IMG/VR virus record: IMGVR_UViG_3300028394_000156
Coordinates: 1-39,243 of that record
From: a virus
Length of the DNA stretch: 39,243 bases
Direction: 5' to 3' (one strand)
Below are positions 1-39,243 of this stretch, one piece after another. Both the position numbers and the translations under genes were made by a program. How positions within the stretch are numbered: the stretch's first letter is position 1; every line of letters begins with the position of its first letter. The notes below the pieces were generated by a model. The model had not been told where the DNA came from. It did not search any database and saw nothing but the letters and a program-made list of their open reading frames with translations.

Positions 1-1309
1 GCGTTCCGCTAAAATAGAAGAAATGCGCACTTTGATTTCTGCTATCGAAACATTGGGTGCAAATGCCAATGACGATCAAAGGTCAAAGTTAACTACAATT
101 AGGACAGAGGTTACCAATTTGGAAAATGATATTGATAATCATTTGATGATTGAGGCCGAAACTAAAAGAATGGCTACTCCTGCAACAAAAGTTAACGAAA
201 ACAAAGTTAACGATGAGCAAACAGTTAAAAAAGGTTATTCATTTCTTAGAGCAGCTAATCTTATTGCTAATAACAAAAGCCTTGATGGTTTAGAGTTAGA
301 GATGCACCAAGAGGCTGAAAGAGAATTTAAACAAGCTGGTATCTCCGCTTCGGGTAATCTTTACATTCCTAAGATGATTGTAAAGAATGAGAAGAGAGAT
401 ATGACTGCTACAAGTGCGGTTGCTGGTGGTAATACTGTACCAACTATTTTGGGTGATTTGATTCCATTCCTTGACCCAAGATTGGCAGTTATTCAAGCTG
501 GTGCAACCTTACTTACAGGATTGACTGGTAATTTAGATTTTCCTCGTAATGATGCTGCGGCTACTGCGGTTTGGGAAACTGAAAACTCTGCCAATGATGA
601 GACAAGTCCAACTTTTGATAAAATTAGTATGTCACCTAATCGTTTGGGTGCGTTTACTAACATTTCAAAGCAGTTACTTGTTCAATCATCTATTGACGTT
701 GAGAATTTTGTAAGAAATCGTTTAAGCGAAGCAGTTAACAGAGCATTAGATTATGCTTTGATTAATGGTGATAATTCAACTCAACCATTCTTTGGTATTT
801 TAAATACTGTTGGTATTGGTTCTGTAGCGATTGGTACTGATGGTGGTCCTTTGACCTACAAGCATATTATTGACCTTGAAACTGCTTTGGCTACTGATAA
901 TGCTGATTTTGGTACTTTAGCTTACCTTACTACACCTGGTGTAAGAGGTTTCTTAAAGAATACCGAGAAAGCAAGTGGTACTGCTCAATTTGTTTGGAAT
1001 GATGGTGCACCACCAGTTGGACAACAAGGAGTTAGAACTGATTTGTTAAACGGATACCGTGCTTATGTTTCAACACAAGTACCAAGCAACTTAACTAAAG
1101 GTGGTGGAACTAATTTACATTCAGTAATTTTTGGGAACTTTGCTGAATTGTTAATTGGACAATGGGCTGGTTTAGATGTTGTGGTTGATCCATACTCATC
1201 AAGCAAAAATGCATTGGTTACCATCGTAGTTAACTCTTGGTGGGATTCTGCCGTACGTCATGCTAAATCATTTGCCGCTATTAAAGATGCGGATATTACT
1301 GGTATTTAA
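1..1309 (+). CDS. Major capsid protein, HK97 fold (5'-truncated copy)
   Basis: This is the same gene as the complete copy at 37814-39151, lacking its first ten codons because the window begins inside it; an internal ATG at position 23 is not the natural start. It forms the icosahedral shell. The N-terminal third is charged and helical, as in the scaffolding (delta) region of HK97-type capsid proteins that the head protease removes. The rest carries the capsid fold, including the stretch around VPTILGDLIP and the N-arm to E-loop region. It differs from the other copy at five residues (for example T/R in EQ[T/R]VKK and A/S near the C-terminus). Head-tail connector genes follow directly, as expected. 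Confidence 0.9.
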   Translation, partial: RSAKIEEMRTLISAIETLGANANDDQRSKLTTIRTEVTNLENDIDNHLMIEAETKRMATPATKVNENKVNDEQTVKKGYSFLRAANLIANNKSLDGLELEMHQEAEREFKQAGISASGNLYIPKMIVKNEKRDMTATSAVAGGNTVPTILGDLIPFLDPRLAVIQAGATLLTGLTGNLDFPRNDAAATAVWETENSANDETSPTFDKISMSPNRLGAFTNISKQLLVQSSIDVENFVRNRLSEAVNRALDYALINGDNSTQPFFGILNTVGIGSVAIGTDGGPLTYKHIIDLETALATDNADFGTLAYLTTPGVRGFLKNTEKASGTAQFVWNDGAPPVGQQGVRTDLLNGYRAYVSTQVPSNLTKGGGTNLHSVIFGNFAELLIGQWAGLDVVVDPYSSSKNALVTIVVNSWWDSAVRHAKSFAAIKDADITGI

Positions 1310-1401
1310 ATCCTAATAAAATGAAGAATATTTTAATTGGTTTATTGGTATTTGCAGCTATTGGAGTTACTGCATTTAAAAATGACCGAAGTAAAACACT
1401 T
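1..1401. repeat. Left copy of 1401-bp near-identical terminal segment
   Basis: Bases 1-1401 align without any gap to 37843-39243. Reading them side by side I count about 47 substitutions, nearly all at third codon positions, and five amino-acid changes in the capsid protein. Bases 1-80, 481-600 and 1276-1401 are identical. The segment covers most of the capsid gene and the start of the next gene. The simplest reading is that the contig ends overlap on a circular or permuted map and that two related phage variants contributed the two ends. Confidence 0.9.
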
Positions 1402-1761
1402 GATGCTAATTATGATGATGCGTCAAGCACTTTTTATAGCTATTCAATAAGTGACACAATCACTAATACTGAAATAGACACTATTACTATTCCTGTAAGC
1501 TTGTTAAGCCCTTGGAGCGGTTATTGGTCTATAGTAGCTACTAACTTGTCTGGCACTACTTACATTTTGCCTACAGTAAGACAAGCGGCAAGTTCTACTG
1601 ATTACACAAGTGTTGCTACATTAGATACACTTAATGTAAATGGAATGGTACAAGCTAACGAAGATGACAAAATTGGTGGTACTAAGTATCGCTTGGTATT
1701 GACTGGTGTTGGTACTCAATCAACAAGATATACTGCCTATTTTGTAGCTAAAAACGAATAA
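1321..1761 (+). CDS. Unknown 146-aa protein with N-terminal signal sequence, next to the capsid gene
   Basis: The protein opens with MKN and a hydrophobic run of about 15 residues (ILIGLLVFAAIGVTA), then a polar, Thr/Ser-rich, probably beta-sheet body. This looks like a Sec signal peptide or a membrane anchor, which is odd for a gene between the capsid and connector genes. It starts 11 nt after the capsid stop and ends one base before the next gene, so it belongs to the head operon. The position would suit a head decoration protein or a small accessory head protein, but I recognise no family. The first 27 codons are repeated at the right end of the window. Confidence 0.75.
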   Translation: MKNILIGLLVFAAIGVTAFKNDRSKTLDANYDDASSTFYSYSISDTITNTEIDTITIPVSLLSPWSGYWSIVATNLSGTTYILPTVRQAASSTDYTSVATLDTLNVNGMVQANEDDKIGGTKYRLVLTGVGTQSTRYTAYFVAKNE

Positions 1762-1762
1762 A

Positions 1763-1975
1763 ATGAAAGTGCGATTTATCCAATCGCCATCTGGTTCACC
1801 ACATTCCCTTGGTTATTTTCAAGGGGATGTGGCTGAATTAAATGAGATGACGGCAAAGGAATTAATTAAAGCAGGAATAGCTGAGTCCTTAACAGATAAA
1901 CCTATTGTTGCTCAAAATAATCCTGTTATAGAAACAAAGATTAGCGAAAAACCTAAAAAAGCAATTAAGCGATGA
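1763..1975 (+). CDS. Small unknown head-module protein (70 aa)
   Basis: A 70-residue protein with a compact N-terminal part (GYFQGDVAELNEMTAKELIKAGIAE) and a Lys/Pro-rich tail. The N-terminal pattern, with an AKELIKAGIA-type helix, recalls small proteins found just before the gp6-like connector in many phages; the 94-aa protein at 3950-4234 has a similar opening (KGDVCEV...YKLGVAKLYEG). Its stop overlaps the next ATG (ATGA), so the two are probably translationally coupled. No function can be assigned from sequence alone. Confidence 0.7.
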   Translation: MKVRFIQSPSGSPHSLGYFQGDVAELNEMTAKELIKAGIAESLTDKPIVAQNNPVIETKISEKPKKAIKR

Positions 1976-2556
1976 AAATTTGGAGAGTAACAGTTGATCA
2001 GACAAATGAATTATGGACATCTGCGGAAGTCAAAAATTATTTGAAAGTTGATGATTCGACTGATGACTCTCTTATTACTACAATGCTAAAGGCTGCAAGA
2101 CAAGCCGTAGAATCAAGACAAAACATATCTACTCTTACAAAAACTATTGTACAAAAGTTAGAGCGTTTTCCGTCAAGCTACAAAGTAGCAACTGATTATG
2201 AAAACGTAATTAAATTGTTAGTATATCCTTGTATTGGGGTATCGTCTATTACTTATTTAGATGAAAATGGTGTTTCTCAAGTATTATCACCAAGTTTATA
2301 TGAGGTAGATACATTTAGAGGCATTATAGGTGAAGCAGTAGATCAAGACTTTCCGGATACTTACTTGTCTTTAAACGATGTGACTATTACTTATACTGCT
2401 GGATATGGAACTGCTGCTACAGATTGTCCTTCAGACATTAGGATAGCAGTATTAAAAATGATTGCATCAATGTACGACAACAGAACTGATGCTATGCATA
2501 AAATGCCAAATGCAAGTGATGTTTTATTAAACCGATATAAATATGATTGGGTATAA
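1972..2556 (+). CDS. Head-tail connector protein (gp6-like family)
   Basis: It probably forms the ring below the portal that starts the neck. Residues about 18-60 show the helical pattern of this family (VKNYLKVDD, then DDSLITTMLKAARQAVESRQ), followed by a central beta region and a C-terminal helix containing a conserved-type IRIAVLKMIASMYDNR stretch. Length (194 aa) fits the phiE125 gp8/HK97 gp6-like connectors. It overlaps the previous gene by four bases and the next by 14, and lies in the usual connector, closure, completion order. The start at 1972 is supported by the ATGA overlap. Confidence 0.8.
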   Translation: MKIWRVTVDQTNELWTSAEVKNYLKVDDSTDDSLITTMLKAARQAVESRQNISTLTKTIVQKLERFPSSYKVATDYENVIKLLVYPCIGVSSITYLDENGVSQVLSPSLYEVDTFRGIIGEAVDQDFPDTYLSLNDVTITYTAGYGTAATDCPSDIRIAVLKMIASMYDNRTDAMHKMPNASDVLLNRYKYDWV

Positions 2557-2884
2557 TAAAAGTGAGGTAATTGGTAAAATGAGAGAAAGGGTTGTTATTC
2601 AAAATAAAACCATATCTCAATCTGATAGTGGATTTCAATTAGAAAGTTGGACTAATATAGAAACTGTATGGGCAAAAGTTGATTACTCATCGGGATTTGA
2701 AGAGGAAGAGGCTGATAGGATTGTTGCACAACAAAAAATAAAATTTACTTTACGTTATAATGTTAATATTTCTGTAAACAGTAGATTTTTGTATCGTTCA
2801 AATTATTACCAAATTGAAACAGTTGCGTATTCTGATGATAGATCAATTATAGTTGCAACGGGTTTCTATAGACAAGGATACTAA
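2543..2884 (+). CDS. Head-tail adaptor / head closure protein (SPP1 gp16-like)
   Basis: A 113-aa protein with the typical beginning of this family: a short N-terminus, then MRERVVIQNKTI, a WTNIETVWAKVDY segment, and a C-terminal beta hairpin (YQIETVAYSDDRS). These proteins close the portal channel and bind the first tail-completion protein. The start lies 14 bases inside the connector gene; MRERV (2579) is an alternative start, because homologues often begin about there. Its stop shares one base with the next ATG (TAATG). Confidence 0.8.
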   Translation: MIGYNKSEVIGKMRERVVIQNKTISQSDSGFQLESWTNIETVWAKVDYSSGFEEEEADRIVAQQKIKFTLRYNVNISVNSRFLYRSNYYQIETVAYSDDRSIIVATGFYRQGY

Positions 2885-3561
2885 TGCCAAGAAGACCATT
2901 ATCATTTACGAATACTAATAGAGGAGTAGATTATGCTAAGTTGCGTGTAGAAACAAGACGTGCTGAACAACAAGGTAAATTTGTTGAAAAGGATTTTAAT
3001 GTTGAATGGCAAATCTTTGATAGAGATGTCCAAGATGCATTACACATGATGCGAACTAATTTTAAAAAAGATTGGGATGCAAAAAAAATGGATATACTAC
3101 ACAATGCCGCAGAACCTATGGTTGCAGCAGTTAAACCTCAAATTCCTATTTATAAAGGTGGTGTTCATTATAGGTATTTTACAAAAAAAACTACAAATAA
3201 AAAAACTGGTCAAAGTACAGAAAAAGAATATAGGGCATCATTTATACCAGGTCATTTAAGAAAATCAGTAAAAGTTCTTAACCCTTTTAAACCAAGGTTA
3301 AAAAGAATTGAAACTATTGTAATTGGTACACTTAAAAATTATCCTACTAAAGTTAGTAGAGGTCCATTTGATGGTATTAATAAGGCCGATGCATATTATA
3401 CAAATTTTCTTTACGGTAGTGCGGTTGCATTCCAAACAAAAGTATTACTACAAGGATTTCTGAAAGCTTTTCACGCATCCAGAGATGTAGTAATAAAGGG
3501 TACACATAGTTTAATAAATCAGAATGCTAAAGCAGCAGGGTTAGATTATAGAATACAATGA
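2884..3561 (+). CDS. Tail-completion protein, HK97 gp10-like
   Basis: This 225-aa protein holds a helix-rich N-terminal part and the motif region common to HK97 gp10-like proteins: an amphipathic helix ending in AAEPMVAAVKPQIPIYKGG, then a basic loop (FTKKTTNKKTGQSTEKEYRA), then GHLRKSVKV and a C-terminal YYTNFLYGSA region. The family joins the neck to the tail. It is longer than many homologues because of the N-terminal extension. Neighbours on both sides (head closure and DUF3168-like) support the call. Confidence 0.75.
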   Translation: MPRRPLSFTNTNRGVDYAKLRVETRRAEQQGKFVEKDFNVEWQIFDRDVQDALHMMRTNFKKDWDAKKMDILHNAAEPMVAAVKPQIPIYKGGVHYRYFTKKTTNKKTGQSTEKEYRASFIPGHLRKSVKVLNPFKPRLKRIETIVIGTLKNYPTKVSRGPFDGINKADAYYTNFLYGSAVAFQTKVLLQGFLKAFHASRDVVIKGTHSLINQNAKAAGLDYRIQ

Positions 3562-3953
3562 ACATAGGAAAATTAATATATGCCGTTGTTGCAAGTGATG
3601 CTACTCTTGTTAGTTTAATAGGCACAAGAGTTTATCCGGAAGAAGCACCTAATACTGTAGCTTATCCTTACATAACATTTTCCAAAGTAAATACTGCACC
3701 AACAAGAGTAAAAAATATTGTTAGTCCTTTGGATATGGTTAAGGTTACTTTTTTTGTTTATTCTAATAGTTATGACACAAGTGAAAATGTTGCCATAGCT
3801 TTAAGGAATAAATTTGATAACCTTAGAGGTACATATAATTCAATTAATTTAGATTGGTGTATATTTGAAGATGAAACCACTGGTGATCCGGTAATGGAAG
3901 ACAAAATATATTGGATAGCAATAGATTTCTTATTTAAAATAAACAGACTATGA
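3558..3953 (+). CDS. Tail terminator / tail-completion protein (DUF3168-like)
   Basis: A 131-aa protein of the DUF3168 (SPP1 gp17-like) family: an N-terminal helix (KLIYAVVASDATLVSLIGTR), the VYPEEAP loop followed by PYITFSKV, then FFVYSNSYDTSENVAIALR and a C-terminal beta region. The family sits at the head end of the tail tube and stops tube growth. It overlaps the previous gene by ATGA and is followed by another ATGA overlap, so it is tightly coupled in the neck operon. Confidence 0.8.
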   Translation: MNIGKLIYAVVASDATLVSLIGTRVYPEEAPNTVAYPYITFSKVNTAPTRVKNIVSPLDMVKVTFFVYSNSYDTSENVAIALRNKFDNLRGTYNSINLDWCIFEDETTGDPVMEDKIYWIAIDFLFKINRL

Positions 3954-4234
3954 GAATAATTTTTTTAAAAGAACATAATAATTTTAAGAAAGGTGATGTA
4001 TGCGAGGTGTTAGATACTTTTGCGTCATCTTTATATAAATTAGGTGTTGCTAAACTTTACGAAGGTGCTGACGTAGAAATTATGCCTACAAAAGAACCCG
4101 AAAAGGAAGTAGTTTATGTTCCAATAATTGTAAATGAAGAACAGTTAATGGAACAAATGCAAGTTGATGAGCATGACATAAATTACGATACTGAAATGGA
4201 GAAAGGAAACAAGATTAAGTCAAAATTAAAATAA
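3950..4234 (+). CDS. Unknown small protein between neck and tail tube genes (94 aa)
   Basis: It begins MRIIFLKEHNNFKKGDVCEV, a compact beta-like start similar in shape to the 70-aa protein at 1763-1975, and ends in an acidic then Lys-rich tail. It overlaps the tail-terminator gene by four bases and lies six bases before the tail tube gene. It could be a neck or tail accessory protein. I recognise no family. Confidence 0.65.
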   Translation: MRIIFLKEHNNFKKGDVCEVLDTFASSLYKLGVAKLYEGADVEIMPTKEPEKEVVYVPIIVNEEQLMEQMQVDEHDINYDTEMEKGNKIKSKLK

Positions 4235-4240
4235 AACAAA

Positions 4241-4951
4241 ATGGCTACAACTGGAATAATGAACGGCTCTTTGTTGCGATTATATGTAGATGGTGTTGCG
4301 GTTGCGTATTCAACATCTGATACATTAGATTTAACAAGAGCAATGCGAGAACTCGCACACAAGGATAATACATCTGCATGGGTAGAAGTTAGTCCTGGAC
4401 AAAAATCAGCTACATTTTCAACTGAATTAATGTTTGCTGATATTGGTGATGCAAGTGCAAATACAAAATTTAACACACTATTCTCTTCTTGGGATTCGGG
4501 AACATCCATTGTATGTACTTATACATCAGATATTACTGGTGATTCTATATTTACATTCGATGCGTTTATTGAAAGTTTGTCGTTAAGTGCTGCAAACCAA
4601 GAAAGTGTTACTGCTTCTTGTTCTTTAAGAGTAAATGGTGCGGTTACAAGATACACCAAGGTTGTTCCTGCCGCTCCAACTGCATCAGCTGGAACACCAA
4701 CAACTACAACTATGCCGTTAACTTGGACTCTCCCTACACCTAACGGTGGATACCCAATTACAGATTATCTTGTTCAATACAAGACATCTGCTTCACAGAC
4801 ATATTTGACATTTACAGATTCAGTATCTACTGCACTTACTGCTACGGTAACTGGTTTAGTTACTGGAACGGTTTACAACTTTAGAGTTGCTGCTATAAAT
4901 GCTACAGGAACAGGAGCATATTCAAACATTGTTACTGCTACAACTGCATAA
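4241..4951 (+). CDS. Major tail tube protein with C-terminal fibronectin type III domain
   Basis: Residues 1 to about 140 match the pattern of TP901-1-like major tail proteins: a short N-terminal strand (NGSLLRLYVDG), a DTLDLTRAMRE-like segment, then alternating strands with SATFSTELMF. Residues about 144-236 form one Fn3 domain (Pro/Ala-rich linker, LTWTLPTPNGGYPITDYLVQ, FRVAAINATGTGAYSN). Fn3 and Ig-like domains on tube proteins usually project from the tail surface. The gene is preceded by an A-rich leader (AAAACAAA) and no Shine-Dalgarno sequence, and is followed by a strong hairpin. Confidence 0.85.
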   Translation: MATTGIMNGSLLRLYVDGVAVAYSTSDTLDLTRAMRELAHKDNTSAWVEVSPGQKSATFSTELMFADIGDASANTKFNTLFSSWDSGTSIVCTYTSDITGDSIFTFDAFIESLSLSAANQESVTASCSLRVNGAVTRYTKVVPAAPTASAGTPTTTTMPLTWTLPTPNGGYPITDYLVQYKTSASQTYLTFTDSVSTALTATVTGLVTGTVYNFRVAAINATGTGAYSNIVTATTA

Positions 4952-4959
4952 ATTTTTCC

Positions 4960-5003
4960 GATACTATTTGGGGGTTGACACTTTGTCAACTCTCATTAGT
5001 ATC
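4960..5003 (+). other. Long stem-loop after the tail tube gene
   Basis: Two nested perfect inverted repeats: outer GATACTA (4960-4966) with TAGTATC (4997-5003), and inner GTTGACA (4974-4980) with TGTCAAC (4984-4990), loop CTT. Bases between them pair partly with G-U wobble, giving a nearly continuous stem. No T-run follows, so it is not a classical intrinsic terminator. It may stabilise the 3' end of the abundant tube mRNA or partly terminate transcription before the chaperone genes. Confidence 0.6.
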
Positions 5004-5029
5004 CAATTATAAATAAATAAACTTTTTTT

Positions 5030-5347
5030 ATGGTATCGGTAAATCACATTGAAATAAACAAAAATGAAATTCCTTTTAAATTAGGTGGATATGCATTGAG
5101 TTTATTTTTAAAGAAGAAAAACATTAAATTCTCATTATTTAAAGAAGCTTTAGATGATGATTTGAGTTTATTGTACGAAGTTATTTATTTAGGGGTAGAG
5201 AATGGCTATAAAAGAGAAGGAAAAGATAATCCTTACAATTTAGAATCCTTTTGTGAAATGGTTGATGATTATAACAAGCTACAAGATTTTAGTGATTTAG
5301 TTGCTCAAAGTATGGGAGGCGGTTCGACTGAAAACGAAAAAAACTAA
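5030..5347 (+). CDS. Tail assembly chaperone (G-type, short product)
   Basis: A 105-aa mostly helical acidic protein between the tube and tape measure genes, exactly where phages place the G/GT pair. It ends with a Gly-rich GGGSTENEKN segment. The last two sense codons, AAA AAC, together with the preceding A make the heptamer A AAA AAC, immediately followed by the TAA stop; a -1 slip here joins it to the next reading frame. The short product is made when no slip occurs. Identity as a chaperone rests on position and on the frameshift, not on clear sequence similarity. Confidence 0.8.
   Translation: MVSVNHIEINKNEIPFKLGGYALSLFLKKKNIKFSLFKEALDDDLSLLYEVIYLGVENGYKREGKDNPYNLESFCEMVDDYNKLQDFSDLVAQSMGGGSTENEKN
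5338..5344 (+). promoter_or_regulatory. Programmed -1 ribosomal frameshift site A AAA AAC
   Basis: The zero-frame codons are GAA AAA AAC TAA; the heptamer A AAA AAC fits X XXY YYZ and touches the stop codon. After a -1 slip the frame reads on from 5344 (CTA AGT AAC CCA...) with no stop to 5712. A weak CCTC...GAGG stem about 20 nt downstream could act as a stimulator, but I would not rely on it. Frameshifted G/GT chaperones are well known from lambda and many other siphoviruses. Confidence 0.85.
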
Positions 5348-5712
5348 GTAACCCAAACGCAAAGCCTCTTGAGATTGAGGATATTGAAAAAATGTGTTTG
5401 GGTGAATTACAGATGACACCAGATGAAATGAATATGTTTGATTGGAGAGAATTAATGATTAAAATTGATGGTTATTATAACTCTGTAAACAATCAATATA
5501 GACTAAGCTGGGAACAAACAAGGTTTATTGCATTTAATGCAATGTTACCTTATGTTGGCAAACATAAAACTTTAAAGCCTAATGATCTTATTAAATTTCC
5601 GTGGGATCATAACTTTAAACAAAGAGTTTTAACAGAAAGGGATTATCAAGAAATGGATTTAATGGACACGTTGGTAAAAGGTAACTCAATGCTAACTAAA
5701 GAAATACTATAA
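5344..5712 (+). CDS. Tail assembly chaperone extension (T part of GT fusion)
   Basis: Open in the -1 frame from the slippery site, adding 122 residues to give a GT protein of about 227 aa. The first ATG in this frame is at 5392, but sixteen sense codons precede it back to the slip point, which supports fusion and not independent initiation. The T part is helical and has a Trp/Arg-rich centre (DWRELMIKIDGYY, RLSWEQTRFIAFNA). In lambda the T domain recruits tube subunits to the tape measure-G complex. The stop shares one base with the tape measure ATG (TAATG). Confidence 0.8.
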   Translation, partial: LSNPNAKPLEIEDIEKMCLGELQMTPDEMNMFDWRELMIKIDGYYNSVNNQYRLSWEQTRFIAFNAMLPYVGKHKTLKPNDLIKFPWDHNFKQRVLTERDYQEMDLMDTLVKGNSMLTKEIL

Positions 5713-8462
5713 TGGCTCAAGGAATACTATCTATAAAAATTCGTGCTGATGCCAGTCCTTTAGAAAGGGCATTAAAGGTAGTTGGTAGGGATATGGCCGC
5801 ATTTAGCCAAAAGGCTTTAGCTATTGGTAGAGGTGTAACATTAGGATTTACAGGACCTATAATTGCTATGGGTTCAAGTTTTGTTAATGCGGCTGCTTCT
5901 ATGGATCAGTTAGAGAGAGGCATGGCTGCAATAATGGGTAGTACAAGTGAAGCAACAAAAGAATTAAGTAAATTAAAGGAAAGTGCAAAGTTACCTGGTT
6001 TAGGATTTGAAGAAGCAGTTAGAGGTAGTATTAGATTACAAGCGGTAGGTTTAAAGGCAGATGAGGCAAGAAAAGTATTAGAAACATTTGGTAAAGCACT
6101 TTCATTGACAAGTGGTGGTGCGGTTGAGTTAGAAGCCGTTCAATACCAGTTAACTCAAATGATTTCTAAGAATAGGATTCTTGCAGAAGATTTTAAGCCT
6201 ATTCAATCTGCCGTTCCTTTAATTGGAAAGGCTCTACAAGCAGCTTTTAATACAGATAATATTGAGGCGGTAAGAGCAACTGGTGTTGGGGCTAAGGAGT
6301 TTGCTATGCGACTAACTGAAGCATTAGGCACAATGCCTGAGGTTATTAATGCAACGGGTGGTATAAGAAATCAATTTGATAATCTAAGAGATTCTATAAA
6401 ATTTGCCTCTGCCGAAATGGGTAAAGCCATTTTAAAGAATATAGATTTAGAAGCGGTGATAGATAGTGTTACTCAAAGGATAGTTATGTTGTCTGATTGG
6501 TTTGGAAGTCTATCTGATGGAATGCAAAAATTTATATTAAGCGCAACTAAAAACATAGCGATATTTGGTGGTTTAGCCTGGATTATAGGACAAGTTGGCT
6601 CTGCTTTAGGCACATTTATTTATGTTATGGGTCAAGCAGTTAAAGTACTTTACACATATGATAAGGTTACTAAAACAGTAGCGTTAACTACTGGTGGATG
6701 GATTACTATAATTGCTGCGTCTGCAATTGCCGTTGGATTATTAGTTAATAATTACAATAATGCTTCCAAGCCAATGGACACTTTTAACGACCATTTGTCC
6801 GTTGGTGCTAAAAATGCAAGAAAAGAAACTGTTGAGTTTAATAGCTTAATGGGTGTATTGCAGGATGCAAACACAAGTTTATCAACCAGATCTACTGCAC
6901 TTGAAACTATTAATACAAAATACAAAGACTATTTACCTAATTTAATAGAAGAAGCTACAAGTATTGATGCAATAAGAATTGCCCAAGAAAAAGGAAATAT
7001 TGCTTTACAGAATAAGTTTAAAGTATTAGCTGCTCAAGGAGTTCTTGAAAAACAATCAAAAAAATTATTAGATTTAAGGGAGGAATTATTTATTTTAGAG
7101 CAAGAAAGAACTAAATTTGAGAAAACACCTCAAGGACCAGTAACAGGATTTGGAAGTAATGTAAGTACGCAATATGATGCTCAAGGTTCAAATATTGAAA
7201 AATTAAAAAGTAAAATTGAAACTTTACAAAATGCTTACAATAAAACTTCAACAAGTTTATCGGGTTTAACAAAGGAACAAAATGCTTATAATGAGCAACT
7301 TAAAGCTGAAAAAATTGAAAACCTTAATAATAAGATTAAAGATATAAATGTTTTTTTAGAAGAACAAACAAAAAAATATGGTAAAAATGCTGATACTGTA
7401 AAAAATTTAAAAGAGGAGATTACTAAATATCAAAGTCAATTAGATGCATTACAAGGCACTAAACAAAAAGAACTAAATAACAATGATAATTTAAATAATA
7501 GTACAGATAAGGTAAAGACAAAATATGAGTTATTAAATGAACAATTAAAGGATACTGAAGAAAAATATAAAAATGTAGTTTTAACACAAGGTGCTTTATC
7601 TACTGATGCAATACAATTAGCAGAAAAATATAATTATGTAAAGGATACTTTAAAAAAAGTAAACGAACAATGGGATAAGATTGAAGGTAGAGATTTAAAT
7701 GTCACTCCTTTGCCTCAATTTAAAGCACCAAAAGAAATAGAATTTAAAGAAATATTTACAGATGATATAGCTAATAGAATATTAAAGTCAATAGGTTATG
7801 TCGATGGTGTTTCTCAATCAATGAGAAATTTAAAAGATACATCTGAAGAAGTAGGCAGTATTGTAAAAGGTAATATAACTGAAGGTATTGTTCAACCAAT
7901 GACTGAATCTCAATATCAGATTGAGAAAACAATGGTTGATATTGAAAAACTAAATGATCAATTAACAGACTTAGTAAATAATACTTTAACAGATGTTGCC
8001 TTTGCTCTTGGCGAACAACTTGGCAATGCTTTAGCTGGAGCAGGTTTTTCCATTAATATGATTTTAATGCCTTTAGCAGATGCTTTAATACAATTTGGAA
8101 AAATGGCCATTGCAACTGGTTTTGCTGCGGAGTCAATTAAAGTTGCCTTAAAATCTTTAGGTGGTGTGGGTGCAATTGCTGCTGGTATTGCATTGGTTGC
8201 TTTAGGTACATTTGTTAAGAGTCAATTAAAAGCCCCTGCACTTGCAGAGGGTGGTTTGGCATTTGGTCCTACAATGGCCATGGTTGGTGATAATAGAAAT
8301 GCTGGAATTGACCCAGAGGTTATTGCACCTTTATCAAAGTTAAAGGCAATGTTAGGTGACACCGGTGGTGGTACTCCATATATACTTAAAACAAGTATCT
8401 CTGGAACTGATTTGCAATTAATACTTGAAAGAACAGATTCTAAAAACCTAAGAATAAGATAA
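5712..8462 (+). CDS. Tape measure protein
   Basis: At 916 aa it sets tail length and carries the injected tail-lumen segments. Residues about 60-220 resemble the conserved N-terminal tape measure domain (SMDQLERGMAAIMGSTSEA, then KLPGLGFEEAVRGSIRLQAVGL). Hydrophobic helices follow at about 275-350. Residues about 440-660 are rich in Lys/Glu/Asn/Gln with heptad-like Leu spacing, probably a long coiled coil. Another hydrophobic stretch occurs near 755-845 and a Gly/Ala-rich tail ends the protein. Gene order (chaperones before, tail-tip after) is diagnostic. The start overlaps the chaperone stop by one base. Confidence 0.9.
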   Translation: MAQGILSIKIRADASPLERALKVVGRDMAAFSQKALAIGRGVTLGFTGPIIAMGSSFVNAAASMDQLERGMAAIMGSTSEATKELSKLKESAKLPGLGFEEAVRGSIRLQAVGLKADEARKVLETFGKALSLTSGGAVELEAVQYQLTQMISKNRILAEDFKPIQSAVPLIGKALQAAFNTDNIEAVRATGVGAKEFAMRLTEALGTMPEVINATGGIRNQFDNLRDSIKFASAEMGKAILKNIDLEAVIDSVTQRIVMLSDWFGSLSDGMQKFILSATKNIAIFGGLAWIIGQVGSALGTFIYVMGQAVKVLYTYDKVTKTVALTTGGWITIIAASAIAVGLLVNNYNNASKPMDTFNDHLSVGAKNARKETVEFNSLMGVLQDANTSLSTRSTALETINTKYKDYLPNLIEEATSIDAIRIAQEKGNIALQNKFKVLAAQGVLEKQSKKLLDLREELFILEQERTKFEKTPQGPVTGFGSNVSTQYDAQGSNIEKLKSKIETLQNAYNKTSTSLSGLTKEQNAYNEQLKAEKIENLNNKIKDINVFLEEQTKKYGKNADTVKNLKEEITKYQSQLDALQGTKQKELNNNDNLNNSTDKVKTKYELLNEQLKDTEEKYKNVVLTQGALSTDAIQLAEKYNYVKDTLKKVNEQWDKIEGRDLNVTPLPQFKAPKEIEFKEIFTDDIANRILKSIGYVDGVSQSMRNLKDTSEEVGSIVKGNITEGIVQPMTESQYQIEKTMVDIEKLNDQLTDLVNNTLTDVAFALGEQLGNALAGAGFSINMILMPLADALIQFGKMAIATGFAAESIKVALKSLGGVGAIAAGIALVALGTFVKSQLKAPALAEGGLAFGPTMAMVGDNRNAGIDPEVIAPLSKLKAMLGDTGGGTPYILKTSISGTDLQLILERTDSKNLRIR

Positions 8463-10738
8463 TGGCAAGAAGATTTGAGGCAAGAGTTTATTCTGAGAAA
8501 GGTAGAGAGTTTAAATTGTATATCAATGATGCAAATTATTCTGGTGTAATTAACCCAATAAGATTGGTTAATTTAAATTTAAATTGGGATAGCAATAGAA
8601 AAAAAGGTAGTGAAAGATTTGCACCAGTAATTGGTAGCACTTGCGACTTTTCATTTTTTGTAAATAGTTCTATTTTACAAACTTTTGTTGAACAGTTAGT
8701 TGATAGTGAAGAGGGTAGATTTACTGTTGAGTATTATGCTTACGCTGCAAATGGCAGTACTATTAACATGAAATGGTTTGGTTATATATTAATTGATTTA
8801 ATAGAGTTTGAAGATGTTGCTAATGCTATAGGATATAATTTTGATATAATTGCAGTTGATGGACTTGGTTGGTTAAAAAATATAGAATACAAAGCACCTA
8901 ATGGTCCATTTGTAGGAGCAGATACTTTAGCAAATCACATAATGAATTGCCTTAATAAATTAAGTTTTGTAAACTCTTTTTATTCTAACAATGTAGCTAT
9001 TTTAAGTTTTATAGGTAATTGGCATAATTCATTTTATACCTACTCGGAAAACAATAATATTTTAAGTAGAATAAAAATTAATCACAAAGCATTTTATTGG
9101 AAAGATACAAAAGACAATTATATATACACGACTTGCTATGATGTATTGGTAGCAATCTGTGAGGCATTTGCTTCAAGATTAATATTTTCCGGTACAAATT
9201 ATTGGTTAATTCAAATCAATGAGTACATGAATCCAAATGCAATGAGATATTTTAATTTCTTTGCAAATGGAATTGAGGATCCCACTGTTTTTGAAAATAG
9301 AGATTTAGCTATAGTAAACAATCAAACTAATTTAGCAGAAAGTGATTTAGTTAGAATTGGCGGTGGTAGATTTGGATATTATGCACCATTAAGAGAAATG
9401 ATTGTAGAATACAAAACATCTGCAAGAAGAAACTTAATACCTGGTAGTTTATTTACATACAATACTTTTAATTTTTTAAATCCAAGTCAAGGCGATTCTG
9501 GTGAGATTTTATTAGAAGAACTTGATTCTGATAACTTAGAAGCAAGATTGTCCTATACAAGTAATCTATCTTTATTTTCATCATATAATTTAGCGGGATT
9601 TACTTTTCAACCTCACATATTTTTATTTGCTGCAATAATTAATCAAAAAGGATTTATAATTCCTGTACAAGAATTTGAAGATTCAAGCGGCTGGTCTTTA
9701 GGAAGTGGTTTTTCAGTTGATGAAAAAAAGTTAAAATTCAATGTTACAAATACTGCTCAAGCTGCAAAATCATTAATTGCTGCAACTATTGGATATAAAT
9801 ATAGTGTAAAATTAAAAATTACCATCCAGCAAGGAAACATGAAAGTTTATATGGGTGGTGCAGTTTTTGAAATAACAGAATCTGGTGATTTTGAATTTGA
9901 TTTAATAGCAGTAAATACAACCGGTTTTAAATTACAAAGTTCTGTAGTAGGTTTTAGTATTGGTAGTATAAGTAACCTATCTATGGTTGGTCCTGTTTCT
10001 TGGTTAAAAAGAGAAGCTACTTTTGAGGGATTAAATACTATATTTTCTGCTGCGTCGTGGGAAAATACACCAAGTGAATTTCAATTTACATCTGATGTAA
10101 TTAGTCAAGATTTAACATACATATTTAATAAAGTAGTAGCATTTGATACATTAGCTATTCCTGCGACATCTCAATATTCATTTCAGATTACACTTAAAAG
10201 TATTAGGAATGCAGCAGGAACAAATATTACATCACAACTTTTAGCTTACAATTATTCATTTGCAGATAACTACTTAGAATTTTTACCTAATGGTAATATT
10301 CAAAATCAAAATGATATATACGAATATGCAAGTGACAACAATGTTTTCTCATCATTAAGAGCAAGGATTGAAACTAAGATTGGTGATGGTCCGGTAACAT
10401 CTTCTCCAGGTGCAATATTTGTAAAGAATAATGATGGTAATTTTGTCTTAGCAAGTCCTATTGGTTGGACTATTGCTGATATTGGTACTGGTAAAAATAT
10501 ATCACAAATATTAGTTAACGAGGTTATTAAAGGTCAATTAAAACCGGTAAGAAGAATGATCAATGTGGGATTCCAAAATAAAAATCTTAACAACCCATTT
10601 CTCCCACACTTTGTTATAGATTTTACATCTGTTATTGCTCAAGACAATGATAATTTTTGGGTATTTGAAAGAGGTACTTATGAATGTATGACAGATATAA
10701 TAACTGGTGATTGGTTTGTAATTAAAAACGATGAATAA
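8462..10738 (+). CDS. Tail-tip / baseplate hub protein (tentative)
   Basis: A 758-aa protein directly after the tape measure gene, the usual slot for distal-tail and tail-associated proteins. The N-terminus (ARVYSEKGREFKLYINDANY, then GSERFAPVIGSTCDFSFFV and WFGYILIDLIEFED) resembles large hub-like proteins seen in Bacteroidota phages. A central part (about residues 400-520) looks like a carbohydrate-binding beta sandwich (WSLGSGFSVDEKKLKFNVTN), which could help in receptor or surface binding. I see no lysin motif. TAATG overlaps occur at both ends. Family assignment is an inference from position and general pattern. Confidence 0.65.
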   Translation: MARRFEARVYSEKGREFKLYINDANYSGVINPIRLVNLNLNWDSNRKKGSERFAPVIGSTCDFSFFVNSSILQTFVEQLVDSEEGRFTVEYYAYAANGSTINMKWFGYILIDLIEFEDVANAIGYNFDIIAVDGLGWLKNIEYKAPNGPFVGADTLANHIMNCLNKLSFVNSFYSNNVAILSFIGNWHNSFYTYSENNNILSRIKINHKAFYWKDTKDNYIYTTCYDVLVAICEAFASRLIFSGTNYWLIQINEYMNPNAMRYFNFFANGIEDPTVFENRDLAIVNNQTNLAESDLVRIGGGRFGYYAPLREMIVEYKTSARRNLIPGSLFTYNTFNFLNPSQGDSGEILLEELDSDNLEARLSYTSNLSLFSSYNLAGFTFQPHIFLFAAIINQKGFIIPVQEFEDSSGWSLGSGFSVDEKKLKFNVTNTAQAAKSLIAATIGYKYSVKLKITIQQGNMKVYMGGAVFEITESGDFEFDLIAVNTTGFKLQSSVVGFSIGSISNLSMVGPVSWLKREATFEGLNTIFSAASWENTPSEFQFTSDVISQDLTYIFNKVVAFDTLAIPATSQYSFQITLKSIRNAAGTNITSQLLAYNYSFADNYLEFLPNGNIQNQNDIYEYASDNNVFSSLRARIETKIGDGPVTSSPGAIFVKNNDGNFVLASPIGWTIADIGTGKNISQILVNEVIKGQLKPVRRMINVGFQNKNLNNPFLPHFVIDFTSVIAQDNDNFWVFERGTYECMTDIITGDWFVIKNDE

Positions 10739-11109
10739 TGCCATACACAGAAAGAAGTGTTGTAATTAAAGGTTTAGGTTGGGAAGATGGCACTCCTTTC
10801 TCAAGTGGTAGCGGTGGTACATCCTCAACTAATATTACAGAAACTATAAGCAATGTAACTATAACTGGTTCTACTTTCGCAGTTTACGCTCAAGAGTTTT
10901 TGGCAACCTCATCAAATGTATTGAGTATTACTAAAAATAATAATCAACTACCTATAACAAATCAAGATGCTCAATTGCAAGTGTATCAGAATGGACAATT
11001 GCTAATTAAATCACAATATGTCGTAACTTTGCCAAATACTATTACTATTGATAGCAATACACATTATAATGGTAGTAATTACATTGTTACATTTATAATA
11101 TTAGTATAA
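10738..11109 (+). CDS. Small fibre-associated protein with a VYxNGQ module
   Basis: A 123-aa Ser/Thr/Asn-rich protein. Its C-terminal half has a beta module: LSITKNNNQLP, then LQVYQNGQLLIKSQYVV and a closing Y-hydrophobic strand. The same module occurs twice in the next gene (VYRNGQILLPTQY and VFRNGQLLLNDQY). It may be a short tail-tip or fibre attachment protein that shares an oligomerisation or binding module with the long fibre. It is coupled to both neighbours by one-base stop/start overlaps. Confidence 0.65.
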   Translation: MPYTERSVVIKGLGWEDGTPFSSGSGGTSSTNITETISNVTITGSTFAVYAQEFLATSSNVLSITKNNNQLPITNQDAQLQVYQNGQLLIKSQYVVTLPNTITIDSNTHYNGSNYIVTFIILV

Positions 11110-14100
11110 TGGAAGAGATAAAAGCACCAAAAAAGGAACGCAAGTTTTTAAAAGCCGTTGGCAACATTGCCAAGGTTTTGGCTAATGAATTAGTAATGGG
11201 AATAGCAAGAAAGTTTATAGGCAAAGCCATTGACAAAGTAGGCAACAAAAAACAAGGACTTGTAATTGCTTTTCTTTTGGTGGCAGGAATATCTTATGCC
11301 TCTATGGATTCCATTCCTTACCCTATTACAGGCAATAAGCAGAGATTAGGATGGCAGAGTACTGGCAACGGCTTGGTGTGGAGAGGTAGAGTGACAGACA
11401 CAATAACAAAGCCTACAAGCTATGCAGATAAAAATGTAAAAGCCTATCTTATCCTTGACTCTGTTAACGGTTCTTTGTATGTATTTAAACAAGGTGTTTG
11501 GGCAGCCATTAGTGGTGGAGGTACTACAATAGATACAACATCATTAAGCAACAGGATAAATTTAAAATTAAATATTTCTGATACTGCTGCAATGTTATTG
11601 CCATATTTTAAAGATTCTGACACATCATTGTTAAATCTTGTTTCAAGGCTTGGATCAAAATTAAATATTTTAGACACAGCTACAATGTTAGCTAACTACG
11701 CATCAAAAGCCTACGCAGACACAAGCGGCAGATTTTACGCAAGACAAGATTTTACCAATGTTTCTTCAAGTACATTGACTTGGACACAAAGTGACACATT
11801 AGTAGTCGGTGGTACGGGAGTGGTGCAAGTTTACCGCAATGGTCAAATTTTGCTTCCTACCCAATACACGATACCAAGCAATGCTTCCGTTAACATTGGT
11901 GCAACGGCATTTAAAGTAGGTGAAAATTATACGGTGATATTTCCCCGTGGTGGCGGTGGTGGTGGAAGTGGCAGCGGATCACTTACGTCAATTTCTGGTG
12001 GTACGGGAATAACGGTTAGTCCAAATCCAATAACAACCACGGGCACTGTATCGGCTGACCTATCTGTTTTAATGGAATTAACTGACACTACTTTATTAAA
12101 TCTTACATCAAGATTTGCTGCTAAATTAAATCCATCTGATACTATTTCGTTATCAAATAGAATAAATACAAAGGGTAGTGGTACAGTTACAAGCATTGCA
12201 ACAGGCTATGGATTAAGTGGTGGAACAATAACTACAACTGGTACATTACTTTTAGATAGTTCAGCAGTATTTACAAGAATAAGAGATAGTATAGTTGACG
12301 TTGCTATTGGCAATGATACGATAAAAATACTAAAACAAGAATATGCACCAGCCTCAACAAATGTTTTGACTTGGACAATTACTCCTAAATTCCCTATTCA
12401 ATTAAAAGCATATATTTTGGTGTTTAGAAACGGTCAGTTATTATTAAATGACCAATATAATCTAAGTGACACCAATAAAATAACCATTGTTTCTACCTCG
12501 TTTAAGATAGGTGCTAATTATACTGTAGCAACAGTCAGCGGAATTGGTTCTATTAGTACGGGTGTTTTTCCAAATCCTGTTTACCCAGAAGCTGGGATTG
12601 CAGTTAGCACAGGAACTACATGGACTACATCAATTACAAATAATTCAAGTAATTGGAATACTGCATTTAGCGATAGGTTAAAATGGGATGGCGGTAGCAC
12701 AGGCCTTACTGCATCTACGGGACGTTCAAGTTTAGGTGGCACAACTATTGGACAAAGTATGTTTACTTTATCCAACCCATCCTCAATTACTTTTCCACGT
12801 TTTAACGCTAATAATTCTGTTTCATCTTTAACGGCATCTGAATTTAGAACGGCTATTGGTGCAGGAACAGGAACTGTTACGAGTGTAACAGTAGCATCTG
12901 GCACACCATTGTCAATTAATAACAATACAACTGTTCCCGAAATATCTATGGCTGCTGCAACATCAAGTGTAAATGGTTATTTATCTTTGACAGATTGGAC
13001 TACATTTAACGGAAAACAAAATGCTTTAGGTAATGCAAGTGCAAGTGTTAGTGGTATTTTAACATCAACGGATTGGAGTACATTTAACAACAAACAAAAC
13101 ACATTGACTAACCCAATTACAGGAACAGGAACGACAAATACTTTGCCATTATTTACAGCCACATCTACATTAGGTAATTCTGTCATTCAAGAAAGCAGCG
13201 GAAATATTGGCATAGGTGTAGCCCCAATAGCAAATCTTACTTTTGACGTAGCTAAAAATATTTTATTAAAATCTGGCAGTACGGGAATTGCATCTGTTTT
13301 GTTTTCAGAAACAGGAACTCCATCTTCTACCGACGTTGAATTTGGTGGCATTCTAAGATATAATGGTAGTCTTGATAGAATGGAATTAGTAACAAGAGAT
13401 AATTTAGGTGGTTCAAATGTTACGAATACAGGCTTAACAATGGATAGGATTACAGGAAATATTGGTTTATTAAAACCCACAACTATATCCTCAACCTTAA
13501 CCGTCACAGGCGCAATAACCGAAGGCGGCAACAATGTTCTTACAAATCTTGACACAACTTCTTTATCAAGTCGCATTGATGGTAAAGTATCTTTATCAGC
13601 GACTGAAACCATAGGTGGGACTAAAACATTTAATAATTTGGTTAATATAACTAATCAAATGACAATAAGTGGTTCTTTTTCAGACGCAAGTAAATTACTT
13701 GGTAAAAATACAAGTAATAATGGGGTAGGTGAAATAACACTTGGAACAGGATTAAGTCTTGCAAGTAATATTTTGACTGCTACACAAATAGATACCGCAA
13801 GTTTAAGTAATCGAATTAATAACAAAGTTGGATTAACAGGAAATGAAACTATTTCTGGAGATAAAACTTTTACAAATAAAATTATTGTAAATGATTCATC
13901 AAGATTTGAAAGTAATGTTCTATTTAAAAAAAATTTTGGTTTACCTATTGTTAAAATAAGTAATGCAAACTATACCGCAACAACTGCTAATCATACCATT
14001 ATTTACACTACTTTAACCTCTAATAAAACACTAACAATACCTAATGCTTCTGATGCAGTAGGTATAAAATATACTATTTCAATTTTTGACACGCCAGAAG

Positions 14101-14255
14101 CTAATGAAGCTTTAACAATTGTAACACCTTCAAATAATTCTTTTGTTATAACAGATGGAGAAGGTGCATCTGTTAGTATTGTAGGTGGTTATTGTACTAT
14201 TTTGCAAAGCGATGGTATTAAATGGTATGTACTTTCGTATTCACCTATGTATTAA
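11109..14255 (+). CDS. Large tail fibre / receptor-binding protein with N-terminal membrane segment
   Basis: This 1048-aa protein begins with about 48 basic residues, then a hydrophobic segment (LVIAFLLVAGISYASM, about residues 51-66), then a domain GLVWRGRVTDTITKPTSYADKN shared with the start of the next protein. Next come two VYxNGQxLL modules, a Gly/Ser linker near residue 283, and many repeats typical of phage fibres: SDTAAML, TDWTTFNGKQNAL, STDWSTFNNKQNTL, ETIGGTKTFNNL and ETISGDKTFTNK. The C-terminal 100 residues look like a separate beta head. It probably trimerises and binds the host surface. The membrane or signal segment in a virion protein is unusual. Confidence 0.75.
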   Translation: MEEIKAPKKERKFLKAVGNIAKVLANELVMGIARKFIGKAIDKVGNKKQGLVIAFLLVAGISYASMDSIPYPITGNKQRLGWQSTGNGLVWRGRVTDTITKPTSYADKNVKAYLILDSVNGSLYVFKQGVWAAISGGGTTIDTTSLSNRINLKLNISDTAAMLLPYFKDSDTSLLNLVSRLGSKLNILDTATMLANYASKAYADTSGRFYARQDFTNVSSSTLTWTQSDTLVVGGTGVVQVYRNGQILLPTQYTIPSNASVNIGATAFKVGENYTVIFPRGGGGGGSGSGSLTSISGGTGITVSPNPITTTGTVSADLSVLMELTDTTLLNLTSRFAAKLNPSDTISLSNRINTKGSGTVTSIATGYGLSGGTITTTGTLLLDSSAVFTRIRDSIVDVAIGNDTIKILKQEYAPASTNVLTWTITPKFPIQLKAYILVFRNGQLLLNDQYNLSDTNKITIVSTSFKIGANYTVATVSGIGSISTGVFPNPVYPEAGIAVSTGTTWTTSITNNSSNWNTAFSDRLKWDGGSTGLTASTGRSSLGGTTIGQSMFTLSNPSSITFPRFNANNSVSSLTASEFRTAIGAGTGTVTSVTVASGTPLSINNNTTVPEISMAAATSSVNGYLSLTDWTTFNGKQNALGNASASVSGILTSTDWSTFNNKQNTLTNPITGTGTTNTLPLFTATSTLGNSVIQESSGNIGIGVAPIANLTFDVAKNILLKSGSTGIASVLFSETGTPSSTDVEFGGILRYNGSLDRMELVTRDNLGGSNVTNTGLTMDRITGNIGLLKPTTISSTLTVTGAITEGGNNVLTNLDTTSLSSRIDGKVSLSATETIGGTKTFNNLVNITNQMTISGSFSDASKLLGKNTSNNGVGEITLGTGLSLASNILTATQIDTASLSNRINNKVGLTGNETISGDKTFTNKIIVNDSSRFESNVLFKKNFGLPIVKISNANYTATTANHTIIYTTLTSNKTLTIPNASDAVGIKYTISIFDTPEANEALTIVTPSNNSFVITDGEGASVSIVGGYCTILQSDGIKWYVLSYSPMY

Positions 14256-14273
14256 TTCTAAAAAAACAAAAAC

Positions 14274-15659
14274 ATGAAACAACTCCTTTCCCTCTTCCTC
14301 TTCCTTTTGCCTTGCCTTGCATGGGCACAGTACCCAAGCAATGGCAATCAAAAGATAACGCTTGGAGAACAGACAAGTGCCGACGGGCTTATATATCGGG
14401 GCGTCGCTGCAACTGATACGGTAAGAAAGCCAAGTGTTGATACAATGGCTTACATGGTTCTTGATACTACTACAAATATAATATGGCATTATAAAAAGGC
14501 TACAAGTAACGCATGGTTGCGTTTAAACCTTTTGCCGAGCGATACGGCTACGATGCTTACAAATTATTACCGTAGTGGCAGAGCATTGGGCACACCTTCA
14601 AGCGGTGTTTTAACCAATGCAACGGGGTTGCCATTGACAACGGGAGTAACTGGAACTTTGCCTGTGGCAAATGGGGGAACAAATGCGTCAACCTTTACGG
14701 CTGGTTCAGTTGTTTTTGCTGGAGCAAGTGGGACCTATACGCAAGATAATAGTAGTTTATTTTATGATAATACAAATGACAGATTAGGTATTGGAACTAC
14801 AAGTCCAAATTATAAATTACACGTAAAAACAGGTGAAAGTGGGAGAACATTACATGATTCAAGAATGAAAATGACAATTGAAAGTGAATTAGAATCCTAT
14901 TATTCAATAAATGTTCCAAGCACTGGATATGGTGGATTTAGAGTACATACAACTGAAAATGGAGCAGCAACTGCAGTATTTGAATATTGGGCACCAAATA
15001 AAAAATTTTATTTTTTAACAGGTGGATTTTATGAATTTAATGATAAAAATAATAACAAATTATTAACTATTGATAGTACTGGATTTATAGGCATAAATCA
15101 AGTTACTCCTACCCAAAGACTACACGTTGTCGGCAATGGCTTGTTTACGGGGAATGTTGGAATAGGTTCAGCAACACCAACATCATCGGGCACGGGAATT
15201 ACATTCCCATCCACTCAGTCAGCCTCAACAAGTGCAAACACATTGGATGATTACGAAGAAGGGACATGGACACCAGCCTATGAAGGTTTAGCTGGTTCTG
15301 CTGGCAGCCTTGCTTATGCATCTGGTTATCCAAGAGGAAGATATACAAAAATTGGAAGATTAGTTGTAGCAACTGGTGAAATAGAATTGACAAATAAAGG
15401 TAGTTGGACATCTGGAGTTCGTATAACAGGATTGCCATTTAATTTAACTGCAACAGAAGTAGCGCAAGGTTTTTGTATAGCTGGTTTTGTTGATTTTGCG
15501 GCTGGTGAATTATATTTAAATACAAGAAATACAGGGGGTGCAAATGCATTTTTTTATTTTGATAAAACAAAAGACAATGCTGAAAGAGAAATATTATTTA
15601 CAACTGCGGTAAATAACAACTCAACATTTTATTTTTCGTTAACATATCAAACAAACTAA
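14274..15659 (+). CDS. Tail fibre protein with Sec signal peptide
   Basis: A 461-aa protein with a textbook signal peptide (residues 1-18, hydrophobic Leu/Phe core ending AWA, then Gln). A domain homologous to that of the preceding fibre follows ([17 protein letters not shown]), then [11 protein letters not shown], a PVANGGT-type repeat, [14 protein letters not shown] and [17 protein letters not shown] fibre repeats, and a C-terminal [12 protein letters not shown] module known from many receptor-binding proteins. It is probably a second fibre or spike. How an exported protein would enter the virion is unclear. An A-rich leader (AAAAACAAAAAC) precedes the ATG. Confidence 0.75.
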
Positions 15660-15663
15660 GCAA

Positions 15664-16233
15664 ATGAAAAAAATAATAATTTTTCTTTTTTTTCCTTTTT
15701 ACATTTATGGACAAAATGTAAATAATTATAGTGAAAAAATTATTGTTTCTGAATTTAACATTAGAGAAAACAATAGTATTCAAATAAGAAAAACTACTCA
15801 AGTGTTAAAAGACACTAATGTTATTAGTGAAACTTACTGGCGATGTGTTTTAAAACCTAACGACCCAAATGCTTTTAAAGTATTAGGTGATTATGAAGAA
15901 TATTTAAATCTTGCTATTGAGGCATGGAAAAATATACCTGACACATTAGGTGTTTTTAACACAAATGAAATTACAGATTCAAGTTTTTACGTTGGCAATT
16001 ATCGTTTAAATATTAACAACGTAATTACAAATGGAAAAGTAAAAATTAATTCAAATGAAAAGTATGTTTTTAACCCTAATTTAAATCAGCCTCGAACTTT
16101 AAACATACCATTAAATGTTAAAACTAATTTAATTAAAATAAACATTGACGGTATAAATTATTTGTTAATCAAAAACGATAATGGCAAATATATTAGTGCA
16201 GATAAAAGTGTTAGGCTAATAAAAATTGAATAA
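15664..16233 (+). CDS. Unknown secreted protein (189 aa) in the fibre-lysis interval
   Basis: It begins MKKIIIFLFFPFYIYG and then Gln, a short Sec signal peptide of Bacteroidota type. The mature part is Asn/Lys/Thr-rich, contains WRCVLKPNDPNAF and an acidic-helical region (YEEYLNLAIEAWKNIPDTLG), then beta-rich sequence. It lies between fibre and holin genes and its stop shares one base with the holin ATG. A role in adsorption, in surface exclusion or as a fibre partner are all possible; no family is recognised. Confidence 0.65.
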   Translation: MKKIIIFLFFPFYIYGQNVNNYSEKIIVSEFNIRENNSIQIRKTTQVLKDTNVISETYWRCVLKPNDPNAFKVLGDYEEYLNLAIEAWKNIPDTLGVFNTNEITDSSFYVGNYRLNINNVITNGKVKINSNEKYVFNPNLNQPRTLNIPLNVKTNLIKINIDGINYLLIKNDNGKYISADKSVRLIKIE

Positions 16234-16637
16234 TGAAAGCAATAATACTAAAACTATTACATCAAAGCTATGAGTTCTTTGCCGTTGCATTAACTACGGG
16301 CTTTATTGCTTCGTTTTTCATCCCTATTCAAGGCTTCCTACTGTTTACGGTTGCCGTTGTTTTTGCGGATACTATAACGGGCATCAAGGCTGCAAGGAAG
16401 GAAGGGCAAAAGATAAGCAGCAAAGGATTGTATAGAACAACGGAAAAGATTGTAGTTTATTTTGTTGCAATCCTCATATTCGAAGGTGCTAAAAATACCT
16501 TTAATATTCCTTTCCCTATTACCTACATGGTAGCAATGATGATATCTTGTACAGAATTATACTCGGTAGCAGAAAATGTTAAGCGGATAACTGGATTGGA
16601 ACTTGGGACTTTGATTACAAAATTTTTTAAACGTTAA
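16233..16637 (+). CDS. Holin (phage holin family 4-like)
   Basis: A 134-aa membrane protein with hydrophobic segments at about residues 13-30, 32-47, 72-86 and 92-108, and the family-like motif VVFADTITGIKAARKEG followed by SSKGLYRTTEKI between segments two and three. Such holins permeabilise the inner membrane late in infection and release or activate the endolysin. It is followed by a small gene and then the amidase, forming a lysis cassette. The C-terminus is basic (KFFKR). Confidence 0.8.
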   Translation: MKAIILKLLHQSYEFFAVALTTGFIASFFIPIQGFLLFTVAVVFADTITGIKAARKEGQKISSKGLYRTTEKIVVYFVAILIFEGAKNTFNIPFPITYMVAMMISCTELYSVAENVKRITGLELGTLITKFFKR

Positions 16638-16648
16638 AAACAAATAAT

Positions 16649-16942
16649 ATGCAGACTAATTTAAAAGAAGCTTTAAAAAGCGCAGACACAATAAAGTCAC
16701 CTTTGGGCGATGTGGCTTGTTACTCAATGAACTTTGCGGAACTTGCAAGTGAAATCAATGTTCATCTTGAAGGGAACAAGGTAAAATTTACATGGCGCGA
16801 GTACATCCAACTTGCTCAAATTATTTGGGACAAGGTAAAAGAGACAAGTCGAGAATGTGCTGGAAAAGAAATTGAGGTAAAATTACCCGCAAAGCTATCA
16901 TTGATAAGCGCAGCTTTTGCACTCATCGGTTTTAAATTATAG
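16649..16942 (+). CDS. Unknown small protein of the lysis cassette (97 aa)
   Basis: A 97-aa mostly helical soluble protein (DVACYSMNFAELASEI, REYIQLAQIIWDKVKE) with a mildly hydrophobic C-terminus (LSLISAAFALIGFKL). It sits between holin and amidase after an A-rich leader (AAAAACAAATAAT). A lysis-regulator role is possible from position only. No family is recognised. Confidence 0.6.
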   Translation: MQTNLKEALKSADTIKSPLGDVACYSMNFAELASEINVHLEGNKVKFTWREYIQLAQIIWDKVKETSRECAGKEIEVKLPAKLSLISAAFALIGFKL

Positions 16943-16972
16943 GCGCATAAGAATCGCTACCTTAGGCAGCCG

Positions 16973-17000
16973 AGGGCGTTGTATTGATTTACAGCGCCCT
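16973..17000 (+). other. GC-rich stem-loop before the amidase gene
   Basis: AGGGCGTTGT (16973-16982) pairs with ACAGCGCCCT (16991-17000), ten base pairs including one G-U, with an 8-nt loop. The sequence after it is A-rich, so it is not a clear terminator. It lies in the only sizeable gap of the lysis cassette and may modulate endolysin mRNA level or translation. Confidence 0.55.
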
Positions 17001-17014
17001 TAAAAATATAAAAC

Positions 17015-17665
17015 ATGGAAAAAAACAGATTTACTATTTTTTTAGATGCCGGTCATGGTGGATTAGGTAAGAAATTTGACATACCACATAAATATACAAC
17101 TTACCCAAGTAAATGCTTCCAACATACATCTCATCAACTATTCCATGGTTACGGATGGTTTTTTGAAGGTGTATTTAATAGAGATATTGTAAACCTATTA
17201 GAAGTAATGCTAAAGGCAGAAGGGTTTAATACATTAAAGGTTTATAATGAAATAGATGATACACCTTTAAAACTGCGATCAAGCAAAGCTAATGCGTTTA
17301 AGGATTACGATGCTGCAGTACTTGTTTCGGTTCATGGTAACGCAGGACCTAAAGGTGCAAATGGATGGGAAGTATTTACAAGTCCAGGTCAAACACAAGC
17401 AGATACTTTGGCCACATTAATGTATGATGAGGTAAAAAATACTAACTTGTTTAGAATGCGACCAGACATTATTGATGGTGATGTTGACAAAGAAGCTAAA
17501 TTCCACATGGTTTGTAATGTAAAAATTCCTGCCGTATTAACCGAAAATGGTTTCTTTACGGACAGGAACGATGCAATGAAGATGTTTAATAAGGAAAGTC
17601 AACACAAAATTGCCAATGCTCACTTTAATGCAATTAAAAAGTATTTTAGTATCCTATCCTTTTAA
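17015..17665 (+). CDS. N-acetylmuramoyl-L-alanine amidase (endolysin, Amidase_3)
   Basis: It cleaves the amide bond between MurNAc and the stem peptide. Motifs fit the zinc amidase fold: FLDAGHGG with ligand H14, EGVFNRDIVN with ligand E51, LVSVHGNAG with ligand H107, and the catalytic glutamate E177 in LTENGFF. The length (216 aa) is close to a bare catalytic domain, without a wall-binding domain, and with no signal peptide, so it needs the holin. It is the last plus-strand gene of the late module; its last 20 bases overlap the end of a convergent minus-strand gene. Confidence 0.9.
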   Translation: MEKNRFTIFLDAGHGGLGKKFDIPHKYTTYPSKCFQHTSHQLFHGYGWFFEGVFNRDIVNLLEVMLKAEGFNTLKVYNEIDDTPLKLRSSKANAFKDYDAAVLVSVHGNAGPKGANGWEVFTSPGQTQADTLATLMYDEVKNTNLFRMRPDIIDGDVDKEAKFHMVCNVKIPAVLTENGFFTDRNDAMKMFNKESQHKIANAHFNAIKKYFSILSF

Positions 17666-17903
17666 TCATATCGATTGCTTTACCTTCCATGCTTGGTTCA
17701 AGTTTTTTGCTAATTATTGCTTTTGCCAATATAGATGCAATTCTTTTAGATTCCATATTTTTATATGGTTCACCTAAATTTGAACCCATCGGCTTACTGT
17801 AAAATGTTACAAGAGCATTAAAAGATGGAATTTGTAGATTAAAATTAACAGGCTTATCTGTCATGATAGCCAACTTTAAATAATCTGTTTTTTTAGTCTT
17901 CAT
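17646..17903 (-). CDS. Unknown 85-aa protein, last gene of the minus-strand module
   Basis: A basic protein with a beta-like N-terminal part (KPVNFNLQIPSFNALVTFYS) and two C-terminal helices (ESKRIASILAKAIISKK). Its ATG overlaps the RuvC-like gene stop (ATGA), so it is translationally coupled, and its 3' end overlaps the amidase by 20 bases. The coupling suggests a partner of the nuclease. No family is recognised. Confidence 0.65.
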   Translation of the reverse strand: MKTKKTDYLKLAIMTDKPVNFNLQIPSFNALVTFYSKPMGSNLGEPYKNMESKRIASILAKAIISKKLEPSMEGKAIDMIKRIGY

Positions 17904-18370
17904 ATTGATTTTGGTTTAAATTTAAAAACAAGGGTAAATGCGTCAATCATATCCTGGGTTATTTTTATTGCAGGAATGTCCGTAATATAATTTTCTCCTT
18001 TAAGAACTGCTAACATATATTGCTTATTCCATTTTGCACCTTTTTGCAAGGGACTAACGCAAATATGTTTGTAGTTATTTACCTCAATCCATTGTTTTGT
18101 AATGGTTGATGCTGCTTGGTTCATACCAACTCTTCTTGAAATTGAACTCTGAACATTGTGATTATAGCCTTTTATAAAAGTAATATTTTGCATAGATGAA
18201 TCTTCAATAATAAAATAGTAGTCTTGATTTGTATCAATGTTCATTATGTAGTTTAAAAAATCAACGAACTGAGTGAATTTCATAAACTCTAATTTTTTCG
18301 TCATTGTATCTAATATACAAATCGCTTGACCATTTTCCCTTATTGCAGGATCTACACCGATTACCTTCAT
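17900..18370 (-). CDS. RuvC-like Holliday junction resolvase / nuclease
   Basis: A 156-aa protein with the RNase H-like layout: a first acidic residue in VIGVDPAIRENG (D7), a second in YYFIIEDSS (E56, D57), and a C-terminal pair in QDMIDAFTLVF (D140, D143). Basic residues near 79-115 could contact DNA. Such nucleases resolve branched DNA before packaging. It ends in an ATGA overlap with the downstream 85-aa gene and starts in an ATGA overlap with the preceding membrane protein gene. The residue pattern is good, but the exact subfamily is not certain. Confidence 0.7.
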   Translation of the reverse strand: MKVIGVDPAIRENGQAICILDTMTKKLEFMKFTQFVDFLNYIMNIDTNQDYYFIIEDSSMQNITFIKGYNHNVQSSISRRVGMNQAASTITKQWIEVNNYKHICVSPLQKGAKWNKQYMLAVLKGENYITDIPAIKITQDMIDAFTLVFKFKPKSI

Positions 18371-18894
18371 GATATTGCTTTGTTTAATTCTATTGTTAGT
18401 TTGTTCTCTTTTGGTTTCCTTGGTGTTCTTCTTCTTGTTTTTTTTTGGTTGTTTATTCCGTAAGCTTCAACACCTTTGTCTACAAAGTTTATTTCCAAAA
18501 GATAACCAAAAACTACAATTGTACCAACAAAAAGAAACATGGTTATAAACTCACCGCCTTTATATTGTTCTTGTAAACCAAAAAATATTTCTACTAAAGC
18601 CACTATAGTTGCTCCTAAGGCTATCTTAGGTGGATAAGTGCTTCTACCTTTAGTTGGATTAAGAAAGTCCATAAAAACTACTGCAAATCGCCCTAATTGA
18701 AGAATTGAAGCAGCAATGATAGCTAACCAAAATTCCATTGGTAAAAATATAGCCGTAAGATATGCATTTATACCGTAGGTTAAGACAATTGTAAGAAGCA
18801 TGATAGTCGGAATATTGTCCGATATGCTTTCAAATGTCCATTTGAATTGAGTGTTTGTAAAGTTTTTTTCCATTGGTTCAAATTTAAAATTCAT
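18367..18894 (-). CDS. Unknown integral membrane protein (175 aa)
   Basis: Four hydrophobic segments (about residues 29-50, 53-76, 89-105, 117-134) and a strongly basic C-terminal tail (KKTRRRTPRKPKENK). The second Met (residue 8, MEKNFT, 18873) is an alternative start that would remove the 11-base overlap with the upstream gene. The topology could suit a holin-like or envelope-modifying protein next to a glucosaminidase-like enzyme, but this is position-based inference. Confidence 0.65.
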   Translation of the reverse strand: MNFKFEPMEKNFTNTQFKWTFESISDNIPTIMLLTIVLTYGINAYLTAIFLPMEFWLAIIAASILQLGRFAVVFMDFLNPTKGRSTYPPKIALGATIVALVEIFFGLQEQYKGGEFITMFLFVGTIVVFGYLLEINFVDKGVEAYGINNQKKTRRRTPRKPKENKLTIELNKAIS

Positions 18895-19729
18895 TGTAAT
18901 TTTGTTTTAAAGGAAAGTTATCCTTTTTAATCTGCCAGTACTCGGCCATTAATGTGGCTCTAAACTTATAATCTCTATCGGTGTGATAACCAGATTTGTA
19001 AACACACTTGCAAATTGATTCATAAAGTTTAATTCCCTTCATCTTGTAATTTGCTTTTTTACAGGCTGCATATCTTCCGGAGTTAAGAACACCAGCCCAA
19101 AGTTCCATTCCTTTTTCTGTTGTTTCGGCTTTCATAAACTTTGCCCTTACATACTTGTCTCTACCTCTTATTACCTCTCGTGTTTTATATGTTACTGATT
19201 GTTGACCCTTTAAGGCCTTTACACCACCAGCGTTTGCGTGTTTTCTCCAAAGGTCTGTTTCAATACCTTGATTTGTAGCCTCAATAATAAAAAAAGAATA
19301 AATCATGCTTACTGGGAAATCAGTTAAAAGGTGAACATTCATTAGCATACTTTCATAGCAATACGCAAGGTAAATACGTCTTAATTTCTCCCTGTCAATA
19401 TTTTTTAAATTCCTAAACCCTCGACCTTCAAGCGTTTGCTTTAGTTGTAATCCGGATAACTTGCGTACCTCATAACCGTAAGAGCGTGATCCGTATGCAC
19501 TTTCATCTATTTCCTTCTTTTCCTCTTTGCCCTGAATGGTAAGTGAGGTAATTTTGTGAACGTAAACGGTATCTCGTTCAATAATAGGAACAAAAGATGT
19601 ATAGTTGTAATTTGTGTTTATTGGGGAATAAATCAACCCAACAATAAAGGCAGCGCAAATTCCCATAGCAATTTGATAGGGAAGTCTTTTATTTTGCGCT
19701 ACATAAATTTCAATAATTGGTTCTTTCAT
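18884..19729 (-). CDS. Membrane-anchored glucosaminidase-like peptidoglycan hydrolase (tentative)
   Basis: I place the start at 19729 (MKEPIIEIYV), 281 aa. An upstream in-frame extension to 19867 would translate through a terminator and an A/T-rich promoter region. A transmembrane helix lies at about 17-35. Residues 137-223 follow the order seen in glucosaminidase/FlgJ-like domains: FPVSMIYSFFIIEATNQG (candidate catalytic E150), HANAGGVK (like ANN-FGIK), then FMKAETTEKGMELWAGVLNSGRYAA (like the F-x-Y-x-S...E-S...RY segment). It may cleave glycan strands during lysis or entry. Several Cys residues occur in the C-terminal part. Confidence 0.55.
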   Translation of the reverse strand: MKEPIIEIYVAQNKRLPYQIAMGICAAFIVGLIYSPINTNYNYTSFVPIIERDTVYVHKITSLTIQGKEEKKEIDESAYGSRSYGYEVRKLSGLQLKQTLEGRGFRNLKNIDREKLRRIYLAYCYESMLMNVHLLTDFPVSMIYSFFIIEATNQGIETDLWRKHANAGGVKALKGQQSVTYKTREVIRGRDKYVRAKFMKAETTEKGMELWAGVLNSGRYAACKKANYKMKGIKLYESICKCVYKSGYHTDRDYKFRATLMAEYWQIKKDNFPLKQNYNEF

Positions 19730-19755
19730 AATCTTTGTTTTAGTAATTATAAATA

Positions 19756-19763
19756 CAAATATA
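19756..19763 (-). promoter_or_regulatory. Bacteroidota-type -7 box before the glucosaminidase-like gene
   Basis: On the minus strand the sequence reads TATATTTG, a full match to TAnnTTTG, 26 nt before the ATG at 19729. No clear -33 TTTG is seen at the usual distance, so the site is moderate evidence only. It lies just after a strong terminator, where a new promoter would be needed. Confidence 0.4.
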
Positions 19764-19801
19764 ATATAAATAATATTATTATACATAAAAAATAAAAAAA
19801 A

Positions 19802-19834
19802 TAAAAAAAAAGTGCGAAGACAATTCTCCGCACT
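19802..19834 (-). terminator. Intrinsic terminator (minus strand)
   Basis: Minus-strand stem AGTGCG/CGCACT with an inner AGA/TCT extension, followed by a run of nine T (the A-run at 19802-19810). It ends transcription of the small genes at 19868-20276 and of whatever reads through from dCTP deaminase. Confidence 0.8.
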
Positions 19835-19867
19835 ATATGGCAAACTTAAAACTAACACATTAACCAA

Positions 19868-20047
19868 TTACATTTTCTTATGATGATTGTACATTTCCTG
19901 TGCTGACATTACTATTATCTCTTTGCTTTCTGTGTCTATTCTAAGTTCCTTAAATCGTTCTATAGCATCTTCAAGACTTTGAGAAGATACTATGACTTTT
20001 CTACCATCTTCATAGCAAATAATAAACTTTTGTTCTACTTTTTCCAT
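19868..20047 (-). CDS. Unknown 59-aa protein
   Basis: I chose the start at 20047 (MEKVEQKFIICYEDGRK), 59 aa; the longer frame from 20077 adds ten residues that overlap the coding end of the preceding small membrane gene. It has a beta hairpin start (FIICYEDGRKVIVSS), then a helix (LEDAIERFKEL), and a second beta strand. This is a small alpha/beta protein of unknown role, followed directly by a terminator. Confidence 0.6.
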   Translation of the reverse strand: MEKVEQKFIICYEDGRKVIVSSQSLEDAIERFKELRIDTESKEIIVMSAQEMYNHHKKM

Positions 20048-20154
20048 AGCAAATCGTATAAATAGTAAATAATCCACAGGCAGGTTAACACTCCACCAAA
20101 AGTTACAATGATTTTTGCAGCATTGTTAATAAATCCTTTTTCTTCTTCTGTCAT
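20035..20154 (-). CDS. Small membrane protein (39 aa)
   Basis: Acidic start MTEEEKGFINNAA, one transmembrane helix (IIVTFGGVLTCLWIIYYLY), then DLLWKK. Its leader, AAACAAATAATC before ATG, is identical to that of the neighbouring 39-aa gene at 20157-20276. The end overlaps the start of the 59-aa gene by 13 bases in another frame. Function is unknown. Confidence 0.55.
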   Translation of the reverse strand: MTEEEKGFINNAAKIIVTFGGVLTCLWIIYYLYDLLWKK

Positions 20155-20156
20155 GA

Positions 20157-20276
20157 TTATTTGTTTAATAAATACATAATTAATGCTATTACCAATTTTA
20201 AAGCTGCTAATATTGCTATTGTTGATGAAATAGCAAAACCAACCCAGTATAATTTTTCTCTTTGTTTTTCTCTCAT
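20157..20276 (-). CDS. Small membrane protein (39 aa)
   Basis: Starts MREKQREKLYWVG, then a hydrophobic helix pair region (ISSTIAILAALKLVIALIMY), ending LLNK. It has the same length, orientation, topology and AAACAAATAATCATGA leader as the next gene at 20035-20154, although the sequences differ. It lies three bases after the dCTP deaminase stop. Confidence 0.55.
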   Translation of the reverse strand: MREKQREKLYWVGFAISSTIAILAALKLVIALIMYLLNK

Positions 20277-20278
20277 GA

Positions 20279-20812
20279 TTATTTGTTTAAATAGTTTTTA
20301 CTTGCTACCGGATCCTTACCCTGGTCTTTGTACTTTGCATCTGCCTTATTTGCATAGTCTGTGTAAGGCATTTCGCTAATGTCATGATAGCAGATTTGGG
20401 CAATCTTCATGCCTGGATATATCTTTACTGGCTGCACACAACAAAGTTCAAGAGTCCAATGGCCTCTAAAATTTACATCCCCAAACCCTGCAGTTATGTG
20501 GACAAATAAACCTAATCTACCAAGGCTTGATTTTCCTTGCAAAATTGGCACATGGCGAAGAGTCTCGGTGTATTCTACCGTTGATGCAAGGTACAAGATT
20601 CCAGGCTTTAAAATTAATCCATCTTCGGGAATAATAAAAGGCACATACGGGTTCTTCTTCCTAACGTCAAGTATATGGTTGGTGTACATAAGAAGAGTAT
20701 TGGATAGCGTTAAATCAACACTATTAGTACCAATGTTTGCCTCTATCAAAGGCTCAATGACAATGTTGCCGGCTGCAATTTCGTCAATTATTGTCTTGTC
20801 TGTTAAAATCAT
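20279..20812 (-). CDS. dcd: dCTP deaminase
   Basis: It converts dCTP to dUTP, feeding dTTP synthesis for an AT-rich genome. Motifs fit the trimeric dUTPase-like fold: IGTNSVDLTLS near residues 27-37, QGKSSLGRLGLFV (GKSSLGR 93-99), AGFGDVNFRGHWTLEL with catalytic E122, and the C-terminal lid KYKDQGKDPVAS (160-171). Length 177 aa is normal. No dUTPase or thymidylate synthase gene is seen in the window, so the product may be used by host enzymes; a bifunctional dCTP deaminase/dUTPase cannot be excluded. Confidence 0.9.
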   Translation of the reverse strand: MILTDKTIIDEIAAGNIVIEPLIEANIGTNSVDLTLSNTLLMYTNHILDVRKKNPYVPFIIPEDGLILKPGILYLASTVEYTETLRHVPILQGKSSLGRLGLFVHITAGFGDVNFRGHWTLELCCVQPVKIYPGMKIAQICYHDISEMPYTDYANKADAKYKDQGKDPVASKNYLNK

Positions 20813-20886
20813 TTTATTTGTTTTTGTAAATCATTTAATTCTGGATAAGTAAAATAAAACTCGGTTAACATTACAACATTTGACAT
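20809..20886 (-). CDS. Possible 25-aa leader peptide or gene remnant before dcd
   Basis: An ATG at 20886 opens MSNVVMLTEFYFTYPELNDL and ends with TGA that overlaps the dcd ATG. The frame is open further upstream to about 20920 with coding-like residues (GLLHSAHL) but without another ATG; a TTG start is possible. It may be a real coupled peptide or the 3' end of a decayed gene. Confidence 0.3.
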   Translation of the reverse strand: MSNVVMLTEFYFTYPELNDLQKQIK

Positions 20887-21065
20887 TAGATGTGCGGAAT
20901 GCAAAAGTCCACTTTCATTTTATCATTTTGTTTATGTCAACTATATAATTAAAAAATACCTGTCTTTCCAGGCTGCCAATTCATCCTCTGACGCATTTAA
21001 GTGTAAAGAAATGTTTAATCAAAGGGAAAATAACAATCACCTAAACCCGAGGTCTGCAAATATTT
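20813..21065 (-). other. Gap between dcd and an unknown gene, with traces of former coding sequence
   Basis: Besides the 25-aa frame above, the minus strand has a second open piece without a start codon (LNASEDELAAWKDRYFLII) that ends in TAG near 20943. A weak CCTG/CAGG stem before TATTTTTT near 20955-20980 could be a poor terminator. I see no clear promoter. Confidence 0.35.
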
Positions 21066-21476
21066 TTAAGTAGTCATGTGTCCTACTAATATTCTTTCTT
21101 GCCTAAAGCTACTTAATAATGTCCTGTAGTTATCGCTGGTAATAATTAGCAACTGCTTTACTGCTCTACATTGCTCAAAAATAGCAGTAGCCTTTGGATA
21201 CTTACCTTTTACATAATAATCTGTCAAAGTAGAAGAATGCTTTATTCTCTTATATTCATCCTCTGCCATGTCGCGGATACACATCATAAGCAACTGGCAA
21301 TATATAGACTCGTTCATTCCAGATATAACTGTGTATCGTGAGTAGTAAGCGGATAATTGTCGAAGATACTCGTCACATTCGTCAAGCATTTCTGCCGATG
21401 GCGCAACGGAAATCCAAGTATTAACCTCATCACAAAAGGCTTTTATTTCAATCATTTGCAAATTATACTCTTTCAC
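21066..21476 (-). CDS. Unknown 136-aa helical protein coupled to the PD-(D/E)XK nuclease
   Basis: A mostly helical protein with many Tyr, Cys and Arg (MLDECDEYLRQLSAYYSRYT, then SSTLTDYYVKGKYPKATAIF and LLIITSDNYRTLLSSFRQER). It overlaps the nuclease stop by ATGA, so a functional link to DNA processing is likely. I recognise no family. Confidence 0.65.
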   Translation of the reverse strand: MKEYNLQMIEIKAFCDEVNTWISVAPSAEMLDECDEYLRQLSAYYSRYTVISGMNESIYCQLLMMCIRDMAEDEYKRIKHSSTLTDYYVKGKYPKATAIFEQCRAVKQLLIITSDNYRTLLSSFRQERILVGHMTT

Positions 21477-22390
21477 TTTGCGTCTTTTACCGTTAACAAT
21501 GTAACCGTTTTTGTCTCCTCTGTCGCTACACCGTAAAGTATTTCCTGCTTTTTCTGTGCTGCCAGTTGTTCCTCTCTTTCCAGTAGTTCCGGGCTATGAG
21601 TATATGATTTTTTTTGGTATGTAGAGTAGCTTAAAATCTTATCATCAACTTGTACCATGTACCTACTATTCTGCAACTCCTGCTCTATTTTATTTCTTAA
21701 ATTATCTCTTTCAATTGTCCAACCCTTCACAACAATATCACATTCAACATACTTTGTAATTAAAGCAGATAAGTCCTCATTACAATGCAACTCATATGCT
21801 TCCGCTATTTCCTCTGCTGCTTTCCTTATTCTACTATCTGTTTCGACAAGATCTACCATAGAAAAGGTATGTTGGTATGTTTCATGCACATCTGTCCACT
21901 CCATGCTTTTACCTTTTACTCTTGTCTTATAATAATCAATAAAACAAGTTGGAATAATTCCTTTCTGCTTAAACAAAATTAAACTATAAGCCTTCATTTG
22001 TAGGCTATTTTCAAGGCGATCTTGTGTCCATGCAGCTGTGCCGGTCTTAAAATCTCGGATAATTTCAAAGTTTTCAGAGGCATTGTCAATGTAGCCAATA
22101 AATTTAAAGTCTCCAAAATCATGCTCAAGTTTATATTCTACATTAGGATATAGTAAAATGTTATTTAAAAAGTTAGGTGGAAAGTTAAAGTCTGTTTCTG
22201 TGATAATTTGATTAGCTTCGGACATTTTACAATAGTCTTCAATGTTAGAGGCAAACTGTTTGCCAAACTCCATCATGGGCGATGGTGCATCGGGTATATT
22301 TAAAAAATACCTCTTCATGTATGCAGAGGGATCGGACTCCCAAAGGTTTATTTGCGATATGGAAAGGTGTGGTCTTGGTAAAATAAGCAT
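21473..22390 (-). CDS. PD-(D/E)XK nuclease (Cas4/RecB-like exonuclease)
   Basis: A 305-aa protein. LSISQINLWESDP opens as in RecB/AddB-like nucleases, MEFGKQF follows (E41, G43), then the catalytic core GYIDNAS (D102) and IIRDFKTGT (D113, K115), and QMKAYSLILF (Q131, Y135). The C-terminal half is helical with one Cys residue (YVECDIV), so a four-Cys iron-sulphur cluster like that of Cas4 is not evident. It may process DNA ends for recombination or replication. A terminator lies upstream and an A-rich leader precedes the ATG. Confidence 0.8.
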   Translation of the reverse strand: MLILPRPHLSISQINLWESDPSAYMKRYFLNIPDAPSPMMEFGKQFASNIEDYCKMSEANQIITETDFNFPPNFLNNILLYPNVEYKLEHDFGDFKFIGYIDNASENFEIIRDFKTGTAAWTQDRLENSLQMKAYSLILFKQKGIIPTCFIDYYKTRVKGKSMEWTDVHETYQHTFSMVDLVETDSRIRKAAEEIAEAYELHCNEDLSALITKYVECDIVVKGWTIERDNLRNKIEQELQNSRYMVQVDDKILSYSTYQKKSYTHSPELLEREEQLAAQKKQEILYGVATEETKTVTLLTVKDAK

Positions 22391-22410
22391 TGTAATTAAT
22401 TTTAAGTTTT

Positions 22411-22439
22411 AAAAAAAGAGGCAGTTCAGCTACCGCCTC
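22411..22439 (-). terminator. Intrinsic terminator (minus strand) after the 141-aa gene
   Basis: Minus-strand stem GAGGCGG/CTGCCTC (seven pairs, one G-U), loop of eight bases, followed by seven T. It separates the 22453-22878 gene from the nuclease gene. Confidence 0.75.
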
Positions 22440-22452
22440 ATCAAATGAGTCA

Positions 22453-22878
22453 TTATCTTATTTTTTGGGATACTTGAATAAATATTGTAGTTGCTGCTGC
22501 ACTAAGATGTTCTAAAGGTAAACCTTCAGCAGCCAATTTGTTATAAATATCAATGTAGGCTTGGCTATATATTGTACCAACTTCAAATATCATAGCAGCA
22601 ATATCTTGTGGTTCGGCATTTTGTTTTTTCTGCTCAATTACCGCAACACCAGCAGGATCTGGTATTGTTTCCGATACAATATACTTATATTTACCTTTAT
22701 CATCAAGTACATCAATAATTTCACCAGATTTTAAATTCTGTATAGGATCCCCAGGTTTACCATAAATCCTTGCTTCCTTGCCATCGTTGAACACGACAAG
22801 AATGTTTATAGAAGGACCATATTGACCTTCTCTTGGCGCACCAGCCGCATATTTAACTTTACCTTTAGTGACTATCAT
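22453..22878 (-). CDS. Unknown 141-aa protein (possibly nucleic-acid binding)
   Basis: The N-terminal 80 residues are beta-rich and start KGKVKYAAGAPREGQYGPSI, with INILVVFNDGKEARIYGKPG, a pattern that could be an OB-like or SH3-like fold. The C-terminal half is helical (IAAMIFEVGTIYSQAYIDIY). It overlaps the preceding gene by 14 bases. Position between replication genes and a nuclease suggests a recombination or single-strand-binding accessory, but this is inference. Confidence 0.6.
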   Translation of the reverse strand: MIVTKGKVKYAAGAPREGQYGPSINILVVFNDGKEARIYGKPGDPIQNLKSGEIIDVLDDKGKYKYIVSETIPDPAGVAVIEQKKQNAEPQDIAAMIFEVGTIYSQAYIDIYNKLAAEGLPLEHLSAAATTIFIQVSQKIR

Positions 22879-23128
22879 AATGATCTTCTTTATAAGCTTC
22901 TACTTTTTTCATCTCTTCTTGCAATGCCCAGTGGTTTAATTGTTCGCTTACCCATTCAAAATCAATAGCTTGTAGCATTATTGAATTAAACAAGTGTTGT
23001 TCCTGTGGTAAAAGGTCGTTAAAATTAAAGATTAAATCAATTGCATTTTCAACTCCTTCGTGTGTAATGTCTTTAATACCATACACATCAGTCAAATAAT
23101 TTAATACTGCGTAGTTTGCGTCATTCAT
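22865..23128 (-). CDS. Unknown 87-aa acidic helical protein
   Basis: Helical and acidic (YGIKDITHEGVENAIDLIF, LPQEQHLFNSIMLQ), with an aromatic stretch DFEWVSEQLNHWALQEEMKK. It overlaps the downstream gene by 14 bases and follows the 80-aa gene by six. Unknown role. Confidence 0.6.
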   Translation of the reverse strand: MNDANYAVLNYLTDVYGIKDITHEGVENAIDLIFNFNDLLPQEQHLFNSIMLQAIDFEWVSEQLNHWALQEEMKKVEAYKEDHYDSH

Positions 23129-23134
23129 TGTAAT

Positions 23135-23377
23135 TTATTTTATTTCGTTAAATTCAATATTGCGTTTAATTGCATCTTCCAAAATTTCACTAAAATACCG
23201 ATGATTAAAATTAAGGTGATCAAGATCTCCTACAATAGGTATTTTATCTACAATTTCTTTTATGTTTTTAAGTCGTGCTAAACCATCGCGAGAATGAGTG
23301 TGCGTTACAACTGCATATATTGCAATGTGATAAAATGCTTCTGCAATTTCATACTGTCTTTTTTCTGTAATCATCAT
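23135..23377 (-). CDS. Unknown 80-aa helical protein
   Basis: Starts MMITEKRQYEIAEAFYHIAI and is largely helical with His residues (VVTHTHSRDGLARLKNIKEI). First gene after a terminator and a TATCTTTG box, so probably the head of a transcript reaching to 22453. Function unknown. Confidence 0.6.
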   Translation of the reverse strand: MMITEKRQYEIAEAFYHIAIYAVVTHTHSRDGLARLKNIKEIVDKIPIVGDLDHLNFNHRYFSEILEDAIKRNIEFNEIK

Positions 23378-23395
23378 AATTTGTTTTTATTAAAT

Positions 23396-23403
23396 CAAAG
23401 ATA
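23396..23403 (-). promoter_or_regulatory. Candidate -7 box before the 80-aa gene
   Basis: The minus strand reads TATCTTTG (fits TAnnTTTG) 18 nt before the ATG at 23377, and ATTG occurs about 15 nt further upstream in place of the -33 element. It follows a strong terminator. Confidence 0.4.
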
Positions 23404-23456
23404 ATACTAAATATAATACAATGTACATTTTTAATAAAAATAATTAAAAAAAATAT

Positions 23457-23484
23457 AAAAAAGGTGAGACAAAATTATCTCACC
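23457..23484 (-). terminator. Intrinsic terminator (minus strand)
   Basis: Minus-strand stem GGTGAGA/TCTCACC (seven perfect pairs), 8-nt loop, then six T. It ends the transcript carrying the initiator and its two downstream genes. Confidence 0.85.
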
Positions 23485-23524
23485 TCGAAAACCAAAGTTT
23501 ATGAATGACAATTACAATATCTTA

Positions 23525-24310
23525 TCATTTACCATCAAGTGTAAAATTAATTACTTTTTTGTAAACCGCTAACTTATAAGCTATAACTTTTGCTCGTGGC
23601 AAGTTACCTTCAGCTATCTTTCTCATGTGTGCTTTCCTGTCGTAAAGATTGTAGGAGTCTGGCGGTAGGTTCTTTGCAATCTCTTTTGCCTCTTCCCATA
23701 ATGCCTCTTTCTCTCCATCTTGCCATGTAAGGTAACCAAGTCTAACAGCCATGTCGTACCAATAAATAGGAATGTCATTAAAATCATTTGATTGAAAATT
23801 GCGTAACTTATTTTCAAAGTCACGGTCATATTCCTTACTTGACAATTCCCGTTTCTTATCCAGTATTTCCTGTTCTAATTTATCTTGTTTCTCCTTGTCA
23901 ATCTGGTAAGTAATCTTATTCCTATATAGCATATATGCACTTAATATCTTACCTAATGTGTGTAAGTTGACCTTCCCGTAAAACTTTATGTCTTCATCCA
24001 AGTCCAACTGCTGGGTAGAAAACAATTCAAAAGCAGTCCTAATTTCTTCAGGTGCAAGTAATTTGTAATTTCTTCCAATATGATCTGCCACTTCCATGTA
24101 ATATTCCTTTGCTCCATCAATACCGTACATCGGAAACAATGTAGTAATTAAATTGTAAACCTGGGTATAGGCAGCCTGGAAACCTATTTTAATTATCCTA
24201 TTCTCCCTATGGTTTACAATGCGTTCAACGTGAGTTAAATTAGAATTGGTTTTGGCTGCTATGGCCGGTAAGTTCGTACTCATCTTGGCTAAATAAATTA
24301 GGGTTAGCAA
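23525..24310 (-). CDS. Unknown replication-module protein (252-261 aa)
   Basis: A helical protein with a Lys/Glu-rich coiled coil at about residues 135-175 (DKEKQDKLEQEILDKKRELS). The second Met (MSTNLPAIAAK, 24283) is a likelier start than the first; both overlap the preceding gene. It sits two genes after the lambda-O-like initiator, where a helicase loader (P-like) often lies, but no P-loop or other motif is visible, so that role is only a guess. A terminator follows it. Confidence 0.6.
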   Translation of the reverse strand: MLTLIYLAKMSTNLPAIAAKTNSNLTHVERIVNHRENRIIKIGFQAAYTQVYNLITTLFPMYGIDGAKEYYMEVADHIGRNYKLLAPEEIRTAFELFSTQQLDLDEDIKFYGKVNLHTLGKILSAYMLYRNKITYQIDKEKQDKLEQEILDKKRELSSKEYDRDFENKLRNFQSNDFNDIPIYWYDMAVRLGYLTWQDGEKEALWEEAKEIAKNLPPDSYNLYDRKAHMRKIAEGNLPRAKVIAYKLAVYKKVINFTLDGK

Positions 24311-24497
24311 TATTGTTTGATAACTTGGTCATGGTATCCCTTATGTCAAGCAACGAAGACATATTACCATAAAAATAGGCTTTGTCAATAGAGGCAGATA
24401 ATGTTTTTTCATCTACCTCTCTAAGGCTTCGATTATAAAAACCAATCCTTGAGTCAATAAATTCAATCAACTCGTTAATGTTCTTTAAGTCATTCAT
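24240..24497 (-). CDS. Unknown 85-aa protein between initiator and the next replication gene
   Basis: A helical acidic protein (MNDLKNINELIEFIDSRIGF, then YFYGNMSSLLDIRDTM). It starts 13 bases after the initiator stop and overlaps the next gene by at least 44 bases. Possibly a small partner of the initiator. Confidence 0.55.
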   Translation of the reverse strand: MNDLKNINELIEFIDSRIGFYNRSLREVDEKTLSASIDKAYFYGNMSSLLDIRDTMTKLSNNIANPNLFSQDEYELTGHSSQNQF

Positions 24498-24510
24498 ATT
24501 ATAAATTTTA

Positions 24511-25434
24511 TTAGTTTACAATTCCATATCTACTTCTTAAAAACTCGGCAGCTTCAGCATTCAACTGTTCTTCTTTTTTCTGCTTACTAAGTATTAAATT
24601 ACTATTTTGCACCTTTGCATAAATCTGTGTGCATTGTCTATATAGTAAACCAATATTAAAGTTAGCCTTTAAATATTTATCATCAAGCATCCATGCAGCC
24701 TGTATAAATACTTTAAAGTTATCCATCTTGCTTGTCGGATCAATCTTTTCAACCCATTCCAATAACAACTTTACATTCCTTGCATCAATAGGGTTAAGTA
24801 TATAATTGCCATTTAGTGTACGTGGATACTTTGCAGCGGAAACAGATTCATGAAAGGTGCAGAACATTTCGTAAGCGACAAAAATGTCGCTGGGTTGCTT
24901 CGGCTCGGCTTTTTCTTTCTTTTCACGCAACTTTTCTTTCTTTTTAACCTTGTCAGAGTCTAAGGAATCAGAGAAACCTTGCCTTGTAAAAGGATTTTTT
25001 ATCTCATCTTTTGTGTGCGAAAATTCGTTTTCGCATATATTATAATCTGTATTATTAACTGTATTATTAACTGTATTATTATGTTCACGTTTTCGTGTAG
25101 GCTGCTTTACTGTTTTCGTGAATTCTGCTTTCACGTTTTCGTTAAAGCTGCTTTCACATTTATGTTTGTTAGTTCTCAATCCTCTATTCCTTCCATCAAA
25201 AAAAAGTTGAATTATAAAATCTCTTTTCTTTAAATCGCTAATTATATTTGCTACTCTACCCTCTGATAAATTTACAAATTTTGCTAAGTATTCATTTGAT
25301 GCAAAACATCCACGGTCTGAGTTATCAAGAGAATCAATTTCTACAATTAAAACCTTTTCTATTAAAGTTAAATTTGTATTTAACCAAATTTCCTTTTTTA
25401 TCCAAACACCTTTAAAATCTCTAATTTCGTTCAT
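24511..25434 (-). CDS. Replication initiator, lambda O-like, with winged helix-turn-helix
   Basis: The N-terminal 90 residues look like a winged helix: FKGVWIKKEIWLN, then TLIEKVLIVEIDSLDN, FASNEYLAKFVNLSEGRVAN and a basic wing. Residues about 92-180 are a low-complexity polar and charged linker (NNTVNNTVNNT) and residues about 180-307 form a helical C-terminal domain that would recruit the helicase loader. As in lambda, the linker DNA contains direct repeats and an AT-rich block (25017-25170). No helicase or DNA polymerase gene is seen, so the host replisome is probably used. Confidence 0.7.
   Translation of the reverse strand: MNEIRDFKGVWIKKEIWLNTNLTLIEKVLIVEIDSLDNSDRGCFASNEYLAKFVNLSEGRVANIISDLKKRDFIIQLFFDGRNRGLRTNKHKCESSFNENVKAEFTKTVKQPTRKREHNNTVNNTVNNTDYNICENEFSHTKDEIKNPFTRQGFSDSLDSDKVKKKEKLREKKEKAEPKQPSDIFVAYEMFCTFHESVSAAKYPRTLNGNYILNPIDARNVKLLLEWVEKIDPTSKMDNFKVFIQAAWMLDDKYLKANFNIGLLYRQCTQIYAKVQNSNLILSKQKKEEQLNAEAAEFLRSRYGIVN
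25017..25170. other. Candidate replication origin inside the initiator gene
   Basis: Four imperfect repeats start at 25079, 25102, 25125 and 25148, with an exact 23-bp period and consensus near CTGCTTTCACGTTTTCGT. The period is not a multiple of three, so the repeats are kept at DNA level and do not appear as protein repeats. Next to them lie three 12-bp AT-rich units (CTGTATTATTAA, from 25047), a possible unwinding element, and an inverted repeat GCGAAAA/TTTTCGC with loop TTCG (25017-25034). This matches the lambda ori plan (four iterons plus AT-rich DNA within the O gene). Confidence 0.65.
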
Positions 25435-25445
25435 TTTAATGTATT

Positions 25446-26153
25446 TTAAAATAAGTTAAGTTGATTAGAAAAATTTTCAATTCTTTTAACTGATAATCCA
25501 TGATAATTAACGGATATTTCAGAACCTAAATATTTCTTATTTTCTTTTAAAGATGCTATTGCAGTTGTTCCGCTTCCCATATAAGGGTCAAATATTATTT
25601 TTGAATCAGGAAAACACATAATAAATCTTTGTGCTAATTTTATTGGAAATGCTCTTTTATGTATCTTTTCAGTACCTTCGGCAGTATCCTTTAATAAATC
25701 ATGTTGATTTATATTATTTACAAAATTTGTATTAATGCCTTTTGATAACCAGTAAATCCTTTCAGTCATAGGATAAAATCTACATTTATCAAAATTTTGT
25801 GAACCATTAAACCAAATTATTTCTTGTTTAATATCCCATTTAGTTTTTAAAATCCATTCATATGGTGTTATTTGTCTTCCATGTTTAATTCTATTTTTAT
25901 GATTATACATTATACTGCCACCTTGTTTAGTGATTCTATATATTTCATCTAAAACTTCTATTTGTTGTTTTTGATAATCAATTTCAGGAATATTATCAAG
26001 GTATTGATCGTATGCTTTAAATACATTATTACCAGTATGATGTTTTAAACCTAAATTATAAGGTGGTGATGTTATTGTTAAATCAATAAAATTATCTGGA
26101 ATTTTACCCATAAAGATTAAACAATCCTCATTATAAATCTTATTTAATTCCAT
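25446..26153 (-). CDS. DNA methyltransferase, beta class (TSPPY)
   Basis: A 235-aa methylase with catalytic motif IV TSPPY (residues 28-32) before the SAM-binding motif FDPYMGSGTT (188-197), the order of beta-class enzymes. TSPPY occurs in N4-cytosine and some N6-adenine methylases, so the base cannot be fixed. No restriction gene is adjacent; it is probably an orphan methylase that protects phage DNA. It starts two bases after a tiny 26-aa frame and precedes the initiator gene. Confidence 0.85.
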   Translation of the reverse strand: MELNKIYNEDCLIFMGKIPDNFIDLTITSPPYNLGLKHHTGNNVFKAYDQYLDNIPEIDYQKQQIEVLDEIYRITKQGGSIMYNHKNRIKHGRQITPYEWILKTKWDIKQEIIWFNGSQNFDKCRFYPMTERIYWLSKGINTNFVNNINQHDLLKDTAEGTEKIHKRAFPIKLAQRFIMCFPDSKIIFDPYMGSGTTAIASLKENKKYLGSEISVNYHGLSVKRIENFSNQLNLF

Positions 26154-26154
26154 T

Positions 26155-26235
26155 TTAATCTATTTTATTTAAGTTCGCAAATTCACCATGGTATTTAATT
26201 GCTACTTTTCCTTGTGTCAACTGAATTTCTTTCAT
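26155..26235 (-). CDS. 26-aa peptide resembling the start of an HNH homing endonuclease
   Basis: The frame MKEIQLTQGKVAIKYHGEF (26 aa with its tail) resembles the N-terminal motif KEI-LTQGK-A common in free-standing HNH/AP2-type phage endonucleases, but the rest of such a protein is missing. It lies between two methyltransferase genes. It may be a remnant or a real micro-gene; the call is uncertain. Confidence 0.35.
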   Translation of the reverse strand: MKEIQLTQGKVAIKYHGEFANLNKID

Positions 26236-26238
26236 AGT

Positions 26239-26982
26239 TTAAAAATTTAAAACACACATAGTGCTTGTTATTCTGTCTTTAGCAATTTTAAAATATTTTT
26301 CATCTAATTCAATGCCTATAAATTTTCTATTATGTCTTATACATGACAAAGCAGTCGTTCCACTACCCATAAATGGGTCAATTATAATATAATCCTCAGG
26401 TATAATTCCTATTATATTATCCATAACCTTTAAAGGCATCTGGCAAGGGTGTTCTGTTTTTTCGGCACTTACATTTTTAACTTGATTAATTTCCCACCAA
26501 TCATATAATTTAGCTGATTTTCCTTCTTCAATACGTTTAGCAATCCTTTTATCAGTTGGATTCTTGTATTCTTGAGAAACCTTTGTAAAATCTGGTTTAA
26601 AACCAAAAAAAGCTATATCTCTATGTTGTTTTCCTGTATTGCTATTATAAACCCAACTTACAACCTTATCAGGAAACATACCTATATTAAAAGAATGTTT
26701 ATATAAGTTTTCTGCATAATGAATAATTACTTGTTTGTTTGTTCCAAAAATATTAGATAACCAATTATAATAATCATCTTCTTTCATTTTATCAGAATAA
26801 TTATTATAATGATAACCAATATTAAAAGGAGGATCTGAAACAAATATTACCTTATTATAATCAATATCTATATTAGGTAATACATAATTATTGTTTCCAT
26901 GATATATTTCTATTTCATTTTTTCCATCTATTCCATAAGATAAAGAAATCTTAGAATAAATTAAATCATTAAATGTTTCCAT
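26239..26982 (-). CDS. DNA methyltransferase, beta class (DPPF)
   Basis: A 247-aa methylase with motif IV DPPFNIGYHY (DPPF 50-53) and, near the C-terminus, the SAM motif IDPFMGSGTTALS (202-210) followed by FIGIELDEKYF. DPPF/DPPY favours N6-adenine methylation, though not strictly. The target domain lies between the two motifs (about 60-190). A terminator lies just upstream, so it likely needs its own promoter. No cognate restriction enzyme is nearby. Confidence 0.85.
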   Translation of the reverse strand: METFNDLIYSKISLSYGIDGKNEIEIYHGNNNYVLPNIDIDYNKVIFVSDPPFNIGYHYNNYSDKMKEDDYYNWLSNIFGTNKQVIIHYAENLYKHSFNIGMFPDKVVSWVYNSNTGKQHRDIAFFGFKPDFTKVSQEYKNPTDKRIAKRIEEGKSAKLYDWWEINQVKNVSAEKTEHPCQMPLKVMDNIIGIIPEDYIIIDPFMGSGTTALSCIRHNRKFIGIELDEKYFKIAKDRITSTMCVLNF

Positions 26983-26991
26983 ATTTGTATT

Positions 26992-27024
26992 AAAAAAATG
27001 CCCAATAGGTGGACTCTATCGGGC
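26992..27024 (-). terminator. Intrinsic terminator (minus strand)
   Basis: Minus-strand stem GCCCGATAG/CTATTGGGC (nine pairs, one G-U) with a 7-nt loop, then A followed by seven T. It lies between the 110-aa gene and the DPPF methylase gene. The rest of the 120-nt gap (27025-27102) has no gene. Confidence 0.75.
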
Positions 27025-27102
27025 AAGGGTTAGAACAATATTGTGTTGTTCCAATTCCTTTAAGCAGCGTCCACTCCGTTTAAAGGATAATCAAAGATAA
27101 TA

Positions 27103-27435
27103 CTATTTTATACTTTTCCCTTTATTTTTACTTTTTATTCCATAATATCTTTTGTCGCATTCTTCTCTTTCCTTTCTTCTTGAAACAATCTCATTTGCAA
27201 TCATATCATTTGACCATGAAAGATATTTAACTTCTATAATGCAGTATGTTTCTAAATCAAACATTCCATAGTTTATAACACAAATACGACCATCGTTATC
27301 ATAAAAAAATAAAATGTCATCCATTGCAATGTCTGGATACATACGGGGGTCATGGCGATGAAACAATTGGCAGATTTCAATAATCCTTTCTTTGATTTCA
27401 TCATGTTGCTTAAAATACTCTATGTGATAATTCAT
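27103..27435 (-). CDS. Unknown 110-aa protein between two methylase genes
   Basis: It has a helical start (YFKQHDEIKERIIEICQLFH), a beta-rich centre (DDILFFYDNDGRICVINYGM), and a basic tail. ATGA overlap with the DPPY methylase gene means they are coupled. It could be a methylase partner or an anti-defence protein; no motif is recognised. Confidence 0.6.
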   Translation of the reverse strand: MNYHIEYFKQHDEIKERIIEICQLFHRHDPRMYPDIAMDDILFFYDNDGRICVINYGMFDLETYCIIEVKYLSWSNDMIANEIVSRRKEREECDKRYYGIKSKNKGKSIK

Positions 27436-28091
27436 AAATTTAGTTTTAACTGAGCAATATAAGCCTTGTATCTTTTTTCCTGTGCCAGAAAGTATTCTTT
27501 ATCCAATTCAAAAGCCGTAAAATCAAAACCCATTTGATAGGCTGCTATGCGACTACTTCCAGACCCTAAATGCGTATCAAGTATTTTATCGCCTTGCTTT
27601 GCGTAGTTATGCAAAAGCCATTTGTAAAGGTGTATTGGTTTTTGATTTGGGTGTATTTTTATGCTTTTGTCGTTACCTTTTAAAAATCCATTCCATTCTA
27701 TAGTACATTTTTTTACCAATTTATTAAATGATTGGAAAGCTATTTCACAATCGCTCATAGGAGATCCTGTTAATTTTTTATCCCAAATTATAGCACCTGA
27801 ATGATATAAGAATTGAGGATAATAATTACTTCCCCAAATTATTTGATTTTTAGATAACCTAAATAATTCTATAAAATATTCTTTTTCAGGACATTTATTG
27901 TAGTTAGCATAATGTTTCATTTTTTTACCTCTTTCAGTATATATTCCTTTATTTCCAAAAGTACCATCACTTGCTCCAACTGCATAAGGTGGGTCAACAA
28001 TAGCCAAATCAAAGTATTTGTCTGGATACCTTGCCATGCCTTCCATGCAATCCTCATTCGTTACCTCGCTTAAATTCTTATTCATAATCAT
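27432..28091 (-). CDS. DNA methyltransferase, beta class, probably N6-adenine (DPPY)
   Basis: A 219-aa methylase with motif IV IVDPPYAVGA (DPPY 33-36) and the SAM motif ILDTHLGSGSSRIAA (172-180). KIHPNQKPIHLYKWLL lies just before the SAM motif, as in Dam-like beta-class phage methylases. MNKN at residue 3 is an alternative start. Preceded by a terminator and an A-rich leader; its stop overlaps the next gene. Confidence 0.85.
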   Translation of the reverse strand: MIMNKNLSEVTNEDCMEGMARYPDKYFDLAIVDPPYAVGASDGTFGNKGIYTERGKKMKHYANYNKCPEKEYFIELFRLSKNQIIWGSNYYPQFLYHSGAIIWDKKLTGSPMSDCEIAFQSFNKLVKKCTIEWNGFLKGNDKSIKIHPNQKPIHLYKWLLHNYAKQGDKILDTHLGSGSSRIAAYQMGFDFTAFELDKEYFLAQEKRYKAYIAQLKLNL

Positions 28092-28099
28092 TTGGTTTT

Positions 28100-28128
28100 A
28101 AAAAGTAACCCAGAACATACTGGGCTAC
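28100..28128 (-). terminator. Intrinsic terminator (minus strand) after ssb
   Basis: Minus-strand stem GTAGCCCAG/CTGGGTTAC (nine pairs with one G-U), 6-nt loop, then five T. It separates ssb from the methylase genes; partial read-through is likely because no strong promoter is visible after it. Confidence 0.75.
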
Positions 28129-28163
28129 ATAAGAAACTATCTACTCGCATTCAAAAAAAAGCA

Positions 28164-28556
28164 TTAAAATGGTAGGTCTGGATTATTATCCATATAAACC
28201 TTTTCAGTTGGTGCATTTGTTGACACAGGAGCAGATTCCCCTGTTGGCTTACCACCAAACTCCAGGCTACTAACACGGCAATTAATAATCGCTGCTGCTT
28301 CACCACTCTTCATAGTATAAGCATTTACTCCACCGGATCCCTCAACGACAATGTAAGTTCCTTTTAAAATATACGGTTTTAGTTTCTCCCCTCTTTCTCC
28401 CCAAATATTGCAACCAATCCAAATCGTCTTTTCTGATGGATTAGGACCATAAACCTTTTCCGTATGAGCCACAGAGAATGAGCAAACAGTTGTGTCACCC
28501 ACAGTTTTAAGTTCCGCATCTGCACCAACTCTTCCCGATACAATAAGTTTAATCAT
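28164..28556 (-). CDS. ssb: Single-stranded DNA-binding protein
   Basis: The protein is 130 aa, with an OB fold in the first 100 residues (MIKLIVSGRVGADAELKTVG, TVCSFSVAHTEKV, TIWIGCNIWGERGEKLKPYI, KGTYIVVEGSG) and an acidic tip DNNPDLPF that, in SSB proteins, recruits partner enzymes. It probably coats single strands during replication and recombination. Its ATG overlaps the stop of the preceding 54-aa gene. Confidence 0.9.
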   Translation of the reverse strand: MIKLIVSGRVGADAELKTVGDTTVCSFSVAHTEKVYGPNPSEKTIWIGCNIWGERGEKLKPYILKGTYIVVEGSGGVNAYTMKSGEAAAIINCRVSSLEFGGKPTGESAPVSTNAPTEKVYMDNNPDLPF

Positions 28557-28713
28557 TAGGTTTGTTTTTATAATAGTTATTCAATAAAGATTCAATCACT
28601 AATATTATTCCAGGCAATATAAAGTAACTGAAATGAATGTCAGTATAATTTGTTGCTTTGGCTAAAAATAATAACCAAAACACAATTTCTGCAACACTTG
28701 TTCTTTCCAACAT
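28549..28713 (-). CDS. Small membrane-like protein (54 aa), first gene of the minus module
   Basis: MLERTSVAEIVFWLLFLAKA, then TNYTDIHFSYF, a hydrophobic ILPGIILVIESLL, and a basic tail; two membrane segments are likely. It overlaps the ssb start by eight bases. A TATTTTTG box lies 36 nt upstream on the same strand. Function is unknown. Confidence 0.55.
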   Translation of the reverse strand: MLERTSVAEIVFWLLFLAKATNYTDIHFSYFILPGIILVIESLLNNYYKNKPND

Positions 28714-28749
28714 AGGGGCTAAAGTTAAATGGTAAAATAATTATTAATC

Positions 28750-28757
28750 AAAAATAC
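28750..28757 (-). promoter_or_regulatory. Candidate -7 box for the minus-strand module
   Basis: The minus strand reads TATTTTTG (TAnnTTTG) and lies upstream of the 54-aa gene and ssb. It faces away from the plus-strand box at 28799-28806, forming a divergent pair in an AT-rich 110-bp gap. No -33 TTTG is seen at the ideal distance. Confidence 0.4.
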
Positions 28758-28798
28758 AAAATTTATTTTAATAAAATACTTTTTTATAAAAAATAATG

Positions 28799-28806
28799 TA
28801 TATTTG
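28799..28806 (+). promoter_or_regulatory. Candidate -7 box for the 48-aa regulator gene
   Basis: TATATTTG fits TAnnTTTG and is 16 nt before the ATG at 28823. The sequence TATTTGCAT just here, followed by AAAATTATTA, also occurs in the promoters at 30147 and 35652, which suggests a shared control element. Confidence 0.5.
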
Positions 28807-28822
28807 CATAAAATTATTAATT

Positions 28823-28969
28823 ATGTCTATTAAGAAAAAGAACGTAATGATGTCAGAGGAAACTCATTGTAAACTTATGGAGATTAGAATGAGAGTATAT
28901 AAGACAAAGGGGCTACTCTTAACTATGGAGAAAAGTATTTTGTATCTTATAGAAAATCAAAAGGATTAA
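28823..28969 (+). CDS. Ribbon-helix-helix-like small regulator (48 aa)
   Basis: The frame reads MSIKKKNVMMSEETHCKLME, then IRMRVYKTKGLLLTMEKSI and LYLIENQKD. The order short basic strand, helix (SEETHCKLMEIRMRVY), turn with Gly, and second helix (LTMEKSILYLIEN) fits an Arc/CopG-type DNA-binding fold. It has its own promoter-like box and terminator and stands in the divergent control region, so it may repress early or replication genes. Length is at the lower end for the family. The fold call is by pattern only. Confidence 0.55.
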   Translation: MSIKKKNVMMSEETHCKLMEIRMRVYKTKGLLLTMEKSILYLIENQKD

Positions 28970-28998
28970 AAGATAATTGTTTTTTGACTGTATTCGAA

Positions 28999-29025
28999 GC
29001 CGTGATGAATTGTCACGGCTTTTTT
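28999..29025 (+). terminator. Intrinsic terminator after the 48-aa gene
   Basis: GCCGTGA (28999-29005) pairs perfectly with TCACGGC (29013-29019), 7-nt loop, then six T. It makes the regulator a one-gene transcript. Confidence 0.9.
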
Positions 29026-29112
29026 ATTAAGGGGCAGTATGTCAATCACTATAATTAAACTGATCACTAATTACTAAAATCATTAACATGAATACTGGGG
29101 CATATATACAAT

Positions 29113-29155
29113 GTAATAATGCTTACCATAACAATTTATGTAAAATCATTATTAC
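29113..29155. repeat. Inverted repeat GTAATAATG/CATTATTAC
   Basis: Nine perfect pairs separated by 25 bases; inner bases may extend the pairing partly. It may be an operator or RNA hairpin near the terminator of the 48-aa gene. Confidence 0.5.
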
Positions 29156-29673
29156 GGTAGGCTATTGTTTAAATGGGGTAGGGGCTATTGCTGATGGAAA
29201 ACACCAGGAATTTGGCAAAATGCAAAATCATTTTTGAAAATGGTTAAATTAGACACAAACTGTCAAACGTATTCCTGTCAAAACATATTTTAAACTCAAG
29301 TAATTTATCTATATGTATAGGCATATATGTATTGGTAAAACCTATAGCTATTTTAATAAAAATGTAATGAGTATTTGTTTTGATTTAGCCTATAAACTAA
29401 TTATATATTTTATTGTAAAGTACGGTTAAATCGTACTCTTTTAATTTGTCAGTAAATGACAAGTATTCTACCGACAAACTTTGTAAAAGCTTTATAATAA
29501 ATTTTATAAATATTTCCAGAAATTATTTCAAAATTGATTTGATAAATAAATTGAATTAAAAGCAAAAATTAATAAAAAAATTAAAATTAAAATTTTTTAA
29601 AATTTTTTAAAAATTTTTTTTGAAAAATAAAAAAAAAACAGAAAGTGACGAAACCTCAGCCAAAAAAAAATGT

Positions 29674-29685
29674 CCGCGGCCGCGG
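29674..29685. repeat. GC-rich 12-bp perfect palindrome
   Basis: CCGCGGCCGCGG is fully self-complementary and lies in a very AT-rich neighbourhood, followed within 20 bases by another GTCGCGGTCGG stretch. Such an isolated GC island suggests a protein-binding or structural site. Confidence 0.6.
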
Positions 29686-29759
29686 TTGCCAAGTCGCGGT
29701 CGGAAATAAAAATTTTCCCAAAATTTTTGGACATCAACGGGAATGACGCAAAGTTTTTT

Positions 29760-29789
29760 AGCGCTTAGCGCTTCAAGCGCAGAAAGCGC
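29760..29789. repeat. Nested palindrome of GCGCTT/AAGCGC units
   Basis: AGCGC occurs four times, at 29760, 29767, 29776 and 29785. Units GCGCTT (29761-29766 and 29768-29773) pair with AAGCGC (29775-29780 and 29784-29789), giving a double-layer hairpin of about 12 pairs with a single-base loop. Confidence 0.6.
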
Positions 29790-29795
29790 AATAAG

Positions 29796-30044
29796 TCCTA
29801 CCAAAAAGGTAGGGTTTCCTTTTTTGGAAACTTTTGTAAGTTTTTTTTAAACCCTACTAAATTAGTAGGGTTTATTTGTCCTACTAAAAAGGTAGGGTTA
29901 ATTTTGGGCCGTACCAGGTTTCGGATTTTAAAAAAAAGTCCTATCAAAAAGGTAGGATTAAAAAAGTCCTATAAAAATAATAGGATTAATTTTTTGCTGC
30001 CAGAATTTTCGAATCTAAAAAAAAGTTCTACTAAAAACGTAGGG
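29796..30044. repeat. Array of six related hairpins (CCTAC...GTAGG)
   Basis: Stem arms and positions: CCTACC/GGTAGG (29797-29813), AAACCCTACT/AGTAGGGTTT (29849-29873), CCTAC/GTAGG (29880-29896), CCTATC/GGTAGG (29940-29956), TCCTAT/ATAGGA (29967-29985), CTAC/GTAG (30028-30042). Most loops are A-rich (AAAAA), most units are preceded by an A-run then GTCC, and followed by GGGTT or GGATTA. Base changes in one arm are often matched in the other, which indicates that the paired structure is kept. Confidence 0.7.
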
Positions 30045-30148
30045 TTAATTTTGTCCCTCGAAACAAATTTTTAAAAAATTGATTTTGTTAAATTTTTGAT
30101 CCTATATTATAAAAGCAAAAAATAATAATTAAAAAAAAATAAAAAATA

Positions 30149-30179
30149 TTTGCATTTATAAAATTATTATGTAAATTTG
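30149..30179 (+). promoter_or_regulatory. Bacteroidota-type promoter for the early small genes
   Basis: TTTG (30149-30152) and TAAATTTG (30172-30179) are separated by 19 nt, matching the -33/-7 consensus of this phylum. Transcription would begin near 30185, about 35 nt before the first ATG at 30220, and could run to the terminators at 32526-32638. Confidence 0.65.
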
Positions 30180-30219
30180 CATATCAATTTTTTTTAAAAC
30201 AGTCAAAAAAACAAACGAC

Positions 30220-30480
30220 ATGAAAAATTCAGTAAAAAATTTAAGTCCTTTAGAATTCAATTCAAGGCAATTTGTACAAAAAAATTTCGATTTATTTTTA
30301 GATGCATTAATGTTATGCGACTCAAAAAAATTATCTAAATTATTTGAAAATGATGAATTATTTGAGTGTTTGTGTTTGCACCTGAAAAATGGTAATTTAG
30401 TATGTTTTACATATATGCAAACATATTTAAACGAACTTTTAAGGGAATTTGCAAAAGAGATGCAAGAATATTTTTCCTAA
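30220..30480 (+). CDS. Unknown 86-aa early protein
   Basis: A helical protein (NSRQFVQKNFDLFLDALMLC, KKLSKLFENDELFECLCLHL) with several Cys and a Glu-rich C-terminus (EFAKEMQEYFS). First gene after the 30149 promoter, with the shared AACAGTCAAA leader. Small early proteins of this kind often alter host functions; nothing specific is visible. Confidence 0.6.
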   Translation: MKNSVKNLSPLEFNSRQFVQKNFDLFLDALMLCDSKKLSKLFENDELFECLCLHLKNGNLVCFTYMQTYLNELLREFAKEMQEYFS

Positions 30481-30490
30481 CAATCAAAAC

Positions 30491-30509
30491 AGCCGGCTAA
30501 TAACCGGCT
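30491..30509 (+). other. Hairpin between first and second early genes
   Basis: AGCCGG (30491-30496) pairs with CCGGCT (30504-30509), 7-nt loop. A T-run is almost absent (ACATTTT), so it is at most a weak terminator or an mRNA processing or stabilising stem just before the next AACAGTCAAA leader. Confidence 0.5.
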
Positions 30510-30539
30510 ACATTTTAAAACAGTCAAACAACAAAAAAA

Positions 30540-31406
30540 ATGGAAACAACAATTTTAACAACAGTTAACCCTATTTTTGAAGCATTTGAAAAATTATCTA
30601 AAAGTTTAGGTGATCGTAAAAGTTTAGATTATTTAATGGAAAACTACGATCAAGAAACACTAAAAAAAGAGTTAGTGTATTTTTCTAAAAGTTATCTAAT
30701 TTCAACAGTACAAAGCGAAATAGAAAGCATGAATAAATACAAAAGGAAATTATCTACTTTTGAAGATCTTGTAAAATATTTACTTAAAAACATTTGTAGT
30801 AAGGATCAATTAAGGCCGGCAATGTGTAAAGTATATAACGATCAAAAAAATGGTAATTTAGTAGCAACTGACGCGCATATTTTAGCTTGGCTACCTTTGC
30901 AAAATTTACCTATAAATGATTCTTTAGATAATATATGCAAAGAAGATTCAGAAGATTATTATAAAATTTATAGCTATTCTGAAAATAGCTTTAAATTGGA
31001 TAAATACGGCGACATTGTAAATGAAGACATGGATAATAGGTATCCTGACTATAAGGCCGTTTTTCCTATACCAAACTTGTTAGATTATCCTTATTTTTCA
31101 ATTAATCCTTATTTGTTTAATGGATTAAAAACAATTAGTAAAATTGCCAAAAAATTAAAGATAAATATTTTAATGGTGAAATTAAATTGCCTTGAATATA
31201 ACACATATTTAAATATATCCTTATTAGTAAGGTATATTGATTTACATCAAAAATTATATGGTAATTATACTTTTTTGGCACTGACTCGCAATGGATATGA
31301 AGAGGGAAAAGCTTTATATAATGTAGATATTTGTGGAAAATATAAATTATTATTAATGCCTTGCATAAAGTCAGATGAAGAAAATATTTTAGATCTTGAT
31401 TTATAA
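30540..31406 (+). CDS. Unknown 288-aa protein, possibly sliding-clamp-like
   Basis: Residues about 75-120 contain YLLKNICSKDQLRPAMCKVY and NGNLVATDAHILAWLPL; VATDAHILA resembles the ATDGHRLA signature of DnaN-type sliding clamps, and a C-terminal stretch (YNVDICGKYKLLLMPC) is also beta-rich. A full three-domain clamp is not evident, and 288 aa is shorter than DnaN. It may be a diverged or partial clamp or a protein that mimics it. It has the shared early leader and is followed by a long hairpin. Confidence 0.55.
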   Translation: METTILTTVNPIFEAFEKLSKSLGDRKSLDYLMENYDQETLKKELVYFSKSYLISTVQSEIESMNKYKRKLSTFEDLVKYLLKNICSKDQLRPAMCKVYNDQKNGNLVATDAHILAWLPLQNLPINDSLDNICKEDSEDYYKIYSYSENSFKLDKYGDIVNEDMDNRYPDYKAVFPIPNLLDYPYFSINPYLFNGLKTISKIAKKLKINILMVKLNCLEYNTYLNISLLVRYIDLHQKLYGNYTFLALTRNGYEEGKALYNVDICGKYKLLLMPCIKSDEENILDLDL

Positions 31407-31418
31407 ACCAACAAAAAA

Positions 31419-31443
31419 AGGATCCTATAATATATAGGATCCT
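31419..31443 (+). other. Ten-base-pair hairpin AGGATCCTAT/ATAGGATCCT
   Basis: Perfect ten-pair stem (31419-31428 with 31434-31443) and a 5-nt loop, followed by ATAAACTTTATTTTT. It may be a weak terminator or a stabilising 3' structure between two early genes, like those at 30491 and 32526. Confidence 0.6.
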
Positions 31444-31480
31444 ATAAACTTTATTTTTAAACAGTCAAACAACAAAAAAA

Positions 31481-31786
31481 ATGGAAACAACAGATTTTAT
31501 CAACTCTTTAAAATGTTCAGATTTACAAAGTTTTGTACTTGTTCTTCAGGCTTATAATAGTCAATACGATACAAGAAATTTAAACATAGAAGATATTGGA
31601 TTCAATATCTATTCAGGATATGTATATTTTCATTTAGAAAATGATATTACTATTTGCTCTTGTTTTGGTAATTCTGTAGAATATCTTACTACAAATTATA
31701 AAAACGGCGAAGAAAACTTTTTCGATACCTACAGCGAAGCAATAAATTTTTTAAAATACGGCGACGAAGAAAGCGAAGAAGCATGA
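31481..31786 (+). CDS. Unknown 101-aa acidic early protein
   Basis: Acidic protein, rich in Asp/Glu/Tyr (FNIYSGYVYFHLENDITICS), ending in DEESEEA. Acidic small early proteins sometimes mimic DNA to block host enzymes, but no direct evidence exists here. The stop overlaps a 46-aa membrane gene (ATGA). Confidence 0.6.
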   Translation: METTDFINSLKCSDLQSFVLVLQAYNSQYDTRNLNIEDIGFNIYSGYVYFHLENDITICSCFGNSVEYLTTNYKNGEENFFDTYSEAINFLKYGDEESEEA

Positions 31787-31923
31787 AGAAAATCGAATTA
31801 ATTTTATCTTTAATACTTTTAGATTTTTTTTATTATGTTACTATTTTTTTAGTAGTTTACTACATTTATAAAATGGATCAAAAAGGTAGAAAGGCAATAA
31901 GAGACAAAAACAAAATAGATTAA
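31783..31923 (+). CDS. Small membrane protein (46 aa)
   Basis: Starts MKKIELILSLILLDFFYYVT, continues IFLVVYYIYK as one long hydrophobic helix, then a basic tail (MDQKGRKAIRDKNKID). It overlaps the acidic gene by ATGA and lacks its own AACAGTCAAA leader, so it is probably translated by coupling. It may act at the host membrane, for example in superinfection exclusion; this is only a possibility. Confidence 0.6.
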   Translation: MKKIELILSLILLDFFYYVTIFLVVYYIYKMDQKGRKAIRDKNKID

Positions 31924-31949
31924 TTTTTTAACAGTCAAAAACTAAAAAA

Positions 31950-32195
31950 ATGAGATATTACGTATTAATTGAATGGAACGGCAAAGGATCTGGTGAAACA
32001 GTAAAAAAAAGTAATAGGAAATTAGACATGATTATTTTTAGAAATTTTATCTATACAGTAAAACAAGCTAAAAAGAAATATTATCTAAATTACTTTAATT
32101 CATTGGACGTGCCATGTAGTGAAATATTAAGCTACAAAACAGAAATAGACTATTTAACCGGCAAAGATCCTTTAAGTAGGAAAGTATATTATTAA
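31950..32195 (+). CDS. Unknown 81-aa basic early protein
   Basis: Basic and Tyr/Lys-rich (RYYVLIEWNGKGSGETVKKS, KQAKKKYYLNYFNSLDVP). The beta start and basic face may fit a nucleic-acid or protein-binding role. It has the shared leader. Confidence 0.6.
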   Translation: MRYYVLIEWNGKGSGETVKKSNRKLDMIIFRNFIYTVKQAKKKYYLNYFNSLDVPCSEILSYKTEIDYLTGKDPLSRKVYY

Positions 32196-32231
32196 TAAAC
32201 TTTATTTTTAAACAGTCAAAAACAAAAAAAA

Positions 32232-32504
32232 ATGGGAAAATTTAAAGAAGCATTGTATACAAATACTGAAAAATTTGCTAATAAGTACGGCGACATTTTT
32301 ATAAGTTTGTACTGTTATGAGTACAACAATGAATATAAAAAACCGTGTGACTTACCTAAAGAATTAGATCAAACTGTAATTAATACTATTATATTTTTGT
32401 TAGATCATTATTTTAATTCTATCATAGAAGATGACAAAGAAATAAATATTAATTTAATAGATACTGAAATGTTATTTGATTTATTAGAATTGTATGACTA
32501 TTAA
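32232..32504 (+). CDS. Unknown 90-aa acidic early protein
   Basis: Helical acidic protein (TEKFANKYGDIFISLYCYEY, DQTVINTIIFLLDHYFNSII), ending LLELYDY. Last gene of the early string; two terminators follow. Confidence 0.6.
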   Translation: MGKFKEALYTNTEKFANKYGDIFISLYCYEYNNEYKKPCDLPKELDQTVINTIIFLLDHYFNSIIEDDKEININLIDTEMLFDLLELYDY

Positions 32505-32525
32505 ACAATCAAGGTAATTTTATTA

Positions 32526-32562
32526 AAAGGTATCCTAATTAATTTTAGGATACCTTTTTTTA
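32526..32562 (+). terminator. Intrinsic terminator of the early transcript
   Basis: AAAGGTATCCT (32526-32536) pairs with AGGATACCTTT (32547-32557), followed by T to 32561. It is strong and of classical form. Confidence 0.85.
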
Positions 32563-32598
32563 TTTGCTTAATACTTTATTTCTTATTACATACTATAA

Positions 32599-32638
32599 AG
32601 TTATTTGGATATCAATTGATATCAGGATAACTTTTTTT
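32599..32638 (+). terminator. Second, tandem terminator
   Basis: AAGTTAT (32599-32605) pairs with ATAACTT (32627-32633); inside lies the perfect palindrome GATATCAATTGATATC (32608-32623). Seven T follow the C at 32631. The two terminators in a row separate early genes from the late promoter region. Confidence 0.8.
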
Positions 32639-32757
32639 ATTGCCAGGTAACAAGCTAATTAAATTTGTCTTATATTTTAATTGTAATCAATGATAAATAA
32701 AAACAAAGCTATAACACTACATTAAAACAAACATAGCTTAAATTTAAAATATAGCGT

Positions 32758-32897
32758 TTAGATCATTACTATAGTACTGTAGTACTGTAGTTAGCTATCC
32801 TTAGATCATTACTATAGTACTGTAGTACTGTAGTTAGCTATCCTTAGATCATTACTATAGTACTGTAGTACTGTAGTTAGCTATCCTTAGATCATTA
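32758..32897. repeat. Three exact tandem 43-bp repeats plus an 11-bp partial copy
   Basis: Identical units at 32758-32800, 32801-32843 and 32844-32886; TTAGATCATTA (32887-32897) starts a fourth. Each unit contains CTATAGTAC-TGTA-GTACTGTAG, a nine-pair hairpin with one G-U, and two TAGTACTG copies. The array is not coding. It could be a binding array for a replication, packaging or transcription protein. Confidence 0.85.
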
Positions 32898-33125
32898 TTT
32901 TTTTTTGCCTTGAAAAATCCTGGAAACAAGCAAAACAAGGCAAAAAATAGCGAAAAAAGGCAAAAAAGGCCTATTTTGGCCAAAAACCCTATAAACCCTA
33001 TTGGACATGTAGGGTTTCAAAGGGCCGGGCAGGGTCAGGCCGATTTTGGCACGAAGAACCATTGTCGGGCCCCACGTTTTCAGGTCAATCCAAAAATATC
33101 AATGGTGGGTATAAAAAAATAATTG
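32898..33125 (+). other. GC-rich non-coding stretch before the packaging genes; candidate cos/pac region
   Basis: Its base composition is clearly richer in G and C than its surroundings. It contains GGCCTATTTTGGCC near 32968, the hairpin AAACCCTA/TAGGGTTT (32993-33000 with 33010-33017), GGGCCGGGCAGGGTCAGG and a GGGCCC site. A 70-codon frame starting with TTG at 32910 exists, but its composition is unlike a phage protein here. Location just upstream of HNH and terminase genes fits a DNA cutting site, without proof. Confidence 0.4.
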
Positions 33126-33133
33126 TACTTTTG
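33126..33133 (+). promoter_or_regulatory. Candidate late promoter -7 box before the HNH/terminase genes
   Basis: TACTTTTG fits TAnnTTTG and its last base is only five bases before the ATG at 33138, so transcription could begin at or next to the start codon (leaderless mRNA). No good -33 TTTG at 19-21 nt. Confidence 0.35.
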
Positions 33134-33137
33134 TGAT

Positions 33138-33551
33138 ATGCCAGTATTAAACAATAGAAAATGTCGTAGGTTTAACGAGTCTCCAAAGCGTAGGCCTCAC
33201 CAAGACAAGCAAGAAAATAAATTTTATGGTTCTCCGATTTGGAAACGGATTCGCCATTTGCAAAAGACAAGGAAACCAATGTGTGAGGTTTGCGAGGTCA
33301 AAGGCATTTTTACAGATTGCTCTGATGGAAACAACAATGGCATTGCGGATCACGTTGTTAGAATCTTGGAAGGTGGTCATCCTTACGATGAGCGAAACTT
33401 GCTAACTTTGTGCAAACGGTGTCATAATGTAAAGAGTAATATGGAAGGAAAAGGTTATGCTCCAGCAAGAATACCAAGTTCTGACGGCTATTACCTTCCG
33501 GAGTGCAGGGAAAACGTAATTACGGCTATTATTAACAAAAAAGTAAATTAA
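33138..33551 (+). CDS. HNH endonuclease next to terminase
   Basis: I chose the ATG at 33138 (137 aa) and not an upstream TTG at 33123. Motifs: CEVC (C49, C52), IADHVVRI (D71, H72), ERNLLTLCKRCH (N87, C92, C95, H96), so both zinc-binding Cys pairs and the HNH residues are present. HNH proteins in this position work with the terminase to cut DNA at cos in HK97-type phages. One base separates it from the small terminase gene. Confidence 0.85.
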   Translation: MPVLNNRKCRRFNESPKRRPHQDKQENKFYGSPIWKRIRHLQKTRKPMCEVCEVKGIFTDCSDGNNNGIADHVVRILEGGHPYDERNLLTLCKRCHNVKSNMEGKGYAPARIPSSDGYYLPECRENVITAIINKKVN

Positions 33552-33552
33552 A

Positions 33553-33999
33553 ATGAAAACAGAGAAGTTGAAAGACTTACAAGGTACTTTAAAACCAAGT
33601 AGAGTTAAAAGAATTACACCTCAAGAGATAATTGCCTCTAATCCTTTTGATTTAACTGATGATGAGCAGAATACGGTTGAATTGGTTAAGAAACATCTTG
33701 AATCTGCTGATGCAAGTTACAATGTTGACATAATTGCTATTAATATGTTGGCAAGGTTGTTGACTGTAATCCAACACGCTGCAAATAATATCCTTAAAAA
33801 TGATGGTGTGGTTGTTTACCCTAATGGTGTTCAACAGATTTCTCCAGAGTGGACGATGTTTAAACAGTCGGTTGAGATTTACAATGATATGTCTGATAGG
33901 TTTGGTCTTGACCCGAAGGCAAGGTTGAAGCTTGAATACTTTAACAGAGCAGACAAAAAGGAAGAAGACCCAATAATGAAGTTAATTAAGAACGCATAA
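33553..33999 (+). CDS. Terminase small subunit, P27 family
   Basis: A 148-aa protein with KLKDLQGTLKPSR near the start (a P27-family opening), a helix-rich centre (DIIAINMLARLLTVIQHAAN) and a C-terminal part DMSDRFGLDPKARLKLEYFN. It recognises phage DNA and brings in the large subunit. The stop shares one base with the large-subunit ATG (TAATG). Confidence 0.85.
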   Translation: MKTEKLKDLQGTLKPSRVKRITPQEIIASNPFDLTDDEQNTVELVKKHLESADASYNVDIIAINMLARLLTVIQHAANNILKNDGVVVYPNGVQQISPEWTMFKQSVEIYNDMSDRFGLDPKARLKLEYFNRADKKEEDPIMKLIKNA

Positions 34000-35645
34000 T
34001 GTTTGAATTAGAGAAAGAATTGATTGGTGAGTATGCCAAGTTAGCTATCAAAAGACACTATGATGACGTAAAGAAGTCTGAAAATGCTAATTTTCCTTAC
34101 TATTATGACGAAAAGGCTGCTGACACCTATATTTCCTTTATGAAAGTATGTAGATTGACTAAAGGTGAGTATGCAGCTATGAATGTCAATGTCATGCCAT
34201 GGCAAGAGTTCTTTTGGGCTATGATCTTTGGTTGGAAGCGTAAAATTGATAAAAAACGTAGATTTAGGAAAGTTTACTTAGAAATATCAAGAAAGAATGC
34301 AAAAACAGAGACTGCTGCCTTAACTGCAGTAGCTTGTTATATTCTTGATCAAGAAAAAGGTGCAGAAATTTATACTGCTGCCACTACCCGTGACCAGGCA
34401 AGGATATGTTGGGATGCAGCAAAAGTAATATTGGATTATTTAAAAAAGGATAGTCCTGCGGTAAACAAAATGGTTCAAGTAAGAGCGCACTCAATTTACT
34501 CTACTGGTTCTAATTCTAAGATGATTCCTGTGTCATCTGATGCCAAAACCTTAGATGGGCTAAATCCCCATGTAGCCATAGTGGATGAATTTCACGCTCA
34601 TCCCGACAGTTCGGTTTTAGAAATTATGGAAAGTGGTATTGGTAGTAGAACTCAACCATTAATACTAATTACTACTACTGCTGGATTTAATAAAGAAAGT
34701 CCGTGTTACCAGTTAAGAAAAGTCTGTTTAGATATTATTAAAGGCCATAAACATGATGATGCGGTGTTCCCTTTAATATTTTCCTTAGATGAAGATGATG
34801 ATTGGCAAAATAGTGAAAACTGGGTAAAGTCTAATCCTTCCATGAATGTGACCATTGGTATGGGTTATTTGCAAGACCAATACACAAAAGCCATAAATGA
34901 AGGTGCAGCCAAGCAAATTGGCTTTATGACAAAGAATTTAAACTTTTGGACTAATACTCATGCTACATGGATTAACGAAAATATGTGGAATGAGTGCGAA
35001 ATGAAGCCAAAAGATGACTTTTTATTAAACAGACCAGCCTTTGGTGGACTTGATTTGGCTCAAACTATTGATATTAGTGCTTTTTGCTTATTCTTCCCAG
35101 AATTTGATGGTAAACCAGCTTTTCTTATATGGAAGTATTGGATTCCAGAAGATAATGTAAAGGAAAGAAGTCTTAGGGATGGTGTACCTTACATGGATTG
35201 GGCATTAAATGGCAGTATTAAGGTGACTAATGGTAATATTGTAGATAACGATGTAATTATTAACGATATTTACCTTTTATTTCAAAAATACAACATTAGA
35301 AGCCTTGCTTATGACCCTTGGAGAGCAACTCACGTTGTTATTTCATTACAAGAAAGGGGAGTTAACGTAAGACCGTTCCCACAAAGTTTTCCAGAGATGA
35401 ATACACCTATATGTGAGTTTGAGAAAATGATTACTGGTAAGAAGGTATTTCACGATGGTGATCCGGTAGCAAAGTGGATGTTATCAAATGTAGCATTAAT
35501 AATAAATTCTACAGGATTAGTTAAGTTTGATAAAAGGAAATCTAATGAGAAAATAGATGGTATGGTTGCAGCAGCCATGGCTATTGGCGAGGCTATTGAC
35601 CCTAAGAACAAAATTAATTTAGATTTTAATTTGATAATTGGTTAA
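33999..35645 (+). CDS. Terminase large subunit (ATPase and nuclease)
   Basis: At 548 aa it is the DNA-packaging motor of HK97 type. ATPase domain: adenine-binding region near VMPWQEFFW, Walker A-like SRKNAKT (97-103), Walker B AIVDEFH (193-199) with catalytic Glu, and coupling motif TTTAG (225-229). Nuclease domain: GGLDLA (D352), AYDPW and a C-terminal KIDGMVAAAMAIGEA with the third acidic residue. Together with the HNH protein this suggests cos-type cutting. Confidence 0.95.
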   Translation: MFELEKELIGEYAKLAIKRHYDDVKKSENANFPYYYDEKAADTYISFMKVCRLTKGEYAAMNVNVMPWQEFFWAMIFGWKRKIDKKRRFRKVYLEISRKNAKTETAALTAVACYILDQEKGAEIYTAATTRDQARICWDAAKVILDYLKKDSPAVNKMVQVRAHSIYSTGSNSKMIPVSSDAKTLDGLNPHVAIVDEFHAHPDSSVLEIMESGIGSRTQPLILITTTAGFNKESPCYQLRKVCLDIIKGHKHDDAVFPLIFSLDEDDDWQNSENWVKSNPSMNVTIGMGYLQDQYTKAINEGAAKQIGFMTKNLNFWTNTHATWINENMWNECEMKPKDDFLLNRPAFGGLDLAQTIDISAFCLFFPEFDGKPAFLIWKYWIPEDNVKERSLRDGVPYMDWALNGSIKVTNGNIVDNDVIINDIYLLFQKYNIRSLAYDPWRATHVVISLQERGVNVRPFPQSFPEMNTPICEFEKMITGKKVFHDGDPVAKWMLSNVALIINSTGLVKFDKRKSNEKIDGMVAAAMAIGEAIDPKNKINLDFNLIIG

Positions 35646-35653
35646 TTTTTTTA

Positions 35654-35685
35654 TTTGCATATAAAATTATTAATAATCATCTTTG
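35654..35685 (+). promoter_or_regulatory. Candidate promoter between terminase and portal genes
   Basis: TTTG (35654-35657) and CATCTTTG (35678-35685) are 20 nt apart, a near match to the -33/-7 pair (C in place of the first T of TAnnTTTG). The last G is five bases before the portal ATG (35690), implying a leaderless or nearly leaderless mRNA. It lies in the only gap (44 bp) of the head module. Confidence 0.45.
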
Positions 35686-35689
35686 CAGT

Positions 35690-36919
35690 ATGGAATTTTT
35701 GAATAAAATAGTAAAATTCATTAAAAGAAGTAGAATTACCAATCTTGGTCCTGCCAAAGACTGGAAATTGTACCAAGAATTGTTTGGAACTAACCAAAGA
35801 AGGGTTAGTCATGAAACATCTTTGTCTATACCAGCTTATTTTAGGGCATTATCTATTTTAAGTGAGCAAATTGCATCTTTACCATTCTCTATATACGAAA
35901 CTAAGTCCGATGGCAATGTTGTTGAGGCAATAAGTCATCCTTTGTATTCTTTAATTAAATACAGACCATCAAGCAAATACGATACTTTTAGTTTTCGTGA
36001 AGCTATCATAAGACAAGCTGTAAATGGTTCAATGACTACCAAAAGTGGCAATGTTCTTATTATACCAAACAGAAATCAAGCAGGAAATGTAATTGATTTA
36101 CATTTAGTTGATGTTCCTTGGGAAATGTACAAGATAAACGATGAGTTTTATTATAAATTAGAAGGTAGTAAGGAAATTTATAGTTCTTTAGAGGTTTTAC
36201 ACATTAAATCATTTAGTGAGAACGGTTATTGGGGTAAGAGTTTGATTGAGGCTGGTAAAACAACTTTATCAAGAGCATTACATGAAATTGACTATGGTAA
36301 TGACATTTATGCAAAAGGAACTAATTTAAGTGGAACTGTTGAAACAGATTTAATCTTAAACGAAGATCAGTTAAATGTAATTAAAAAGTCTTGGGCAGAT
36401 AAACACTCCGGACCTAATAATCAACAGGGTGTAGCCTTCCTACAGGCTGGATTTAAGTTTAAACCTATTGCCTCAAGGTTAGAAGCAGCAGATATTGATG
36501 CAAGAAAATTGACTATTGAGGATATATCTAATCTTACTGGTGTTCCAGGCTTTTTGCTTTTAGGAAACAATAATATATCTACAACCAACATTGAGATATT
36601 AAACAGAATATTTGTTCAGTACACTTTAAGAGCGTGGACTAAGCGAATTGAGAATGAATTTAACACAAAGTTATTTCCACAAAAAGATTGGGGTAAATAC
36701 TATGTTAAATTAGATCTCGATGAATTGTACCGTGGTGATGTTATGGCAAGAGCAGAGTTTTATACTAAACTTTACAATATAAGAGCCATTGCTCCTAATG
36801 AAATAAGAAATCTTGAAGGATTTAACCCATACGAAGGCGGTGATAAGTTTGGTATGCCATTAGCATCTAACAGTAGGGAAGTTCCTGTTGGAGAACCTAA
36901 ATCTCAAAATGCACAGTAA
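35690..36919 (+). CDS. Portal protein, HK97 type
   Basis: The protein is 409 aa. It forms the dodecameric ring through which DNA enters. Family signs: SIPAYFRALSILSEQIASLP near residue 45, SHPLYSLIKYRPS, EVLHIKSFSENGYWGKSLIE, a segment with GTNLSGTV, and the C-terminal DISNLTGVPGFLLLG followed by NIEILNRIFVQYTLRAW. The next gene starts by one-base overlap. Confidence 0.93.
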   Translation: MEFLNKIVKFIKRSRITNLGPAKDWKLYQELFGTNQRRVSHETSLSIPAYFRALSILSEQIASLPFSIYETKSDGNVVEAISHPLYSLIKYRPSSKYDTFSFREAIIRQAVNGSMTTKSGNVLIIPNRNQAGNVIDLHLVDVPWEMYKINDEFYYKLEGSKEIYSSLEVLHIKSFSENGYWGKSLIEAGKTTLSRALHEIDYGNDIYAKGTNLSGTVETDLILNEDQLNVIKKSWADKHSGPNNQQGVAFLQAGFKFKPIASRLEAADIDARKLTIEDISNLTGVPGFLLLGNNNISTTNIEILNRIFVQYTLRAWTKRIENEFNTKLFPQKDWGKYYVKLDLDELYRGDVMARAEFYTKLYNIRAIAPNEIRNLEGFNPYEGGDKFGMPLASNSREVPVGEPKSQNAQ

Positions 36920-37812
36920 TGCCATATAGTAACTACCCACAATCAGCAACCAATGCAGCAAAGAAAGCTTTGAAGCATAAAGAAGATAATGGTTCTAAGT
37001 GTGGAACTTCCGTTGGCTGGTCAAGAGCAAGGCAATTGTCTAATAAACAAAGTCTTTCAGATGATGAAGTGATACGCACATATAGTTTTTTAAGCAGAGC
37101 CAAGGTATATGACCAAGGCAAGTATTTTGATGAAAACGAAAATGAGATATGTGGCTCAATAATGTACGATGCTTGGGGTGGTTCAAGTATGTTACCTTGG
37201 GCAGAAAGAACGGCTAACAAAATAATGGAAGATAGGTCAAATAATAACCAAATGGAAAGAAGATATTTTAATATTGAGTTTAAGAGTAATGCAGAGGAAA
37301 GAAAAATAATCGGAATTGCATCTTCCTTGAACAGATCCTATGACATGGGTTCTTTTGACGAGGAAATTGATATGGATGCTTTTAACGATGCTGATTTTTC
37401 AGAAGCTGCTGCTTTATTTAACCATGACCAAAACATTGTTCTTGGTAGGGTTAAAAACAACACGCTGCAAATAAAAAGGGATGGTAATTCATTGGTATAC
37501 ACCATTGATCCTCCAGAAACAAATGCAGCCGAAGATGTGATGAAATTAATTAAACGAGGTGATATTTACCAATCTTCTTTTGCTTTTTCATTAAAGGAGA
37601 ATGGAGATAATTGGCAAATGAAAGAAGGTAGAATGAAAAGAATTATTACAAGAATAGACAAGGTGTATGATGTTTCGCCAGTAACTTATCCGGCTAATCC
37701 AAACACTATTGTTGCTGCTCGAAGTATGGAAAATTATATTCAGCAAAATGAAAAAGCGGAATGCAATTTCAATGAGTTTGTTGAATTTTTAAACAAATTA
37801 AAAAATTATTAA
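36919..37812 (+). CDS. Head maturation protease (HK97 U35-like) with an extra N-terminal domain
   Basis: The protease domain covers residues about 113-270: YFNIEFKSNAEERKIIGIAS, FNHDQNIVLGRV with candidate catalytic H169, DIYQSSFAFSL with Ser at 219/220, and a YDVSPVTYPANP ending. Residues 1-105 form a separate domain (KCGTSVGWSRARQL, SFLSRAKVYDQG, IMYDAWGGSSMLPWAE) seen ahead of proteases or in other proteins of Bacteroidota phages; its role is unknown to me. The protease trims the scaffold region of the capsid protein. It overlaps the portal by one base. Confidence 0.88.
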   Translation: MPYSNYPQSATNAAKKALKHKEDNGSKCGTSVGWSRARQLSNKQSLSDDEVIRTYSFLSRAKVYDQGKYFDENENEICGSIMYDAWGGSSMLPWAERTANKIMEDRSNNNQMERRYFNIEFKSNAEERKIIGIASSLNRSYDMGSFDEEIDMDAFNDADFSEAAALFNHDQNIVLGRVKNNTLQIKRDGNSLVYTIDPPETNAAEDVMKLIKRGDIYQSSFAFSLKENGDNWQMKEGRMKRIITRIDKVYDVSPVTYPANPNTIVAARSMENYIQQNEKAECNFNEFVEFLNKLKNY

Positions 37813-37813
37813 A

Positions 37814-39151
37814 ATGTTGAAATCAGATGAATTAAAACAGTCGCGTTCCGCTAAAATAGAAGAAATGCGCACTTTGATTTCTGCTATCGAAACATTGGGT
37901 GCAAATGCCAATGACGATCAAAGATCAAAATTAAACACGATTAGGACAGAGGTCACCAATTTAGAGAATGATATTGATAATCATTTGATGATTGAGGCCG
38001 AAACTAAAAGAATGGCTACTCCTGCAACAAAAGTTAACGAAAACAAAGTTAACGATGAGCAAAGAGTTAAAAAAGGTTATTCATTCCTTAGAGCGGCTAA
38101 TCTTATTGCTAATAACAAAAACCTTGATGGTTTAGAATTAGAGATGCACCAAGAGGCTGAAAGAGAATTTAAACAAGCTGGTATCTCCGCTTCCGGTAAC
38201 CTTTACATTCCTAAGATGATTGTAAAGAATGAGAAGAGAGATATGACCGCTACGAGTGCGGTTGCTGGTGGTAATACTGTACCAACTATTTTGGGTGATT
38301 TAATTCCATTCCTTGACCCAAGATTGGCAGTTATTCAAGCTGGTGCAACCTTACTTACAGGATTGACTGGTAATTTAGATTTTCCTCGTAATGATGCTGC
38401 GGCTACTGCGGTTTGGGAAACTGAAAACTCTGCCAATGATGAAACAAGTCCAACTTTTGATAAAATTAGTATGTCACCTAATCGTTTAGGTGCGTTTACT
38501 AATATTTCAAAGCAATTACTTGTTCAATCATCTATTGACGTTGAGAATTTTGTAAGAAATCGTTTGAGCGAAGCAGTTAACAGAGCATTAGATTATGCTT
38601 TGATTAATGGCGATAATTCAACGCAACCATTCTTCGGTATTTTAAATACTGCTGGTATTGGTTCGGTTGCAATCGGTACTGATGGTGGTCCTTTGACATA
38701 CAAGCATATTATTGACCTTGAAACTGCTTTGGCTACTGATAATGCTGACTTTGGTACATTAGCTTACCTTACTACACCTGGTGTAAGAGGTTTCTTAAAG
38801 AATACTGAAAAAGCAAGTGGTACTGCTCAATTTGTTTGGAATGATGGTGCGCCACCAGTTGGACAACAAGGAGTTAGAACTGACTTGTTAAACGGATACC
38901 GTGCTTATGTTTCGACGCAAGTACCAAGCAACTTAACTAAAGGTGGTGGAACTAATTTACATTCAGTAATTTTTGGAAACTTTGCTGAATTGTTAATTGG
39001 ACAATGGGCTGGTTTAGATGTTGTAGTTGATCCATACTCATCAAGCAAAAATGCATTAGTTACCATTGTAGTTAACTCATGGTGGGATTCTGCCGTTCGT
39101 CATGCTAAATCATTTTCCGCTATTAAAGATGCGGATATTACTGGTATTTAA
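37814..39151 (+). CDS. Major capsid protein, HK97 fold (complete copy)
   Basis: A 445-aa precursor, starting MLKSDELKQSRSAKIEEMRT. Residues 1-110 are charged coiled-coil sequence like the HK97 delta domain removed by the protease. The shell domain follows, with NTVPTILGDLIPFLDPRLAV, a VWETENSANDETSPTFDKIS segment, the helix NFVRNRLSEAVNRALDYALI and the C-terminal region DVVVDPYSSSKNALVTIVV. One base separates it from the protease gene. The five residues differing from the left copy are scattered. Confidence 0.95.
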   Translation: MLKSDELKQSRSAKIEEMRTLISAIETLGANANDDQRSKLNTIRTEVTNLENDIDNHLMIEAETKRMATPATKVNENKVNDEQRVKKGYSFLRAANLIANNKNLDGLELEMHQEAEREFKQAGISASGNLYIPKMIVKNEKRDMTATSAVAGGNTVPTILGDLIPFLDPRLAVIQAGATLLTGLTGNLDFPRNDAAATAVWETENSANDETSPTFDKISMSPNRLGAFTNISKQLLVQSSIDVENFVRNRLSEAVNRALDYALINGDNSTQPFFGILNTAGIGSVAIGTDGGPLTYKHIIDLETALATDNADFGTLAYLTTPGVRGFLKNTEKASGTAQFVWNDGAPPVGQQGVRTDLLNGYRAYVSTQVPSNLTKGGGTNLHSVIFGNFAELLIGQWAGLDVVVDPYSSSKNALVTIVVNSWWDSAVRHAKSFSAIKDADITGI

Positions 39152-39243
39152 ATCCTAATAAAATGAAGAATATTTTAATTGGTTTATTGGTATTTGCAGC
39201 TATTGGAGTTACTGCATTTAAAAATGACCGAAGTAAAACACTT
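37843..39243. repeat. Right copy of the 1401-bp terminal segment
   Basis: Same segment as 1-1401, shifted by 37842 bases, with about 47 substitutions and no indels. The window ends exactly where the match ends. Because the left copy lacks the natural capsid start while this one has it, the contig probably wrapped once round a circular map. Confidence 0.9.
39163..39243 (+). CDS. Start of the signal-peptide protein next to the capsid gene (3'-truncated copy)
   Basis: The first 27 codons (MKNILIGLLVFAAIGVTAFK and onward) are identical to 1321-1401. The window ends within the gene. Full description is given for 1321-1761. Confidence 0.85.
   Translation, partial: MKNILIGLLVFAAIGVTAFKNDRSKTL

Follow-up and report, generated by a model that had tools for sequence, protein, structure and literature searches.

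A putative replication origin built into the gene of an HTH_36-type phage replication initiator

Replication origins that reside within the gene of their own initiator are already known from lambda, SPP1 and the RepA_N plasmids. In lambda and the Stx phages (lambda, P27 and 933W), the origin is located inside gene O, and the lambda iterons are imperfect inverted repeats (PMC7466680). The RepA_N initiators, such as those of pSK41 and pTZ2162, consist of a winged-helix N-terminal domain, a linker encoded by the origin and a recruiting C-terminal domain, and the iterons of these plasmids are inverted repeats that converge on poly-A (PMC5703833, PMC7145576). In the case of pSK41 Rep, the N-terminal domain binds four boxes in its own gene whereas the linker is dispensable; plasmid pPR9 differs from pSK41 over a stretch of ~500 bp that comprises the N-terminal domain and the origin, and the corresponding mini-replicon replicates (PMC5703833).

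Here, we analyzed a stretch of viral DNA of 39,243 nucleotides (IMG/VR record IMGVR_UViG_3300028394_000156, hereafter the window), which encodes, on the minus strand (24511-25434), a protein of 307 amino acids containing an HTH_36 domain (PF13730, E=5e-8). Profile search additionally matched this protein to PHROG 2880/270/678 (replication initiation, O-like) so that, with both the domain and the profile present, it fits the group of HTH_36 phage replication initiators (PHROG 2880/270 group). HTH_36 is the sole domain above the Pfam cut-off; neither RepA_N (PF06970) nor Phage_rep_O (PF04492), which lambda O does match, is detectable in the window protein by this search, and the C-terminal part yields no Pfam match. 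Direct homology to lambda O was not detected either (hhalign probability 0.5%), the common ground of the two proteins being limited to the broad PHROG O-like families. In the AlphaFold2 model, a winged helix (aa 14-88, minus strand 25171-25395, pLDDT about 90-97, in agreement with Pfam), which includes a recognition helix (aa 58-70, minus strand 25225-25263) and a wing (aa 74-88), is followed by a disordered linker (aa 100-158, minus strand 24961-25137) with pLDDT <50 for the most part (about 106-158) and by a helical C-terminal domain (aa 158-303, minus strand 24526-24963), which is presumed to be the recruiter of a helicase or primase. The top solved folds included 4pql, 4pt7 and 5kbj (E about 0.03), alongside MarR-like winged helices. 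These three entries are initiator and Rep-DNA structures, of which we take 4pql and 5kbj to come from the same work as 4PT7. The latter has been cited as the RepA_N protein of a staphylococcal plasmid (PMC7145576), which places RepA_N N-terminal domains among the nearest solved folds of the window initiator.

The low-pLDDT linker overlaps, in the coding DNA, an array of repeats that, in gene order, consists of one worn and three good iterons, an AT-rich 12-bp repeat and an inverted repeat, all located past the winged helix. The iterons (25084-25168) are 16-bp dyads, TTCACGAAAACGTGAA on the gene strand, with an exact period of 23 bp; Tandem Repeats Finder (TRF) reports period 23 and 3.4 copies at 25084-25161. 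Three of them are good copies of TTCACGTTTTCGTGAA, namely iteron 2 (minus strand 25130-25145, TTCACGTTTTCGTTAA on the plus strand), iteron 3 (minus strand 25107-25122, TTACTGTTTTCGTGAA on the plus strand) and iteron 4 (minus strand 25084-25099, TTCACGTTTTCGTGTA on the plus strand), with 1, 3 and 1 mismatches to the consensus dyad, respectively. Iteron 1 (minus strand 25153-25168, TTCACATTTATGTTTG on the plus strand) is in the 23-bp register but has more than 4 mismatches to the core and hence falls outside the list of core matches. The preliminary description of this locus reported four elements of ~18 bp with an exact 23-bp period; the period and the frames starting at 25079, 25102, 25125 and 25148 are indeed present, and the copy at 25153-25168 is the weak one. 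That description did not mention that the iterons each form a dyad centered on an A/T tract, resembling the iterons of lambda and of RepA_N plasmids. The two other elements it listed were recovered as well: the AT-rich 12-mers beside the iterons (minus strand 25038-25081; TRF period 12, 3.7 copies, AATAATACAGTT in gene sense), which form a putative unwinding element, and the GCGAAAA/TTTTCGC inverted repeat, which has 8-bp arms and a 4-nt loop (TGCGAAAA-TTCG-TTTTCGCA at 25016-25035; in gene sense, TGCGAAAA-CGAA-TTTTCGCA).

This layout agrees with the parallel to lambda drawn in the preliminary description, namely iterons and an AT-rich block within gene O (PMC7466680; lambda sequence). As in the window gene, dyad iterons with a central A tract in the lambdoid O genes are followed by an AT-rich tract, between the portions encoding the DNA-binding and C-terminal parts of the protein (PMC7466680). 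The lambda sequence also contains an inverted repeat after the AT-rich tract, in the same order as in the window (ATTCGTCAGA-GAAT-TCTGGCGAAT, one mismatch); our automatic inverted-repeat score misses this repeat, which carries a mismatch. The iteron starts are 20-24 bp apart in lambda compared to exactly 23 bp in the window. SPP1 oriL, which is embedded in gene 38, is similar to the window locus in that direct repeats and an AT-rich unwinding element lie within the initiator gene (published description; PMC6316719), and the window protein appears to share the three-part plan of the RepA_N initiators. A further link is provided by the chimeric rep gene of pPR9/pUSA03, the phage-like N-terminus of which belongs to pfam13730, the same Pfam domain as in the window initiator (published description; PMC5703833), although this rep differs from the window gene in having a RepA_N-type C-terminal domain and in residing on a plasmid. 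We would regard pPR9 as close to direct support for HTH_36 modules that bear their own origin.

The periodicity is neither a chance occurrence nor a product of coding. The best frame-breaking self-match in the initiator gene is 37/46 at lag 23, and not one of 20,000 synonymous-codon shuffles, in which codons were swapped among equal amino acids inside the gene so that the protein and the codon usage were kept, reached this value (best shuffle, 33). In a scan of the whole window at lags 13-60, a score of at least 34/46 was seen at only one other place, at 32.8 kb, where a 43-bp unit is perfectly repeated in tandem. Because the 23-bp period breaks the reading frame and the 12-bp period, which encodes NNTV, does not, the 23-bp period alone argues by itself against a protein repeat. 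Comparison of 11 relatives sharing the window iteron type showed that, where the amino acid is the same, the codon is also the same in 96% of the pairs at codons 91-118 and in 100% at codons 119-131, versus 53-64% elsewhere in the gene. This jump in synonymous identity maps to the iterons and the AT block, which places selection on the DNA itself.

Homologs were gathered by protein similarity rather than by repeats, from 7 and then 80 IMG/VR loci and from phage records; a scan of genome contigs found no relative. A significant frame-breaking period, defined as one that no more than 2 of 200 synonymous shuffles equaled or surpassed, is present in 38 of the 59 non-redundant initiators, which are related and hence do not constitute independent trials. 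Among the ten lags allowed, the period was 22 in 17 of these genes and 23 in the other 21, and the start of the repeats in all 38 falls in the interval from 18 nt ahead of the winged-helix end to 54 nt beyond it. The 38 include initiators of Lysinibacillus phage vB_LspM-01 (5 copies, 22 bp), Pseudomonas phages Cruim01, Skulduggery and HU1, and Oceanospirillum phage GJ44. Among the genes tested separately, Lactobacillus phiPYB5 passes (0/200), and Staphylococcus phage 77 does so once the test window is shortened (0/200 at 32 nt, compared to 9/200 at 46 nt). The remaining 21 of the 59 fail the strict test, which is a point against the origin reading of the window locus; unevenly spaced iterons are visible by eye in some of them and absent from Leptospira LE1. 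Of the separately tested genes, those of Lactobacillus c5 and Erysipelothrix SE-1 contain comparable elements on visual inspection but failed the periodicity test, as did that of Acetoanaerobium ANDSL2_ph1. Homologs lacking the 23-bp periodicity, the case named in advance as evidence to the contrary, are thus not the general situation under the strict test. In most of the homologs the elements follow one another in the order seen in the window, and the layout appears, from the sequences compared, to be common to relatives in phages of very different bacteria. A separate observation concerns L015 (Bacteroides phage C3_41T2LP, 1995-2276), where the HTH_36 protein stops at residue 94, the point at which the linker would begin; it might represent an independent DNA-binding domain or else a disrupted initiator.

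Folding the iteron consensuses on their period revealed significant dyad symmetry in 32 of 40, typically around an A tract. The arms differ by group, being CACG-AAAA-CGTG in the window type, TGCT-AAAA-AGCA-like in L017, L025 and L026, and TTCACAAAAATATGAA in L027 and L028, and the copies inside one gene largely change together despite being in different reading frames. The protein changes in L017, L025 and L026 include residues 59 and 63 of the recognition helix and residues 73-79 of the wing. In a set of 40 genes, iteron distance increases as the HTH/wing half diverges, once the rest is controlled for (partial r 0.16-0.37), but hardly follows the divergence of stretches of the first ~43 residues (partial r -0.03 to 0.11). 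A link specific to the recognition helix was rejected because the whole HTH/wing half correlates. Without amounting to proof, this co-variation is consistent with a protein that reads its own repeats. As to the AT block, 35 of 40 genes have a higher AT content in the 60 nt after the iterons than in the gene as a whole, and Asn-Thr in the linker is written AATACA 101 times out of 130, compared to 29.6 expected from the remainder of the same genes. AATACA is used in the linker even by GC-rich Pseudomonas phages for which the rest of the gene gives zero expectation.

The inverted repeat is retained in the close group of relatives, in which 13 of 14 genes have the dyad center 54-55 nt past the first AATAATA. 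Among the ten distinct sequences of this group, 93% of the pair cells are Watson-Crick, versus 12-45% when the repeat is slid, and all seven pairs show two-sided change; the pairs were counted ungapped by a script, MAFFT having misaligned the hairpins. Each sequence was centered on its own best repeat, which makes the constant distance the more independent of these two observations. In more distant members, the AT block is followed by other repeats, with 12-13-bp arms in L040, L066 and L068, TGTCGGG-CAA-CCCGACA in phage 77 and GTCGGGC-AA-GCCCGAC in phiPYB5, and some have no inverted repeat at this position. The hairpin is a likely third element of the cassette in the HTH_36 initiators.

Taken together, the frame-breaking period, the frozen codons, the recurrence in 38 of 59 relatives, the dyad iterons, the AATACA bias, the compensatory changes in the hairpin, the co-variation of iteron arms with the HTH half, the protein fold and the published precedents lead us to conclude, with a probability of about 0.87, that 25016-25170 is the theta-type replication origin of the phage, built into the gene of its own initiator. 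The preliminary description had proposed an origin read by the protein that it encodes, arguing that selection must act on DNA given that the 23-bp period breaks the frame. The shuffles and the frozen synonymous codons bear out the latter argument, and the former proposal is supported by the constraint at the DNA level, the shared order of elements, the dyad iterons, the combination of winged helix and disordered linker, and the resemblance to RepA_N (PMC5703833). By analogy with lambda, SPP1 and pSK41, we infer that the dyad iterons (arm-AAAA-arm, at 23-bp intervals) are the binding sites of the N-terminal winged helix, that the resulting complex strains the adjoining AT-rich repeat and opens the AT block, and that the C-terminal domain brings the helicase and primase of the phage or the host. 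A third element would be the inverted repeat that follows the AT block; as a guess, it perhaps forms a hairpin on the opened strand at which helicase or primase enters.

The present comparison adds a broad demonstration that phage HTH_36 initiators bear the same cassette as the previously described systems. A more general proposal, which we advance tentatively and consider somewhat more likely to fail than to hold, is that HTH_36-type origins generally contain the inverted repeat as their third element, at a fixed spacing from the unwinding block, where compensatory change preserves it as an entry hairpin for helicase or primase, and that the winged helix, iterons, AATACA block and hairpin form a single exchangeable cassette of phages and plasmids across phyla, with an iteron code that co-evolves with the HTH and wing. 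The origins of uncultured phages are seldom known; should the rule hold, the linker of a single gene would suffice to locate the origin in a phage with an HTH_36 initiator, and the many natural domain-iteron pairs would be a ready data set on how initiators recognize and switch origins.

Among the alternatives, one might suppose that the repeats bind the initiator solely for autoregulation, as an operator or roadblock in the gene, and that replication begins elsewhere, for example in the noncoding region 28557-30219, which lies between divergent gene blocks near a local minimum of the cumulative GC skew and contains six A-tract palindromes. Autoregulation, however, does not call for a frozen-codon AT block or a hairpin more than 100 codons into the gene, the layout equals that of proven origins (PMC7466680, PMC6316719, PMC5703833), and the relative L106 has preserved the palindromes at 29.8-30.0 kb poorly, the same pattern matching only two of the six; we consider this explanation highly improbable. 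We deem it very improbable that 25016-25170 is one of two origins, as in SPP1, where oriR is located about 13 kb from oriL (PMC6316719): repeat arrays are present in the noncoding regions 28.6-30.2 and 32.5-32.9 kb, but the iteron core forms no second cluster anywhere in the window, so an SPP1-like second cluster was rejected. A third alternative places the repeats at the level of the protein, as a repetitive low-complexity linker maintained for its amino acids. This is hardly credible, given that the synonymous shuffles and codon conservation reject it and that frame-breaking 22/23-bp periods recur in distant phages, even if the 12-bp repeat is in frame and disordered linkers tolerate repeats.

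Two further observations stand against the origin assignment. Cumulative GC skew, which had been suggested as a check, has no turning point at 25.1 kb; it turns at about 28.5-29.3 and 17.6 kb, where gene direction turns, and because the skew tracks the gene strand, it is uninformative and was rejected as origin evidence. In addition, no helicase loader, which would be expected beside the initiator, was recognized there, whereas a helicase or helicase-loader gene is annotated beside the initiators of Skulduggery, HU1, phage 77, phiPYB5, c5 and ANDSL2_ph1. The gene downstream of the initiator (minus strand 23525-24310) encodes an all-helical protein of 261 amino acids that is 41-97% identical in relatives; with no named family (Pfam, PHROG) and no fold match, it was rejected as a candidate loader.

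Three consecutive DNA methyltransferase genes (minus strand 25446-28091; 25446-26153, 26239-26982 and 27432-28091) separate the initiator from the SSB gene. The noncoding region at 28.6-30.2 kb may contain promoters and operators, or else a second origin; the six palindromes there, which have the form GTCCTACYAAAAAGGTAGGG (29795-30044, intergenic, between divergent gene blocks), may function as operators or terminators or as another site for the initiator. Neither the Rfam nor the tRNA scan of the window gave any hit. The 43-bp perfect tandem repeat (32758-32897, 3.3 copies) is noncoding and precedes the HNH and terminase genes. At the same place, L106 contains a different array of 36 bp (6153-6397, 6.8 copies) between conserved flanks; the array was replaced rather than having diverged, and a cos/pac or partition function is possible. 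Finally, the ends of the window (1-1401 and 37843-39243) overlap by 1401 bp with 96.6% identity, both within the major capsid gene, so that the genome is circular, about 37.8 kb in size, with the ends seemingly derived from two variants.

Follow-up and report, generated by a model that had tools for sequence, protein, structure and literature searches.

A dyad array around a predicted promoter, probably an operator cluster, at the head of a right-end gene island in uncultivated phages

What is the role of a row of six short inverted repeats in gene-free phage DNA: do they act as RNA or as DNA? The window analysed here (39,243 bases) is a complete IMG/VR record from an uncultivated phage, and an earlier note had described the repeats as hairpins with compensated arm changes, their structure seemingly conserved while the sequence drifts, and had offered a regulatory RNA, a protein-binding array or an RNA decoy as readings. 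Chance does not account for the six inverted repeats at 29797-30043, which are real. All lie on the + strand, and their centres are given relative to a predicted promoter, P1, discussed below: H1 (29797-29813, CCTACCAAAAAGGTAGG, centre about -106), H2 (29853-29869, CCTACTAAATTAGTAGG, about -50), H3 (29880-29896, CCTACTAAAAAGGTAGG, about -23), H4 (29940-29956, CCTATCAAAAAGGTAGG, about +38), H5 (29968-29984, CCTATAAAAATAATAGG, about +66) and H6 (30027-30043, TCTACTAAAAACGTAGG, about +125). They share a 17 bp form, [CT]CTAY-N7-RTAGG, a single orientation and A-rich centres, with start-to-start spacings of 56, 27, 60, 28 and 59; the arms of H2 lengthen to AAACCCTACT/AGTAGGGTTT. The pattern YCTAY-N7-RTAGR has seven matches in the window against 0.40 expected (maximum of three in 100 shuffles), the fold z-score is -5.3 and the region holds no credible gene, so the repeats, their A-rich loops and their gene-free setting stand as first described. 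The seventh match, at 32997, is not counted as an array unit; it lies inside an ORF (32910-33122) kept in relatives, which differ there at third codon positions (peptide NPIGHVGFQ).

Pattern and protein searches of IMG/VR found six more distinct array phages (L005, L006, L007, L008, L091 and L017, the last occurring also as L090 and L092 and counted once). Each carries four to six units at the equivalent location, which, where the contig extends far enough, is between a 48-aa gene that adjoins SSB and the first rightward gene. A sequence immediately upstream of the array, GGGAATGACGC (29739-29749), is invariant in all seven phages. A DNA search of the window against named phages gave no match, and the exact dyad unit is absent from 84,980 bacterial and archaeal genomes by pattern search. 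A tandem-dyad scan of all IMG/VR viral contigs revealed no unrelated non-coding array of this kind, its only other matches being scattered pairs and coding repeats of Gly-rich or collagen-like type. One further contig, L089, was rejected as a relative (its shared 18-mer is a chance match), as was a mobile hairpin family, since the exact unit has no bacterial genome match and no dispersed copies. The identity between equivalent slots in different phages is 87-88%, against 62-68% between copies inside one phage; the array is therefore old and its positions are individually maintained, and by this comparison the slots predate the divergence of the array phages. A simple recent duplication, evidence for which the earlier note had named as part of what would refute its reading, does not describe it.

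The seven phages provide 38 units, 35 of which form the aligned set. The spacer is 7 in 38 of 38 units; the unit finder presupposed N7, and a looser scan (loops of 4-11) likewise gave the array copies a loop of 7. Across the 38 units CCTA and TAGG hardly vary, and the Y and R positions change independently of each other. In the 35 aligned units the fifth arm position is C-G 14 times, U-G 14 times, C-A six times and U-A once, the single U-A being the window's own CCTAT/ATAGG copy; Fisher's test for pairing at this position, over all 38 units, gives p = 0.20. The paired-cell fraction and the count of compensated pairs match those of shuffled columns, as does the covariation score (0.246 versus 0.241 shuffled, the chance level). 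The compensated changes read from the single sequence are thus not borne out among relatives, which show the reverse of a structure conserved through drift: fixed half-sites, and pairing without covariation. Y/R drift in repeated dyads can mimic covariation if a single sequence is judged. The test for a structured RNA family, covariation-supported base pairs in relatives, failed, and no Rfam family matched within the window. In this alignment the repeats do not behave as conserved RNA hairpins. Each half reads CCTAY on its own strand and the halves vary independently, so the unit behaves like a double-stranded DNA site for a dimer.

The array surrounds a predicted promoter. The -7 box of the Bacteroidetes sigma-A promoter is TAnnTTTG (B. 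fragilis, F. johnsoniae and F. psychrophilum), with an additional TTTG near -33 in B. fragilis (PMC7366714, PMC9723704); the -7 box is placed at -12 to -5 (PMC9723704). With this consensus, P1 (29875-29906, + strand) consists of TTTG (29875-29878), a 20-bp spacer and TAATTTTG (29899-29906), with a start predicted near 29911. A second predicted promoter, P2 (30149-30179, + strand; TTTG-N19-TAAATTTG, start predicted near 30184), has no dyad, and its -33 and -7 boxes are matched in all seven phages. The two strands of the window together hold three copies of TTTG-N19/20-TAnnTTTG (19526, P1 at 29875 and P2 at 30149), and the probability of such a pattern landing in the array is 0.0015. The P1 motif is kept in 7/7 phages, with H3 inside its -33/-7 spacer in every one, a placement that the earlier note had missed; H2, directly upstream of P1, is likewise kept in all seven. 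In the aligned intergenic regions the longest block invariant in 7/7 phages (29866-29883, + strand) comprises the right half of H2, the -33 box and the left half of H3, the second longest (29893-29906, + strand) comprises the right half of H3 and the -7 box, and the H3 centre between these blocks varies. P1 is probably active, judging from consensus and conservation. The host is probably a species of Bacteroidota, a phylum itself deduced from the type of promoter and leader.

Of the three readings offered earlier, the DNA-binding array fits best, because the half-sites are conserved as sequence, covariation is absent and a conserved promoter incorporates one of the dyads; support weakens for both the regulatory RNA and the decoy. 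We consider it probable that the repeats are a cluster of dyad operators, YCCTAY-N7-RTAGGR (17-19 bp), for a putative dimeric regulator, lying around and inside the promoter that opens the right-end island. What is observed is a set of repeated dyads with conserved half-sites overlapping a promoter, itself recognized by consensus and conservation. The spacings between dyads (27-28 and 56-60 bp) do not correspond to a whole number of helical turns, which counts against the operator model. Under that model, a dimer on H3 would cover the P1 -33/-7 spacer and H2 would hold a second just upstream of P1; H1 and H4-H6 would be extra sites that raise local occupancy or permit looping. Protein binding to the dyads and the sign of its effect are both deduced from this arrangement. 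The simplest outcome would be a P1 that stays repressed as long as the regulator has not been removed or diluted, and activation from within the spacer, of the MerR kind, is an alternative. In either case the array over P1 would control an AT-rich gene island of about 4 kb, and what had been supposed to be a new RNA family would become a concrete promoter-operator region in uncultivated phages.

The lambda operators OR and OL, bound by CI and Cro, are several 17-bp dyad sites that overlap a promoter, with half-sites kept and the centre free. The present dyads resemble them in length, in position over a promoter and in having conserved half-sites with a free centre. They differ in number and extent (four to six sites over 250 bp as against three), in sequence and spacing, in their Bacteroidota-type promoter boxes, in that no recognized repressor gene was found, and in the proposed target, an accessory right-end island. 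In MerR operators the dyad sits between the two promoter boxes, in the spacer, and H3 is centred in the P1 spacer in the same way; unlike those operators, the array has further dyads both upstream and downstream. The P1 spacer of 20 is also just one above that of P2, and no MerR-family gene was seen among the window proteins scanned.

A structured + strand RNA, whose hairpins would act as the leader of the P1 transcript, a protein-binding RNA or a decoy, is an unlikely alternative. The array folds better than shuffles on the + strand (z = -5.3) and less so on the - strand (-3.5), although any set of dyads would fold so; U.G is commoner than C.A at the variable pairs on the + strand, but not beyond column composition, and the A-rich loops and uniform orientation of the copies also suit an RNA. 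Besides the missing covariation and the C.A mismatch at the fifth pair in six of 35 units, this reading has to contend with a minimum-energy fold that pairs neighbouring repeats together and does not form six hairpins, and with P1 itself, which splits the array so that its transcript would hold one to four repeats depending on the phage. None of the seven phages shows a strong + strand promoter upstream, nor is there a conserved one that has a good -33 box. Decoy RNAs of the CsrB/RsmZ type are likewise rows of small stem-loops; the array differs from them in having no GGA loops, no covariation and an internal promoter.

The remaining alternatives are less probable still. An array of transcription terminators or attenuators between divergent gene blocks would account for the eight terminator-like matches that a consensus scan finds in the region against 1.1 expected, several repeats among them, and for the T-runs on the minus strand at some copies. 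The stems, however, have just 5-6 pairs (2-3 of them G-C), the + strand tails (for instance GTTTATTTG and GTTAATTTTG) have no T-runs, the neighbouring small gene already has a strong terminator (28996-29022), and the fusion of promoter boxes to one copy is left unexplained; we regard this reading as improbable. Marginally more doubtful is a set of replication-origin iterons like the O-protein palindromes of phage lambda, which are very similar in form (tandem palindromes with an A-rich centre, for example TCCCTCAAAACGAGGGA). The phage does have an O-like initiator gene (24511-25434), the cumulative GC skew changes direction close to 29 kb, and an AT-rich tract adjoins the array, but the skew tracks gene direction too. 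The array is outside the O-like gene, 4.4 kb from it, and that gene holds lambda-style iterons of its own (25084-25161, a 23-bp repeat present 3.4 times, palindrome TTCACGAAAACGTGAA), with AT-rich 12-mers beside them (25038-25081), the standard place; the array was dropped as a lambda-type origin. The stretch 25038-25161 is itself a lambda-style origin within this O-like replication gene. A packaging or end site (cos) would suit the array's position, which is on the intergenic side where the terminase genes lie. It is very improbable unless the terminase binds the array, with the likely genome end at about 33074, 3 kb away (more than 15 contigs), and with two related contigs (L083 and L084) that share TerS (95%) and TerL (94%) yet have no array.

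The array lies in an AT-rich island (28962-33100) with 24-28% GC in most 1-kb blocks, and is limited to phages that carry this island. L083 and L084, which also carry the 48-aa gene, share the flanks and have nothing matching the window's 28962-33100. More than 15 related contigs begin at the base equivalent to about 33074 in the window, where about ten variable bases are followed by a conserved AATCAATCC-like sequence; this point is very likely a cos end, given the shared contig ends, and the island would then form the right-hand end of the linear genome. A perfect 43-bp tandem repeat (32758-32897, 3.3 copies) with internal palindromes precedes the island's end; L008 has a different short repeat in its place. 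The island encodes an 86-aa protein, a sliding-clamp-like protein and three small genes. The 86-aa gene (30220-30480, + strand) comes first and is the only island gene present in all seven array phages. The clamp-like gene (30540-31406, + strand) has remote similarity to the DNA polymerase sliding clamp DnaN (E = 2.9e-7 to 8dt6), and neither named phages nor the 84,980 bacterial and archaeal genomes contain a relative of its protein; a structure model of low confidence (pLDDT 37) was not used.

Searches of the island proteins with Pfam and PHROGs identified no regulator with a recognized DNA-binding fold and no HTH. The one candidate binder, which we do not favour, is the 48-aa ribbon-helix-helix-like protein (28823-28969, + strand), present in all array phages whose contig reaches that far. 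Its fold assignment is weak, and it was rejected as the binder on the ground that its N-terminal strand is identical in phages with no array.

The island genes share a second feature. The leader ACAGTCAAA has five copies on the + strand of the window (30199, 30520, 31461, 31931 and 32212), each positioned 19-21 nt upstream of the start codon of an island gene; all five island genes bear it (ACAGTCAAAAAC, also written ACAGUCAAA), and + strand copies occur nowhere else in the window. The analysis points to an accessory island whose genes share a single control leader. The sole complement in the window, a - strand match to ACAGTCAAA at 28991, falls within the 48-aa gene's 3'UTR, immediately ahead of the terminator, in a region (28977-29022) where UUGUUUUUUGACUGU, complementary to the leader, precedes the terminator at 28996-29022. 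Predicted duplex energies of leader and 3'UTR are about -13 to -16 kcal/mol and beat nearly all shuffles; the pairing holds likewise in relatives that carry the island, and L083 and L084 lack the 3'UTR motif. A small RNA from the 3'UTR of the 48-aa gene may therefore pair with all island leaders, as this complementarity suggests. More speculatively, the island could be a two-layer regulon in which the array switches P1 and a single small RNA, cut from the 3'UTR or ending there, targets the leader of every island mRNA; we hold this to be possible rather than probable. If true, one phage small RNA would govern the translation of all the accessory island genes together.

The major capsid gene is found at both ends of the record (1-1309 and 37843-39151), the first 300 bases being about 96% identical; either the gene is duplicated or two strains overlap in the assembly.
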